DNA of 53,344 nucleotides. Origin: Clostridia bacterium (GTDB lineage Bacteria; Bacillota; Clostridia; Christensenellales; Aristaeellaceae). The stretch covers positions 1-53,344 of the forward strand of contig JAFSKN010000035.1 of NCBI GenBank assembly GCA_017448975.1, in the 5' to 3' direction. Position 1 is the stretch's first letter; every line of letters begins with the position of its first letter. A program made the translations under genes and the position numbers. Below are positions 1-53,344 of the stretch, one piece after another. The notes under the pieces are model-generated. The model had not been told where the DNA came from. It made no database searches and worked only from the letters and a program-made list of their open reading frames with translations.

Positions 1-99
1 GCCGATGACCGCCAGTGGCGGGAATCTCATCGGCGGTGAGATCAGGCGAAAAGGAGCAATCTCCCCATGAAGGGGAGTTGCGACTATTGAGCCTGCGGA
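1..99 (+). ncRNA. Candidate structured RNA, copy A
   Basis: This stretch matches 12139-12236 over its whole length at roughly 80% identity. Visible helices are CCGCC/GGCGG (9-13 with 17-21), ATCTC/GAGAT (24-28 with 38-42, 9-nt loop), and a long hairpin GCAA-t-CTCCCC / GGGGAG-TTGC (56-81, loop ATGAA). CCGAT at 2-6 can also pair with ATCGG at 29-33, inside the loop of the second helix, which would make a pseudoknot. Copy B changes both partners at C26-G40 (to T-A), A58-T79 (to G-C) and C63-G75 (to G-C). The 5' end may lie outside the window. Strand is inferred from the flanking genes. I do not recognise a known riboswitch class. Confidence 0.55.
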
Positions 100-101
100 A
101 C

Positions 102-120
102 TGGGGGCGGAGAGCCCCCA
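102..120 (+). repeat. GC-rich hairpin upstream of the TIM-barrel gene
   Basis: A perfect 7-bp stem TGGGGGC/GCCCCCA closes a GGAGA loop directly after copy A of the RNA candidate. No T-run follows, so it does not look like an intrinsic terminator. It could be a 3' helix of the RNA or a member of the GC-rich palindromes scattered through this window. Confidence 0.4.
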
Positions 121-183
121 ACGTCTCCTCCACAAATCCCAATTTCATATTTATACGAGAGCTTTGAAGGAGGCGGCTGTTTC

Positions 184-1425
184 ATGCCGGTTCTCGGGGT
201 TTGGCTGTGGCCGGAAACTGTAGAAAAAAGCGGAGCGGAAAAAACGCTGAACCGTTGCGTCAAAATGGGGGTCACGGATATCTTTTTTCTTACCAAGGGC
301 TTATCCGGCCGGGTTTCCTTCCGCAGCGGCATTGCGCCGCGGGGGCAGGAACGGGATCTGCTTGGGGAAGTGCTGTCCGCCGCCCATGACAGGGGCGTTC
401 GGGTGCACGCCTGGTTTACTTCGGCCAACGACGAGCACTATAAAGCCCTTCACCCGGAAAGCGGGCGCTGCCATTATGTGCGGGGAAAGGATAAGGGACT
501 GATTTCCCTGACGGACGAAGGGTATCTTTCCTATATACGCGGCATCCTGCGGGAAGCGGCGCGGAATTACGACATCGACGGCCTGCATCTGGATTATATC
601 CGATACAACCATCTGACCTACGGCTGGGACGAAAAGGATGTGATGCGTTACGCTGCCGCCGGGGCGGATATGGCGCATGTGCGCGCCCTGATGGACCGCA
701 CCTTCCTGCGGGGAGAAAAGAACGAGGAGAATTGCATCTTCGACGCGCTGCGGGCGGGCGATGAAAGCGTCCGCGCCATGGCCCGGGTCCGGCGGGAGGA
801 CGTAAGGCGCTTTGCCCGGGAACTGATCCTGCCGATTCGCGCTGAAAGGAAGCAAATCATGGTCAGCGCCGCCCTGATGCCCGAGGGCGCGTATGACGAT
901 ACCGCTTTTGCCGATCTGCATTACGGCCAAAGCTATGAGGACGCCGCCGTTCTGTATGATTGCGTTCTTCCCATGGCTTATTCCCAGGCCTACGGAAAGG
1001 ACGGGGGCTGGGTGCGCCGGGTGGCGGAGGGCGCGCATAAAAGAAATGTCAGAACGGTCATGGGCCTGCACGCCTTTGAGGGCGGTACCGGCAAAACCCT
1101 TCTTGAAGATATCCGCGCGCTGAAAGGAGCGCCAACGGAAGGCATTTGCCTGTTCAGGGCAGGCGCCTTTGTCATGGCCTGGCACGACGGCGGGCGGCTG
1201 TGGCTGTATAACCCGCTGGAGGCATCCGTTACCGCTGTGCTGGCCGACGGCGAGCCGCTTCCCCTGCGCGCGCCGCTGGAGCCCGGGGAAGAAAGCAGCG
1301 TTCCGCTTTCCGCGTTCCCAAAGGAAATACGGGCTTTTACGGAAAATCGGGAGGTGTGCGCGTATCTGGCGGGCACGGACGGACTGACGCGGGCAGAGAA
1401 CGAATCAATCGATCAGCAGGAATGA
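184..1425 (+). CDS. Glycosidase-like TIM-barrel protein (GHL10/DUF4015-like)
   Basis: The 413-residue product has no signal peptide and looks cytoplasmic. The segment GLHLDYIRYN at about residues 137-146 matches the conserved strand of the glycosyl-hydrolase-like GHL10/DUF4015 barrels, where an Asp on that strand lies in the presumed active site. VLPMAYSQAY (about 261-270) and TVMGLHAFEGG (about 291-301) fit later barrel strands. The last ~90 residues look like a small beta domain. The start is supported by AAGGAGG at 167-173, ten bases before the ATG. Upstream lies copy A of the RNA candidate. Substrate and activity cannot be read from the sequence. The fold assignment is fairly safe, the enzymatic role is inference. 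Confidence 0.7.
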   Translation: MPVLGVWLWPETVEKSGAEKTLNRCVKMGVTDIFFLTKGLSGRVSFRSGIAPRGQERDLLGEVLSAAHDRGVRVHAWFTSANDEHYKALHPESGRCHYVRGKDKGLISLTDEGYLSYIRGILREAARNYDIDGLHLDYIRYNHLTYGWDEKDVMRYAAAGADMAHVRALMDRTFLRGEKNEENCIFDALRAGDESVRAMARVRREDVRRFARELILPIRAERKQIMVSAALMPEGAYDDTAFADLHYGQSYEDAAVLYDCVLPMAYSQAYGKDGGWVRRVAEGAHKRNVRTVMGLHAFEGGTGKTLLEDIRALKGAPTEGICLFRAGAFVMAWHDGGRLWLYNPLEASVTAVLADGEPLPLRAPLEPGEESSVPLSAFPKEIRAFTENREVCAYLAGTDGLTRAENESIDQQE

Positions 1426-1456
1426 AAATGGCCTGTTTCCGACCACATTTCCCCGC

Positions 1457-1485
1457 TTGTGCAATGACGCGAAACGTGCTATAAA
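1457..1485 (+). promoter_or_regulatory. Weak sigma-A-like promoter for the MATE gene
   Basis: TTGTGC, a 17-nt spacer and TATAAA. The -10 box is good and the -35 box matches only TTG. It lies 45 bases before the ATG at 1531. Confidence 0.35.
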
Positions 1486-1530
1486 GTGCCTGCAAAGCAC
1501 GAGCTTTGCGGAAAAGGAAGGAAACAGCGT

Positions 1531-2910
1531 ATGTCCCGTACCATGACCCGCGATCTGACCAACGGAAACCCCATGAAGCTGGTGGTTTCCTTTGCCGCGC
1601 CGCTGCTGTTCGGCGTTTTGTTTCAGCAGTTATACAGCTTTGTGGATACGGCCATCGTCGGCCGTTACTTAGGCGCGTCCAAGCTGGCGGCGGTAGGCGC
1701 CACCGGCTCCGTCAATTTTCTCATCATCGGCCTGTGCCTCGGCTTCTGCTCCGGCTTCTCCATCCCCATCGCCCAGGACTTCGGCGCGAAGAACGAACCG
1801 AGTCTGCGCGGCCACGTATGGCACGCCATCGTGCTCAGCGCGGTGTTCAGCGTCGCGCTTGGCCTGGCCGCCACGCTCCTTTGCAAGCCGCTGCTGCGGC
1901 TCATGAACACGCCGGAGGAAATCTTAGACGCCTCGGCCAGCTACATCCGCATTATTTTCGCGGCCATTCCCTGCTGCGTGCTGTACAATATGGCAAGCGG
2001 CATTCTGCGCGCCTTGGGCGACAGCAAAACGCCGGTGTTCTTTCTGATCTTGGCGTCCCTGGTGAATATCGCCCTGGATCTGCTGCTGATCATCATGTTC
2101 AAGATGGACGTGGCCGGGGCGGCTGTGGCTACGGCCATCAGCCAGCTCGTTTCGGGCATCGGCTGCGTGATCGTGATGCAGCGCCGGTTCCCCATCCTGC
2201 GCCTCCAGCCGGAGGACAAGCGGCTTTCCCTGTCCACCGCCGGAAAAATGCTTGGGGTGGGCCTGCCCATGGGCCTGCAGTTCTCCATCACGGCCATCGG
2301 CTCCGTCATGGTGCAGACCTCTGTAAACGGGCTGGGCGTTAACGCCGTGGCCGCCGTCAGCGCGGCCGGCAAATTGAGCGCCCTGTTCGCCTGCGTGTTC
2401 GACGCCCTGGCCTCCACCATGGCCACTTTCGCGGGGCAGAACATGGGCGCGAAAAAACTGAACCGGGTGAACGAGGGCCTGCGGGACGCCGCCATCCTGG
2501 GCACGGTCTACTGCGCGCTGGCATTTCTGGTGGTGCTGTTCTTCGCCCGTCCCCTGCTGGGCCTGTTCATCGACAGTCAGGCGGAAACGGAGGTAACGGA
2601 TATGGGCGCGCAGTTTTTAACCATCAACGCCGCTTTCTACGTGCCCCTGCTGTTTGTGAACATCGTGCGCCTGTCCATTCAGGGCATGGGCTACACCCGG
2701 GTGGCCATGCTGGCCGGGATGTTTGAAATGATCGCCCGCACCGCCGTGGCGGTGCTGCTGGTGCCCGCCGTGGGCTTTACGGGCGCGTGCTTCGCCAACC
2801 CCGCCGCCTGGGTGCTGGCGGATCTGTTCCTGTTCCCCTGCTACCGGCGCGTCATGCGCGCACTGCGGATCAAAACGGGACCGGTCACAGCAGAACAGAG
2901 CGCAGGCTGA
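1531..2910 (+). CDS. MATE family multidrug/metabolite efflux protein
   Basis: A 459-residue, almost entirely hydrophobic protein with about 12 membrane segments arranged as two MatE halves. DTAIVGRYLGASKLAAVGA near residues 39-57 is the typical first-half MATE motif, and FAGQNMGAKKLNRVNEG about residues 296-312 is its second-half counterpart. MATE proteins export cationic drugs or metabolites by Na+ or H+ antiport in the cytoplasmic membrane. The reading frame is open upstream to a GTG at 1486, but AAAGGAAGG at 1514-1522 places the real start at the ATG at 1531. The M20 hydrolase starts 21 bases downstream, so the pair is probably co-transcribed. The substrate is unknown. Confidence 0.93.
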   Translation: MSRTMTRDLTNGNPMKLVVSFAAPLLFGVLFQQLYSFVDTAIVGRYLGASKLAAVGATGSVNFLIIGLCLGFCSGFSIPIAQDFGAKNEPSLRGHVWHAIVLSAVFSVALGLAATLLCKPLLRLMNTPEEILDASASYIRIIFAAIPCCVLYNMASGILRALGDSKTPVFFLILASLVNIALDLLLIIMFKMDVAGAAVATAISQLVSGIGCVIVMQRRFPILRLQPEDKRLSLSTAGKMLGVGLPMGLQFSITAIGSVMVQTSVNGLGVNAVAAVSAAGKLSALFACVFDALASTMATFAGQNMGAKKLNRVNEGLRDAAILGTVYCALAFLVVLFFARPLLGLFIDSQAETEVTDMGAQFLTINAAFYVPLLFVNIVRLSIQGMGYTRVAMLAGMFEMIARTAVAVLLVPAVGFTGACFANPAAWVLADLFLFPCYRRVMRALRIKTGPVTAEQSAG

Positions 2911-2931
2911 TCGAAAGAAGGAGGAAAGAAG

Positions 2932-4122
2932 ATGGAAAACATTTGGTATCAGGCAGCCCGGGCCATGGAAGAAGAAACGGTGGGGCTGTACCGCCATTTG
3001 CACCAAATTCCGGAAGTGGCCTATCAGGAAACGGAAACCCACGCTTTTTTGCGCAAAACGCTGGACCAGTGGGGCGTTCCCTATGCCGCGCCGGACGCGC
3101 ATATCACCATCGCGTGCTTGCAGGGCGCGCTGCCCGGAGCCGTCGTCGGCATCCGGTGCGACACCGACGCCCTGCCGGTCCAGGAGGAAACGGGATCGAA
3201 ATTTGCTTCCCTCCATCCCGGCGTCATGCACGCCTGCGGCCACGACGCCCATATGGCGGCGGGCCTGAGCGCCATCCGGATGCTGCTGGAGCGGCAGAAC
3301 GCTTTGCACGGTCTGGTCAAGGTGGTTTTTCAGCCTGCGGAGGAAGGGGAGACCGGAGCCGATCAGGTGATCGCCACGGGATTGGTGGACGATGTGGACG
3401 TGTTTTTCGCCATCCACGTGTGGAGCCCATATGAAACGGGCACGCTGCACATCGCTCCGGTCACGGTCAGCGCCGCTGTGGATATGTTTACCATTACCCT
3501 TTCGGGGGCGGGCGGCCACGGGGCCACGCCGGAAAAATGCCGCGACGCCATCACCGCCGGGGCGGCGCTGGTGCAGTCCCTGCAAACGGTGGTTTCCCGC
3601 CGGGTATCGCCCATGCAGCCCGCCGTGCTGACGATCGGCAGCTTCCACGCGGGCACCGTGGGCAACATCGTCGCGGGCCGGGCGGAGCTGTCCGGTACCC
3701 TCCGGGCCCTGGATGAGGAAACCCGGGCGCTTATCGAAACGGAAACGGAAAACGTCATCCGCCAGGTGGCGGCGGCGTATCACTGCGAGGCCGAATTCAA
3801 AAACCGCAGGATCAGCGACGTGGTGCGAAACGACGGACGGGCGGCGGATTTGGCCCGGCAGTGCGCCCTGGAGCTTACGGACGAAGCGTCAGTGCAGCCG
3901 CAGCGTGCCATGATGATCGGGGACGATTTTGCCAACTACGGGCGCATCGCGCCCACCTGCTACGCCCAGGTGGGTATCGCGGACCGGGAAAAGGGCACTG
4001 ATTATCCCCACCACAGCGGCCATTTCCGCGTGGACGAAGATGTTCTGCCCCTGTGCGCTGCCTGGATGGCCGCCTTTGCTTTCCGGGCGGGCCGGGAATG
4101 GGGGAAAAAGGAAAACGCATAA
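2932..4122 (+). CDS. M20 family amidohydrolase (N-acyl-amino-acid/hippurate hydrolase type)
   Basis: A 396-residue cytoplasmic metallopeptidase. RHLHQIPEVAYQE (21-33), the GIRCDTDALPVQE strand (73-85), HACGHDAHMAAG (100-111) and QPAEEGETGA (134-143) are the M20D signatures. C102 and H104, the Glu pair near 138, H162 and the late His in PHHSGHF are the expected metal and substrate ligands. GGHGATPEKCRDAI starts the inserted dimerisation domain. Family members remove acyl groups from amino acids or act on amino-acid conjugates, and the exact substrate is not visible. GGAGG at 2920-2924 supports the ATG. It follows the MATE gene closely, so hydrolase and exporter may deal with the same type of conjugate (inference). 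Confidence 0.92.
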   Translation: MENIWYQAARAMEEETVGLYRHLHQIPEVAYQETETHAFLRKTLDQWGVPYAAPDAHITIACLQGALPGAVVGIRCDTDALPVQEETGSKFASLHPGVMHACGHDAHMAAGLSAIRMLLERQNALHGLVKVVFQPAEEGETGADQVIATGLVDDVDVFFAIHVWSPYETGTLHIAPVTVSAAVDMFTITLSGAGGHGATPEKCRDAITAGAALVQSLQTVVSRRVSPMQPAVLTIGSFHAGTVGNIVAGRAELSGTLRALDEETRALIETETENVIRQVAAAYHCEAEFKNRRISDVVRNDGRAADLARQCALELTDEASVQPQRAMMIGDDFANYGRIAPTCYAQVGIADREKGTDYPHHSGHFRVDEDVLPLCAAWMAAFAFRAGREWGKKENA

Positions 4123-4173
4123 ATTGACATTTTTTGCCCCGCCCGGCGCGTAAAATCATTCCCGGCGCTCTGC

Positions 4174-4203
4174 GCATAACCTATTCTTTCCGGTGCCATA
4201 CTG
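4174..4203 (+). promoter_or_regulatory. Sigma-G/sigma-F-type forespore promoter of sigG
   Basis: GCATA at 4174-4178, an 18-nt spacer and CATACTG at 4197-4203 fit the published B. subtilis sigma-G consensus (GHATR, N18, CATXHTA) except for the last base. It lies just upstream of the sigG ribosome site, which would allow autoregulation as in B. subtilis. Confidence 0.55.
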
Positions 4204-4223
4204 CTTTTGACGGAGGTGTCAGT

Positions 4224-5006
4224 ATGGCAACAGGCAAAGTGGAAATCTGCGGCGTGGATACCGCTACGCTGCCCGTACTCACCAATGAACGCATGCGCGA
4301 ACTGTTTCCGCTGGTACACGGCGGGGACCGCCAGGCGAGAGAAGAATTTATCCGGGGCAACCTGCGCCTGGTTTTGAGCGTGGTGCAGCGGTTCAGCGGC
4401 CGGGGAGAAAACGCGGACGATCTGTTTCAGGTGGGGTGCATCGGGCTGATCAAAGCCCTGGATCATTTTGACGTAAGTCAGAACGTGCGCTTTTCCACCT
4501 ACGCGGTGCCCATGATCATCGGAGAGATCCGGCGGTATCTAAGGGACAACAACCCCATCCGGGTCAGCCGGTCCCTGCGGGATACCGCTTATAAAGCCCT
4601 CCAGGCCCGGGATCGGCTGGTGGTGAGCCTGAACCGGGAGCCCACCGTGGAGGAAATGGCAAAAGAGTTAGGCGTGCCCCGTGAGGACGTGGTGTTCGCC
4701 CTGGAAGCCATTCAGGATCCCGTTTCCCTGTTTGAGCCGGTGTATAACGACGGGGGAGACGCCATTTATATCATGGATCAGGTGAAGGACGATAAGCACG
4801 CCGACGAAAGCTGGCTGGAGCACATCGCCATCAAGGAGGCCATGCGCAAGCTGAACGACCGGGAAAAGAAGATCCTGCGCCTGCGCTTTTTCGAGGGCCG
4901 CACCCAAATGGAGGTGGCGGGGGAAATCGGTATTTCCCAGGCCCAGGTGTCCCGCCTGGAAAAAAACGCCCTGAACCATATGCGGAAGTATGTGGCGGCA
5001 CAGTAA
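4224..5006 (+). CDS. sigG: RNA polymerase forespore sigma factor SigG
   Basis: A 260-residue sigma-70 family factor that directs late forespore transcription. The N-terminus KVEICGVDTATLPVL is diagnostic of SigG rather than SigF. DDLFQVGCIGLIKALDHFD (region 2.1-2.2), FSTYAVPMIIGEIRRYLRD (2.3-2.4), IRVSRSLRDTAYKAL (3.0) and the region-4 helix-turn-helix GRTQMEVAGEIGISQAQVSR are all intact. An upstream in-frame ATG exists at 4134, but CGGAGGTG at 4211-4218 fixes the start at 4224. In Bacillus and most Clostridia sigG follows spoIIGA-sigE. Here the neighbour is an M20 hydrolase, and a forespore-type promoter lies directly upstream. The gene is strong evidence for an endospore former. Confidence 0.95.
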   Translation: MATGKVEICGVDTATLPVLTNERMRELFPLVHGGDRQAREEFIRGNLRLVLSVVQRFSGRGENADDLFQVGCIGLIKALDHFDVSQNVRFSTYAVPMIIGEIRRYLRDNNPIRVSRSLRDTAYKALQARDRLVVSLNREPTVEEMAKELGVPREDVVFALEAIQDPVSLFEPVYNDGGDAIYIMDQVKDDKHADESWLEHIAIKEAMRKLNDREKKILRLRFFEGRTQMEVAGEIGISQAQVSRLEKNALNHMRKYVAAQ

Positions 5007-5022
5007 AAGAAAAAACTTTCCG

Positions 5023-5051
5023 TTGGCATTTTCGCGTTTTTTCGATATAAT
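5023..5051 (+). promoter_or_regulatory. Sigma-A promoter for the C39-like/SpoIID pair
   Basis: TTGGCA, a 17-nt spacer and a perfect TATAAT, ending 44 bases before the ATG at 5096. Confidence 0.75.
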
Positions 5052-5095
5052 AAGATAGATGAAATCGAAAAAGCATGCAAAAGGAGCGTTTCTTT

Positions 5096-5749
5096 ATGAA
5101 TGTCACCGGAAAATCCATTGCGGTTTCCTATCATGGAATCAACTATACTCTGTACAATCAGCGCTGCCGGGAATGGATCCATCCCTATGCATGGCAGGAT
5201 AACGGCACCCTGACAGATTCCGGCTGCGGCATTTTTGCCACGGCCATGGCCGCCTGCTGCTTGGGCGGGGAAAAGGTGGACCCCGAGGAACTGGCGGATT
5301 TTTCCTGCCAGAACGGCGGGCGGGGGGACGACGGCACGGACCGGCCGGGGCTGCTGTCCGCTATGGAAAAGCAGGGGCTGGCCCGGAAATGCGGCTTTTC
5401 CTACGAATTTGACGGCCTGCGCAACGATGTGGACATCTTGTTTGACCGTTTGACGGCGGGGGACGCGGCGCTGTGCAACCTGCGGCCGGGGCACATCGTG
5501 GCCCTGGTAGGGGCGCGCGTTGTGGACGGGGAAAAGCAGGTGCTCGCCGCCGATTCCTACAGCGAAAGCGCCGACGCCCGGGTGATCAACGCGGTGCGGG
5601 ATTGCGTGCCCGGCAGTGAAATCGTCTTTTCCCTGCTGAACGAGCGGGGGGATGTGTGCGGCTTCCAACAGGCCTACGCCCTGTTCTGGGTCAGCCTGTC
5701 CACGGTACGGGATTTCAATCTGCTGCATCGGATTTTGCCGGAGAAATGA
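5096..5749 (+). CDS. C39-like (papain-fold) cysteine peptidase family protein
   Basis: A 217-residue protein without a clear signal peptide. GTLTDSGCGIFATAMAA around residues 36-52 is the catalytic-Cys segment of the peptidase C39-like fold. LRPGHIVALVGARVV (about 133-147) supplies the catalytic His and VLAADSYS the following Asp. The Gln/Trp-rich N-terminus (NQRCREWIHPYAWQDNG) fits the oxyanion Gln region. AAAGGAG at 5080-5086 decides for the ATG at 5096 over an earlier in-frame ATG at 5075. A sigma-A promoter lies upstream and the SpoIID-like gene 60 bases downstream, so a role in cell-wall or spore remodelling is possible but inferred. The target peptide is unknown. Confidence 0.7.
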   Translation: MNVTGKSIAVSYHGINYTLYNQRCREWIHPYAWQDNGTLTDSGCGIFATAMAACCLGGEKVDPEELADFSCQNGGRGDDGTDRPGLLSAMEKQGLARKCGFSYEFDGLRNDVDILFDRLTAGDAALCNLRPGHIVALVGARVVDGEKQVLAADSYSESADARVINAVRDCVPGSEIVFSLLNERGDVCGFQQAYALFWVSLSTVRDFNLLHRILPEK

Positions 5750-5809
5750 AGAAATATAAACCGCGTTCCGTCATATCAATAGAAAAACAACTGGATGGAG
5801 GCGCTGCAC

Positions 5810-7540
5810 TTGAAAATTCGCTATCGATTTGCCGCTCTGGCCCTGGTGCTGATGCTGCTGGTGCCGCAGGTATTGCCAGCCCGGGCGGAAAAGAACACCG
5901 GCATGGTGCGGGTGCTTTTGACGCGGCTGAACCTGACCAACCGCATGGAAGTTTCCCTGGACGGCAGCTATACCCTGAACGAGCTTTCCTTCCAGCGGGG
6001 CTGCAAGCTGACTATCGCCATTTCCGGCGCCGGAAAGCTGATGGTATATTACGAGGGGATGGCCCTGGACGCGGGAAAGCAATTGACCCTGGTGCGCCAC
6101 GCGGCGGAAAAGGGCCAGGAAAACGGCCTGCGGATCAACGGGGCGTATGAACTGCACCCCGGCGATCTGGCGGTGTCCATCCGGGACGGCCAGCTGCGGG
6201 CGGTGCTGCACGCCCCGGTGGAAGAATATCTGCTGGGCGTAGTGCCCTATGAAATGAGCGACAGCTTCCCCGTGGAGGCGCTGAAAGCCCAGGCCATCGC
6301 GGCCCGCACCTACGCTCTGCGCAAAGTGGGCTCCAATCAGGATTACGACGTGGTGGACAATACCAACGACCAGGCCTACTATGGCGTCAAGGCCCAGAAC
6401 GTGAACGCCGCCAAGGCGGTGAAGGAAACGGAGGGCCTGTGCGGCTTCTATAAAGGCGCGCTGGCCGAGTGCTTCTATTCCGCCAGCAACGGCGGCCAGA
6501 CGGAGCTGGCCTCCCACGTGTGGGGAAGCGGAGATTACAGCTATCTGGTGATGGCGGACGACCCCTACGATCTGGAAAACCCGGAAAGCACGGTGAAGCA
6601 GGCGAGCCTGCCCAAAAAGCTTTCCAGCAACGACGCCTTAGGCGCGCTGAAAGCGCCCGTGCTGGGGGCCCTTTCCGAGATCCTGGAAAGCCGGGGCTAC
6701 GACGGGGATATGGAGCATATCCGCGTCACCGGCATCGCCGGCGCGGAAACCGCCCTACCCCTGTATACGGATTCGCCCACCAAAATCATGACCCTGCTGC
6801 GCCTTTCCCTCACCGTGCAGGCCCGGCGGCTGCTGGCGGACGACGGGGAAGAGGAAATCTCCATCTTTACCGTGCTCACCGGCGAAACGCCCGCGCCTAC
6901 GGAGGTCCCGGAAAAAATCAGCGGTACCGGGGAACGGTGGTCGGCCATGGAAACGCTGCCGCAGCCTGTTCTGGTCACGCTGGATATTTTCCCGCTGGTA
7001 GAAAGCGCCCTGGACCTGTCCATCAACGGTGGGAGGAACGAGCTGATCACCGTGCGGGAAACGGATACGGCCTTTGTGCTGGAATCCCGCCGCTACGGCC
7101 ACGGCGTGGGCATGAGCCAGCGGGGCGCCCAGCGCATGGCGGACGTGTACCATTGGAAGTACGACCAGATTCTGCGCTTTTACTATCCCGGCATGCAGGT
7201 GTCGGCGGTGAAGTACACTTATGCCACGCCCACGGCCCTGGACCGCACTTTCCTCACCACCCCCGGCCCCGCCGCCACGCCCACGCCCCGGCCCACGCCG
7301 CAGCCGCTGACCGTAACGCCTGGCCCCGGCCAGTACAGAGTGAACGTGACCAATATCGGGGTCAACTCCTACCTGAACATGCGGGCCGCGCCCAACACCC
7401 AGGCGGAGGTGCTGCGGCAGCTGTATTACGGCCAGCAGCTCATCGTGCTGGAGGAAGAAGGGGCACAGTGGTTCAAGGTGCGCCTGGACGACCTGACCGG
7501 CTACGTGATGAAAGACTTCGTGCAGAAGGACGGCGAATAA
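5810..7540 (+). CDS. SpoIID/LytB-type peptidoglycan lytic protein with C-terminal SH3 domain
   Basis: A secreted protein of 576 residues if it starts at the TTG at 5810. That choice gives a clean signal peptide (MKIRYRFAALAL... ending ARA), with GGAGG at 5797-5801 eight bases ahead. The in-frame ATG at 5795 overlaps this ribosome site. The SpoIID domain contains EEYLLGVVPYEMSDSFP with the Glu corresponding to the catalytic residue, then LKAQAIAARTYAL, ECFYSASNGGQTE and GHGVGMSQRGAQ. A Pro/Thr linker (about 480-505) leads to an SH3b domain that probably binds peptidoglycan. SpoIID trims denuded glycan strands during engulfment in spore formers, while LytB-like paralogues act in vegetative cells. 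Proximity to sigG favours but does not prove a sporulation role. Confidence 0.88.
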   Translation: MKIRYRFAALALVLMLLVPQVLPARAEKNTGMVRVLLTRLNLTNRMEVSLDGSYTLNELSFQRGCKLTIAISGAGKLMVYYEGMALDAGKQLTLVRHAAEKGQENGLRINGAYELHPGDLAVSIRDGQLRAVLHAPVEEYLLGVVPYEMSDSFPVEALKAQAIAARTYALRKVGSNQDYDVVDNTNDQAYYGVKAQNVNAAKAVKETEGLCGFYKGALAECFYSASNGGQTELASHVWGSGDYSYLVMADDPYDLENPESTVKQASLPKKLSSNDALGALKAPVLGALSEILESRGYDGDMEHIRVTGIAGAETALPLYTDSPTKIMTLLRLSLTVQARRLLADDGEEEISIFTVLTGETPAPTEVPEKISGTGERWSAMETLPQPVLVTLDIFPLVESALDLSINGGRNELITVRETDTAFVLESRRYGHGVGMSQRGAQRMADVYHWKYDQILRFYYPGMQVSAVKYTYATPTALDRTFLTTPGPAATPTPRPTPQPLTVTPGPGQYRVNVTNIGVNSYLNMRAAPNTQAEVLRQLYYGQQLIVLEEEGAQWFKVRLDDLTGYVMKDFVQKDGE

Positions 7541-7550
7541 AAAATCGGAA

Positions 7551-7583
7551 CCGCCGGGGTTTTCACGGCCCCGGCGTTTTTTT
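7551..7583 (+). terminator. Intrinsic terminator after the SpoIID-like gene
   Basis: Stem CGCCGGGG/CCCCGGCG with a short loop is followed by seven T. Confidence 0.9.
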
Positions 7584-7715
7584 GTTGCATCCGGCGCTTT
7601 TTTCCTTTATTATGGAAAATGTGATAATATAACCACCTATCTTTCACTCGCGCGGAAGCCATGCAGGGTCAAAATGCGGCGCGGATAAGGGGAATCGCTT
7701 ATTCTTCGGAAAAAA

Positions 7716-10061
7716 ATGAGCCTGCGCGTCCGGGCCGTGCTGTTGGTAGCCGTTCTCCTGCTCACCACGAACTTGGGGCTGGGGGCTTTGCTGGCGATCC
7801 AGGCACATGACGCCATGAAAACACTGATTGACGGCAGGATGCTGGATATCGTCAATACGGCGGCAGCCATGCTGGACGGGGATATCCTGGAAAAGCTGGA
7901 AGCGGCGGATCAGGATACGCCGGAGTATCAGGCCATGATGGGCACGCTTTCGTGCTTCCAGAAAAACATCAATTTGGCGTACATTTACTGCATCCGGGAC
8001 ATGGGCAACCGGCAGTTCGTTTTCATCCTGGATCCGGATGAGGAGGACCCGGCGGAATTCGGCTCTTCCATTCAGTACACCGACGCGCTGTATACCGCCA
8101 GCAAGGGCAGCCCGGCGGTGGACGATCAGCCCTCTGTGGACCGCTGGGGCTGTTTTTACAGCGCCTACAGCCCGGTCTTCGATTCCCAAGGGAAGGTGGC
8201 GGGCATCATCGGCGCCGATTTTAACGCGGGCTGGTACGAAGGGCAGATCGATCAGAATACGGTGACGATCATCGTGGGCTGTCTGGTGTTTTTGGGCATT
8301 GTCGTCGCCCTTACCCTGTACCTGACCAGCCAGTACGAGAAGCAGATGGCTACGGTGAAAAACAATCTGACCGGCCTGGCGGAGGATATGGACAGCGTGA
8401 TCCGGGAATTTACCCGGGGCACAGGCAAAGCCATGCTGCCCGAGACGGAGAACGACCAGGGCGGCGTACAGGAACTGAGCAACCGCATTTCCAGCCTGCG
8501 GGACAGCCTGCGGCAATATATCAGCAACGCCAGCACCCAGGCCCACAGCATGATCACCGCCATGGCCTCCGACTACCGCAGCGTGTATCATGTGAACCTG
8601 GATGAGAACGACGGCGTATGCTTCCGGGGCGACCCCAGCGATCAGGAGCAGACCCAGGAGGGGATTCATTTCCCTTATTTGGAGCGCTTTACCTGGTACG
8701 CCGAGCATTGCGTGAATGAAAAATACCGGGAAGGCTTTTTGCAGTTCATCGCCCCGGACAATATCCGGGAAAGCCTGGCCACCCAGCCCATCATCGCTTA
8801 CCGCTACCTTGCCAGGCGGCAGGGCCGGGAATATTATGAAATGATCCGCATGGCGGGCGTGCGCCGGGCCACGGAACGCAACGACCATATGGTGCACGCC
8901 GTGGGCCTGGGCTTTACCGAAATCGATGCGGAAATGCGCGAAAGCATGGCGAAAAACGAGGCCCTGGCGGAAGCCCTGACCATGGCCGAGGAAGCCAGCA
9001 AAGCCAAAACGGCCTTCCTTTCCAACATGAGCCATGAGATCCGCACGCCCATGAACGCTATTATCGGCCTGGACAATCTGGCCCTGCACGATGAAACCCT
9101 GTCAGCCCAGACCCGGGATTATCTGGAAAAGATCGGCGGCAGCGCACGGCATCTGCTGAGCCTCATCAACGATATCCTGGATATGAGCCGCATCGAGTCC
9201 GGTCGGCTGGTGCTGCGGCGGGAGGAGTTTTCCTTCAGCGCCATGCTGGAGCAGATCAACACCATGGTCATGTCCCAGTGCGCCGACAAGGGTCTCAAGT
9301 ACGAATGCCGTATGCTCGGCCCGGTGGACGATTATTACATCGGCGATGATATGAAGCTCAAGGAAGTGCTCATCAACATTCTGAGCAACGCCATCAAGTT
9401 TACAAACGCGCCCGGCAGCGTTACCCTGTCCATCGAACGGACGGCGGAATTCGAGGATCAGTCCACGCTGAAATTCCGCATCAAGGATACCGGCATCGGC
9501 ATGGATAAGGAATTCATCCCCAAGATTTTCGAGGCTTTCTCCCAGGAGGCCAGCGGCACCAAGAACAAGTTTGGCAGCACAGGCCTTGGCATGGCCATCA
9601 CCAAGAGCATCGTGGAAATGATGAACGGCACCATCAGCGTGGAATCGGAAAAGGGCGTGGGCACCGAATTCACCGTGGCGGTAACGCTGAAAAACTGCGA
9701 ACGCCAGGGGTACGACGCTGAAAACGTGCTGGAGCCGGGCAAACTGCGGGTTCTGGTGGTGGACGATGAGGAAATCGCCGCCGAGCACGCCCGCATGGTG
9801 CTGGACGAAGCGGGCATCCGTGTGGACGTGCGCATGCCGGAAATGGACGGCCTGGAAGCCGCCGCCGCCATACGCGCCCTGGACCGGCCGGACGCCAAGC
9901 AAATCCCCATCATCGCCCTCACCGCCAACGCTTTCGACGAGGATGTGCAGCGTTCCCTCCAGGCGGGCATGAACGCCCATTTGAGCAAGCCCGTGGAACC
10001 GGACCGTCTGTATCAGACGCTGGAAGAACTGATTTCCGAAGCGGAGGAAGCGACCGCCTGA
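7716..10061 (+). CDS. Hybrid sensor histidine kinase with truncated receiver domain
   Basis: A 781-residue membrane sensor. TM1 (about 5-27), an extracellular Cache-like sensor with ADFNAGWY near 167-174, and TM2 (about 182-204) are followed by a cytoplasmic linker. The kinase core has phospho-acceptor H440 in FLSNMSHEIRTPMNAI, the N-box NILSNAIKFT, the G1 box DTGIGM and the G2 box STGLGMAI. The C-terminal receiver has the acidic pair at D683-D684, the presumed acceptor D704 in DVRMPEMDG, T736 and K758. About 24 residues expected between the acidic pair and the acceptor Asp are missing, so the receiver is probably not functional (see findings). The ribosome site before the ATG is weak. No cognate response regulator is adjacent. 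Confidence 0.88.
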   Translation: MSLRVRAVLLVAVLLLTTNLGLGALLAIQAHDAMKTLIDGRMLDIVNTAAAMLDGDILEKLEAADQDTPEYQAMMGTLSCFQKNINLAYIYCIRDMGNRQFVFILDPDEEDPAEFGSSIQYTDALYTASKGSPAVDDQPSVDRWGCFYSAYSPVFDSQGKVAGIIGADFNAGWYEGQIDQNTVTIIVGCLVFLGIVVALTLYLTSQYEKQMATVKNNLTGLAEDMDSVIREFTRGTGKAMLPETENDQGGVQELSNRISSLRDSLRQYISNASTQAHSMITAMASDYRSVYHVNLDENDGVCFRGDPSDQEQTQEGIHFPYLERFTWYAEHCVNEKYREGFLQFIAPDNIRESLATQPIIAYRYLARRQGREYYEMIRMAGVRRATERNDHMVHAVGLGFTEIDAEMRESMAKNEALAEALTMAEEASKAKTAFLSNMSHEIRTPMNAIIGLDNLALHDETLSAQTRDYLEKIGGSARHLLSLINDILDMSRIESGRLVLRREEFSFSAMLEQINTMVMSQCADKGLKYECRMLGPVDDYYIGDDMKLKEVLINILSNAIKFTNAPGSVTLSIERTAEFEDQSTLKFRIKDTGIGMDKEFIPKIFEAFSQEASGTKNKFGSTGLGMAITKSIVEMMNGTISVESEKGVGTEFTVAVTLKNCERQGYDAENVLEPGKLRVLVVDDEEIAAEHARMVLDEAGIRVDVRMPEMDGLEAAAAIRALDRPDAKQIPIIALTANAFDEDVQRSLQAGMNAHLSKPVEPDRLYQTLEELISEAEEATA

Positions 10062-10072
10062 CGGCACAAATC

Positions 10073-10106
10073 GGCCCCCCGAATCTACGCTCGGAGGGGC
10101 TTTTTT
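10073..10106 (+). terminator. Intrinsic terminator after the hybrid kinase
   Basis: GCCCC-CCGA pairs with TCGG-a-GGGGC and is followed by six T. Confidence 0.88.
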
Positions 10107-10152
10107 GTGTTTGATTTTGGAGATTCTTGCTAAATCTTTTCTTTGTGAGGGA

Positions 10153-10181
10153 TTGACAATCTTTGATCGCTGTGTTAGAAT
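10153..10181 (+). promoter_or_regulatory. Sigma-A promoter of the oligosaccharide importer
   Basis: Consensus TTGACA, 17-nt spacer, TAGAAT. About 80 bases of AT-rich leader follow before the permease ATG at 10272. Confidence 0.85.
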
Positions 10182-10271
10182 ATTTATGATAATTTTTGAG
10201 AATAAGAAATACGGCTTTATTGGAATTGGTGAATATTTTCATTATTTTTCTATGAGGGAGGGAACCACGCT

Positions 10272-11207
10272 ATGACTGTAAATGCTGTGCCCGTGAAGAA
10301 GAAGCGCTCGTTCCTGCAGCGGATGCAGGGCAACTGGGATCTGCTTTTCTTCTGCCTGCCGGGGATCGTCATTACCACCATCTATCACTACATCCCCATC
10401 TACGGCGTGCAGATCGCGTTCCGCAACTATAAAGCGAAGAAGGGCATCTGGGGCAGCGACTGGGTGGGCCTGAAGAATTTCGAGCGTTTCTTCAATTCCG
10501 CCTACGCAGGCACCACCATCACCAACACGCTGCTGCTGAGCGTGTATTCGCTGGTTGCCTCCTTCCCTGTAGCGGTCATTCTGGCGCTGATGCTCAACTC
10601 CCTGCGGCACAAGCGCTACCGCAAGGTCATCCAGGCGGTCACCTACGCCCCCCACTTCATTTCCACCGTGGTCATGTGCGGTATGCTGATCCTGTTCCTC
10701 TCCCCCCGCGTGGGCGTAGTGAACACGGTCATCAAATCCCTGGGCGGCGAGGCCATCAACTTCATGGGCAAAAGCTACATGTGGCGTCACATCTATGTGT
10801 GGAGCGGCATCTGGCAGGGCATGGGCTGGAGCAGCGTGATCTACTTCGCGGCCCTGGCCGGGGTCAGCCCCGAATACCACGAAGCCGCCATTGTGGACGG
10901 CGCCACCAAGTTCCAGCGCGTGCTGCATATCGACCTGCCTTTCCTGGCTCCCACCATGACCATGCTGCTGATTCTTAACTGCGGCAGCATCCTTTCCATC
11001 GGCTTTGAAAAGGCGTTCGCCCTCCAGAACGACCTGAACATCGGCGTGTCCGAAATCATTTCCACCTACGTTTACAAGGTCGGTCTGATCAACCGGGATA
11101 TTTCCTTCTCCACAGCCATCGACCTGTTCAATTCCGTGGTGAACTCCATCCTGCTGATAACGGTAAACTTCATTACGGGCAAGATGTCCGGCAACAGCCT
11201 GTGGTAA
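10272..11207 (+). CDS. Carbohydrate ABC transporter permease, LplB/UgpA type
   Basis: A 311-residue membrane protein with six predicted helices and the cytoplasmic EAA loop EAAIVDGATKFQRVLHIDLP at about residues 204-223, which docks the ATPase. The N-terminus, with WDLLFFCLPGIVITTIYHYIPIYG, is typical of the LplB subfamily that imports oligosaccharides and polysaccharide fragments in Firmicutes. The ATG follows GGGAGGG at 10256-10262. The partner permease begins 16 bases downstream and the binding protein lies at 12335, giving the usual LplB-YtcP-binding-protein order. No ATPase gene lies in this operon, so a shared MsmX-type ATPase elsewhere is likely (inference). Confidence 0.93.
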   Translation: MTVNAVPVKKKRSFLQRMQGNWDLLFFCLPGIVITTIYHYIPIYGVQIAFRNYKAKKGIWGSDWVGLKNFERFFNSAYAGTTITNTLLLSVYSLVASFPVAVILALMLNSLRHKRYRKVIQAVTYAPHFISTVVMCGMLILFLSPRVGVVNTVIKSLGGEAINFMGKSYMWRHIYVWSGIWQGMGWSSVIYFAALAGVSPEYHEAAIVDGATKFQRVLHIDLPFLAPTMTMLLILNCGSILSIGFEKAFALQNDLNIGVSEIISTYVYKVGLINRDISFSTAIDLFNSVVNSILLITVNFITGKMSGNSLW

Positions 11208-11223
11208 GGAAGGGGGAAGAAGC

Positions 11224-12135
11224 ATGGAAAGCGCAAAGCACTTAAAACGCACCCGCAGCGACGTGGTTTATGACGCCGTCATTTTCGTTATCCTCACCAT
11301 CATCTTTCTGCTGGTAGCCTATCCGCTGTACTTCGTCATCATTTCCTCCTTCTCCGATCCCGTAGCGGTGGCGGGCGGCAAAGTGGTGCTTTATCCCGTG
11401 GGCTTCACCCTGGACGGATACAACGAAGTATTCAAAGCCAAAACCGTCATGCGCGGCTTCTTCAACTCCCTGCTGTACACCGCCGTGGGCGTATCCATCA
11501 ACCTGGCGGTGACCCTGCCCACCTCCTACGCCCTGAGCCGCAAGGATTTTCCCCTGAACAAGCCCATCACCCTGTTTTACATCGTTACCATGTTCGTGGG
11601 CGGCGGCATGATGCCCACCTACCTGGTGGTGCGGGATACCGGCCTGCTCAACACCATGTGGGCGCTGGTTCTGCCCGGAGCCCTGGGCGTGTACAACATG
11701 ATCGTGGGCCGCACATTCTTTACCACCAACATTCCCAGCGAACTGATGGAGGCCGCCAAGCTGGACGGCTGCGGCAACACCAAATTCTTTTTCCACATCG
11801 TGCTGCCCCTGTCCGGCGCCATCACGGCCATCCTGTTCCTGTATTACGGCGTGGGCCACTGGAACAGCTACTTCAGCGCCCTGCTGTATGTATCCGACCG
11901 CACCAAATGGCCTTTGCAGATGGAGCTGCGCAACATCCTGCTGCAAAACTCCGTGAACATGTCCAAAACCGTGATGACGGAGGAACAGCTTGCTGAAAAG
12001 GAACGCCTGGAGGCCCTGAAGGAAATGATGAAGTACTCCCTGATCATTATTTCCTCCATCCCCGTGCTGATTATCTATCCTTTCGTGCAGAAGCACTTCG
12101 TTAAGGGCGTCATGATCGGCTCCGTCAAAGGATGA
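11224..12135 (+). CDS. Carbohydrate ABC transporter permease, YtcP/LplC type
   Basis: A 303-residue inner-membrane permease of the MalG/YtcP group. It has six hydrophobic segments and the EAA loop EAAKLDGCGNTKFFFHIVLP near residues 178-197. VGGGMMPTYLVVRDTGLLNT is typical of the YtcP subfamily. The C-terminus ends in PFVQKHFVKGVMIGSVKG, as in most family members. GGAAGGGGG at 11208-11216 precedes the ATG. It forms a heterodimer with the preceding permease. Immediately after the stop codon (12133-12135) begins copy B of the structured-RNA candidate, which separates this gene from the binding-protein gene. Confidence 0.93.
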   Translation: MESAKHLKRTRSDVVYDAVIFVILTIIFLLVAYPLYFVIISSFSDPVAVAGGKVVLYPVGFTLDGYNEVFKAKTVMRGFFNSLLYTAVGVSINLAVTLPTSYALSRKDFPLNKPITLFYIVTMFVGGGMMPTYLVVRDTGLLNTMWALVLPGALGVYNMIVGRTFFTTNIPSELMEAAKLDGCGNTKFFFHIVLPLSGAITAILFLYYGVGHWNSYFSALLYVSDRTKWPLQMELRNILLQNSVNMSKTVMTEEQLAEKERLEALKEMMKYSLIIISSIPVLIIYPFVQKHFVKGVMIGSVKG

Positions 12136-12260
12136 GCAGCCGATGACCGCCTGTGGCGGGAATTTCATCGGGTGCGAAATCAGCCGAAACAAGCGATCTG
12201 CCCATGAAGGACAGTCGCGCCGATTGAGGCTGCGGATGAGCAGCCGAAGACCGCCTGTGA
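12130..12260 (+). repeat. 104-bp-spaced direct repeat enclosing RNA copy B
   Basis: About 26 bases beginning GGATGAGCAGCCGA at 12130 recur at 12234 with one mismatch, exactly 104 bases apart. The second copy stops after about 26 bases. It is a truncated tandem duplicate of the start of the RNA element. The interval 12261-12334 holds only the ribosome site and spacer of the next gene. Confidence 0.7.
12136..12236 (+). ncRNA. Candidate structured RNA, copy B, inside the importer operon
   Basis: This copy aligns along its length with 1-99. Helices are CCGCC/GGCGG around 12148-12160, ATTTC/GAAAT (12162-12166 with 12176-12180, again a 9-nt loop) and GCGA-t-CTGCCC / GGACAG-TCGC (12193-12218, loop ATGAA, one C-A mismatch). 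GCAGCC at 12136-12141 can close the whole element with GGCTGC at 12228-12233. ATCGG in the second loop can pair with the 5' CCGAT. It lies between the second permease and the binding protein, where it could serve as a transcript-processing or stabilising element or a ligand-responsive leader for the highly expressed binding protein (inference). Confidence 0.55.
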
Positions 12261-12334
12261 ACGTACCGTTACCCCCCCTTTCGTTCCCAAGGGCGCGGAG
12301 CGCCCTGAAAATATTCTATAAGGAGGAACCCCTT

Positions 12335-13915
12335 ATGAAGAAACTGGCCCTCGTACTGGCCCTGCTGATGGTGTTCACCAGCGTTCCCGCGCTGGCGGAA
12401 TTCAACGCCACCGGTCTGCCGATCACCAATGAAAAGACCGAATTCACCCTGATGATCGACGACAGCGGTATGCCGGAAGACAAGGTAATCTACCCCATCC
12501 TGGAAGACCAGACCAACGTGCACGTGGTGCTCGACCTGAACCCCTACCAGACCCAGCTTGAGCGTTTGGGCATCGCCCTGAACACCGAAAGCTATCCCGA
12601 AGTGATCGCGGGCTGGCTGCTGGGCACCAAAGACCTGATTGATTTGGGCATGGGCGACCAGACCTTCCTGCCTCTGGAAGACCTGATTGCCAAGTACGCT
12701 CCCAACATTCAGGAAGTGCTGGATATCCCCGGCGTCCGTGAGTCCATGACGCTGCCGGACGGCCACATCTATTCCATCCCCTACGTGGTGAGCGAGCCCA
12801 TGGCCACCTTCAAGCCCTACATCAACCAGGTTTGGCTGGAGCGTCTGGGCCTGAATATGCCCACCACCCCCGCCGAACTGAAGGAAGTTCTGATCGCCTT
12901 CCGCGATAAGGATGCCAACGGCAACGGCGACCCCAACGACGAAATCCCCTTCTCCGGCGACCCCAACAACCTGTCCCTGGGTATGCTGGCTGGCTGGTGG
13001 GGCGTGGACGCCAACAGCGGCAACAGCGACTATCCCTACTTCGCCCTGGTGGACGGCAAGATCCAGTTCAACGCCAATAAGCCCGAATACAAGCAGTTCA
13101 TCGAATTCTTCGCTGACCTGTATGCCGAAAAGCTGATCGACCCCGAAATCTTCACCCAGGACCTGGAAACCTGGAAGGGCAAGGGCAAGCAGGATCTGTA
13201 CGGCGTATCCATCGGCTATGGCCCCGGCGACTTCTATGAGAATTATGCCAAGGGCACTCCCGAATACGAAAAGTACGGCGAGAACGCCTTCACCTGGCTG
13301 CCCGTTCTGAAGGGCTGCGAGAACCCCATCTATCACCGCAACTCCTACGGCGTCACCCTGTTCCGTACCCAGGCCGTCATCACCGACAAGTGCGATGAAG
13401 AAAAGGCCGCCATCATCATCCGCTGGTTCGACAACCTGTTCACCGCCGACAACAGCCAGCAGTCTCAGTCCGGCCCTCTGGGTATCAAGATCGAAAAGCT
13501 GGAAGAAGGCCTCTACCGCGAACTGGATACCAGCGCCTGGGATGACGCCACCAACGAAAAGTACGGCTGGGGCAACATCTTCACCCAGTCCATGCCCCGC
13601 TACTATCACAACAACAAGGTGCTGGGCTTTGGCAAGACCGAAGTGGAGCCCTCCTTCATGGACCTGGCTGACGCCGCCTACGCTCCTTACCTGAACGAAC
13701 ACTTCCCCGCCGTGTGGGCCACCAGTGAAGAAGACACCAACCGTGCCTCCATCCTGGCCACCGACATCAACACCTACGTCAAGTCCAAGATCGCTCAGTG
13801 GGTCTCCGGCGAAGCCGACGTGAACGCCGAATGGGACGCCTACTGCGCTCAGCTGGAAGCCTATGGTCTGAGCGAACTGACCGAAATCCATCAGCGCGCG
13901 CTGGGCGAAATCTGA
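12335..13915 (+). CDS. Extracellular oligosaccharide-binding protein of ABC importer (LplA-like)
   Basis: A 526-residue secreted solute-binding protein. AAGGAGG at 12320-12326 sets the start, giving the signal peptide MKKLALVLALLMVFTSVPALA with an ALA cleavage site. No lipobox Cys follows, which is unusual for a Gram-positive binding protein. Later segments such as EVIAGWLLGTKDLIDLGMGD, FRDKDANGNGDPNDEIPFS (a Ca2+-loop-like Asp/Asn stretch near residues 190-208) and HRNSYGVTLFR fit the large LplA family that captures oligosaccharides. It is the third gene of the importer operon. How it stays at the cell surface without a lipid anchor is unclear. It may bind the membrane complex directly or be released. 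Confidence 0.88.
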   Translation: MKKLALVLALLMVFTSVPALAEFNATGLPITNEKTEFTLMIDDSGMPEDKVIYPILEDQTNVHVVLDLNPYQTQLERLGIALNTESYPEVIAGWLLGTKDLIDLGMGDQTFLPLEDLIAKYAPNIQEVLDIPGVRESMTLPDGHIYSIPYVVSEPMATFKPYINQVWLERLGLNMPTTPAELKEVLIAFRDKDANGNGDPNDEIPFSGDPNNLSLGMLAGWWGVDANSGNSDYPYFALVDGKIQFNANKPEYKQFIEFFADLYAEKLIDPEIFTQDLETWKGKGKQDLYGVSIGYGPGDFYENYAKGTPEYEKYGENAFTWLPVLKGCENPIYHRNSYGVTLFRTQAVITDKCDEEKAAIIIRWFDNLFTADNSQQSQSGPLGIKIEKLEEGLYRELDTSAWDDATNEKYGWGNIFTQSMPRYYHNNKVLGFGKTEVEPSFMDLADAAYAPYLNEHFPAVWATSEEDTNRASILATDINTYVKSKIAQWVSGEADVNAEWDAYCAQLEAYGLSELTEIHQRALGEI

Positions 13916-13955
13916 TCGCCTGACCAGGCTGAAAAAGTAACCTGAACTCCTGGGG

Positions 13956-13982
13956 GGACGGCGCAAGCCGTCCTCCTTTTTT
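13956..13982 (+). terminator. Intrinsic terminator of the importer operon
   Basis: GGACGGC-gcaa-GCCGTCC followed by TCC and six T. Confidence 0.9.
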
Positions 13983-14034
13983 GCTCATTTTGTGCGATTT
14001 TTTTATCACGGCTGATGTCATAATTGGCAAATCA

Positions 14035-14063
14035 TTGAAAATAAAACGGTTATCTGTTATAAT
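14035..14063 (+). promoter_or_regulatory. Sigma-A promoter of the sugar-sensor/GGDEF gene
   Basis: TTGAAA, 17-nt spacer, perfect TATAAT, ending 78 bases before the ATG at 14142. Confidence 0.8.
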
Positions 14064-14141
14064 GAAATAGATTTCATTTGAACGTTTGTGATCCATTTTG
14101 CATAAATTGATGGGTCACTGTCAGGATCGGAGCGCTGCCGC

Positions 14142-16064
14142 ATGGAACGTAAGAAAATCGCCGTATTTATATCCGCGCTGTACGAGGACATGGTTCGGGA
14201 GACCGTGGAGGGCCTGCTGAAAGCTGCCTGCGGGGAAAACCTGAAAATCCTGTTCTTTACCAGCTTCGCGGATAACCACACCAGCCGGAACTATGACCGG
14301 TATCAGGACTACGACATCGGTGAGTTCGTGGTTTATCTGCTGCCGGATCTGAAGGAATACGACGCGCTGATCACCTTTGACACCTATATGACGGGTTCCT
14401 TTATCGAGCCCATCGACCGGCTGAAAAACGAGGCGCCCTGCCGGGTGGTTACGCTGGGCACGGTCAAAGAGGGAACGCCCAGCGTGGTCAACGACCAGGC
14501 GCTGTCCTTTGCCGAGCTGATCGAGCACCTGATCAGTGTGCACGGATGCCGGGACATGGTGCATGTGGCCGGGCAGCGGGAACGTTCCTTCTGCGAGGAA
14601 CGCATAGATATTTTCCAGCATGTTCTGGCGGCGCATGATCTGCCGGCAGGCGACGGCCGGATTTATTATGGCACGCTCCGGCCCGAATGCGGGCCGGAGA
14701 TCGTGGACGCCATCGTGGCGGATTATGCTGCAAAGGGCGGCAAAAAACTGCCGGATGCCATCGTATGCGTGAATGACTATACCGCCATCGGCGTGATTCA
14801 GGCGCTGGAAGACAGGGGCTTCCAGGTGCCCAAAGACGTGATCGTTACGGGGTACGACGACATCCTGCGCGCGCGGTTCAACGAACCGTCCCTGACCACT
14901 TCCGCCCAGCCCTTCTTCCGCGTGGGCCAGGCCGGCATGGATACGCTGAAAAAGCTGCTGCGCGGAGAAAAAGTGAAGCCTGTCACCGCCGTTCCCGGAA
15001 CGCTTTGCTGCCGCCAGTCCTGCGGCTGCGAGCCTTTCGGGGTCTATCAGCGGGATCTGATCCGGGAAAAATATATCCGAACGGTCTCCAACCTGGAAAG
15101 CTTAGCGTTTTCCAATACCAATCTGGTGCTCGGCGGCGCCGTAGACGACACCGTGGAAGATATTTTTCATGAGATCGAAGAAGGGTGCCTTCGGGAAACG
15201 GGCTTCAAGGACGCCGTGCTGTGCCTGATCCACGGCTGGGAACAGCAGAAAATGATCAAGGATCAGGAATCCCTGCGGAATGAGCGTTTCGACGTGGTCT
15301 GCGGCATCTGGCACGGGCAGCCCGTCAAACGGCAAAGCCTGCCCAAGGGCCAGCTGCTCCCCGCGGAAATGATGGACGACGACCGGCCGTACTACATTTT
15401 CCCCGTTCACCATCTGCAATACTTCCTCGGATATTTTATCGTGAATCCGGAACTCAAGGAATTGGGACAGCTTCATATCAAATCCTGGCTGGTGAGCATC
15501 AGCGCCATCCTGGTCAACTGGTTTTTGCGGAATCAGCTGAAAGATACGGTGAAGGAGCTGGAATACCTTTACCAGACGGATGTGCTGACGGGGCTTTACA
15601 ACCGCCGGGGCTATTACCGCTTCTTTGAAACGTATTACGAGGAATGCCGCGCGGCGGGCACGGAGCTGGCCGTATTCCTGATCGATATGAACGATATGAA
15701 GAAGATCAACGACCGCTACGGCCACGCGGAGGGAGATTTCTGCCTCTGCACCATTGCCGGCGCCATGCGCGGCAGCGCCCGGCATGAGGAAATCTGCATC
15801 CGCACCGGCGGGGACGAATTTGTGGTGCTGGCGAAAAACTATGACCAGGCGATGGAAGAAACGTATATGCGCCACCTCCGGGAGCAGATCAGCCAGAGCC
15901 TGCGGCGCGCCGGGAAAAATTATCAGATCACGGTCAGCATCGGCTGCTATCGGAGCGTTCCCGCGGGCGCGGTCTCCATTCAAAACGAGGCGGAACTGTA
16001 TTTGGGCAACGCGGATAAAGCCATGTATACGGAAAAACAGAAACATTACGATTTTGATGCCTGA
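14142..16064 (+). CDS. LacI-type ligand-binding domain fused to GGDEF diguanylate cyclase
   Basis: A 640-residue cytoplasmic protein without signal peptide or helix-turn-helix. Residues 1-290 resemble the periplasmic-binding/LacI effector domain (KIAVFISALYEDMVRETVEG, then DAIVCVNDYTAIGVIQALED and VIVTGYDD). A Cys-bearing stretch CCRQSCGCEPFG leads to a middle region of about 150 residues that may be GAF-like. The C-terminus is a GGDEF domain with DVLTGLYNRRGYYRF and the active-site GGDEF at 556-560. The product-inhibition site reads R547-H-E-E550 instead of RxxD. It lies right after the oligosaccharide importer with its own promoter. A role converting intracellular sugar level to c-di-GMP is inferred. 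Confidence 0.85.
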   Translation: MERKKIAVFISALYEDMVRETVEGLLKAACGENLKILFFTSFADNHTSRNYDRYQDYDIGEFVVYLLPDLKEYDALITFDTYMTGSFIEPIDRLKNEAPCRVVTLGTVKEGTPSVVNDQALSFAELIEHLISVHGCRDMVHVAGQRERSFCEERIDIFQHVLAAHDLPAGDGRIYYGTLRPECGPEIVDAIVADYAAKGGKKLPDAIVCVNDYTAIGVIQALEDRGFQVPKDVIVTGYDDILRARFNEPSLTTSAQPFFRVGQAGMDTLKKLLRGEKVKPVTAVPGTLCCRQSCGCEPFGVYQRDLIREKYIRTVSNLESLAFSNTNLVLGGAVDDTVEDIFHEIEEGCLRETGFKDAVLCLIHGWEQQKMIKDQESLRNERFDVVCGIWHGQPVKRQSLPKGQLLPAEMMDDDRPYYIFPVHHLQYFLGYFIVNPELKELGQLHIKSWLVSISAILVNWFLRNQLKDTVKELEYLYQTDVLTGLYNRRGYYRFFETYYEECRAAGTELAVFLIDMNDMKKINDRYGHAEGDFCLCTIAGAMRGSARHEEICIRTGGDEFVVLAKNYDQAMEETYMRHLREQISQSLRRAGKNYQITVSIGCYRSVPAGAVSIQNEAELYLGNADKAMYTEKQKHYDFDA

Positions 16065-16086
16065 TCCATTGGATCAGGCAATCGTT
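16059..16086 (+). terminator. Probable terminator overlapping the GGDEF stop codon
   Basis: Perfect 9-bp stem GCCTGATCC/GGATCAGGC with an ATT loop (16059-16079) includes the stop codon. The T-run is only four bases (16084-16087). Confidence 0.6.
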
Positions 16087-16103
16087 TTGACACAATTTCA
16101 GCA

Positions 16104-16132
16104 TTGACCGCCCGAAAGCATTGTGATATACT
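16104..16132 (+). promoter_or_regulatory. Sigma-A promoter of pckA
   Basis: TTGACC, 17-nt spacer, TATACT. The 80-base leader ends in AAAAGGGG at 16197-16204 before the ATG at 16214. Confidence 0.8.
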
Positions 16133-16213
16133 GTATAAGGCGGAGGTTGGGGATTTCCGGCCTCCGGTACAATTCTGTATCATTCTAATTGATAAGAAAA
16201 GGGGTTTAAGCGT

Positions 16214-17827
16214 ATGGCGAACATCGATCTGACCAAGTACGGCATCACCGGCACCAAGGAAATCGTGTATAATCCCTCCTACGAACTGCTCTACAAGGAC
16301 GAAATGGATCCGTCCCTGACCGGTTACGACGTGGGCAAGGAAAGCGAGCTGGGCGCGGTCAACGTGATGACCGGCATCTATACCGGCCGTTCCCCCAAGG
16401 ACAAGTACATCGTCATGGACGAAAACAGCAAGGACACCGTGTGGTGGACCAGCGCTGAATACAAGAACGACAACCATCCCATGGATCTGAAGACCTGGGA
16501 AATCGTGAAGGATCTGGCCAAGAAGCAGCTCAGCGGCAAGAAGCTGTACGTGGTGGACGCTTTCTGCGGCGCCAATAAAGACAGCCGTATGGCCGTGCGC
16601 TTTATGATGGAAGTGGCCTGGCAGGCTCATTTCGTGCGCAACATGTTCATCAAGCCCACCGCCGAGGAAGAAGCAGCTTTCGAGCCGGACTTCATCGTGT
16701 ACACCGCCTCCAAGGCCAAGTGTGAACAGTACAAGGAACTGGGCCTGAACAGCGAAACCGTGGTGGCCTTCAACGTGACCAGCCGGGAGCAGGTGATCCT
16801 GAACACCTGGTACGGCGGCGAAATGAAGAAGGGCATGTTCTCCATGATGAACTACTATCTGCCCCTGAAGGGCATGGCCTCCATGCACTGCTCCGCCAAC
16901 ACCGATATGAACGGTGAAAACACCGCCATCTTCTTCGGCCTCTCCGGCACCGGCAAAACCACCCTGTCCACCGATCCCAAGCGCCTGCTCATCGGCGACG
17001 ACGAACACGGCTGGGACGACAACGGCGTGTTCAACTTCGAGGGCGGCTGCTATGCCAAGGTCATCAACCTGGATAAGGATTCCGAACCCGACATCTACAA
17101 CGCCATCAAGCGCGACGCCCTGCTGGAAAACGTGACGTTGGACGAAAACGGCAAGATCGACTTCGCCGATAAGTCCGTCACCGAAAACACCCGCGTTTCC
17201 TATCCCATCGAGCACATCGAGAAGATCGTGAAGAACGTGCGGCCCACCAGCGCCGGCCCCGACGCCAAGAACGTGATCTTCCTGTCCGCGGACGCTTTCG
17301 GCGTGCTGCCCCCCGTCTCCGTGCTGACCCCCGAACAGACCAAGTATTACTTCCTGTCCGGCTTCACCGCCAAGCTGGCGGGCACCGAGCGCGGCATCAC
17401 CGAGCCCACCCCCACCTTCTCCGCCTGCTTCGGCCAGGCCTTCCTAGAACTGCATCCCACCAAGTACGCCGAAGAACTGGTCAAGAAGATGGAAAAATGC
17501 GGCGCCAAGGCTTACCTGGTGAACACCGGCTGGAACGGCACCGGCAAGCGCATTTCCATCAAGGATACCCGCGGCATCATCGACGCCATCCTGAACGGCG
17601 ATATCCTGAACGCGCCCACCAAGAAGATCCCCTACTTCAACTTTGAAGTGCCCACCGCCCTGCCCGGCGTTGATCCCGCCATCCTCGATCCTCGGGACAC
17701 CTACGCCGATAAGGCCGTTTGGGAAGAAAAGGCCAAGGATCTGTCTGGCCGCTTCATCAAGAACTTCGTCAAGTACGAAGGCAACGAAGCGGGCAAGGCC
17801 CTGGTTGCCGCCGGCCCCCAGCTGTAA
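16214..17827 (+). CDS. pckA: Phosphoenolpyruvate carboxykinase (ATP)
   Basis: A 537-residue cytoplasmic enzyme that interconverts oxaloacetate plus ATP and PEP plus CO2 plus [18 protein letters not shown] carries the substrate-binding Arg, the kinase-1a P-loop GLSGTGKTT is at residues 242-250, and [19 protein letters not shown] is the metal-binding kinase-2/PEPCK-specific segment. Length matches the ATP-dependent family (about 520-540). In gut anaerobes the enzyme often runs toward oxaloacetate to make succinate or ATP (family knowledge). It has its own promoter and terminator, so it is monocistronic. The coding region is rich in C-ending codons, consistent with high expression. Confidence 0.98.
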
Positions 17828-17851
17828 TTCAGCAAATACATAAATGAAAAG

Positions 17852-17873
17852 GCCCGCTTCGGCGGGCTTTTTT
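17852..17873 (+). terminator. Intrinsic terminator of pckA
   Basis: GCCCGC-ttcg-GCGGGC followed by six T. The weaker reverse reading may also stop noc transcription from the other strand. Confidence 0.93.
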
Positions 17874-17946
17874 CGTTGGGCAAATCCGCACCGGCGGCGT
17901 GAAACGCCGGACAGCAAAGCGTGGTTTCTTCCGGCTTTTTCCCAAA

Positions 17947-18750
17947 TCATGGATACTTCCGGATGCGGATGCGCATTTCCAGCCAGGCGTCGCCGTCCTG
18001 GGTTTCTATGGCGGCGTCTAAGCCCGTTTCCTGCATCTGGCGCATGACGTTTTTGATGGCGTTCACATAGAGGCGGGGGTCATGCACCAGGGAAATGACC
18101 TTGCGGGCGGGGGGCGTGGGCAGGCGTTTTTGGGTTTTGCGCACCAGCGCTTCGGTTTCGCGCACGGTCAAATGAGATTCCGCCGCCTGGTGCGCCACAC
18201 GGCTGCGGGCGGCGGGGTCGGAAAGAGAAAGCAGGGCCCGGGCATGGCGCTCGCTCAAGCCCTCTTCAATAAGATACTGGCGCAAAGCGCCGTCCAATTT
18301 CAGCAGCCGCAATTTGTTGGCAATGCCGGAGGCACTTTTCCCCAGCCGCCGGGCCAGGGCGTCCTGGGTAAAGCCGTTGGCAAGAAGCCCGGCGTAGGCT
18401 TCGGCTTCCTCAAAATAATGCAGGTCCTGCCGCTGTAAATTTTCGATCAGGGCCAGCAGAGCGCTTTCTTCCTCGCCTGCGGGCAGGATGAAGGCGTCAA
18501 TGTGGGTAAAGCCCAGCATCAGACAAGCCCTGTACCGCCTTTCGCCCATGACGATTTCATAGCCGCCTCCCGCCGCCCGCACGGTGATGGGCTGAAGCAG
18601 GCCGTGCTGGCGGATGGAGGAGGCCAGCTCCATCATGGCATAATCGTCGAAGCGCTTCCGGGGCTGCCGGGGATTGGGCGCGATTCTTTCCAGGGGCAGC
18701 CAGCACGCCTGACGGCCCGGCCCAGCCTGTCCCTCCCGCAATACGCTCAT
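17947..18750 (-). CDS. noc: ParB-family nucleoid occlusion protein (Noc-like)
   Basis: A 267-residue ParB/Spo0J-type DNA-binding CTPase. The N-terminal domain has the CTP-binding motifs GERRYRA (about 69-75) and ENLQRQDLHYFEEAEAY (about 103-119). They are followed by the KorB-like helix-turn-helix FTQDALARRLGKSASGIANK. The frame is open much further upstream, but GGGAGG nine bases before ATG 18750 fixes the start. Adjacency to rsmG is the classical position of noc in Bacillus, where the protein blocks division over the nucleoid. A second ParB paralogue role cannot be excluded because no parA is visible. A terminator separates it from rsmG, so it probably has its own promoter. Confidence 0.75.
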   Translation of the reverse strand: MSVLREGQAGPGRQACWLPLERIAPNPRQPRKRFDDYAMMELASSIRQHGLLQPITVRAAGGGYEIVMGERRYRACLMLGFTHIDAFILPAGEEESALLALIENLQRQDLHYFEEAEAYAGLLANGFTQDALARRLGKSASGIANKLRLLKLDGALRQYLIEEGLSERHARALLSLSDPAARSRVAHQAAESHLTVRETEALVRKTQKRLPTPPARKVISLVHDPRLYVNAIKNVMRQMQETGLDAAIETQDGDAWLEMRIRIRKYP

Positions 18751-18855
18751 GGGCCCATACCTCCCAAAGTTTGTAAAACCGAGCGCGGCACAGGCCGCAC
18801 GGTCCTCCCCCGATGGCCGGGGCCCGCGCCGCGCTCTTGGGAGAAGGGATTCTGC

Positions 18856-18893
18856 AAAAAAGAAAATCCTCCTGCCGGGGTTTCGGCGGGAGG
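18856..18893 (-). terminator. Intrinsic terminator of rsmG (minus strand)
   Basis: On the minus strand, CCTCCCGCCG pairs with CGGCAGGAGG (one wobble) and is followed by ATTTTCTTTTTT. Confidence 0.75.
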
Positions 18894-18941
18894 CGGGAGA
18901 ACCGTTCGACGGGAAAGCGGCCTTTTTTCGCTTTTTCGGCG

Positions 18942-19658
18942 TCATTTTTTGCCGCTTTTCAGGGGACGCTTGGCGGGGATGCCGTTTTTTCGGGGATATT
19001 GGGGAAGGGTTTCGGTGATTTTTTTCACGGGAACGATCACATGGCGGGTATCATTGCAGGACAATTCGATCATTTCGCCCATTTCTCCGCCCAGGGCCTT
19101 TGCCGCAAAGGAGCCGTCGGGCAGTTCGTCCTCCGCCGCCGGCCCCTTCCAGCACAGGGCCATGCCGCCGGGCTGCACGAAGGGCAAAAGATATTCGCAC
19201 AGCACGTTCAGCGGGGCCACGGCCCGGGCCACCGCCCGGTCGTACTGCTCCCGATGGGCCGCGTCCTGCCCCGCGATTTCCGCCCGGTTCTGGATCACCC
19301 GCACGTTGGCAAGCCCCAATTCATCGCATACGGCCTGCAAAAACTGGCACCGCTTCTGCATGGCTTCCAGCAGGGTCACCCGGCAGTCGGGCCGGGCGAT
19401 GGCCAGGGCCAGGCCGGGAAAGCCCGCCCCCGTGCCCACGTCGATCAGGCTGCATTCCGCCGGGAACAGCCCTTCCTGGGTCAGGGGCAGCAGGGAATCC
19501 AGAAAGTGTTTTTCCGCCATGTCCTGGGGCGGCACGCTGGTCAGGTCCATGCGTCCGTTCCAGTCGATCAGCATTTCCAAATAACGGTTCAGTTTTTCGA
19601 TGGCGTCCTCCGTCATCGGCACGCCGGAGGCGCGCAGAAGGGGCCCTGCGTCATACAT
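18942..19658 (-). CDS. rsmG: 16S rRNA (guanine-N7) methyltransferase RsmG (GidB)
   Basis: A 238-residue SAM-dependent methyltransferase that modifies a guanine in the 530 loop of 16S rRNA (G527 in E. coli). LIDVGTGAGFPGLALAIARP (about residues 69-88) is the SAM-binding motif I. HFLDSLLPL precedes it, and YDRAVARAVAPLNVLCEYLLP is the family signature. Its start overlaps the holA stop by eight bases, so translation is coupled. The C-terminus is Lys-rich. It is the last gene of the walJ-comEC-holA-rsmG transcript, closed by the terminator at 18856-18893. In many Firmicutes rsmG follows mnmG near the origin, which is not the case here. Confidence 0.96.
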   Translation of the reverse strand: MYDAGPLLRASGVPMTEDAIEKLNRYLEMLIDWNGRMDLTSVPPQDMAEKHFLDSLLPLTQEGLFPAECSLIDVGTGAGFPGLALAIARPDCRVTLLEAMQKRCQFLQAVCDELGLANVRVIQNRAEIAGQDAAHREQYDRAVARAVAPLNVLCEYLLPFVQPGGMALCWKGPAAEDELPDGSFAAKALGGEMGEMIELSCNDTRHVIVPVKKITETLPQYPRKNGIPAKRPLKSGKK

Positions 19659-20688
19659 ACCGGTTCGCCTCCCGCATGGATAGAATTTGCAGCATCACTT
19701 TTTCCAACGTGCCCGCGTCGGACAGCTGGCCGCTTTTTACCAAATATTCGCTGTCCAGGCACAGCCGGGCCATTTCGCCCAATTGGTCCAGGGTGTAGGA
19801 CCGGGCGGTGTCCAGGGTTTTTCGGGCCACAAAGGGGGGCACGCCGAGCTTTGAAGCGATTTCTCCCTGCTGGCGGCCCTCGGCGGCCATGGCCTTGGCG
19901 TAGCGGAGCTGACGGCATTGCCTGCCCAGGAGGGAAAGCAGCATGAGCCGTTCTTCTCCGTCCCGCAGCAGACCGTCCAGCATGCGCAGGGCTTTGCCGC
20001 CCTGGCCGGACAGCAGGGCGTCGGTCATATCGAATACCTTGTATTCCGTGGACTGGACGCAGATGGCCTGCACGTCCTTTTCCGTCACCTCGTCCCGATC
20101 CCCCGCATAGGCGGCCAGCTTGCCGAGTTCATTGTTCAGCAAGGTCAGGTCCCGCCCGGCGGAGAACCACAGGCGCTGACAGGCCGCCTGGCTGATCTTC
20201 TTTCCCTCTTTTTTCAGGCTGCGGGCGATCCACTGGGCCAGTTCCTTATCGTCCAGGGGATCGAAGGAAACGAGTTTGGCTTTCTTTTTCAGCGACTGAT
20301 ACAGCTTTTTCCGGCCGTCCGCCCTGCCGCGCACGGTGAATACGATCACCGCCGTGTCCGGCAGTTCGGAAAGGTAAGCGTCCAGGCGCTTCACCGCGCT
20401 GTCCTCGTCGTACTCCTTGGCTTTGCCGGAAAGCAGCATAGCGCTGTCCCGCACCTCTAAAAAGCGTTTTTCGCTCATGAAGGGCAGGGTTTCCGCCGCG
20501 GCGATCAGGGCGTCCGGGGCAGGGTCGACGAGTCGGGTATCGTTCATGGCGGCGAAATCCCCGCCCGCGATCTTCTCCCGCAGGGCTTTCAGGGCGGCCT
20601 GCTTGGTAAATTCCTCTTCCCCCTCGAACAGATAACACTTTTCGATCTGTCCATTCCGCAGGGCGGAAAAAAACTCGCTGTGGGTCAT
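19651..20688 (-). CDS. holA: DNA polymerase III delta subunit (clamp loader)
   Basis: A 345-residue clamp-loader subunit that opens the beta sliding clamp. The N-terminus EKCYLFEGEEEFTKQAALKAL is the standard HolA start. PFMSEKRFLEVRDSAML (about residues 70-86) and FTVRGRADGRKKLYQSLKKK follow. SAGRDLTLLNNELGKLAAYAG and the C-terminal collar region complete the normal length of about 340. Its ATG overlaps the comEC stop as ATGA, and comEC supplies AAAGGAG just before it. The comEC-holA order is common in Firmicutes. It probably shares the transcript that begins upstream at walJ. Confidence 0.96.
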   Translation of the reverse strand: MTHSEFFSALRNGQIEKCYLFEGEEEFTKQAALKALREKIAGGDFAAMNDTRLVDPAPDALIAAAETLPFMSEKRFLEVRDSAMLLSGKAKEYDEDSAVKRLDAYLSELPDTAVIVFTVRGRADGRKKLYQSLKKKAKLVSFDPLDDKELAQWIARSLKKEGKKISQAACQRLWFSAGRDLTLLNNELGKLAAYAGDRDEVTEKDVQAICVQSTEYKVFDMTDALLSGQGGKALRMLDGLLRDGEERLMLLSLLGRQCRQLRYAKAMAAEGRQQGEIASKLGVPPFVARKTLDTARSYTLDQLGEMARLCLDSEYLVKSGQLSDAGTLEKVMLQILSMREANRYV

Positions 20689-22994
20689 GGCTGCTCCTTT
20701 GGGTTCAAATAAGATGCGAGGACGGCTTCGCCTGCCCGCACCGTAACAGTCAGCGCGCCGAAGGACGCGGAATCATAGATTTGCGCTCCGCAATCTTCCA
20801 GGCGGGAGAGAGTATCGGCGTGGGGGAGAGCATGGCTGACGGGACTGTTGGTGATCAGGGCGATCCGGGGCGACACGGTTTCCAGAAAGGCGCTTCCCGT
20901 GCTGGTTTTGCTGCCGTGATGGGCCACCTTCAAAATATCCGCGTCCCGGGCGGCGTATTGCTCGTATGCGCCGGGGATGTCGGAAACGGCCAGAAGCGTC
21001 ACCCCGTCCAGATCGCACAGCAGGCCCAGAGAAAAGCGGTTGGCGTCCTGGTTGGGGAGTACGGTGCCCGCCCAGGGCCAGGTAACGGTGAGCGTGGTTC
21101 GGCCGGTAGCGATTTCATCTCCGGCATGCAGCGAAAGAACAGGGATTCCTTTTTCCCGCAGGCCGCTGATCAGGCCGAGACATTGTGTGTCCACCTGCAT
21201 TTCCTCCGCTCCTTCGGGAAGATACACCGCGCCGATGGAAATATCCTGCTCCAAAAGCTGCCGGAGGCCCATGCAATGGTCGCTGTGCAGGTGGCTGAGG
21301 ATCACTTTGTCCGCCTGCCGTCCGGTGGAAAGCAAATAAGACGCGATATCCCCGCCGTAATCGCCCGCGTCGATGAGCACGGTTTCCCGGCCATCCAGGA
21401 TCAGCGCCGCGTCGGCCTGGCCCATGGCAAGCTGGATGTACTGCACATCCCGACACAGGGTCAGCCGCCATCCGAAGAAGGAAACAGCCAGTACTCCGAC
21501 GGCCAGCAGGGCCTTTCGGCGACGGGAGAACAGGCAAAACCGGGTGGAAAGCAGCACGGCGGCAGCGGCGGCGAGGACGCAGTACCAGGGCAGGGAGGGG
21601 ACGCGCACCGAGGCAAGGGGCAGGCTTCCCATCCAGGAAACCGCTTTCGTCAGTCCCCGGGAGACAGGATTGATCCATCCCGCCAGCCACACGCCCGCGG
21701 GCAGATACAGGCAGCCCGCAAGGAAAACGAACGCATAGAGGGGCAAAAGGACCGCGAAGAGGGCGCACAGAAAGGGATTGACCGCCAGCCCGATCAGAGA
21801 AAACCGGTGAAAAATCTGAATCGTGGGCAGCGCCGCGCCCGCCGTGGCGGAAAAGGTGTTCACCCAGCCTTCCCGCAAAAACCGGGGCCGCACCCGCTGC
21901 AATTTCTTTTCCAGGGCAGGGCCAAGCAGCACCATGCCCAGCACCGCGCAGAAGGAAAGCTGGAACCCGGCGGAAAATAAATCCAGGGGCCGCAGGAGCA
22001 GGATGCAAAAGAAGGCGGCGCACAGGGCGGTGAGCGGGTCGGGAGCGCGCCGCAGGATGCGGCGGCCCAGCGTGATCAGCATCAGCAGGGATGCGCGGAT
22101 CACCGGCGCGGGAAAGCCCAGCAAAGCGCTGTACAGCAACAGGAAAAAGCTCATGACGGCCAGCTGCCCTTTGGGGCCGAGCCACCGGCGCAGGGGAACC
22201 AGCATCAAAGCGGCAATCAATCCGACATGCAGGCCGGACACCGCCAATAAGTGGGCAACGCCCGCGTCCGCAAAGCCTTTTTGGGTTTCCTCCGGCAGAT
22301 TGCTCCGGTCACCCAGCAGCAGGGCTTCCGGGAGGGCGCTGTCCGGGCCAAATATCGATCGCGTCCGGCGCAGCAATCCCAGCCGCGCCCGGTACAGCAA
22401 AGACCATAGGCCCCGGCCCGGATGATCCGGCGTTTCCGCCTGCGCCGCGCCGGACACCCCGGCGGGAATGCCCTTTTGCAGCAAATACATGCGGAAATCG
22501 AAGCCATAGGGATTCACTTGGCCGGAGGGGCGATAGAGATTGCCCGCAAAGCGCACCCGGTCGCCCTCCCTGGGCAGAAAAGGCGCGTCCGGGTCGGGGG
22601 TGTACGTCCAGTACAGGGCAGAAAGGGCGGTTTTCCCGCTTTCATTTTCCAGCCGTACATCAGTCAAATAAGCCGCGGCTGTGCCGTCCTCCCGGAGGAC
22701 GGCATCGGCGGAAAGCACGCCGGTCACCTGATACCGCCCCGGCTCCGGCAGGGCGGGATGGACGGCCAGGCCGCCCTGCAGCATGCCGAAGAACAGCACC
22801 GCAGCCATGACGCCGGTTATCCGCCTGCGGCCGAAGGCGGGCAGCGCCAGCGCAGAACCGATTCCAATGGCAAGGCCCAGGCCGGACAGCGCCGGATGCC
22901 ATCCCAAAGAAACGCCCGCCCATACTCCCAGCCCGTAGGCCGCCGCGGCGGCAGCCAGGGGACGCTGGTGATGAAACGGGCGGGCCGCTTTCAT
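20685..22994 (-). CDS. comEC: ComEC/Rec2 DNA-uptake channel with metallo-beta-lactamase domain
   Basis: A 769-residue polytopic membrane protein that carries transforming DNA across the membrane. An N-terminal membrane/OB-like region (DUF4131) spans residues 1-200. The competence domain shows HLLAVSGLHVGLIAAL and FSAGFQLSFCAVLGMVLLGP. The C-terminal metallo-beta-lactamase domain has VILSHLHSDHCMGLRQLL and VAHHGSKTSTGSAFL. The frame extends upstream to 23177, but the start at 22994 forms an ATGA overlap with the preceding metallo-beta-lactamase gene, and the protein then begins normally (MKAARPF). No comEA lies nearby. Presence of comEC does not by itself prove competence. Confidence 0.94.
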   Translation of the reverse strand: MKAARPFHHQRPLAAAAAAYGLGVWAGVSLGWHPALSGLGLAIGIGSALALPAFGRRRITGVMAAVLFFGMLQGGLAVHPALPEPGRYQVTGVLSADAVLREDGTAAAYLTDVRLENESGKTALSALYWTYTPDPDAPFLPREGDRVRFAGNLYRPSGQVNPYGFDFRMYLLQKGIPAGVSGAAQAETPDHPGRGLWSLLYRARLGLLRRTRSIFGPDSALPEALLLGDRSNLPEETQKGFADAGVAHLLAVSGLHVGLIAALMLVPLRRWLGPKGQLAVMSFFLLLYSALLGFPAPVIRASLLMLITLGRRILRRAPDPLTALCAAFFCILLLRPLDLFSAGFQLSFCAVLGMVLLGPALEKKLQRVRPRFLREGWVNTFSATAGAALPTIQIFHRFSLIGLAVNPFLCALFAVLLPLYAFVFLAGCLYLPAGVWLAGWINPVSRGLTKAVSWMGSLPLASVRVPSLPWYCVLAAAAAVLLSTRFCLFSRRRKALLAVGVLAVSFFGWRLTLCRDVQYIQLAMGQADAALILDGRETVLIDAGDYGGDIASYLLSTGRQADKVILSHLHSDHCMGLRQLLEQDISIGAVYLPEGAEEMQVDTQCLGLISGLREKGIPVLSLHAGDEIATGRTTLTVTWPWAGTVLPNQDANRFSLGLLCDLDGVTLLAVSDIPGAYEQYAARDADILKVAHHGSKTSTGSAFLETVSPRIALITNSPVSHALPHADTLSRLEDCGAQIYDSASFGALTVTVRAGEAVLASYLNPKEQP

Positions 22995-23698
22995 GGCACG
23001 ATCACCATGCCGGGCGTTACGGCCTGGACGCGGGGAAACACCTGTTTTGCTTCCTGTACCAGGGTTTCCGGCGCGTGGCGTACCGGCAGATGGGTCAGGT
23101 ACAGTTCTTTCGCTTCCGCCTCCAAGGCCAGCCGGGCCGCCCCCGCAGCGCTCATATGGGGCTTCTGATCCGTCCATTCCCGGGCCAAAAAGGCCGCGTC
23201 CGCCAGCAGCGCGTCGGCATGGCGGGCAAAATCGCTCAAACCGGCACAGTCGTTGGTGTCTCCGGTGAATACCAGGGTCTTTTCCCCGTCCGTCAGGCGG
23301 AGGGCCCGGCAGGGCACGGGATGGCGCACCGGCAGCGTGGTGATGGCTAAACCCATGATTTCCAATTCCGCCGGATAGGGCCGCACATCAAAGGCGGGGG
23401 CCGTCAATAGCGCTTTGAAGGGGGAAGCATCCTCCGGCGGCACGTAAACGGGCAGGGTCTTGCCCGCGATTTCCAGATAATAGCGCATCACCAGCAAATC
23501 GCTGGCGTGGTCAAAATGCAGATGGGACAAAAGCACCCCTTCCAGGGCGGCGGGGTCCCGCAGCTGCATGAGGCGGCCCATGACGCCCGCGCCGCAGTCC
23601 ATGAGCAGCGTTTTGCCCGCATGTTCGATCAGATACCCGCTGGTGCAGCCTCCGGCCACGGGATAAGGCCCATGGCAGCCGATCACGTGCAGCTTCAT
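22991..23698 (-). CDS. Metallo-beta-lactamase-fold hydrolase (YhfI/RNase Z-like)
   Basis: A 235-residue cytoplasmic protein. SHLHFDHASDLLVMRYYLE (about residues 58-76) carries the HxHxDH metal motif. TGDTNDCAGLSDFARHADALL has the bridging Asp, and LTHLPVRHAPETLV the C-terminal His. This arrangement is that of the RNase Z/ElaC-like subgroup that includes B. subtilis YhfI. The long exosite arm of true tRNase Z is not evident, so a phosphodiesterase of unknown substrate is safer. GAGGAAAC upstream supports ATG 23698 rather than 23722, which lies inside walJ. The gene sits 10 bases after walJ and overlaps comEC by four. Confidence 0.83.
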   Translation of the reverse strand: MKLHVIGCHGPYPVAGGCTSGYLIEHAGKTLLMDCGAGVMGRLMQLRDPAALEGVLLSHLHFDHASDLLVMRYYLEIAGKTLPVYVPPEDASPFKALLTAPAFDVRPYPAELEIMGLAITTLPVRHPVPCRALRLTDGEKTLVFTGDTNDCAGLSDFARHADALLADAAFLAREWTDQKPHMSAAGAARLALEAEAKELYLTHLPVRHAPETLVQEAKQVFPRVQAVTPGMVIVP

Positions 23699-23708
23699 TT
23701 CCGTTTCC

Positions 23709-24509
23709 TCACTCGATTTCATATTTCCGGCTCACCCGGTCCCGCCAGGCAAGGCCGATGCGGACATCCTCGCCCACGCGCACCCCTTCCCGGGAAAGCC
23801 GCTCCGTGTGGGTGGCCAGGGCCAATTCCGGGGTGTTGTTTTCCCCGCTCAAATGGCCGAGCATCACTTCCCTTACGCCGGTTTCCAGAAGCGAAAGCAG
23901 GCCTTCGGCGCTGGCAAGATTGGACAGGTGGCCGTGATTGCCCAAGATGCGCTGTTTTAAGTACAGGGAATAATGGGGATTGAGCATGAGCAGGTCGGGG
24001 TCGTGGTTGCTTTCCAGCAGAAGCACATCCGTCCCGGCCAAGGTTTTCACCACGCTTTTTTTCATAAAACCCATGTCTGTGGCCGTGGCGGCGCTGCGGC
24101 GGCCGTAAAACACCCGGTAGCCTACCGGGTCCGCCGCGTCGTGGGGGATGGAAAAGGGCAGCAGGGCCAGATCGCCGATATAAAAATCTTCTTCGTCCTC
24201 GAACATGCGCCGGTTGCCCGGAGCGATTTCGCCAACCGTCCGGGCCATGGCGTTCCAGGTGCGCTCATTGGCGTACACCGGCAAATGGTATTTCCGGCTC
24301 AGGATGCCCACGCCCTTTACGTGGTCGCTGTGCTCGTGGGTGACGGCGATGCCGTTCAGCGTTTCAGGCAATACGCCAATCTGCTGCAGAGCCCCTTCGA
24401 TGGCCTTGCCCGTCATACCCGCGTCGATCAGAATTCTTGTATCTCCCGCGCCGATGAACAGCGCGTTTCCGCTGCTCCCGCTGAACAGCGGGCAAAAGGT
24501 GAACCGCAT
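23709..24509 (-). CDS. walJ: Metallo-beta-lactamase-fold protein WalJ/YycJ
   Basis: A 266-residue cytoplasmic enzyme. FTFCPLFSGSSGNALFIGAG at the N-terminus and VTHEHSDHVKGVGILSRKY with the HxHxDH motif are hallmarks of WalJ. DMGFMKKSVVKTLAGTDVLLLESNHD and LKQRILGNHGHLSN are the conserved central strands, and LGHLSGENNTPELA supplies the last His. The family has 5'-3' exonuclease activity and is linked to DNA repair and, in Bacillus, the walRK operon. Here no walRK is present. The ATG at 24509 is preferred because a GAGAGGACAAGG ribosome site precedes it. The upstream in-frame extension falls in an AAAAGTG-type intergenic repeat. Confidence 0.9.
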   Translation of the reverse strand: MRFTFCPLFSGSSGNALFIGAGDTRILIDAGMTGKAIEGALQQIGVLPETLNGIAVTHEHSDHVKGVGILSRKYHLPVYANERTWNAMARTVGEIAPGNRRMFEDEEDFYIGDLALLPFSIPHDAADPVGYRVFYGRRSAATATDMGFMKKSVVKTLAGTDVLLLESNHDPDLLMLNPHYSLYLKQRILGNHGHLSNLASAEGLLSLLETGVREVMLGHLSGENNTPELALATHTERLSREGVRVGEDVRIGLAWRDRVSRKYEIE

Positions 24510-24530
24510 GTCCTTGTCCTCTCCAGAGCG

Positions 24531-24625
24531 CAAAAGTGAAAAGTGGAGAGTGAAAAGTGAAGATTTAAAATGCTCCAATCCCTTGGAAAGTACGCATCAT
24601 CATTATTTTCCGCTTTTCACTTTCC
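24531..24625. repeat. AAAAGTG-type inverted intergenic repeat, copy 1
   Basis: AAAAGTGAAAAGTGGAGAGTGAAAAGTG at 24532-24559 is purine-rich and internally repetitive. The inverse complement recurs at 24604-24625 (ATTTTCCGCTTTTCACTTTC). The copy fills the space between the acyltransferase stop and the walJ start. Similar sequence occurs at 36416-36508 and 37147-37162. Confidence 0.6.
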
Positions 24626-24649
24626 GGGTCATTGTCTGATCAGATAAGT

Positions 24650-25852
24650 TCAGTTTTTCTGCTGTACGCCTAACTTCCTTCGCAGGGCTCGGGCCACGGG
24701 ACGCTCAAACAGGTAGGTGATCAGGGTGGCCAGGATGATTGCCAGCACGAAAGAGAGCACGGTGAAGGATACTTGCCAGACCTGATCCCACGAGGACCAG
24801 GGCGTTTCGGAAGCGCTGGGGATGAATTTCATTTCCTTCAGCGTGACGGCGATCCATTGATGATACATATAGAATTGGAAGGAAATCGCCGCCAAATACC
24901 GCATGACCCTGTTTCCCAACAGGAAGCGCAGGGCGGTGCAGGAAAAGGCGGAGCACACCATCAGGCACCCCAGCACGGCGGTAAAGGAGAAGCGGCGGTC
25001 CATCTGGCCCTGACGGATCATATCGTAGCCCGAGGAACCGGCCTGCGCCCGGGCAATCTGCATCAGCAGGCACACGCATACCGCCACAACGGCAGTGAAG
25101 AAAACTTTTACCTTGCCATCCACCCGTTCACCCAACTGTTTACGCAGGGCGGCGAAGGCCGAGGCGGCCACGAAGCCGTTGGCGTACACGTCCAGAAACG
25201 CGGGCAATTGATTGAACCACATGCTGGTGTCCGTCTTGGTGGCGCCCACATAGTACCGATAACCGAATGCGGCGGCCGCCATGACGATATAGGTGATCAA
25301 CGGCTTCTTCTGGAAGCAGCGGGCCACCAGGGGGAACAGCAGGTAGAACTGCACTTCCACGGCCAGCGTCCACAGCACGCCGTTGATGGGGGAGCCCAAA
25401 TAGCTGAAATAGAAGAAGGTATGGGTAAAGGTCAGATGCGCGGCCAGATCCTTGATGGCGTCCAGCACCGTGGTGTACCTGCCCTCAAAGCAGGCCGCGG
25501 CGAAAAAGAACGCCACGCACAGCAGATAGCTGGGCAGGATGCGCACCAGCCTGCGCTTGTAGAAGGGCACGGCTTCGGGCAATTTACTGCCCGAACGGGT
25601 ATAAGGCAGATACAGCAGGAACCCGGACAGGAGCAGCATGCCGTCCACCCACATATAGCCGCTGCGCAGCAGGAAATCCAGCGAAATGTACGTTTTCCCA
25701 ATGAAAAAGGAGGGGGAAAACCAGCTCTGCTGCCAGATATGGAACCAGCCCACGATCAGGATGATCAGCACCCGGATGCCGTCCAGCGTGTCGATGTGCC
25801 TCTCGTCCGGCGTCCGCTGGAAGGAACGGAAGTATTCAGTCGCTTTTTGCAT
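24650..25852 (-). CDS. Membrane acyltransferase (acyltransferase 3 family)
   Basis: A 400-residue integral membrane protein with about ten hydrophobic segments. DGIRVLIILIVGWFHIWQQSW (about residues 24-44) contains the conserved Asp/Arg/His region of the acyltransferase-3 family. The RRLVRILPSYLLCV segment (about 104-117) is the second conserved block. Family members O-acetylate peptidoglycan, exopolysaccharide or lipid headgroups (OatA-like), but no extracellular SGNH domain is fused here, so the acceptor is unknown. It starts one base after the stop of the TPR gene and is probably the end of the pdp-led transcript. Confidence 0.85.
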   Translation of the reverse strand: MQKATEYFRSFQRTPDERHIDTLDGIRVLIILIVGWFHIWQQSWFSPSFFIGKTYISLDFLLRSGYMWVDGMLLLSGFLLYLPYTRSGSKLPEAVPFYKRRLVRILPSYLLCVAFFFAAACFEGRYTTVLDAIKDLAAHLTFTHTFFYFSYLGSPINGVLWTLAVEVQFYLLFPLVARCFQKKPLITYIVMAAAAFGYRYYVGATKTDTSMWFNQLPAFLDVYANGFVAASAFAALRKQLGERVDGKVKVFFTAVVAVCVCLLMQIARAQAGSSGYDMIRQGQMDRRFSFTAVLGCLMVCSAFSCTALRFLLGNRVMRYLAAISFQFYMYHQWIAVTLKEMKFIPSASETPWSSWDQVWQVSFTVLSFVLAIILATLITYLFERPVARALRRKLGVQQKN

Positions 25853-25853
25853 A

Positions 25854-28667
25854 TCAGTCCTTCACCCTCGTCATTCTGTAAAGTGTCTTTTGTTTCACCT
25901 GGCGCAGCGTCATGCTGTTCTCGCTAAAGGAGACGATTTCGTAAGTATACGTCAGATCATCTGGCTGATCGCCGATATGCAGGGCGTAGACGTTTGGCGT
26001 ATAGTAGTAGTAATTCCGGTTATCGATGGTGCAGGTGCCGTCCTCGCGGAATTCCATGTAGCTTCCTTTGCTGCTTTCCCAGGTGCCGATGAGCTGATAC
26101 ACGATTTTTTTCAACCGGGTCTCGGCCACGTCTTTGTAGTCCATGATCTGCTTATAGTAAACCAAGGCTTCAAAGGGCTTTTTCTCGTTGTAAAGCTGAT
26201 TGGCGTAGTTGTAGCAGGCTTCCTGGTACATGGCGGGAATATCGGCATATTTTTCGGAGAGATAATCCCGTGAAAGAGGCTGGAGCGCTTCCACCACAGT
26301 TTGGTAATCCTTTTGCTCCATAGCGGTCACGGCGATAGCGTAGGCTTCGGCGTAATACTTGTCGGCGGTGCGCTGCGCCCGGTCGGCGGCGTCCTGATAA
26401 GTGCCCGCCATGTCATAGTACATGGCGGCGGAAGCCAGATCGCCGTGTTCCTCAGCGTCCAAGCCCAGCTGATAGGCGAAATCCTTGATTTTTTCGTTGA
26501 CATCCTGATATCCGCGCAGATCGTTCAGCTGGGCAATGGCCCCGGCCAGATCCCCCTGGCCCGCGCGGCGCATGGCAATATCGTACAGGCAGGCCTGCCG
26601 CAGCTGCCGGGCGTCCTCATACACGCCCAAGGCGTCCAGGATGGTGAGAGCCTCTTCGTAATCGCCCTTATCCCGCAGCTCCAGCGCCAGCAGATACTGG
26701 GCCTGCGCCATGTACTCGGCGCTGTCCGGATAATCGCCCAGGGCGGACAGGGCCGCGATGGCGTCTTCATACCGGCCGTTTTCAATCAGAGAAACGGCGG
26801 AAGCGCGGCGGGCTTCCGCCGCCAGTTCGGCGGCGTCGCTGTATTCGCCCAGCAGGTCCAGCAATTGCACGGCGGCGCCGTAATCGCCCTGTTCCATGCT
26901 TTCCTTCGCCAGCCCGTACCGGAGCTCATTGATGTAGTTCCCCGCATCGCGATGCTCCGGAATGGTTTCCAGCATGGCCAGCGCTTCGGATGACTTTCCT
27001 TCCTCCAACAGGGCCAGGGCGGGATAATATACGCAGTCCTTTTTGCCCTCCTGGGCGTCCTGCAGGTCGGGGGCTTTGTCAAAGAAAGCGGCCGCGCCTT
27101 CGTAATCCTTTTGCTCCAGCAGCGCCAGCCCCTGATAGTAGTAGCATTGCTGCATCAGGGCCTTGGAATCCTGATAGCCCGAGATTTTTTCCAGCATGGC
27201 GGCGGCGCGGGCGTATTCCCCGTTTTCCATGGCGGCCACGGCGGGGGCGTACAGGCAGGCCGTGGCCCGGCGGTAAGCGTCGGAGTAATCCCCGGCCAGC
27301 AGGAAGTATTCGGCGGCGGTATCGTAATCCTCAGCGGCAAAAAAATGGTCGCCCGCCAAATAGTAAGCCCGCTGCAGCTCCAGGAGCGAATCCCGGTAGG
27401 AACCCAATTCCAGGTAGTATTCGATGGCTGTCAGGGGATCACCCGCCTCCATGGCCTCGGCGGCGGGCTGATAAAGGCATTCCAGCGCGTTGGTTTCCGC
27501 GTTTTGGTAGCTGCCTAAGCGCAGGAATTTTTCCCGCGCGGCGGCGTATTCCTTCTTGGCCATCAGGGCCGTGGCCCATTCATATTCGGCCTGGGTGATC
27601 CGAGCCTGCGCGTCGGAATAGTCCGGCACCTGGGAGAACATTTCGATAGCGGCTTCCCAGTTCCCGGCGGCCAGCAGCTTTTCGGCGTTTACATACCGGG
27701 CTTCCTGGGCGCGCTGCGCGCTGTCCTTGTAATCTCCCAGGGCGTCGAAGCCGCTTTGGGCCGAGCGCAGGGAGGTATAGGTGCCGCTGTTCAGGGCGGA
27801 AAGGGCGGCGCGGTAATCGCATTCCAGGGCCAGCTCGGCGCTGTCCCGGTAATCCTCCAGGGCCAGGAACTGTTCCTTGGCGCTGTCATACAGACCGTTG
27901 GTTAGGGCAAGGTTGGCCTGATAATAGCGGTAATAGGGAATGCCGTGGAAATAAACGGCGTAGGCCAGCCCGGCCACGACGGCCAGGGAAATCACGGCGG
28001 TCAAAATGATCCGGCGCTTGCGGCGGCGCCGTTTTTCCCGCGCTTCCTTTTCAGCGGCGGCGCGCCGGGCCTGCTCCCGCATGCGGCGCTGCCGTTCTTC
28101 TTTGGCGTTTTGCCGCTGGAAGATGATTTTTTCGATGGCCGCTTCGTTGAACTGGGTGAAAATCTCATGCTTGTCCCGATGGCAGCGGCGGCAGGTATCC
28201 TCGCTGGCGGCGTTGGGCCTGCCGCACACGCACACCCACACGCTGCCCTGATCGCTGGGATAGCTGGCCGCGTCCCGTCCAGCCAGTTCCTGCATCACAT
28301 GCAGGCGCTGGCCCTCGAGCAGGGGAGAGGGCCGGTAGGAGGCGGGGTCAGCCGCGCCGCGCCGCCACACCATGCCGTCCGCGTACCAGACTTTTTCGAT
28401 CAGCACCTCTAAATCCTGCGCCTCAATGGCCTCCTCCACCTGGAGAGATGCTTCAAAAACGTGATGGGAGGGGCCGTCCAGCCCCTGTATCCTTTCCACG
28501 TGGCGCGCGAAGCGCTGCCCTTCGCCATTGAAACACAGCACGCAAAACTGGATGCTGTTCACGGCTTTTTCGGACAGATTATAGATCTGCATCGCCAGGA
28601 TGGGGTCCTCCGGAGAGGGCATCCTGCAATGCCATAATTCGATCGGACAGGTCAAATCGATCCGCAT
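25854..28667 (-). CDS. Zinc-ribbon/transmembrane/TPR-repeat protein with C-terminal lipocalin-like domain
   Basis: A 937-residue protein of unknown function. Residues 1-135 form an unrecognised beta-rich domain. A RanBP2-like zinc ribbon follows (W144, C146, C148, N152, C159, C162). A highly basic helix (190-218) leads to one membrane segment (219-241). About sixteen repeats of ~37 residues follow, each with a pattern like GDYxxAxxxFxxLGxYxDA. The last ~75 residues (QLIGTWESSKGSYMEFREDG onward) resemble small lipocalin-like barrels. The basic flank puts the ribbon in the cytoplasm and the repeats outside. CGGAGG eight bases before the ATG supports the start. Neighbours are a secreted protein and a membrane acyltransferase, suggesting an envelope role (inference). 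Confidence 0.75.
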   Translation of the reverse strand: MRIDLTCPIELWHCRMPSPEDPILAMQIYNLSEKAVNSIQFCVLCFNGEGQRFARHVERIQGLDGPSHHVFEASLQVEEAIEAQDLEVLIEKVWYADGMVWRRGAADPASYRPSPLLEGQRLHVMQELAGRDAASYPSDQGSVWVCVCGRPNAASEDTCRRCHRDKHEIFTQFNEAAIEKIIFQRQNAKEERQRRMREQARRAAAEKEAREKRRRRKRRIILTAVISLAVVAGLAYAVYFHGIPYYRYYQANLALTNGLYDSAKEQFLALEDYRDSAELALECDYRAALSALNSGTYTSLRSAQSGFDALGDYKDSAQRAQEARYVNAEKLLAAGNWEAAIEMFSQVPDYSDAQARITQAEYEWATALMAKKEYAAAREKFLRLGSYQNAETNALECLYQPAAEAMEAGDPLTAIEYYLELGSYRDSLLELQRAYYLAGDHFFAAEDYDTAAEYFLLAGDYSDAYRRATACLYAPAVAAMENGEYARAAAMLEKISGYQDSKALMQQCYYYQGLALLEQKDYEGAAAFFDKAPDLQDAQEGKKDCVYYPALALLEEGKSSEALAMLETIPEHRDAGNYINELRYGLAKESMEQGDYGAAVQLLDLLGEYSDAAELAAEARRASAVSLIENGRYEDAIAALSALGDYPDSAEYMAQAQYLLALELRDKGDYEEALTILDALGVYEDARQLRQACLYDIAMRRAGQGDLAGAIAQLNDLRGYQDVNEKIKDFAYQLGLDAEEHGDLASAAMYYDMAGTYQDAADRAQRTADKYYAEAYAIAVTAMEQKDYQTVVEALQPLSRDYLSEKYADIPAMYQEACYNYANQLYNEKKPFEALVYYKQIMDYKDVAETRLKKIVYQLIGTWESSKGSYMEFREDGTCTIDNRNYYYYTPNVYALHIGDQPDDLTYTYEIVSFSENSMTLRQVKQKTLYRMTRVKD

Positions 28668-28727
28668 GGAGCAAACCTCCGAGCTGTGAGGGTATTACCG
28701 GACGGACGCACCGCCCGGGAGAAAAGG

Positions 28728-29909
28728 TCAGAGCAGCATCAGCGTCATGCTTTGCAGTTCGCCGATCACGAAGGTCAAATGCCATGCCACGGTGCGGCCG
28801 TCCCCCAGGGAGAAGGCGTAGGTCACTTCCGCGTTTTCTGGATTGTAAACCAGCACGCCGAAGGGGGCCGTCTGCCCGTCGCCGTAAAGGAGAATGGTGT
28901 CGTCGGAGTTAAAGATTTCCGCGTGGCGGAAGCGGAAAAGCACGCTGTCCAGGCTGTCGCCCGGGCGAACGCCCCGGGGGCCGTCCACGTTCACGTCGTT
29001 GATGGTCACGCTGGCCACGGCGGTAAACTGCCGCTGGGCGTCATAGCGGAGCTGAACGGAAATGCCCTCCCACTGCAAAAGGCGCAGGAAGGAACCGTCG
29101 GAATCATCGGTCCATTCTTCCACGAGGGCGGGGCCCAGTACGGCGGTCAGGTCTTCGGCGGTCAGGTCCAGGAAATCCAGGGTGTCCGAGGCGCTCAGCC
29201 GCAGGGTCAGATCCTCCCGTTCAAAGGGAGCCAGGGCTTCGCCGCTGTCCGCGCTGCTGGGATAGGCAAAATACTCGCTGATTTCCTGCATTTCAGCGAT
29301 TTCCTTGATTTTTTCCAGCGCTTCCGCTTCTTCCAGGATTTCATCGTCCATGGCGATCTCGATGGAAGAGACGTAGCCGTTTTCCAGCCGGTAGGACACG
29401 GAAGAGACCGTCACCCCGCCCGTCTGCCAGGAGAACACTTCGTAAGCGATCAGGTATACCTGCTGGCCGTTCCGCAGCACGTAGCCCGCGCTCACTTCCG
29501 GCTTTTCACCGGCAATGAACAGCGCGGCGTCGTAATAGGAGCCGTTCAGCGCGGGGTTATCGTTGGGATAAGCGCCCAGCACCTCCTCCAGCGAGGAACC
29601 GATGAAAAGGCCGCGCAGGTCGGCCCTGTCTTCGCCCGGGTAGGCGCTGAGAACGGCGGTGGATTCCGTCAGCGTTTCATCGGAAATCAGCAATACGGTT
29701 TCGTCCAGGTACACCTGGGCGCCGCCCTGCTCCAAGGCGACAACTTCCACGAATTCGCCCGCTAAAGCGGCCTGGCCTAAGGCGTTCAGATAGATTTCGA
29801 TTTCTTCCCGGGTCATGGCCGCGTTTTCGTCCACGGGGGCATTCTCCGCCAGGGCGGCGGAGGAAAGCAGCATCACGAGGGCCAGCAGCAGACAAAACAG
29901 CTTTTTCAT
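28728..29909 (-). CDS. Secreted protein of unknown function with internal repeats
   Basis: A 393-residue exported protein. The signal peptide MKKLFCLLLALVMLLSSAALA ends in ALA and no lipobox Cys follows. The mature part is acidic and beta-rich. Two segments, GLFIGSSLEEVLGAYPND and GVRPGDSLDSVLFRFRHAE, look like copies of one motif (a Gly-rich turn followed by an S-L-x-x-V-L helix), each followed by an LFIAGE or LLYGDG strand. This suggests a duplicated domain. I do not recognise the family. AAAGGAG precedes the ATG, and the gene lies 12 bases after pdp, so it is probably co-transcribed with it and with the TPR protein gene. Confidence 0.7.
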   Translation of the reverse strand: MKKLFCLLLALVMLLSSAALAENAPVDENAAMTREEIEIYLNALGQAALAGEFVEVVALEQGGAQVYLDETVLLISDETLTESTAVLSAYPGEDRADLRGLFIGSSLEEVLGAYPNDNPALNGSYYDAALFIAGEKPEVSAGYVLRNGQQVYLIAYEVFSWQTGGVTVSSVSYRLENGYVSSIEIAMDDEILEEAEALEKIKEIAEMQEISEYFAYPSSADSGEALAPFEREDLTLRLSASDTLDFLDLTAEDLTAVLGPALVEEWTDDSDGSFLRLLQWEGISVQLRYDAQRQFTAVASVTINDVNVDGPRGVRPGDSLDSVLFRFRHAEIFNSDDTILLYGDGQTAPFGVLVYNPENAEVTYAFSLGDGRTVAWHLTFVIGELQSMTLMLL

Positions 29910-29921
29910 CTTGGTTCTCCT

Positions 29922-31250
29922 TTATTCGTTCAGGTTCGTCACGCCCTGAGGCGTAATAAGGGCATAGAGCAATCTCGCCTTGGGAACAGGCGCTTTTGCA
30001 AATTCAAGGGCGCTGAGCACCCGTTCTTCCGTTTCTTTGGCGCTTTTCTCGCTGGCCGCGTGCAGGGTGCACAGCACGTCGCCGGGCCTGACCTCGTCCC
30101 CGATGCGCTTTTCCATGACGAAGCCCACGGCGGGGTCGATTTCATCCTCCTTGCGCACCCGGCCAGCGCCCATGCGCTGGGCGGCCAGCCCCAGGGCCAT
30201 GCCGTTCACGTGGGCCAGGAAACCGCCCGCTGGGGCGCGGACGGGATAAAGCACCGGCGCCCTGGGCAGCAGGCCCACATCGTCGCACACCCGGCAGTCT
30301 CCGCCCTGGGCGGCGATCATCTCCTTGAGCTTCCGAAGGCCCGCCCCGCTGTCCAAAGCGCGGTTCAGTTTTTCCATCGCTTCTTCTTCCGTATGGGCCA
30401 CGCCGGAAGCCAGCAGCATCTGCGCTCCCAGGAACAGGGACACCTTTTTCAGCGGCCCCTGGGCGCGGCCCGCTAAGATGTCGATGGCTTCCTTTACTTC
30501 TAAGGCGTTGCCTACGTGGGAGCCCAAGGGTTCCTCCATGCCGGAAACCACCGCCACGATGCGCCGTCCGGCGTGGTCGCCGATGGCCACCATGGCCTGC
30601 GCCAGTTCGATGGAGGCTTCCAGGGTGGGCATTAACGCGCCGGATCCGGTTTTCACGTCCAGCACGATAGCTTTGGCCCCCGCCGCGAATTTCTTGGATA
30701 AGATGCTGCTCACGATCAGGGGGATGGAATCCACCGTGGCCGTCACGTCCCGGAGGCTGTACAGCGTCTTATCCGCCGGGGCAAGCTGGGCGCTCTGGCT
30801 CACTACGGCGCACCCCACGGCGCGCACGATATCCTGAAACTCTTTTTCGGAAAGCGCGATGCGCATGCCGGGAATGCTTTCCAGTTTGTCCAGGGTGCCG
30901 CCGGTATGGCCCAGGCCCCGGCCGCTCATTTTCAGCACTTTGCCGCCGCAGGCCGCCACCAGCGGGGCAAGAACCAGGGTGGTGGTGTCGCCCACGCCGC
31001 CGGTGGAATGTTTATCCACGGGCACGCCGCCCACGTCGGGAAGCAGCATATCGCCGGAATTGGCCATGGCCATGGTGAGATCCGCCGTTTCCCGGGCATC
31101 CATCCCGTTCAGGCGGATGGCCATCAGCAGGGCCGCCAATTGATAATCCGGCAGCGTATGGTCCGCCGCGCCCCGGACAAAAAAGCCGATTTCTTCCGCC
31201 GAAAGCGCCTTGCCGCGTTTTTTGTTTTCCAGGACGGATAAAATGTCCAT
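29922..31250 (-). CDS. pdp: Pyrimidine-nucleoside phosphorylase
   Basis: A 442-residue cytoplasmic enzyme of nucleoside salvage that splits thymidine, uridine or deoxyuridine with phosphate into base plus (deoxy)ribose-1-phosphate. DKHSTGGVGDTTTLVLAPLV (phosphate and K+ site), SGRGLGHTGGTLDKLESIPG (thymidine phosphorylase signature) and KTGSGALMPTLEASIELAQ are intact. Length agrees with the Bacillus Pdp/DeoA family (about 433-440). The frame is open further upstream to 31382, but AAGGAAGGG before 31250 and the promoter at 31287-31315 favour this start. It heads the minus-strand transcript that continues through the secreted protein, TPR protein and acyltransferase genes. Confidence 0.95.
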   Translation of the reverse strand: MDILSVLENKKRGKALSAEEIGFFVRGAADHTLPDYQLAALLMAIRLNGMDARETADLTMAMANSGDMLLPDVGGVPVDKHSTGGVGDTTTLVLAPLVAACGGKVLKMSGRGLGHTGGTLDKLESIPGMRIALSEKEFQDIVRAVGCAVVSQSAQLAPADKTLYSLRDVTATVDSIPLIVSSILSKKFAAGAKAIVLDVKTGSGALMPTLEASIELAQAMVAIGDHAGRRIVAVVSGMEEPLGSHVGNALEVKEAIDILAGRAQGPLKKVSLFLGAQMLLASGVAHTEEEAMEKLNRALDSGAGLRKLKEMIAAQGGDCRVCDDVGLLPRAPVLYPVRAPAGGFLAHVNGMALGLAAQRMGAGRVRKEDEIDPAVGFVMEKRIGDEVRPGDVLCTLHAASEKSAKETEERVLSALEFAKAPVPKARLLYALITPQGVTNLNE

Positions 31251-31286
31251 ATAGAACCCTTCCTTATATGAGCATGATTCAAAAGC

Positions 31287-31315
31287 ATTATAGCATAGAT
31301 ATGATATTCCGTAAA
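31287..31315 (-). promoter_or_regulatory. Sigma-A promoter of pdp (minus strand)
   Basis: Read on the minus strand: TTTACG, 17-nt spacer, perfect TATAAT. It is divergent from the promoter at 31368-31396. Confidence 0.65.
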
Positions 31316-31367
31316 GCAATTGAAGGAAATAAATCGTAAAAAAACCGTAACATTTTTTTAAAAACGC

Positions 31368-31396
31368 TTGACCTCGTAACAAAAATGTAATACAAT
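31368..31396 (+). promoter_or_regulatory. Sigma-A promoter of the SH3-repeat gene
   Basis: TTGACC, 17-nt spacer, TACAAT. Expected transcription start is near 31403, leaving an ~80-nt leader with a GCCC-GAAA-GGGC hairpin (31439-31450) before the ATG at 31484. Confidence 0.8.
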
Positions 31397-31483
31397 GCAG
31401 GAGAAAGAATGGATTTTTTCATCTTTGCGATGAATGGAGCCCGAAAGGGCCGCGAAACACAAGCGGATGGGGTGTCATTATCT

Positions 31484-34400
31484 ATGAAGCAAAAAGGGAC
31501 GCTGAACCGGATCGTTTCCATTGCGCTGCTGCTGGCGATGGCGCTGTCGCTGCTGCCCACGGGCGGGGCGGCTGAGGTCAAGCACGGTTATCTGGTGATC
31601 AACAACAACACCACGAACCGTGTGGTGAATTTCCGCGCCAAGCCCAACACCAACGACAATACCAACTTTCCCATTGCCCACCTGCCGGAGTACTGGGTGG
31701 TGGAGGTATTGAGCCATCAGACGGGCTGGTATAAGATCAACGCCAATATCAGCACCGCGGGCGGCGCGCCGGATTACCGCACCGGCTATGTGGTGGACAC
31801 CTTCCTGAAGGAAATGACGGCGGCGGAAGAATATGAATGGCTGCTGAATCCCACGGCCACCTACAATCCCGCAGGCAGCGGCGCGTCCGCTACGCCCACG
31901 CCGACGCCGGGCTCCGATCTGCCTGCCGGCGTGGTGGTCGGCTACGTGCGCACCGTGCAGGACAAGGTGAACCTGCGGGAGGAGCCGGCGGGCAAGGTGC
32001 TGAACGCGTCGAACCAAATTCCTGTGAACACCCTCTTCCCCTGCTACGCGTTTGTTACGAGCGGTGCCTACGAATGGGCGGCAGTGCTGTATAACGGCAA
32101 AACGGGTTATATCCGTTCCGACTGCTATGTAAGAACCGACGCGAACGGCACCGAGATCACCGACCCCGCGTCGCAGGTCACCATGAAGCCCACCACAGGC
32201 CCCACGGTGAACCCCAAAACCAACATCGTGCCGGGGCAAACCTATGGCCGCGTGACCGCCGATAACGTGCTTTTCCGCAAAAGCGCCAGCACCAGCGGCG
32301 ATTTCTGGACCCGTCTGCCCGCGGGCTGGGAACTGTGCGTGATGGATGTGACTGTTAAGAACGGCATTACGTGGTATAAAGTGAAGGGCAGCATTCCCGA
32401 CAATCCTTCCCGTACCTATACAGGCTACATCCATGGTGATTACTTTACCATTACCGAAACACCCACCGCCGCGCCCAGCCCCACGCCCACCGGATCCGCC
32501 GCCAACAGCGATTATGGTTTGGTAACTCTGAACGGCGTCAATCTGCGCCAGACCCCGGGCGGAACCACCCTGAATGCCCTGTTAGCGAACACTGTGGTAA
32601 ACGTGCTGTACGCGCCCGCCGGGAATACCGACAACGATTGGTTCTATGTGGAAATCAACGGCGTATACGGCTATCTGCCCGCCACCTCCATGCGGCTGCT
32701 GACTGCGGCGGAGCTGAACAATTATGTGCTGCCCGCCAAACCCTCCGGGGCTAATCCGCCCGTCATCACCGGCAGCGGCTTTGTGAAGATGGTTAAAGAT
32801 AAGGTAAACATCCGTAAAACGCCCGCCGGCACCGCCCTTACCGCCAAGGATGCCGATAAGGTGCCCCTGGGCACCGTACTGGCTTATACGGAAGGGCCTG
32901 TGACTGCCAGCGGCTACGATTGGGTGAAAATCACGTACAACGGCATCACCGGATATGTGCGCAGCGACTGCTACACCTACTGCGACAACAGCGGCAATCC
33001 CGTCGCCACCGCCACAGCGAAGCCTTCGCCCACGCCTGCCAGCGGTTCTGCCAGCAATCAGGGCTATATCAAGCTGATCAAAGGCGGCGTGAATCTGCGC
33101 AACAGCGTCTGGGGCAGCGTGATTGCTCAGCTGGCACGCGGCACGGTGCTGCCATATTTCAGCATCGTCAAAACCAACAATTCCTCCAAAGAAATCTGGT
33201 ATGAGGTCTATTCCAGCAAATACAACACCTTCGGCTTCATCCTGGGCTCCATGGCGGAGCTGTGCGACGCCAACGGCAAGGCCGTCGATCCCGGCGTGCT
33301 GCCTACGGACACCCCGATCACGGTGACAGGCTATGTGGCCACCACCGTTTCTTCCGTGTGGCTGCGCAAAACGCCCAGCACCGGAGCGGAGACCGCCGGT
33401 CAGGTAAAGGCCAAGGGCACCGTGCTGCCCATGATCGGCCCCGCCGTGGTGACCGATTACACCTGGTTCCCCGTTCAGACCGCCGACGGCACGCGGGGCT
33501 ACCTGCGCGGCGACTGCGTGTTCGGGCTGGCGGCCTGGCAGATCGAGCTGTATAACTCCACCGGCAAGCTGGCCACCCCCACGCCCGCGCCCGCAACGCC
33601 CAAGCCCGGCTTAAGCAGCTATGTGCAGGTGGTTGGCGGATCTCTGTGGATCCGTGAAACCCCCAGCAAAAAAGCCGGCACCGTGGGCCAGCTGTCCAAT
33701 GGCACCATCATCAAGTTCAATAAAAAGCAGACCGTGTCCGGCGAGGTCTGGTATCAGGTCACCAACGCCGGGAAGACGGGCTGGATCATGGGCACTTTCG
33801 CGCGGGTGCTGACCAACGCCGAGTATGAGCAGATCGTGGGCACGCCCACGCCCGTACCCACCGCAACGCCCCAGGGCACCATCAATCCCTCTGATTTCAG
33901 CGATCTGATCATGACCACCACCACCCGCGTGCGCATCCGATCCACAAGTTCCATGAACGGCAAAGAAATCGGCATGGTGTATTCCGCGGGCACGGTATTC
34001 TCCTACCTGGGCAGTTATACCATTCCCACAGCCGGCAACCCCTACTACTGGTACAAGGTAAAGTATCAGAACATTACCGGCTGGATGCGCGGCGATTGCG
34101 TGCGGGTGCTCACCAAGGCGGAAAAGGCTGCTTATCAGATAAACGGCGACCCGAATAATACAACGCCCGTCACCTACCGCACGCTGAGCCTGAATTCGAC
34201 CGGCGATGACGTGACCCTGCTGCAGCGGAAGCTGGTGGAACTGGGCTACCTGGCCGCCGATCAGGTGAGCGGCAAGTACCTGTCCAGCACGCAGGCGGCC
34301 GTGGTCAAGTTCCAGCAGGATAAGGGCCTTACCGTGGACGGCATCGCGGGCACAAAAACCCAGCACGCCCTGTACGGCACCTCGGAATCCGGAACCGAAT

Positions 34401-34924
34401 TAAACGGGGAAGGCAGCTCCGTCAGCGTGACCCTGTACCCCGTGGAAAAGATCGACTGGTATACCGGCGGCATTCAGAGCATCTGGAGCGTCGGCACCGT
34501 GGCCATCATCACCGACGTATACACCGGCATTTCCTTCCGGGCCCAGCGGCTCTACGGCGATAACCACGCCGACTGCGAGCCTCTGACCACCGCCGATACC
34601 GCGGCTTACTGCCGCATTTACGGCGTGAGCACGCCCCAGGAAATCGAGGATCGGGAACAGCAGCTGCAATCCTACCGCCGCCGTCCCCTGTGGGTCACCA
34701 TCGGCGGGCGCACCTTCGCGGCTTCCATGTACGGTATCCCCCACAATTTCGATGGCGACCGGATCCCGGATAACGGCTATACCGGCCAGTTCTGCGTCCA
34801 TTTCGTCAACAGCAAGACCCACACCACCGGCATCGTGGACCCGGACGCCGACTACAACAACTATTTCGGCCACCAGAGCGCCATCAAGTACGCTTACGAA
34901 CATTCCATCAGCGGAACGAAATGA
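31484..34924 (+). CDS. Large secreted cell-wall protein: nine SH3-like repeats, peptidoglycan-binding domain, unknown C-terminal domain
   Basis: A 1146-residue exported protein with signal peptide NRIVSIALLLAMALSLLPTG. About nine bacterial SH3 repeats follow. Several carry the VNLR/VNIR-x-TP motif, and several are joined by Pro/Thr/Ala linkers such as ATPTPTPGS. A peptidoglycan-binding domain (about 898-966) has LNSTGDDVTLLQRKLVELGY. The last ~160 residues are a separate domain with conserved-looking His, Asp and Cys (HADCEPLTTADT, QFCVHFVNS, GHQSAIKYAYEH). The frame opens at 31409, but that ATG would be about six bases from the predicted transcription start, so 31484 is chosen although its ribosome site is weak. 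It probably anchors to the wall and processes or recognises it. The long palindrome follows the stop. Confidence 0.85.
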   Translation: MKQKGTLNRIVSIALLLAMALSLLPTGGAAEVKHGYLVINNNTTNRVVNFRAKPNTNDNTNFPIAHLPEYWVVEVLSHQTGWYKINANISTAGGAPDYRTGYVVDTFLKEMTAAEEYEWLLNPTATYNPAGSGASATPTPTPGSDLPAGVVVGYVRTVQDKVNLREEPAGKVLNASNQIPVNTLFPCYAFVTSGAYEWAAVLYNGKTGYIRSDCYVRTDANGTEITDPASQVTMKPTTGPTVNPKTNIVPGQTYGRVTADNVLFRKSASTSGDFWTRLPAGWELCVMDVTVKNGITWYKVKGSIPDNPSRTYTGYIHGDYFTITETPTAAPSPTPTGSAANSDYGLVTLNGVNLRQTPGGTTLNALLANTVVNVLYAPAGNTDNDWFYVEINGVYGYLPATSMRLLTAAELNNYVLPAKPSGANPPVITGSGFVKMVKDKVNIRKTPAGTALTAKDADKVPLGTVLAYTEGPVTASGYDWVKITYNGITGYVRSDCYTYCDNSGNPVATATAKPSPTPASGSASNQGYIKLIKGGVNLRNSVWGSVIAQLARGTVLPYFSIVKTNNSSKEIWYEVYSSKYNTFGFILGSMAELCDANGKAVDPGVLPTDTPITVTGYVATTVSSVWLRKTPSTGAETAGQVKAKGTVLPMIGPAVVTDYTWFPVQTADGTRGYLRGDCVFGLAAWQIELYNSTGKLATPTPAPATPKPGLSSYVQVVGGSLWIRETPSKKAGTVGQLSNGTIIKFNKKQTVSGEVWYQVTNAGKTGWIMGTFARVLTNAEYEQIVGTPTPVPTATPQGTINPSDFSDLIMTTTTRVRIRSTSSMNGKEIGMVYSAGTVFSYLGSYTIPTAGNPYYWYKVKYQNITGWMRGDCVRVLTKAEKAAYQINGDPNNTTPVTYRTLSLNSTGDDVTLLQRKLVELGYLAADQVSGKYLSSTQAAVVKFQQDKGLTVDGIAGTKTQHALYGTSESGTELNGEGSSVSVTLYPVEKIDWYTGGIQSIWSVGTVAIITDVYTGISFRAQRLYGDNHADCEPLTTADTAAYCRIYGVSTPQEIEDREQQLQSYRRRPLWVTIGGRTFAASMYGIPHNFDGDRIPDNGYTGQFCVHFVNSKTHTTGIVDPDADYNNYFGHQSAIKYAYEHSISGTK

Positions 34925-34930
34925 CAGGAT

Positions 34931-35004
34931 TACTGGGGAAACCATTCTTTGGAGCCCAAAGAATGGTTTCCCCCAGACCCCCTTACAAGAAAGGCAAAAG
35001 GGGG
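34931..35004. repeat. Dispersed long palindrome with conserved tail, copy 1
   Basis: Arms CTGGGGAAACCATTCTTTGG (34933-34952) and its complement (34956-34976, one extra C) form a 20-bp hairpin. The tail ACCCCCTTACAAGAAAGGCA follows. The same unit occurs at 44672-44749. The rest of the gap up to 35159 holds no open frame I can support, only a GGAAAGGGGTTTCCCC palindrome near 35134. Confidence 0.85.
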
Positions 35005-35159
35005 AAAGCTTTTTCCTAAACGCTGCTGCCAGCCAACCTACAGAAATCCCACCGAAGGAACGGGCATCAACCGCCCGAAAGCTGGAAACGGGTCTGCTAT
35101 GGAACTGTAACGGCCTTTATTATGGTTTTCTCGGAAAGGGGTTTCCCCAGAAAAAATAC

Positions 35160-36401
35160 ATGAATTACGATGTGATCGTCATCGGCGGAGGCGCGGCGGG
35201 ATTGACCGCCGCGCTTTCCGCATCCGGGCGCGGCGCGCGGGTGCTGCTGCTGGAAGCGGCGGGCAGGGTGGGCAGGAAAATTCTGGCCTCCGGCAACGGA
35301 CGCTGCAACTTGGCCAACGCCGGTCCGGCAAGCTATCCCGGCGGCGGGGGCTTTGCCCGCGGCGTATTGGAACAATGCCCGGTGAGCCGGGTGCTGGATT
35401 TCTTCCACGGCCTGGGTCTGGTGACGGTGGAGGAGGACGGGGGCCGGATCTATCCCGGCTGCGGTCAGGCCGCCGCCGTGCTGGACGTACTGCGGGCGGC
35501 CATGGAACGCCGGGGGTTCGAAGTCCTCTGCGATCTGCCCGTTCAGCATATCCGGCCCACAAAATGGGGCCTGCGGGCGGAAGCCGGGGAAAAAACGTTT
35601 GACGCTTCCGCCGTGATCGCCGCCTGCGGCGGCATGGCCGGGGGAAAGCTGGGCCACGACGGCGGCGCGTACCGTTTGCTCACCGATTTGGGCCATACCC
35701 TCACGCCGGTAAAGCCCGCTCTTGCACCGTTGATTGCGGAAAAAAGCGCCGTCAAGGGCCTGTCCGGCCTGCGCCTGCCCGCCATCCTGACCCTGTGCGC
35801 TCAAAAGGGACAGCCCCTGGGCAATCCCGTCCAGGGGGAGGCGCTGTTCACCGATTACGGGGTCAGCGGGGTCTGCGCCATGGAGCTGGGCCGCCGTGCC
35901 GGGGAGGAAAAGGAAAAGACCGGAGCTTGGCCCGTGCTGTACATGGATTTTTCGCCCATGTTGGGCATCTGCCCCCGGTACTGCGGCGCGCTGGACGAAA
36001 CCATGCGCGACCCCAACCGTCACCTGAAAACGATTCGGGCATTTTTGGAGGAACGGGCGCATATCCTGCCTAAAGACGCTTTGCTCCAGGGCATGGTCCC
36101 CCGGCTGCTGGCTGAACGGCTGAAAGGCCGATCCCTGCCCGAACTGGCCAGCGGCTTAGCCGCTTTTCCCGTGCCGCTGACCGGCGTTCGGGGGATGGAA
36201 TACGCTCAGGTGACCGCGGGGGGCATCGCCTGCGGGGAATTCGATCCGGCCACGCTTCAATCCCGCCTGATTCCCGGCCTGTACGCCGCCGGGGAAATGC
36301 TGGACGTGGACGGCGCCTGCGGCGGGTTCAACCTGCAATTTGCCTTCGCCTCCGGTATCGTGGCGGGGGAGGAAGCGGCACGGGCGGCACTGAAGCTTTA
36401 A
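35160..36401 (+). CDS. HI0933/BaiN-family NAD(P)/FAD-dependent flavoprotein
   Basis: A 413-residue cytoplasmic flavoprotein. VIVIGGGAAGLTAALSASGR (residues 5-24) is the FAD-binding Rossmann motif. LLEAAGRVGRKILASGNGRCN (about 30-50) is the HI0933 signature. AGEMLDVDGACGGFNLQFAF near the C-terminus is the second FAD contact. Characterised relatives include the bile-acid reductase BaiN, but most members have no known substrate. The reading frame is open upstream into the SH3 gene, but the Rossmann start at ATG 35160 is the natural N-terminus. No convincing ribosome site precedes it, so translation may be weak. The palindromic repeat lies just upstream. Confidence 0.88.
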   Translation: MNYDVIVIGGGAAGLTAALSASGRGARVLLLEAAGRVGRKILASGNGRCNLANAGPASYPGGGGFARGVLEQCPVSRVLDFFHGLGLVTVEEDGGRIYPGCGQAAAVLDVLRAAMERRGFEVLCDLPVQHIRPTKWGLRAEAGEKTFDASAVIAACGGMAGGKLGHDGGAYRLLTDLGHTLTPVKPALAPLIAEKSAVKGLSGLRLPAILTLCAQKGQPLGNPVQGEALFTDYGVSGVCAMELGRRAGEEKEKTGAWPVLYMDFSPMLGICPRYCGALDETMRDPNRHLKTIRAFLEERAHILPKDALLQGMVPRLLAERLKGRSLPELASGLAAFPVPLTGVRGMEYAQVTAGGIACGEFDPATLQSRLIPGLYAAGEMLDVDGACGGFNLQFAFASGIVAGEEAARAALKL

Positions 36402-36415
36402 GGCCAGTATCAGTC

Positions 36416-36508
36416 AGAGTGGAGAGTTGAGATTGATATAGTTGGTCAAGAGAAGAACGCCATCGTTTATTCCCCCAAATTCATCTCAACACTCAACTCT
36501 TAACTCTC
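36416..36508. repeat. AGTGGAGAGTTGAGA-type inverted intergenic repeat, copy 2
   Basis: AGAGTGGAGAGTTGAGAT at 36416-36433 is mirrored by ATCTCAACACTCAACTCTTA at 36483-36502, with about 50 bases between them. It resembles the element at 24531-24625 in composition and position between genes. Confidence 0.5.
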
Positions 36509-36552
36509 ATGCAGTTCTAAACTGCCTATTCATCCCAAAGGAGGATTTGCCC

Positions 36553-37164
36553 ATGAATTATCCCTTCGTTTCTTTGGCTCCCGGCACTCTCTTGGCTCCG
36601 GTGCCCGCCGTCATGGTTTCCTGTGCCCTGCCGGGACAGAAGCCCAACATCGTCACCATCGCCTGGGCGGGCACGGTGAATTCCGATCCGCCCATGTGCT
36701 CCATCTCTGTGCGGAAGGAGCGCTATTCCCACGATATGATCCGGGATTCCGGGGAATTCATCATCAACCTTTGCGGGCAGGAGCAATTGAAGGGCATGGA
36801 TTTCTGCGGCGTGAAATCGGGCCGGGACGTGGATAAATTCGCCGCCTGCGGCTTTACGCCTGTTTCCGTGCCGGGCTTCGCCGCCTCCGCCGTAGGGGAT
36901 TGCCCCCTGTATTTGGCCTGCCGGGTCACATCGGTGCAGGAATTGGGCAGCCACGATCTGTTTTTGGGCAAAGTGGAGCAGATGGGCGTGCGGCCTGACC
37001 TGATCGACGAAGCGGGCCGCATCGATTTCGGCAAAGCCCGTTTGGTGGCCTACAATCACGGGAATTATTACGCCATGGGCGAAGCCCTGGGCTTTTTCGG
37101 TTATTCCGTTGCCGCCCCGGACGTGCTGGAACGCCGGATGAAGCAGTTGAAAAGTGGAAAGTAA
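36553..37164 (+). CDS. Flavin reductase-like FMN-binding protein
   Basis: A 203-residue protein of the flavin-reductase split-barrel family (DIM6/NTAB). VPAVMVSCALPGQKPNIVTI (about 18-37) followed by AWAGTVNSDPPMCSISVRKE is the FMN-binding core, and SGEFIINLCGQ the next strand. Members use NAD(P)H to reduce flavin or bind FMN as stand-alone flavoproteins. AAAGGAGG at 36538-36545 sets the start, rejecting the longer frame from 36442 that runs through the repeat. The last codons (KQLKSGK) overlap an AAAAGTGGAAAGT repeat. The preceding flavoprotein and the RpiB-like gene 24 bases downstream share its direction. Confidence 0.9.
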   Translation: MNYPFVSLAPGTLLAPVPAVMVSCALPGQKPNIVTIAWAGTVNSDPPMCSISVRKERYSHDMIRDSGEFIINLCGQEQLKGMDFCGVKSGRDVDKFAACGFTPVSVPGFAASAVGDCPLYLACRVTSVQELGSHDLFLGKVEQMGVRPDLIDEAGRIDFGKARLVAYNHGNYYAMGEALGFFGYSVAAPDVLERRMKQLKSGK

Positions 37165-37188
37165 AAAAATTCAAAGGAGGAAACACGC

Positions 37189-37641
37189 ATGAAGTTTGCC
37201 ATCGCCTGCGACCCGGCTGGCGTGCCGCTGAAGGAGCCCATCAAGGAAACGCTGAAAGAATTGGGCATCGAATACGAGGATTTCGGCATCAACGAGGGCG
37301 ATCCCCGGGATTATCCCATCTTCGCCGTGCGCGCCGCCAATGCCGTGGTGAAGGGGGACTGCGACCGGGGCATCATCCTGTGCGGCACCGGCGTGGGCAT
37401 TTCCATCGCCGCCAACAAAGTGTCCGGCATCCGCTGCTGCTGCTGCTCCGACTGTTACAGCGCCAAAATGAGCCGCGCCCACAACGACGCCAATATGCTG
37501 GCTTTGGGCGGCCGCGTGATTGCCCCCGAATTGGCCAAGCTCATCGTGGAAATCTGGGTGAAAACCCCCTTCGAGGGCGGGCGGCATCAGCGCCGCATCG
37601 ATATGTTTTCTCTCATCGAAGAAGGCAAACCGGTGGAATAA
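37189..37641 (+). CDS. RpiB/LacA/LacB-family sugar-phosphate isomerase with Cys cluster
   Basis: A 150-residue aldose-ketose isomerase. GIILCGTGVGISIAANKVSG (about residues 62-81) with the catalytic Cys66 and HNDANMLALGGRVI identify the RpiB family, which interconverts ribose-5-phosphate and ribulose-5-phosphate or related sugar phosphates. Two features are odd. The usual DHAG near the N-terminus reads DPAG (CDPAGVPLK), so the substrate-binding His is missing. The loop after GIR reads CCCCSDCYSAK where relatives have mostly aliphatic residues. The substrate may therefore differ from ribose-5-phosphate. AAAGGAGG upstream supports the ATG. It probably ends the transcript carrying the flavin reductase. 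Confidence 0.85.
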   Translation: MKFAIACDPAGVPLKEPIKETLKELGIEYEDFGINEGDPRDYPIFAVRAANAVVKGDCDRGIILCGTGVGISIAANKVSGIRCCCCSDCYSAKMSRAHNDANMLALGGRVIAPELAKLIVEIWVKTPFEGGRHQRRIDMFSLIEEGKPVE

Positions 37642-37662
37642 AGTTTGCCCTTGTGTTTTTTC

Positions 37663-37691
37663 TTGAATATTCTGGCAAGCTGTGGTAAGAT
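37663..37691 (+). promoter_or_regulatory. Sigma-A promoter of the glycosyltransferase cluster
   Basis: TTGAAT, 17-nt spacer, TAAGAT, about 110 bases before the GT2 start. Confidence 0.6.
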
Positions 37692-37803
37692 AAATATATC
37701 TTATGATCAGATGGGCGCCGGGCAGTGATCGCTTTGCGTGGGATGATCCGGCGTTTTTTCCATACCGCTTCCCGGCCGGGCAAGCCGGAAAAGGAGAAAT
37801 GGA

Positions 37804-38766
37804 ATGATTCCTGCTTTGTATATCGTGATCCCCTGCTATAACGAGGAAGAAGTGCTGCCGTTGACCGCGCCCCGGTTCCTGCAAAAAATCGACGATCTGA
37901 GCCGGGCGGGAAAAATCAGCGGGGAAAGCCGGGTGCTGTTCGTGGACGACGGCTCCAAGGACAGCACCTGGGAGATCATTTCTTCTCTGGCCGCTTCCGA
38001 CCGGCGCTATATGGGCATCCGCCAAAGCCGCAACCGGGGCCATCAAAACGCCGTGCTGGCGGGCCTGATGGAAGCCAGGGACAAGTGCGATATCACCATT
38101 TCCATCGACTGCGACGGCCAGGACGATATCAGCGCCATGGACGAAATGGTGGATGCTTATTTAGACGGCTGCGAAATCGTGTACGGGGTGCGCAGCAAAC
38201 GGGACACCGACACCTTTTTCAAACGCTTCACCGCCGAGGGCTATTACAAGCTGCTGCGCGGCATGGGTGTGGACGTGGTGTTCAACCACGCGGATTACCG
38301 CCTGGTATCCGCCCGGGTGCTGAAGGAATTTGCCAGCTTCAAGGAAGTGAACCTGTTCCTGCGGGGCATGTTCCCCCTGGTGGGCTTCAAATCCACCTCG
38401 GTCTATTACGAGCGCCGCGAGCGGATCGCGGGCAAAAGCCATTATCCGCTGAAAAAAATGCTGGCGCTGGCCTTCGACGGCATCACCAGCATGTCGGTAA
38501 AGCCCATCCGCATGATCACTGTGTTCGGCCTGATCGTAAGCGCGTTCAGCTTTATCGCCATCCTGTGGATCATCATCGCCGCCCTCGGCGGCGGCACCGT
38601 GGATGGCTGGGCCTCCACCGCCTGCATGATGTGCTTCATCGGCGGCGTTCAGATGCTGTTCCTTGGCGTGATCGGCGAATATGTGGGAAAGATTTATCTG
38701 GAAACCAAGGCCCGCCCCCGCTATATCATCAGTGAACGCACCGAAGATAAGCAGGCGAAACCCTGA
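37804..38766 (+). CDS. GT2 glycosyltransferase, DPM1/GtrB-like, with two membrane segments
   Basis: A 320-residue enzyme of the polyprenyl-phosphate sugar transferase group. YIVIPCYNEEEVL and VLFVDDGSKDSTWEII are the nucleotide-sugar motifs. SIDCDGQDDI (about 100-109) holds the metal-binding DxD-like acid pair, and NLFLRGMFPLVGFKSTSVYY the acceptor region. Two C-terminal helices (about 239-261 and 274-299) anchor it in the membrane. It probably loads a hexose on undecaprenyl phosphate for wall or exopolysaccharide glycosylation. AAAAGGAG at 37789-37796 supports the ATG. It is followed closely by an amino-acid permease and a sugar-phosphate transferase, all in one direction. Confidence 0.9.
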   Translation: MIPALYIVIPCYNEEEVLPLTAPRFLQKIDDLSRAGKISGESRVLFVDDGSKDSTWEIISSLAASDRRYMGIRQSRNRGHQNAVLAGLMEARDKCDITISIDCDGQDDISAMDEMVDAYLDGCEIVYGVRSKRDTDTFFKRFTAEGYYKLLRGMGVDVVFNHADYRLVSARVLKEFASFKEVNLFLRGMFPLVGFKSTSVYYERRERIAGKSHYPLKKMLALAFDGITSMSVKPIRMITVFGLIVSAFSFIAILWIIIAALGGGTVDGWASTACMMCFIGGVQMLFLGVIGEYVGKIYLETKARPRYIISERTEDKQAKP

Positions 38767-38800
38767 CAGGCCTTGACGAAATGATTTGGAGAGATCGGCT

Positions 38801-40207
38801 ATGTATACGAAAGGCAGCACCGCACGGAATAAGCTGTCGCCGCTGAATGCCTGGGCGTTTTCCTTCGCCTGCATGATCGGCTGGGCGGCTTTCGTCATGC
38901 CCGCCACCACGTTCCTGCCTGTGGGCGGCATCTTAGGCTCCACCCTGGCGTTCCTGGCGGCTGGGGTGGCCATGGTGATCATTGCCCTGAATTATCATTA
39001 TCTGAGCAATCTGTATCCCAGCATGAGCGGCATTTACAACCTGGTGAAGGTTTCCGGCAACCGCCGTCAGGCGTTTACCGCCTCCTGGGCCATGGGCCTG
39101 GCCCATCTGTGCTGCATCCCCCTGAACGCACGGGCCTTGGGCATGCTGCTGCGCACGATGATGGAGGAATTCCTTCACATTGAATTCCGGGCGTACTTCT
39201 TCCAGTCCAATACCCTGCTGGTGGAGGCCATCGTAGTGGTAGCCGCCCTGGTGCTGTTCGGGTTCATCAACATCCGGGGCATGCGGCAAACTGCTCTGGT
39301 GCAGACCATCGGCGCCGTTGTGCTGTTGGGCGGCATCGTGCTGATCCTGATCGCGTCCGCGTTTACGGCGGACGAAAAAGCCCTTTCCCTCTCGCCTGCC
39401 TATTATCCCGGCACCGGTCCGCGCAGCGCTTTCATGACCATCTTCATCATGACACCCTGGGCTTTCGTGGGATTCGAGTCCCTGTCCAACGCCACCAATG
39501 AATTGAATTTTCCCCTGAAAAAGTTGGGGAAAATTATGATCATCTCCGTGCTTTGCGGCGTCTTTGCCTATATGGCCAATATTTTCAGCGCCCTGCTGGG
39601 CATGCCGGTCGGCTTTTCCTCCTGGCCGGAATATGTGGACAGGCTCCGGGGCATGTCCGGGGTGGCCGGGTATCCCGTAGCCCTGGCGGCGCGGAAATCC
39701 ATGGGCAGGATCGGCACCGTGATTTTCTTCGCCGCCTGCATCAGCGCCACCCTCACCGGTCTGGTGGGCTTTTTCGCATCCATCAGCCGCCTGATTTCTC
39801 AGATGGCCAACGACGGCGCGCTGCCCACTTCTTTGGGCAAGACGCATCCGTTCCACGGCACGCCGGTCAACGCTGTGAAGCTGGTGGTGATCATGGCGCT
39901 GCTGCTGTCTCTGGCCCGGAGCGCTTTTGACAACATTGAGGAGCTGGCTTCCGTGGCCACAGCCGTGGGCTTTGGCTATTGTTCCCTGGCCGCGCTGCTC
40001 AACGCCGTGCAAAACGAGGACAAGCGCTATATCTTCACCGGGGCGGTGGGCATGCTGCTGTGTCTGGTGTGGATTTTTTTCCAGATCGTGCCGGTAAGGG
40101 GCCTCAGTTCCGCCATCAGCGAAGAAGCCATGATCTGCGTGATCGCGTGGATATTCGCTGGGATCGTGATGTATGTGCTGAACACCAAATCCATGGCCGC
40201 CAAGTAA
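38801..40207 (+). CDS. APC-superfamily amino acid permease
   Basis: A 468-residue membrane protein with about 12 helices. LNAWAFSFACMIGWAAFVMP and GILGSTLAFLAAGVAMVIIA form the first helices, with the unwound Gly-rich stretch expected in APC transporters. TPWAFVGFESLSNATNELNF (about residues 217-236) is the conserved TM6 region. TTGGAGAG at 38786-38793 serves as ribosome site for ATG 38801 and rules out the TTG at 38786 as start. It imports or exchanges amino acids or amines, with unknown specificity. Its place between two glycosyltransferase-type genes is unusual and may be chance. Confidence 0.9.
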   Translation: MYTKGSTARNKLSPLNAWAFSFACMIGWAAFVMPATTFLPVGGILGSTLAFLAAGVAMVIIALNYHYLSNLYPSMSGIYNLVKVSGNRRQAFTASWAMGLAHLCCIPLNARALGMLLRTMMEEFLHIEFRAYFFQSNTLLVEAIVVVAALVLFGFINIRGMRQTALVQTIGAVVLLGGIVLILIASAFTADEKALSLSPAYYPGTGPRSAFMTIFIMTPWAFVGFESLSNATNELNFPLKKLGKIMIISVLCGVFAYMANIFSALLGMPVGFSSWPEYVDRLRGMSGVAGYPVALAARKSMGRIGTVIFFAACISATLTGLVGFFASISRLISQMANDGALPTSLGKTHPFHGTPVNAVKLVVIMALLLSLARSAFDNIEELASVATAVGFGYCSLAALLNAVQNEDKRYIFTGAVGMLLCLVWIFFQIVPVRGLSSAISEEAMICVIAWIFAGIVMYVLNTKSMAAK

Positions 40208-40234
40208 CCCGAACAAAAGAAAGGAGGGATCACC

Positions 40235-41683
40235 GTGCATACCAACCGTTCCGACAGCGCCCTGCGGCATTTGGACTTCGCGTTTTTCGATGTGCTGGTG
40301 ATGCAGCTTTCCTTCATCATGATGTACGGCATCACCCGGCACGAGGGCTTTATTTACAACGATGAGAAATATTTGATACAGGCATCCATCTTCCTGGTGG
40401 TACAGATTGCCTTAGGGCTGTTTTCCAACGCCTATGACCGGATCTTTACCCGCAACATGTACGAGGAGCTGAAATCCCTGCTGCTGAACATCGTCATGAT
40501 CGTGCTCCTCAGCGGCGCTTTCATCCTGATGACCCATACCCCGGTGAAAAACAAAGAACTGATGATCGTGGCTGGATTATATTTCGATATCGATTTTTTT
40601 GTTCGCCAGGCCAATAAAGCCCGCCATCTGCGCAAGGGCCTGCCCAAACGCAAGGTGGCGATCATCACATCAAGCGACAAGGTATTTTCGGTGCTCCGGC
40701 GCTTACGAGAAAATACAGTGTCCGCCGAATATGAATTGAGCTGCGTGATCCTGTTGGATGAGGCCGCGCCGGAAAAATACGACGATTTGGGCGTGCCGGT
40801 CTATTACGCTTACGGCGAGCTTGTCCTGGAAAAAATTACTCGCCTGTGGATCGACGACGCTTTTGTGCTGCTGGAAGATAATGTGCCCTACCCCAAGAGC
40901 CTGATGGCCAACTTCCTGTATATGGGCATCACGATCCACACCGGCCTTTCCGTACTGGACGATTTTTCCAATACCGAGGTGGGCGTGGAGGAATTGGGCA
41001 GCTTCAAGGTGATTACCAATTCCGTGCGCTTCGTTTCCGATTCGTCCATGTTCGCCAAGCGGGCGGTGGATATCATTGGCGGCCTGATCGGCACCATCGG
41101 CACCGGGCTGCTTACGCTGATCATCGGCCCCCTGATCTACATCAAATCCCCCGGCCCCATTTTCTTTGCCCAAAAGCGCATCGGGCTCAATGGCCGCGTG
41201 TTCAAAATGTATAAATTCCGCAGCATGTATATGGACGCGGAAAAGCGCAAGGCCGAGCTGATGGAGAAAAACAAGGTGCAGGGCGGACTGATGTTCAAGA
41301 TGGACGACGACCCCCGCATCATCGGCAGCGAAAAGAAGGGCAAGGACGGCAAGCCCAAGGGCATCGGCAATCTGATCCGCAATACCAGCCTGGATGAATT
41401 CCCCCAGTTTTTCAACGTGCTCAAGGGGGATATGAGCCTGGTGGGCACCCGCCCGCCCACGCTGGACGAATGGAACCAGTACGACCCCCGCCACCGCATC
41501 CGCATGAGCGTGAAGCCCGGCATCACCGGCATGTGGCAGGTGAGCGGCCGCAGCAAGATCACCGACTTCGAGCAGGTGGTGGCTTTGGACCAGAAGTACA
41601 TTGACAACTGGAGCGTGTGGCTGGACTTAAAAATCCTGGCGAAAACCGTGCAGGTGGTGCTCCAGCACGACGGCGCGGTGTAA
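40235..41683 (+). CDS. Polyprenyl sugar-phosphate transferase (WcaJ/EpsL type)
   Basis: A 482-residue initiating glycosyltransferase. The N-terminal ~120 residues are membrane helices. A CoA-binding-like middle domain includes RKVAIITSSDKVFSVLRRLR. One helix (about 277-300) precedes the bacterial sugar-transferase core. The core has KRIGLNGRVFKMYKFRSMY, IRNTSLDEFPQFFNVLKGDM with the catalytic DE pair, SLVGTRPP and KPGITGMWQVSGRS. These enzymes transfer hexose-1-phosphate to undecaprenyl phosphate and start capsule or exopolysaccharide synthesis. Translation starts at GTG 40235, preceded by AAAGGAGGG at 40219-40227. No polymerase or flippase gene is adjacent, so the rest of the pathway lies elsewhere. 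Confidence 0.93.
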   Translation: MHTNRSDSALRHLDFAFFDVLVMQLSFIMMYGITRHEGFIYNDEKYLIQASIFLVVQIALGLFSNAYDRIFTRNMYEELKSLLLNIVMIVLLSGAFILMTHTPVKNKELMIVAGLYFDIDFFVRQANKARHLRKGLPKRKVAIITSSDKVFSVLRRLRENTVSAEYELSCVILLDEAAPEKYDDLGVPVYYAYGELVLEKITRLWIDDAFVLLEDNVPYPKSLMANFLYMGITIHTGLSVLDDFSNTEVGVEELGSFKVITNSVRFVSDSSMFAKRAVDIIGGLIGTIGTGLLTLIIGPLIYIKSPGPIFFAQKRIGLNGRVFKMYKFRSMYMDAEKRKAELMEKNKVQGGLMFKMDDDPRIIGSEKKGKDGKPKGIGNLIRNTSLDEFPQFFNVLKGDMSLVGTRPPTLDEWNQYDPRHRIRMSVKPGITGMWQVSGRSKITDFEQVVALDQKYIDNWSVWLDLKILAKTVQVVLQHDGAV

Positions 41684-41700
41684 TATGCATATCGGCATAC

Positions 41701-41734
41701 GGACGGCGGCGGAAATGCTGGCCCGTCCTTTTTT
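41701..41734 (+). terminator. Intrinsic terminator after the sugar-phosphate transferase
   Basis: GGACGG pairs with CCGTCC across a 16-base interior, followed by six T. Confidence 0.75.
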
Positions 41735-41738
41735 ATGA

Positions 41739-41767
41739 TTGTATTTTTCTGGCCGAAATGATATAAT
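41739..41767 (+). promoter_or_regulatory. Sigma-A promoter of the HAD phosphatase gene
   Basis: TTGTAT, 17-nt spacer, perfect TATAAT. Confidence 0.75.
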
Positions 41768-41835
41768 AAAAGTACATGCGGCGGACGGTTTCAATATACC
41801 GCAGCGGGAATGATTCAGGAAAGGCGGAAAAAAGA

Positions 41836-42660
41836 ATGAAACGGAAGCTGATCTTTCTGGACATTGACGGCACTTTGACGCCCGCGGGCAGCAATGTGCC
41901 GCCGGAAAGCGCCATGAAGGCCATCCGGATGGCCCAGGCTAAGGGGCATCTGGTGTTCCTGTGCACGGGGCGCAATCCCGGCATGCTGGCCCCGGTGCTG
42001 GCCCTGGGCTTCGAGGGAGCCGTGGCGGGCGCGGGCGGCTATGTGTTCGCCGGGGACAAGGTGCTGTTTGACTGCCCCATGCCCCAGGAGGAATTTGAAA
42101 CCGGCATGCGGCTGCTCAAGGAACAGGGCGTGTTCCGCACCATCGAGGCCCGGGACACCACCTGGGGCGACGAGGACTTGGGCGATTTCCTGGCCCAGGC
42201 GGGGGAAGGCAACAGCGAGCTGGTGCGCTGGCGCAAAGCCCTGGCGGAGCAGTTGAACATCCGCCCCATGGCGGAATACGACGGCAGCCCCATTTACAAA
42301 ATCGTGTTCATGTGCAGGGAAGCTAAGCAATTGGAGCCCGCACGCCAGGCCCTGGAAAAGAATTATAATTTCGTGGTGCAGGACGTGGCCGCCCATCATT
42401 GCCTGAACGGCGAGCTGATCAACCGGAAATTCGATAAGGGCCGGGGCGTGAAGATCGTGGCGGACGCTTTCGGCATCCCCATCGAAGATACCTATGGCTT
42501 CGGCGACAGTATGAACGACCTGGAAATGATAGAAACGGTGGGCTATTCCGTGTGCATGGACAACGGCAGCCCCAAGCTCAAGGAAATCAGCGATTTGGTT
42601 TGCCCCGCCGTGGAAGCCGACGGCCTGTACTGGGCCTTTGAAAAACTGGGCCTGATTTGA
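41836..42660 (+). CDS. HAD-superfamily Cof-type phosphatase
   Basis: A 274-residue cytoplasmic phosphatase. LIFLDIDGTLTPAG holds the nucleophile and acid Asp pair (motif I), FLCTGRNPGM motif II, and YGFGDSMNDLEMIETVGYSV motif IV with the Mg2+ Asp residues. A C2-type cap lies between. Cof-type enzymes dephosphorylate sugar phosphates, flavin or pyridoxal phosphate with loose specificity. AGGAAAGGCGG upstream supports ATG 41836 over an in-frame ATG at 41776, which lies immediately after the promoter. It is monocistronic or weakly linked to the PTS genes that begin 151 bases later from their own promoter. Confidence 0.9.
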   Translation: MKRKLIFLDIDGTLTPAGSNVPPESAMKAIRMAQAKGHLVFLCTGRNPGMLAPVLALGFEGAVAGAGGYVFAGDKVLFDCPMPQEEFETGMRLLKEQGVFRTIEARDTTWGDEDLGDFLAQAGEGNSELVRWRKALAEQLNIRPMAEYDGSPIYKIVFMCREAKQLEPARQALEKNYNFVVQDVAAHHCLNGELINRKFDKGRGVKIVADAFGIPIEDTYGFGDSMNDLEMIETVGYSVCMDNGSPKLKEISDLVCPAVEADGLYWAFEKLGLI

Positions 42661-42703
42661 GGATACTTTTTTGTATTTGTGCAAAATGTGCAAAACTTAT
42701 CCA

Positions 42704-42732
42704 TTTACACGGCGCGTTCCATCCGGTATAAT
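42704..42732 (+). promoter_or_regulatory. Sigma-A promoter of the PTS operon with nearby repeats
   Basis: TTTACA, 17-nt spacer, perfect TATAAT. Just upstream a direct repeat GTGCAAAAT-GTGCAAAAC lies at 42679-42696. Confidence 0.75.
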
Positions 42733-42750
42733 AACTTTAATACCGTTGAT

Positions 42751-42780
42751 TTTGTCAAAAAACCTTCCAGGCTTGACAAA
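42751..42780. promoter_or_regulatory. Inverted repeat in the PTS leader, possible operator
   Basis: TTTGTCAA at 42751-42758 and TTGACAAA at 42773-42780 form a perfect 8-bp inverted repeat with a 14-nt spacer, starting about 12 bases past the expected transcription start. It could bind a repressor or form an RNA hairpin. Confidence 0.4.
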
Positions 42781-42811
42781 TTCTTCAAAAGAACAAAGGA
42801 GGGTATAACCA

Positions 42812-44662
42812 ATGGCTCTCGACTACAGAAAGTGCGCCGAGGAAATCTCCGCCAATATCGGGGGCGGCGCCAACGTCATCAGCGCGGCTCACTGCGCTAC
42901 CCGTCTCCGCCTGGTCATCGCGGACAACAGCAAGGTGAACAAGAAGGCGCTGGAAAACGTTGACGGCGTGAAGGGCATGTTTGAATCCAACGGCCAGCTG
43001 CAGCTCATCATCGGCACTGGCACGGTGAACAAGGTCTACGATGAGTTCCTGTCCGTCACCGGCGCTTCCGCCGCCACCAAGGACGACGTGAAAGCGGCCG
43101 CCGCTTCCAAGATGCCCTGGTGGAAGAAGATCCTCAAAACCCCCGGCGATGTGTTCGTGCCCATCCTGCCCGCCATCGTGGCCTCCGGTCTGATGATGGG
43201 TCTGGTGGAAGCCCTGGCCAAAGCCATTCCCTCCTTCGCGGAAAGCGGCTGGTTCGGCTTCCTGGATATGGTCGCCAACACCGCGTTCGCCCTGCTGCCC
43301 GTGCTGGTAGCCATTTCCTCCGCCCGCGTGTTCGGCGGCAACATCTTCCTGGGCGGCGTTATCGGTATCATGATGGTGCACCCCGCCCTCATGAACGCCT
43401 GGACCGTCACCCCCACCAACCAGCCGGCTGTATGGGATTTGGGCATCTTCTCCATCTCCCAGGTAGGCTATCAGGGCCACGTCATCCCGGTCATTCTGGC
43501 GGTACTGCTCATGTCCACTGTTGAAAAGTGGCTCCATAAGCACGTACCGGAAATGATCGATCTGTTCGTTACCCCCCTGTGCACCGTTCTTGTGACCGCT
43601 TTCGCTACCTTTGTAGTCATCGGCCCCATCTTCTCCATCCTGGAAAACTGGGTGCTCACCGGCGCTGAATGGCTGGTGACCTCCACCGGCGGCATCGGCG
43701 CGCTGGTCATGGGCGCCCTCTATCCCTGGACGGTCGTCATGGGCCTGCACCATATGTACAACGTTATCGAAGCAGGCATGCTGTCGGGGGCCCTGGGGCT
43801 TAATATCTGGATGCCCATCGCCTCCGCCGCCAACTTCGCCCAGTTCGGCGCCTGCTTGGCCGTGGCTATCAAGTGCCGCAACGCGAAGCTCAAGTCCGTG
43901 GCCCTGCCCTCCTCCCTCTCCGCCTCCCTGGGCATCACGGAGCCCGCCATCTTCGGTGTGAACTTCCGCTTTATGAAGCCCTTCATCGCGGGCGTCATCG
44001 GCGGCGCCGTGGGCGCGCTCTTTGGATCCCTCACCGGCTTGGGCGCTACCACCTACGGCGTTACCGGCATCCCCGGCCTGCTGGCCATCAACAATATCCC
44101 TGTATATGTGATTGAACTGCTGATCTCCGCGGGCATCGCCTTCGCCATCACCACCGTCATCTGGAAGGAAGAACAGCCTGAGGAAGCCCCCGCGGCAGCC
44201 GCTCCCGCTGCCCCCGCCATCGAAGTGCCCACCGTCAGCGTCATCCGCTGCGCCGCGGGCCAGGTGCTCCAGCCCGTGAAAGGCAACGTGATCGCACGGG
44301 AAGAAATCCCCGATGACACTTTCGCTTCCGGCGTGCTGGGCGACGGCGTGGGCATTCAGCCCGCCGACGACAAGGTGGTCGCGCCCTTTGACGGCACCAT
44401 TTCCTCCGTGGCCGAAAGCCAGCACGCCGTGGGCATTGAAGCCAACGGCATGGAAATGCTCATCCACGTGGGCGTGGACACCGTCAACATGAAAGGCGAC
44501 GGCTTCACCTGCCTCGTTAAGGAAGGCGACGCCGTGAAAGCCGGCCAGCCCCTCATCATCTTCGACCGCGCCAAGATCAAGGCCGCCGGTTATTCCGATA
44601 CCGTGGCCGTCCTGCTCACCAACTCCGACGACCTGGAAGGCGTCGAGTGCGGAGCAAAGTAA
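42812..44662 (+). CDS. PTS sugar transporter EIIBCA, sucrose/beta-glucoside type
   Basis: A 616-residue fused permease. EIIB comes first with the phosphorylated C28 in VISAAHCATRLRLV. Then comes EIIC with about ten helices and ASLGITEPAIFGVNFRFMKP, the sucrose/trehalose-type signature. An Ala/Pro linker (about 455-475) leads to a Crr-like EIIA with H552 in MLIHVGVDTVNMKG. The protein imports and phosphorylates one sugar using phosphate from HPr. Sequence style suggests sucrose or a related disaccharide, but specificity is not certain. AAAGGAGGG at 42795-42803 precedes the ATG. HPr and EI genes follow, so the whole phosphorelay is encoded in one block. No antiterminator or hydrolase gene is adjacent. 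Confidence 0.92.
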   Translation: MALDYRKCAEEISANIGGGANVISAAHCATRLRLVIADNSKVNKKALENVDGVKGMFESNGQLQLIIGTGTVNKVYDEFLSVTGASAATKDDVKAAAASKMPWWKKILKTPGDVFVPILPAIVASGLMMGLVEALAKAIPSFAESGWFGFLDMVANTAFALLPVLVAISSARVFGGNIFLGGVIGIMMVHPALMNAWTVTPTNQPAVWDLGIFSISQVGYQGHVIPVILAVLLMSTVEKWLHKHVPEMIDLFVTPLCTVLVTAFATFVVIGPIFSILENWVLTGAEWLVTSTGGIGALVMGALYPWTVVMGLHHMYNVIEAGMLSGALGLNIWMPIASAANFAQFGACLAVAIKCRNAKLKSVALPSSLSASLGITEPAIFGVNFRFMKPFIAGVIGGAVGALFGSLTGLGATTYGVTGIPGLLAINNIPVYVIELLISAGIAFAITTVIWKEEQPEEAPAAAAPAAPAIEVPTVSVIRCAAGQVLQPVKGNVIAREEIPDDTFASGVLGDGVGIQPADDKVVAPFDGTISSVAESQHAVGIEANGMEMLIHVGVDTVNMKGDGFTCLVKEGDAVKAGQPLIIFDRAKIKAAGYSDTVAVLLTNSDDLEGVECGAK

Positions 44663-44671
44663 AAATGTAAA

Positions 44672-44749
44672 TACTGGGGGAAACCATTCTTTGGGGCCCA
44701 AAGAATGGTTTCCCCCAGGCCCCCTTCCAAGAAAGGCATAAGGGAAGGG
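44672..44749. repeat. Dispersed long palindrome with conserved tail, copy 2
   Basis: A perfect 22-bp hairpin begins CTGGGGGAAACCATTCTTTG at 44674 and ends at 44718. It is followed by the tail CCCCCTTCCAAGAAAGGCAT. It matches 34931-35004 closely. Without a T-run it is not an ordinary terminator, but it lies after the stop of the PTS gene and before ptsH. Confidence 0.85.
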
Positions 44750-44808
44750 CATCAAATATGAACAATTATTCCGTTATGAACGGAAAAATAAAAATGGAGG
44801 ATTGAATC

Positions 44809-45066
44809 ATGAAGTCTTTCGAGTACACCATCACCGATCCCGTTGGCATCCATGCCCGTCCTGCCGGCGTGCTGGTCAAGGAAATCAAGAAGTACGCCTC
44901 CACCGTCACCGTCATCAAGGGTGAAAAGGCCGTCAACGCCTTGAAGCTCATGGCCCTCATGGGCATGGGCATCAAGCAGGGCGACACCGTGAAGGTCACC
45001 GTCGAGGGCGCGGACGAAGACACCGCCGCCGCCGCCATCGAAGCCTTCTTCAAGGCCAACCTGTAA
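44809..45066 (+). CDS. ptsH: Phosphocarrier protein HPr without Ser46
   Basis: An 85-residue phosphocarrier that passes phosphate from EI to EIIA proteins. VGIHARPAG holds the catalytic H15 and the adjacent R17. Gap-free alignment with B. subtilis HPr over residues 13-55 places Lys at position 46, where Firmicutes normally have the regulatory Ser phosphorylated by HPr kinase. The following segment LMALMGMGI keeps the hydrophobic CcpA/HPrK-facing helix but with Met/Ala changes. GGAGG precedes the ATG at 44809. It is separated from the EIIBCA gene by the long palindrome and from ptsI by a hairpin, so expression of the three may be tuned separately. Confidence 0.95.
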   Translation: MKSFEYTITDPVGIHARPAGVLVKEIKKYASTVTVIKGEKAVNALKLMALMGMGIKQGDTVKVTVEGADEDTAAAAIEAFFKANL

Positions 45067-45080
45067 TCCTGAAAACCTGA

Positions 45081-45111
45081 ACGGCTGCCCTGTGCCTGGA
45101 CAGCCGTTTTT
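45081..45111 (+). terminator. Hairpin with T-tail between ptsH and ptsI
   Basis: ACGGCTG (45081-45087) pairs with CAGCCGT (45101-45107), followed by a T-rich tail. It may act as a partial terminator giving more HPr than EI. Confidence 0.65.
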
Positions 45112-45136
45112 ACAACATCGAATTGGAGGGATCCCC

Positions 45137-46816
45137 ATGATTTCCATTCAGGGCAAGGGCGTATCCACCGGCGTGGCCATCGGCCCTCTGTATTACTATC
45201 AGCGCGCCAAATCCACCATCCGCCGCTATGAAGTAGAGGATGTGGACGCGGAATGGGCCCGTTTCAAGGCGGCCCAGGCAAAGGCTGTCGAACAATTAGG
45301 CGGGCTGGCCGAAAAGGCCCGGGAAGAAGCGGGAGACGAAGCCGCCCTGCTTTTTGAGACCCACCAGATGATGGCCGAGGATATGGAATACGAGGAAGCC
45401 ATCCAGACCGCCATTCAGGAAATGAAGCTCAACGCCGAAGCCGCCGTCACCGATACCGCCGCCCAGTTCGCCGAGATGTTCGCCGCCATGGAGGACGCTT
45501 ACTTCCAGGCCCGCGCCGCCGACGTGAAGGACGTATCCGGACGCATCATCTCCGCCCTCACCGGCGTGGTGCAGGGGGGCATCGATTCTCCCGTGCCCGT
45601 GATTTTAGCCGCCGATGACCTGGCCCCCAGCGAAACCGTGCAGTTGGACAAGAGCAAGATTTTGGGCTTTGTCACCGAGGGCGGCTCCGGCTCCAGCCAC
45701 ACCGCCATCTTAGCCCGCACCATGGGCATTCCCGCCATCATCGGCGTGGGCGATCAGTTAAAGCCCGAATATGAAGGCAGGGAAGTGATCATCGACGGCG
45801 ACACCGGCAGCGTGGTGGTGGGCGCCGACGCCGACACCAAATCCCGTCTGCTCAAAAAGATGGAGGAGCAGAAGAAGCAGCGCGAGCTGCTGGAACAGCT
45901 CAAGGGCCAGCCCAACGAAACCAAGGACGGCCAGACCATCAAGGTCTACTGCAACATCGGCTCTCCCGACGACGTGCCCGCCGTCCTCAGCAACGACGCG
46001 GGCGGCGTTGGCCTGTTCCGCAGCGAATTCCTGTACCTGAACTGCGACGATTATCCCACCGAGGATTACCAATTTGAAGCCTACAAAAAGGCCCTCTCCG
46101 ATATGGGCGGCAAGGAAGTGGTCATCCGCACCCTGGACATCGGCGCGGACAAGCAGATCGCTTATTTCGATATGCCCAAGGAAGAAAACCCGGCCTTGGG
46201 CAACCGCGCCCTGCGCATCTGCCTGAACCGGCCCGAAATCTTCCATACCCAGCTCCGCGCCCTCTACCGCGCCTCCGCCTTTGGTAAACTGGGCATCATG
46301 TTTCCCATGGTCACCAGCGTGTGGGAAGTAAAGGAAGCCAAGAAGATGTGCGAACGGGTCAAGGCTGAGCTGACCGCCGAGGGCATCCCCTTCTCCGAGG
46401 ACGTGGAGATCGGCATCATGATCGAGACCCCCGCCGCCGTCCTCATGAGCGACCGGCTGGCCAAGGAAGTGGACTTCTTCTCCTGCGGCACCAACGATCT
46501 GACCCAGTACACCCTGGCCTGCGACCGGCAGAACGCCGACCTGGGCCGCTTCTACAATCCCCACCATCCCGCCGTGCTCCGCGCTTTGAAGATGGTGTGC
46601 GACAACGCCCACAAAAACGGCGTCTGGGTGGGCATCTGCGGCGAGTTGGGCGCGGACTTAGAGCTGACCGAAACCTTCCTGTCCATCGGCATTGACGAGC
46701 TTTCCGTATCCCCGCGCTCCGTCCTGCCTTTGCGGCAGAAGATCCGGGAAACCACCGTGTCCGACGTGAAGGAAAAGCTGCTGGCCGATCTGATGAGCGA
46801 CGAAAACACCATTTAA
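45137..46816 (+). CDS. ptsI: PTS enzyme I (PEP-protein phosphotransferase)
   Basis: A 559-residue cytoplasmic enzyme that takes phosphate from PEP and gives it to HPr. The N-terminus GKGVSTGVAIGPLYYY is typical. The phospho-His is H188 in GGSGSSHTAILARTMGIPA. The PEP-binding barrel shows GLFRSEFLYL, RTLDIGADKQIAYF and CGTNDLTQYTLACDRQN, and the catalytic Cys sits in VGICGELG. TTGGAGGG at 45124-45131 sets the start at 45137, not the upstream TTG at 45092. Length is slightly below the usual 570-575. Co-location with HPr and a sugar EII suggests a locus that may serve both general and specific PTS needs. Confidence 0.96.
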   Translation: MISIQGKGVSTGVAIGPLYYYQRAKSTIRRYEVEDVDAEWARFKAAQAKAVEQLGGLAEKAREEAGDEAALLFETHQMMAEDMEYEEAIQTAIQEMKLNAEAAVTDTAAQFAEMFAAMEDAYFQARAADVKDVSGRIISALTGVVQGGIDSPVPVILAADDLAPSETVQLDKSKILGFVTEGGSGSSHTAILARTMGIPAIIGVGDQLKPEYEGREVIIDGDTGSVVVGADADTKSRLLKKMEEQKKQRELLEQLKGQPNETKDGQTIKVYCNIGSPDDVPAVLSNDAGGVGLFRSEFLYLNCDDYPTEDYQFEAYKKALSDMGGKEVVIRTLDIGADKQIAYFDMPKEENPALGNRALRICLNRPEIFHTQLRALYRASAFGKLGIMFPMVTSVWEVKEAKKMCERVKAELTAEGIPFSEDVEIGIMIETPAAVLMSDRLAKEVDFFSCGTNDLTQYTLACDRQNADLGRFYNPHHPAVLRALKMVCDNAHKNGVWVGICGELGADLELTETFLSIGIDELSVSPRSVLPLRQKIRETTVSDVKEKLLADLMSDENTI

Positions 46817-46833
46817 CGAGAAGCATCATTCTA

Positions 46834-46859
46834 TCCGCCCGGGGTCATCCCCGGGCGGA
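46834..46859 (+). terminator. Strong GC hairpin after ptsI
   Basis: A perfect 11-bp stem TCCGCCCGGGG/CCCCGGGCGGA with a TCAT loop. No T-run follows, so it may stabilise the 3' end rather than terminate. Confidence 0.5.
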
Positions 46860-46881
46860 ATTGCTGCATGGAGGGCATGCC

Positions 46882-47169
46882 GTGGAAGGAACGCAGGCGA
46901 GATGGCGGATCATTTTTTCCGGCAAGGTGCAGCACGTGGGTTTCCGCTACACGGCCTATTACCTGGCAAAGGAGCTGTACTTGACCGGCTGGGTGCGCAA
47001 CCTGCCCGACGGGCGGGTCCTCCTGGAGGCCCAGGGCGGCGTCAGCCGCATCCGCAAGCTGGTGCTTCAATTAAAAAGCCAGCCTCACATCCACATCGAG
47101 CATACGCAAATCGAAGAAATCTCCCTGCTGCCTCATGATCGGGGGTTCAAGGTCATCGGCGGCATGTAA
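46882..47169 (+). CDS. acyP: Acylphosphatase
   Basis: A 95-residue enzyme hydrolysing acyl phosphates such as acetyl phosphate and carbamoyl phosphate. GKVQHVGFRYTAYYLAKEL (about 15-33) holds the catalytic Arg of the VQGVGFR motif, although here the motif Gly is His. TGWVRNLPDGRVLLEAQG (about 37-54) holds the catalytic Asn. I place the start at GTG 46882, eight bases after GGAGG at 46871-46875, rather than the TTG at 46861. It follows ptsI by 65 bases and may be read through the GC hairpin between them. Confidence 0.85.
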   Translation: MEGTQARWRIIFSGKVQHVGFRYTAYYLAKELYLTGWVRNLPDGRVLLEAQGGVSRIRKLVLQLKSQPHIHIEHTQIEEISLLPHDRGFKVIGGM

Positions 47170-47206
47170 AGAAGCTGCTTTTTTTTGACTTTCCCCTCAA
47201 AAAAGA

Positions 47207-47235
47207 ATGACAAAAACTGCGTTGAATTGTATAAT
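47207..47235 (+). promoter_or_regulatory. Sigma-A promoter of the sugar-kinase gene
   Basis: ATGACA, 17-nt spacer, perfect TATAAT, 57 bases before the ATG at 47292. Confidence 0.75.
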
Positions 47236-47291
47236 AGAGGGGAATGAGGGCGTTCCGCAAAGGACACCGGAACAGAAAGAAGTGAGAAAAA

Positions 47292-48404
47292 ATGAAAGCA
47301 GCGGAATTTGCCTCCCCGGCGGTACTGGCCGCGTATGATTGGGGCGGAGAAGTGCTGGACGTGTCCCGTTACGGCATGGGGCACATCAACGAAACCTATC
47401 GGGTGATCGCCTTACAGCCGGACGGCGCGGAAAAGGCGTACATCCTGCAAAAGGTGAATACCGGTATTTTCAAGGACCCGGAAGGGCTGATGGACAACAT
47501 CGTGCGCGTTACCGAATACCTGCGGGATTACCTGAAACGCGCGGGGGGCGACGCGGAACGGGGAGCCATGACCGTGGTCAAGACCCGTGACGGCCGCTGG
47601 TGGTACAGGGGCGAGGGCCTTTCCTGCTGGCGGGTGTATATTTTCGTCGTGGATACCATCTGCTTACAGCGGGTAGAGCAGGACAGCGATTTTTATGAAA
47701 GCGCCGTTGCTTTCGGCAATTTCCAGAATCAGCTTTCGGATTATCCCGCCGGGACCCTGCATGAAACCATTCCCAATTTCCATAACACGGTGAGCCGGTA
47801 TGAAGCCTTTGAAAAAGCGGTGGCGGAGGATCGGGCGGGCCGGGCCGCCTCTGTGCGGGCGGAAATCGATTTCATCCGGGCGAGGAAACAGGACTGCGCT
47901 TTCCTCATGAACCTGCTTAGGGAAGGCAAGCTGCCCCTGCGGGTGACCCATAACGACACCAAGCTGAATAACGTGCTTTTGGACAGCAAGACCCGCAAGG
48001 GCGTATGCGTGATCGATTTGGACACGGTGATGCCCGGCCTGGCTGCCTGGGATTTCGGCGACGCCATCCGCTACGGGGCCAACGACTGCCCGGAGGACGA
48101 GCCGGACGTGAACAAAGTACACCTGAACATGGCAAAGTACGAAACCTATCTGCGGGGCTATTTGGACGCCGCCGGAGCGGCCTTAACGCCCCTGGAAAAG
48201 GAAACCCTGCCCTGGGGGGCCCGGGTGATCACCCTGGAAACGGGCATCCGCTTCCTGACGGATTACCTGGAAGGAGACCACTATTTCCGCATCAGCCGCC
48301 CCAGCCAGAACCTGGACAGGACCCGCAAGATGCTCAAACTGACGGAAGAAATGGAAGCCCATTTTTCCGAAATGGGCGAGGCGGTCAGGCGGTACGGCCT
48401 GTAA
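47292..48404 (+). CDS. APH-fold sugar kinase, NahK (N-acetylhexosamine 1-kinase)-like
   Basis: A 370-residue kinase of the aminoglycoside-phosphotransferase fold. GMGHINETYRV (about 28-38) is the nucleotide-binding loop. LRVTHNDTKLNNVLLDS (about 217-233) is the catalytic loop with Asp and Asn. VIDLDTVMPGLAAWDFGDAIR provides the metal-binding Asp. THNDTKLNNVL together with DLDTVMPG is characteristic of the Bifidobacterium NahK group, which phosphorylates N-acetylgalactosamine or N-acetylglucosamine at C1 during mucin and milk-glycan use. No aminoglycoside-resistance motif is seen. It lies directly upstream of a monosaccharide ABC importer, consistent with phosphorylating the imported sugar (inference). 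The ribosome site is weak. Confidence 0.82.
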   Translation: MKAAEFASPAVLAAYDWGGEVLDVSRYGMGHINETYRVIALQPDGAEKAYILQKVNTGIFKDPEGLMDNIVRVTEYLRDYLKRAGGDAERGAMTVVKTRDGRWWYRGEGLSCWRVYIFVVDTICLQRVEQDSDFYESAVAFGNFQNQLSDYPAGTLHETIPNFHNTVSRYEAFEKAVAEDRAGRAASVRAEIDFIRARKQDCAFLMNLLREGKLPLRVTHNDTKLNNVLLDSKTRKGVCVIDLDTVMPGLAAWDFGDAIRYGANDCPEDEPDVNKVHLNMAKYETYLRGYLDAAGAALTPLEKETLPWGARVITLETGIRFLTDYLEGDHYFRISRPSQNLDRTRKMLKLTEEMEAHFSEMGEAVRRYGL

Positions 48405-48458
48405 ACATTTTTATTCTTTCAATTCGTTCAGCGTTTTCAATATATTTTCTCATTCTTC

Positions 48459-48488
48459 TTGACAGAACTTCCTCAAGACTTGTATAAT
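48459..48488 (+). promoter_or_regulatory. Sigma-A promoter of the stalked-binding-protein operon
   Basis: Consensus TTGACA, 18-nt spacer, perfect TATAAT. Confidence 0.88.
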
Positions 48489-48553
48489 TGTCCGTGCGCG
48501 AAAAAGGTGTACGCCTTTACTCGCTGAAATAATAACCAGGAGGAAGAAACAGA

Positions 48554-49816
48554 ATGAAAAAGGGATTGACCATTTTTCTGGCGCTTGTCGCCGTTGCGGC
48601 GATCATCTTCGGCGCAATCAGCTTTACCCAAAAGGGCGATCTGCAAAAGCAGGTTGATGAACTGAACGCGCAGGCGGCCAAGCTGAGCGCGGAACTTGCC
48701 GACACGCAGAAGCAGCTGGAATCTGCTAAAGACGAAGCCGCGAAAGCCGTTGAAGCCGCCAAGGCCGCTGAAGAAGCCGCGAAAGCCGCCGAAGAAGCGA
48801 AAGCTGCTGCCGAAGCCGCGAAAGCCGCCGAAGAAGCGAAAGCTGCCGCCGAAGCCGCGAAAGCCGCCGAAGAAGCGAAAGCTGCCGCCGAAGCCGCGAA
48901 GGCCGCCGAAGGAGCCAAAGCCGCCGAAGAAGCGAAAGCTGCGAACGCCCCTGCGAAGGTGGGCGTGCTGGTGCCTGTCATGACTCACGGCTGGGTCAGC
49001 GGCATCACCTACCAGGCGGAAGCCTATGCCAAGGAGCTGGCGGCTGCCGGAAAGATCGAATATAAATCCTACACCTCCAGCAACGCCGAAGAAATGACCG
49101 CCCAGATCGACGAAGCCATTCTGTGGGGCGCGCAGATCCTGGTGATCGCTCCCCAGTGGACCGGTATGGAAGCTCCTGTGCAGGACGCGATTGACAAGGG
49201 CCTGATCGTTGTGGCCTTCGATATGGACATCGACGCCAACGGCATCCTCAAGGTCACCGGCGATAACAAGTCCATGGGCGTCGCGGGCGCGAAGTTCATC
49301 GTGGACAAGGTTGGCCCCGAAGCCACTGTCATCGCCCTGCCTGTGCCCACCAGCGGCTCCGTGTCCGAGCTGCGCATGGCCGGCTTCAAAGAAACCATCG
49401 CCGAAATCGCGCCCAACCTGAAAGTGATCGAATACGCCACCAAGTTCACCCGTGAAGACGGCCTCAAGGACTTTGCTGACATTCTGCAGGCCAATCCCCA
49501 CATCGACGCCGTGTACAGCCTGGACGATGAAACCTCCATCGGCGTGCTGCAGGCCATCGCCGACGCAGGCCGCACCGACATCAAAGCCATCACCGGCGGC
49601 GGCGGCTGCCAGGAATACTTCCAGCTGATCGCTGAAAACAAGGATATCGCCGTCAGCTCCTCTCTGTACAGCCCCCTGATGATCCGCGACTGCTTTGACG
49701 TGGCCCTGGCCAAGCTGGCGGGCGAAGAAGTGCAGGCCGTCACCGTGATCCCCTCCCAGATCGTGGACGCTTCCAACGTGGAGCAGTATCTGGATCCCAG
49801 CAACACCATCTATTGA
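48554..49816 (+). CDS. Membrane-anchored monosaccharide-binding protein on a TolA-like helical stalk
   Basis: A 420-residue ABC solute-binding protein. Residues 5-23 form one hydrophobic segment without a lipobox Cys or a good cleavage site, so it probably stays as a membrane anchor. Residues 28-132 are an Ala/Glu/Lys-rich helix, including three exact 13-residue repeats AAEEAKAAAEAAK. The type-1 periplasmic-binding (RbsB/XylF-like) domain starts near 135 (KVGVLVPVMTHGWVSGITYQ) and includes VVAFDMDIDANGILKVTGDN and VYSLDDETSIGVLQAI. Its fold points to a monosaccharide or related small ligand. GGAGGAAG at 48540-48547 precedes the ATG. The ATPase and permease genes follow in the same operon. Confidence 0.88.
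   Translation: MKKGLTIFLALVAVAAIIFGAISFTQKGDLQKQVDELNAQAAKLSAELADTQKQLESAKDEAAKAVEAAKAAEEAAKAAEEAKAAAEAAKAAEEAKAAAEAAKAAEEAKAAAEAAKAAEGAKAAEEAKAANAPAKVGVLVPVMTHGWVSGITYQAEAYAKELAAAGKIEYKSYTSSNAEEMTAQIDEAILWGAQILVIAPQWTGMEAPVQDAIDKGLIVVAFDMDIDANGILKVTGDNKSMGVAGAKFIVDKVGPEATVIALPVPTSGSVSELRMAGFKETIAEIAPNLKVIEYATKFTREDGLKDFADILQANPHIDAVYSLDDETSIGVLQAIADAGRTDIKAITGGGGCQEYFQLIAENKDIAVSSSLYSPLMIRDCFDVALAKLAGEEVQAVTVIPSQIVDASNVEQYLDPSNTIY
48785..48901 (+). repeat. Three tandem 39-bp repeats encoding the binding-protein stalk
   Basis: Units starting at 48785, 48824 and 48863 are nearly identical 39-mers, with a partial unit from 48902 and another at 48920. Each encodes 13 residues in frame. Confidence 0.9.
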
Positions 49817-49835
49817 TTTTTCCCAACCGATAACA

Positions 49836-49860
49836 GGGCCGTGGCTGATCCCCACGGCCC
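49836..49860 (+). terminator. Hairpin between binding protein and ATPase genes
   Basis: A 9-bp stem GGGCCGTGG/CCACGGCCC with a 7-nt loop, followed by TTCGTTCC. It is probably a partial terminator or 3' stabiliser that keeps binding-protein levels above those of the membrane complex. Confidence 0.55.
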
Positions 49861-49890
49861 TTCGTTCCGTCACCGGGAGGATGTGAAGCC

Positions 49891-51390
49891 ATGAACCTTT
49901 CCATGCGGGGGATCGTAAAATCCTTCGGCGCAAACGAAGTGCTCCGCCAGGTGGATTTTTCCCTGGAGGCGGGGGAAATCTGCGCCCTGCTGGGAGAAAA
50001 CGGCGCGGGCAAATCCACGCTGATGAATATTTTGGGCGGCGTGCTGCAGCCGGACGCGGGCGTGATCGAGATAGACGGCATTCCCGTTTCTTTTCATTCC
50101 CCTGCCCAATCGCTGAACAGGGGCATCGCTTTCATCCATCAGGAACTGAACCTGATCAACGATCTGCCGGTGTACGAAAACATGTTCATCGGCAGGGAAA
50201 TCAAAAAACGCGGGTTCATCGACCACAGGGAAGAACTGCGGCGCACCCGCGAGCTGTTTGACCGGATGGAAATCCCCATCGATCCCACGGCGCCGGTTTC
50301 GTCCCTGGATTTAAGCTACAAGCAGATCGTGGAAATCTCCCGGGCGCTGATGATGAAGGCGTCCGTCATCATCATGGACGAGCCCACCACCTCCCTCACC
50401 GATCCGGAGATCGAGCGGGTGTTCGATATGCTGCGGATGCTCAAAAAACAGCAGGTGGGCGTCGTTTTCATTTCCCACAAGCTGCGGGAGGTCATGGAAA
50501 TCTGCGACCGGTACGTGGTGCTGCGGGACGGCGCGGCGGTGTCCGGCGGACGGGTGCGGGACGCTTCCATTGCCCAAATTGCCCGGGATATGGTGGGCCA
50601 CGACGTGCGCACGGAAGCGCTCCGGCAAAGCGGTCAAATTGGCCGGGAAGTGCTGCGGCTGGAGGATTTGACCCAGGAGCCCCATTACCGCCATATCGAT
50701 TTGACGGTGCACGAGGGGGAGGTGCTGGGCGTCACCGGCCTGCTGGGCGACGGGCGCAGCGAATTGTTCCGCACGGTGTTCGGCGACGGGGGAAAGTACC
50801 GGGGCCGCATCTACCTGGAAGGAAAGCCCGTACAGATCACTTCCACCCGCCAGGCCCTGTCCCTGGGCGTGGGCTATCTGCCCCGGAACCGGAAGGAAAA
50901 CGCCCTCATCAAGGATATGAACATCCTGGACAACGGCACCATGGTGACGCTGGAAAAGTTCGCCCGTTTCGGCCTCATCAGCCGGAAAAAGCAATTGGCG
51001 AATTTTGAACGCCAGCGCGGGGATCTGCGCATCAAAATGGAAAGCCCATTCGACGGCATCGGCAGCCTGTCCGGCGGCAATCAGCAGAAGGTGGTGCTGG
51101 CCAAATGGCTGTCCGCCGATCCCAAGCTGCTGATCCTGGATAACCCCACCCAGGGCGTGGACGTGGGCGCGAAGGAAGAAATTTACGATATCATCCTGCA
51201 ATTGGCCCGGCGGGGCGTGGCCGTGGTGGTGCTGTCCAACGAGGCCCAGGAAATCATCCGCGTCTGCGGCCGCGCCCTGGTGCTGTACCACGGGGATTTG
51301 CAGGCGGAGGTCAGCGGCGAAACCATGAATGAAAGCAACATCATGCGCCTGGCTACGGGCGGAATCACGGAGGAGGAGAAGGCACAATGA
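49891..51390 (+). CDS. Monosaccharide ABC transporter ATPase (RbsA/MglA type), two half-domains
   Basis: A 499-residue double ABC ATPase. The N-half has Walker A GENGAGKST (about 42-50) and Walker B IIMDEPTTSL, but a weak signature (DLSYKQIVEIS). The C-half has the usual degenerate Walker A region (TGLLGDGRSELFRTV), a perfect signature LSGGNQQKVVLAKWL, and Walker B reading LLILDNPTQGVDVG with Asn where the catalytic Glu is expected. One composite site should therefore be active and the other dead. The protein energises sugar import with the permease encoded next, whose ATG overlaps its stop codon. GGGAGG upstream supports the start at 49891. Confidence 0.93.
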   Translation: MNLSMRGIVKSFGANEVLRQVDFSLEAGEICALLGENGAGKSTLMNILGGVLQPDAGVIEIDGIPVSFHSPAQSLNRGIAFIHQELNLINDLPVYENMFIGREIKKRGFIDHREELRRTRELFDRMEIPIDPTAPVSSLDLSYKQIVEISRALMMKASVIIMDEPTTSLTDPEIERVFDMLRMLKKQQVGVVFISHKLREVMEICDRYVVLRDGAAVSGGRVRDASIAQIARDMVGHDVRTEALRQSGQIGREVLRLEDLTQEPHYRHIDLTVHEGEVLGVTGLLGDGRSELFRTVFGDGGKYRGRIYLEGKPVQITSTRQALSLGVGYLPRNRKENALIKDMNILDNGTMVTLEKFARFGLISRKKQLANFERQRGDLRIKMESPFDGIGSLSGGNQQKVVLAKWLSADPKLLILDNPTQGVDVGAKEEIYDIILQLARRGVAVVVLSNEAQEIIRVCGRALVLYHGDLQAEVSGETMNESNIMRLATGGITEEEKAQ

Positions 51391-52427
51391 CGGCTAAAGC
51401 GAAACAGGAGAGCTTCTTCACGCGGTTCGTCCGGAAATGGCAAAGCAATCCGCTGTATTCCACCGGCACGGTGCTGATTTTGATGATCCTTGTGCAGACC
51501 GTCGCCCTGGGCTTCGATTATCCTGACTTTGGCACATGGTTCGCCAACTGGGGAAAGAACTGGATCAATATCCTGCGCAATAACGCCCCGGTGGGCGTGG
51601 TGGCCTTGGGCATGACCTTCGTGATCATTTCCGGCGGCATCGACCTGGCCGTGGGTTCCACCCTGGTGGCGGTGGGCGCCATCATGATGGTGCTCATCAA
51701 CGGCAACGCAAACGGCGTGCTCACCGCCCTCGGCATTACCGGGACGCCCGCCTATATCATCGGCATCTTAGCCGCCCTGGCGGCTGGCTGCCTGATCGGC
51801 TCTGTAAACGGCATTCTCATCGCCCGAAGCAAAATCCCCGCATTCATCGCCACCCTGGGCATGATGAAGATTTGCCGCAGCGTGACCCAATATTTCATGC
51901 AGACGGCGGGCGTCAAGGTGCCCAAGGAGTTCCGGGCCATCACCAACACCACCGTCGGCGGAGAAATTATCCTGCCCATCATTTACTGGCTGGTGATCGC
52001 CGTGCTGCTGTATATCCTGGCCCGGCGCACGCCCTTCGGCAGGCACGTGTACGCCATCGGCTCCAACGAGCGGGCGGCCCGGCTGTCCGGCATCAATGTG
52101 GAGCGGGTCAAAGCCCTGGTGTATGTGCTTTCCGGCGCGCTGGTTTCCGTGGCGGCGGTCATCAATATTGCCCGCATCGGCAGTATGGACTACGCCAACG
52201 CGGGCAGCGGTTATGAAATGGACGCCATCGCCGCCGTGGTGGTGGGCGGCACCAGCATGAGCGGCGGCAAGGGCTCCATCGTGGGCACGGTGCTGGGCAT
52301 GCTGATCATCGCCGTCATGAACAACCTGCTGAATCTGGTGGGCGTGCCCACCTTCCTGCGGGAAGCCTTTAAAGGCTTCATCGTGGTGGCGGCGGTGCTG
52401 CTGCAAAAGAAGGAAAAGGCTTCGTGA
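51387..52427 (+). CDS. Monosaccharide ABC transporter permease (RbsC type)
   Basis: A 346-residue inner-membrane permease with about nine or ten helices. MTFVIISGGIDLAVGSTLVA (about residues 73-92) is the RbsC-family signature. NGILIARSKIPAFIATLGMM (about 137-156) and GGTSMSGGKGSIVGTVLGML (about 286-305) complete the conserved core. The start codon overlaps the ATPase stop as ATGA and GGAGGAG precedes it. The permease would form a homodimer working with the double ATPase and the stalked binding protein. The 3' end abuts the array of hairpins at 52431-52694, which separates it from the convergent NUDIX gene. Confidence 0.94.
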   Translation: MTAKAKQESFFTRFVRKWQSNPLYSTGTVLILMILVQTVALGFDYPDFGTWFANWGKNWINILRNNAPVGVVALGMTFVIISGGIDLAVGSTLVAVGAIMMVLINGNANGVLTALGITGTPAYIIGILAALAAGCLIGSVNGILIARSKIPAFIATLGMMKICRSVTQYFMQTAGVKVPKEFRAITNTTVGGEIILPIIYWLVIAVLLYILARRTPFGRHVYAIGSNERAARLSGINVERVKALVYVLSGALVSVAAVINIARIGSMDYANAGSGYEMDAIAAVVVGGTSMSGGKGSIVGTVLGMLIIAVMNNLLNLVGVPTFLREAFKGFIVVAAVLLQKKEKAS

Positions 52428-52430
52428 AAC

Positions 52431-52694
52431 CAGCGTATCGACAAAGTCGATACGCTGCCATCGAAAGACAGCTAAAGCAGTCTTTCGATGGGGTGCATCA
52501 ATTTCTTGCAAAATGGCATTTCCGGCCTGCAAGGCCGGAAATACTCATTTTGCGGCCAGAAATTGATAGCGGAAGCAAATTTCATTTGCTCCTCGGCGAC
52601 GTACACGCCGCCGCCTGCGGAATAATAATCGAAGGGCTGCGGCCCTTCGATGCATCCCAGGGGTTTATCAACAATATGAGGGCCTCGCAAGCCC
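52431..52694. repeat. Chain of seven hairpins between convergent genes
   Basis: Stems in order: 52431-52457 (12 bp, loop AAA), 52458-52491 (12 bp), 52497-52567 (nested 10, 8 and 11 bp), 52571-52592 (7 + 2 bp), 52594-52610 (5 bp), 52628-52651 (10 bp, loop TGCG) and 52680-52694 (4 bp). The first two abut with no base between. No open frame, T-run or tRNA-like structure is seen. The region fills nearly the whole 271-base gap between the permease and the NUDIX gene. Confidence 0.8.
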
Positions 52695-52698
52695 CAGG

Positions 52699-53169
52699 TC
52701 AGTGATTCATCCCTTCGTCCAGTATCCAGCGATCCAGCTCCCCGCCGGGGCGGTAAATCAGCTTCAAGGAGAAGCAGTCCTCCCGCGTGCGGAGCAGGGG
52801 CAGGAATACCCTGTCCCCCTCCCAGAGGGGCAGGCTGTCCACCCGATCGATGGGCACCCATTGCAGCACCCCTTCCGGACATTCCGGCAAATCGGATTCT
52901 TTCGTTTCGGCGGTATAAAGAAAGGTGAGCTCGTTGCCCCAATCGGGCAAAATGAACGTAATGATCCCCCGCAGACGCAGACCGGTCAAAGAAAGGCCGG
53001 TCTCTTCTTTTGCTTCCCGCAGCACGCATTCCTCGGGGGATTCGTTTTCCTCCAGGTGCCCGCCGATGCCGATCCATTTGCCCTGGTTTTCATCCTGGGC
53101 TTTTTTGATTCGGTGCAGCATCAGCCAGCAGCCGTCCTTCTCGATGTAGCATAAGGTGGTCAGGCGCAT
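52699..53169 (-). CDS. NUDIX hydrolase (MutT/8-oxo-dGTPase-like)
   Basis: A 156-residue cytoplasmic pyrophosphohydrolase. The NUDIX box GGHLEENESPEECVLREAKEETGL (split here as GGHLEENESPEE then CVLREAKEETGL, about residues 36-59) has all expected Gly, Glu and Arg residues. The N-terminus MRLTTLCYIEKDGCWLMLHR and the RIKKAQDENQGKWIGIGGH lead-in resemble B. subtilis MutTA/YtkD-type enzymes that remove oxidised dGTP or other nucleotides. Substrate is not certain. TTGGAGGG upstream on the minus strand supports ATG 53169. It is convergent with the sugar importer and appears monocistronic. Confidence 0.92.
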   Translation of the reverse strand: MRLTTLCYIEKDGCWLMLHRIKKAQDENQGKWIGIGGHLEENESPEECVLREAKEETGLSLTGLRLRGIITFILPDWGNELTFLYTAETKESDLPECPEGVLQWVPIDRVDSLPLWEGDRVFLPLLRTREDCFSLKLIYRPGGELDRWILDEGMNH

Positions 53170-53235
53170 GTCAGACCCTCCAATCTTCGTTCTTTTGTGC
53201 TGCCTTCAAGAACACTTTAAGTTACAAAGGAGACC

Positions 53236-53285
53236 GGCGGGGCTTTGCCCCGCACCCCACAAGGGGGATGATCCCCCTTGACCCC
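53236..53285. repeat. GC-rich double palindrome upstream of the NUDIX gene
   Basis: GCGGGGC-ttt-GCCCCGC (53237-53253) is followed by CAAGGGGGAT-g-ATCCCCCTTG (53260-53280). Such paired palindromes resemble intergenic repeats common in gut Clostridia. The rest of 53170-53344 shows only the NUDIX ribosome site. Confidence 0.7.
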
Positions 53286-53344
53286 GCTCCAGGCGAAGAG
53301 GCATGTATGGATTTGTCAAGCAAACGCCGCCTGCTGCTTCGTAA

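Follow-up and report, generated by a model that had tools for sequence, protein, structure and literature searches.

An ORF-less repeat of two hairpin domains, dispersed in Clostridia genomes and probably mobile as DNA

The element and its neighbours in the window

The window, by which we mean the whole stretch of 53,344 nucleotides analysed here, opens inside a copy of the element. This copy 1 (1..99, + strand) was matched by covariance model R1 with 114.8 bits over model positions 13-111. As the contig ends at base 1 of the window, the copy is cut on its 5' side and lacks the first 12 model positions; in copies on other contigs, GCCGATGACC is preceded by GGGGACGAACC, the part missing here. 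Folding placed helix P1 at 1-8/27-34 with an inner stem at 9-13/17-21, and helix P2 at 43-47/91-95, 56-59/78-81 and 61-66/72-77 (all + strand). The RNA fold of copy 1 (-49.5 kcal/mol, z -5.3) agreed with the model structure. The hairpin CTGGGGGC..GCCCCCAA (101..121, + strand) flanks copy 1 on the 3' side. Judging from its sequence, it forms the right half of a host repeat of module B type, a separate repeat that received the element and whose left half lies outside the window. The gene downstream encodes a GHL10-like glycosidase (184..1425, + strand; PF02638, E 1.8e-10).

Copy 2 (12132..12236, + strand; R1 match of 112.6 bits at 12127-12236) starts with ATGA and is of the type found at permease stop codons. 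It follows the genes of a partner ABC permease (10272..11207, + strand; PF00528, E 5.8e-10) and of an ABC importer inner-membrane permease that ends in ...GSVKG* (11224..12135, + strand; PF00528, E 4.8e-6, 26.9 bits at a cut-off of 26.4). The stop codon of the latter (12133-12135) falls within the element, being the TGA of its ATGA, and copy 2 carries T at model position 7 and A at position 52. A second, incomplete tandem copy (12237..12259, + strand) consists of the element's 5' end only and directly repeats the 5' end of copy 2; tandem copies were also found elsewhere (L212, L200 and L175). The gene after copy 2 (12335..13915, + strand) probably encodes a substrate-binding protein, judging from its position behind the permeases and a signal-like N-terminus; its product matched 0 Pfam families at 1e-5. 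When copy 2 was folded as RNA (z -3.4), the minimum-energy fold contained the full P1 and part of P2; when it was folded as DNA, P1 and P2 were both present. DNA folding of the two window copies gave near-equal values for the strands, the top strand being marginally better.

The original prediction, made from these letters, had described two related copies of a structured RNA candidate, one before a glycosidase-like gene and the other within a carbohydrate importer operon. Both copies were recovered (1-99 against 12139-12236, 82% identity over 99 bases by blastn), and Pfam identified the neighbours as claimed, a GHL10-like glycosidase and a BPD_transp_1 permease. The candidate had also found no match among the named RNA classes. 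In agreement with this, a search of the whole window against Rfam at the gathering threshold gave 0 matches, and a search of five loci (L031, L107, L133, L145 and L064) with E up to 1 returned two tRNAs and four chance-level matches, with 0 on the element.

Structure and pairing

The core of the element runs from ACGAACC to TGCGGA, with an ATGA start in one sub-lineage, and measures 103-106 nt in 160 of 177 copies. It is ORF-less, and its two domains, P1 and P2, can each fold as a hairpin. In a 25-copy alignment, P1 is formed by ACCGCCGATGA/TCATCGGCGGT with the inner stem CCGCC/GGCGG and a GAATN bulge, and P2 leads from CAGCC/GGCTG through GCAA/TTGC to a 6-bp stem closed by an ATGAA loop. Tandem G.A motifs occupy columns 8-9/50-51 and 60-61/101-102 in 25/25 rows, and a third lies at columns 66-67/94-95 in 22/25 rows. 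Some composites show a candidate closing helix beyond P1 and P2. We also observed a divergent subfamily in genomes G001 and G002 that keeps the P2-side motifs and has a different P1 (L193, L194, L216, L223, L224 and L230); several of its copies are flanked by GTCGAAGG...CCTTCGAC, with CCCAGGGGTTTTT following.

Covariation was measured in alignment A3 (110 matches, 96 distinct), which was fitted to the covariance model and whose copies are paralogues of common ancestry. Within it, 97.8% of 3187 cells were paired and both sides had changed in 25 of the 36 pairs, flips between C-G and G-C being frequent. None of 500 shuffles (0/500) and none of six slid structures reached any of the five measures, and the structure of the element is therefore real. 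P1 sequences are replaced wholesale, with the arms still complementary. Covariation over the 96 distinct copies thus strongly supports the claim that the structure is conserved and its compensatory changes are genuine. As for the individual compensations proposed between the window copies, A58-T79 to G12195-C12216 and C63-G75 to G12200-C12212 are true pairs (columns 70/91 and 75/87 of alignment A2). The third, C26-G40 to T12164-A12178, did not hold, position 26 being in an unpaired internal loop; the true covarying partner of G40/A12178 is a base 5' of the region first compared, C in ACGA copies and T12133 in copy 2. The supposed pseudoknot between CCGAT (2-6) and ATCGG (29-33) turned out to be the nested arms of helix P1.

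RNA helices tolerate G-U pairs and do not tolerate A-C. Among 250 distinct copies (8391 cells), we counted 67 G-U, 76 A-C and 188 other mismatches, the mismatch counts being inflated by divergent members from G001, G002 and G024, by a reverse-strand echo (L055) and by a match of 22 bits (L178). A control of 17 tRNAs (357 cells) gave 24 G-U and 0 A-C. The difference between element and tRNA in G-U against A-C reached a Fisher p of ~1e-7, a value to be read with the cells being non-independent events and the tRNA control being small. Counted in A3 as distinct pair-and-type events, the figures were 13 G-U, 18 A-C and 28 other mismatches, and 13 permease-stop copies taken by themselves had 1 G-U and 4 A-C among 462 cells. 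Since G-U does not exceed A-C, unlike in tRNAs, the pairing favours folded DNA over RNA. The simplest reading is that active lineages are selected for Watson-Crick complementarity in DNA and that resident copies decay in a strand-symmetric manner, although strict Watson-Crick pairing could also arise from arm-to-arm template switching. In an excerpt of PMC2864571, G-U pairs and tetraloops are used to judge the strand and to distinguish RNA from single-stranded DNA, and our test resembles the approach given there.

Copies, insertion sites and the search for an enzyme

Two copies, as first counted, proved to be a large underestimate: the genome of the window holds 46 blastn matches and 68 matches to covariance model R1 (E up to 0.01). 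Within the genus, the element was found in 22 of 29 genomes including that of the window (E up to 0.001), the 29 having 0-67 matches each, and under stricter filters it was present in at least 55 of 250 genomes and at least 14 of 50 genera of the family, which we suspect to be Aristaeellaceae. Two near-complete genomes of another genus had 36 and 42 matches. A GTDB pattern scan gave Clostridia MAGs, many with ruminant host names, among the matches listed. A pattern of the P2 half had 0 matches in viral_contigs, and a phage origin was set aside on this result. No description of this repeat was found among the titles and abstracts of an open-licence literature set.

Copies lie largely between genes, 188 of 194 distinct ones overlapping called ORFs by at most 20 nt; ORFs were called with a codon scorer trained on the window. 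Where both neighbours were called (117 copies), 30 lay in sense and 38 in antisense between co-directional genes; convergent genes flanked 29 and divergent genes 20. The 79 copies of the second genus comprised 23 sense, 17 antisense, 12 convergent and 7 divergent, the remainder having a missing neighbour or an overlapped ORF. As copies occur in either orientation, their placement is not that of a cis-regulatory RNA. Some individual settings were recorded as well. At three loci (L107 6878-6988, L133 2737-2844 and L145 6743-6852), a small hydrophobic ORF has a copy in its 5' leader, with one promoter-like sequence on the upstream side and another, convergent, on the downstream side as seen by eye; type I toxin-antitoxin loci have this layout. 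In two species (L086 147-256 and L068 1978-2087), the element is open in frame between an ABC permease and an ATPase gene, where its sequence may provide a linker within a fusion protein. A divergent copy (L228 1501-1611) lies between rpmI (L35)-like and rplT (L20)-like genes.

The insertion site was examined in the 177 copies whose ends matched the end patterns, the others being left out. Directly 5' of these copies is a G-run, with G at -2 in 94% and at -1 in 96%; on the 3' side the only regularity is A or T at +1, in 73%. Many copies are flanked by repeats that carry hairpins of their own, and three such modules were followed in filled and empty form. Module A was filled in 17 cases, empty in 13 and otherwise in 2, module B in 10, 39 and 3, and module C in 9, 7 and 0, with one doubtful row among the empty ones of module C (L059, a broken tandem core) and one among those of module A (L368). 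Empty modules read GGGG|TCTGGGG or alike at the junction, and filled ones GGGG|ACGAACC...TGCGGA|TCTGGGG or alike. The empty modules reveal no obvious target duplication; a duplication of GG would remain compatible with them. Modules A, B and C are paired GC-rich hairpins that are abundant between genes and often stand at gene ends (L064, L069, L121, L067, L108, L009, L161 and others); they are possibly bidirectional terminators.

Presence and absence could be compared at two loci of the genus. Between acpS and nnr (27 loci), R1 found the core in 3 genomes (G000, G005, and G025 at a contig end), and in G000 and G005 it is antisense to both genes. G009 and G006 have module A at the same place without the core, which could be due to loss or to a separate arrival, and in G016, G026, G003, G020 and G027, among others, acpS and nnr lie side by side and the core is absent. 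At miaA (ten loci), the core was present in G000, G005 (truncated) and G023 and absent in seven; the locus of G010 contains coreless modules, not strictly identical ones. A stretch at nnr is 100% identical over 801 bases between G000 and G025 and a stretch at miaA 90% (L322/L323); with the former, contamination or recent transfer between bins is possible.

One class of copies has a more regular placement. At most 20 nt past an upstream stop codon on the same strand we found 22 copies (13, and 9 in the second genus), 15 of which lie on proteins ending in ...KG-stop; all 15 of these proteins matched PF00528 above the cut-off. The proposed link to sugar metabolism therefore stands for these 15 copies on permease genes; none was seen for the remaining copies, only part of whose neighbours were annotated. 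The next called gene appeared binding-protein-like at its start in 12 of the 15, as judged by eye, and in L176 the gene downstream of the element matched PF01547. Copies with ATGA lie in the context ...AARGG|ATGA on the stop codons of sugar-type ABC permeases. Ten of them begin directly after AARGG, so that the element's own ATGA provides the stop codon. Position 52 is A in 10/10 scored ATGA copies, all on permease stops, and G in 142/142 scored ACGA copies; it was unscorable in 13 of 165 parsed copies, at least 4 of which are cut at a contig end. Three KG copies follow a TAA stop (L229, L307 and L313), and in these Watson-Crick complementarity of the opposite arm continues across the stop. 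In L175 and L200 the core, within a tandem group, begins 16 nt past the stop. The operons concerned are mostly those of different paralogues, the listed identities above 30% being mainly 30-55%. One permease pair across two genera shares 75% identity, is probably orthologous and has the element in both. Permease stops could thus be a good site that is reached repeatedly, or one at which the element is retained for long; both are possible.

In search of a mobilising enzyme, Y1_Tnp (PF01797) was looked for in the 29 genomes of the genus and in 6 genomes (G005 being in both sets). It was not detected in G005, G025, G009, G010 and G019, genomes with 32-62 copies, incompleteness of the MAGs possibly concealing some Y1 proteins. 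Proteins of RAYT length were present in G000 (1), G209 (2), G141 (3, with 5 shorter ones of IS200 type), G180, G229 and G117; their open frames measure 245-335 aa in the five g51 genomes, a range we take to be RAYT-like, and 256 aa in G000. Among 32 Y1 matches overall, 18 loci were scanned and the core was found in one (L383), beside a tnpA of IS200 length; the examined loci of RAYT-length genes had no core. In G141 and G209, 2 of 10 Y1 matches lie less than 2 kb from a core (start-to-start distances of 569 and 1740 bases), the latter being a RAYT-length gene of G141 near a single core, and the other 8 are more than 14 kb from any core. Any association between Y1 proteins and the element is at best weak, and a RAYT or other Y1_Tnp protein, not detected in several of the genomes rich in copies, was rejected as the mobiliser. 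Five further loci without the element (L203, L379, L384, L385 and L386) encode Y1 transposases of RAYT type, called at 213-266 aa, whose C-terminus looks HTH-like by eye.

Interpretation and comparison with known systems

We are confident that the element is a dispersed insertion repeat, and moderately confident that it spreads by single-strand transposition. Taken as a whole, the reading we prefer, that of an ORF-less miniature mobile DNA repeat moving as a folded single strand, appears probable, with considerable room for doubt. The original prediction had named a mobile repeat without transcription among the contrary outcomes, and as regards the mobile repeat what was found is largely of that kind: many copies are dispersed with either orientation, sites without the element exist, other repeats have received it, and G-U pairs are no commoner than A-C. 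The element would move as folded single-stranded DNA, as do IS200/IS605 ends and REPs, with an enzyme presumably supplied in trans. At permease stops, insertion may be tolerated because the stop codon comes with the element, and once transcribed the hairpins might incidentally adjust how strongly the downstream gene is expressed. Against this reading, the Y1_Tnp search tied no transposase to the element, and movement is deduced from comparison; a functional RNA would equally be expected to show tandem G.A motifs and a helix that spans a stop codon; some copies lie in sense within operons; and the permease pair with the element in both genera could represent retention for function. A bolder version, to which we give little credence, would make the element a new class of strand-specific transposon of less than 110 nt, in which nearly the entire body is a folded DNA strand, bearing three tandem G.A motifs, that an unrecognised enzyme inserts into G-runs. 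The ATGA lineage would then home to the conserved ...KG-stop codons in permease genes of sugar importers, bring its own stop with a compensatory T7-A52 pair and set the ratio of permease to binding protein.

The same observations may be read as a cis-acting regulatory RNA, such as a riboswitch, attenuator or mRNA stabiliser, whose copies are transcribed leaders or 3' UTRs. The strong covariation, the copies that lie in sense at permease stops ahead of binding-protein-like genes, the three in leaders that look promoter-bearing before small hydrophobic ORFs, and a P1 that spans the stop codon, with Watson-Crick pairs replacing tandem G.A at TAA stops, would all suit it. However, copies lie in either orientation to their neighbours, with the permease-stop class as the only consistent one, and even that class shows no excess of G-U (1 against 4 A-C). 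The core may be present or absent within the host repeats, and the element has no Rfam relative. The riboswitch-like regulator first proposed is not what dispersed copies in both orientations, without a preference for G-U over A-C, would lead one to expect, and we regard a regulatory RNA as rather unlikely.

A REP or REPIN repeat mobilised by a RAYT is also unlikely. It would account for a high-copy, extragenic, hairpin-forming sequence that is mosaic with other repeats and at times in tandem, and RAYT-length Y1 proteins do occur in five g51 genomes and in G000, with one in G141 starting 1740 bases from a core. Yet the RAYT-length loci examined contain no core, and Y1_Tnp went undetected in several genomes rich in copies. 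The element, moreover, starts with ACGAACC or ATGA and ends with TGCGGA, without a tag like the GTAG or CGTC ones described, and its ~105 nt and two domains differ from the 20-40 bp given for REPs in an excerpt of PMC3733652. We consider it still less probable that the copies are neutral palindromes, kept complementary by template-switch correction of quasipalindromes and dispersed through ordinary recombination among repeats, without dedicated mobility. Watson-Crick pairing, the symmetric decay to G-U and A-C and the wholesale replacement of P1 with both arms staying complementary agree with such a process, but correction would erase the near-invariant G.A mismatches, and the defined ends and one-sided GG target argue for a defined insertion reaction.

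Strong covariation is the usual proof of RNA structure. Here it occurs without a preference for G-U and together with the behaviour of a mobile repeat, which is a warning and at the same time points to a cheap test. The element, present in several genera and in two near-complete genomes, offers a compact system for the spread of ORF-less folded DNA repeats without a linked transposase, and also bears on how insertions settle on importer stop codons without breaking genes.

Among known systems, the element works like a REP or an IS200-derived MITE, and in two defining tests of REPs it does not come out as one. With REPs and BIMEs (RAYT, TnpA-REP) it shares high copy number, extragenic and palindromic character, location near gene ends, mosaic structure and one distinguished strand; it differs in its length of ~105 nt, its two helical domains, its tandem G.A motifs, the missing GTAG tag and, at the loci examined, RAYT-length genes without a flanking core. 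Non-autonomous IS200/IS605 derivatives (PATE-type MITEs) are characterised by the absence of target duplication, a one-sided 5' target, hairpins near the ends and strand polarity. The element resembles them in strand polarity, end hairpins, a one-sided 5' target and the lack of an obvious target duplication, and is unlike them in being structured over nearly its whole length, in its GG-run target and in that no autonomous partner with matching ends was found at the Y1_Tnp loci. The intercistronic REP between malE and malF of E. coli is a hairpin repeat in a sugar ABC importer operon, and in this it is alike; its sequence is another, and the element begins inside the permease stop, mostly before a binding-protein-like gene. 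Finally, the excerpt of PMC3733652 describes CGTC-tagged REPs with stems of 8-9 bp and no dedicated transposase in five phyla, Firmicutes not being among those it names. The element is palindromic and no dedicated transposase was tied to it in the Y1_Tnp search, which recalls what is described there for these repeats, from which it differs in tag and geometry.
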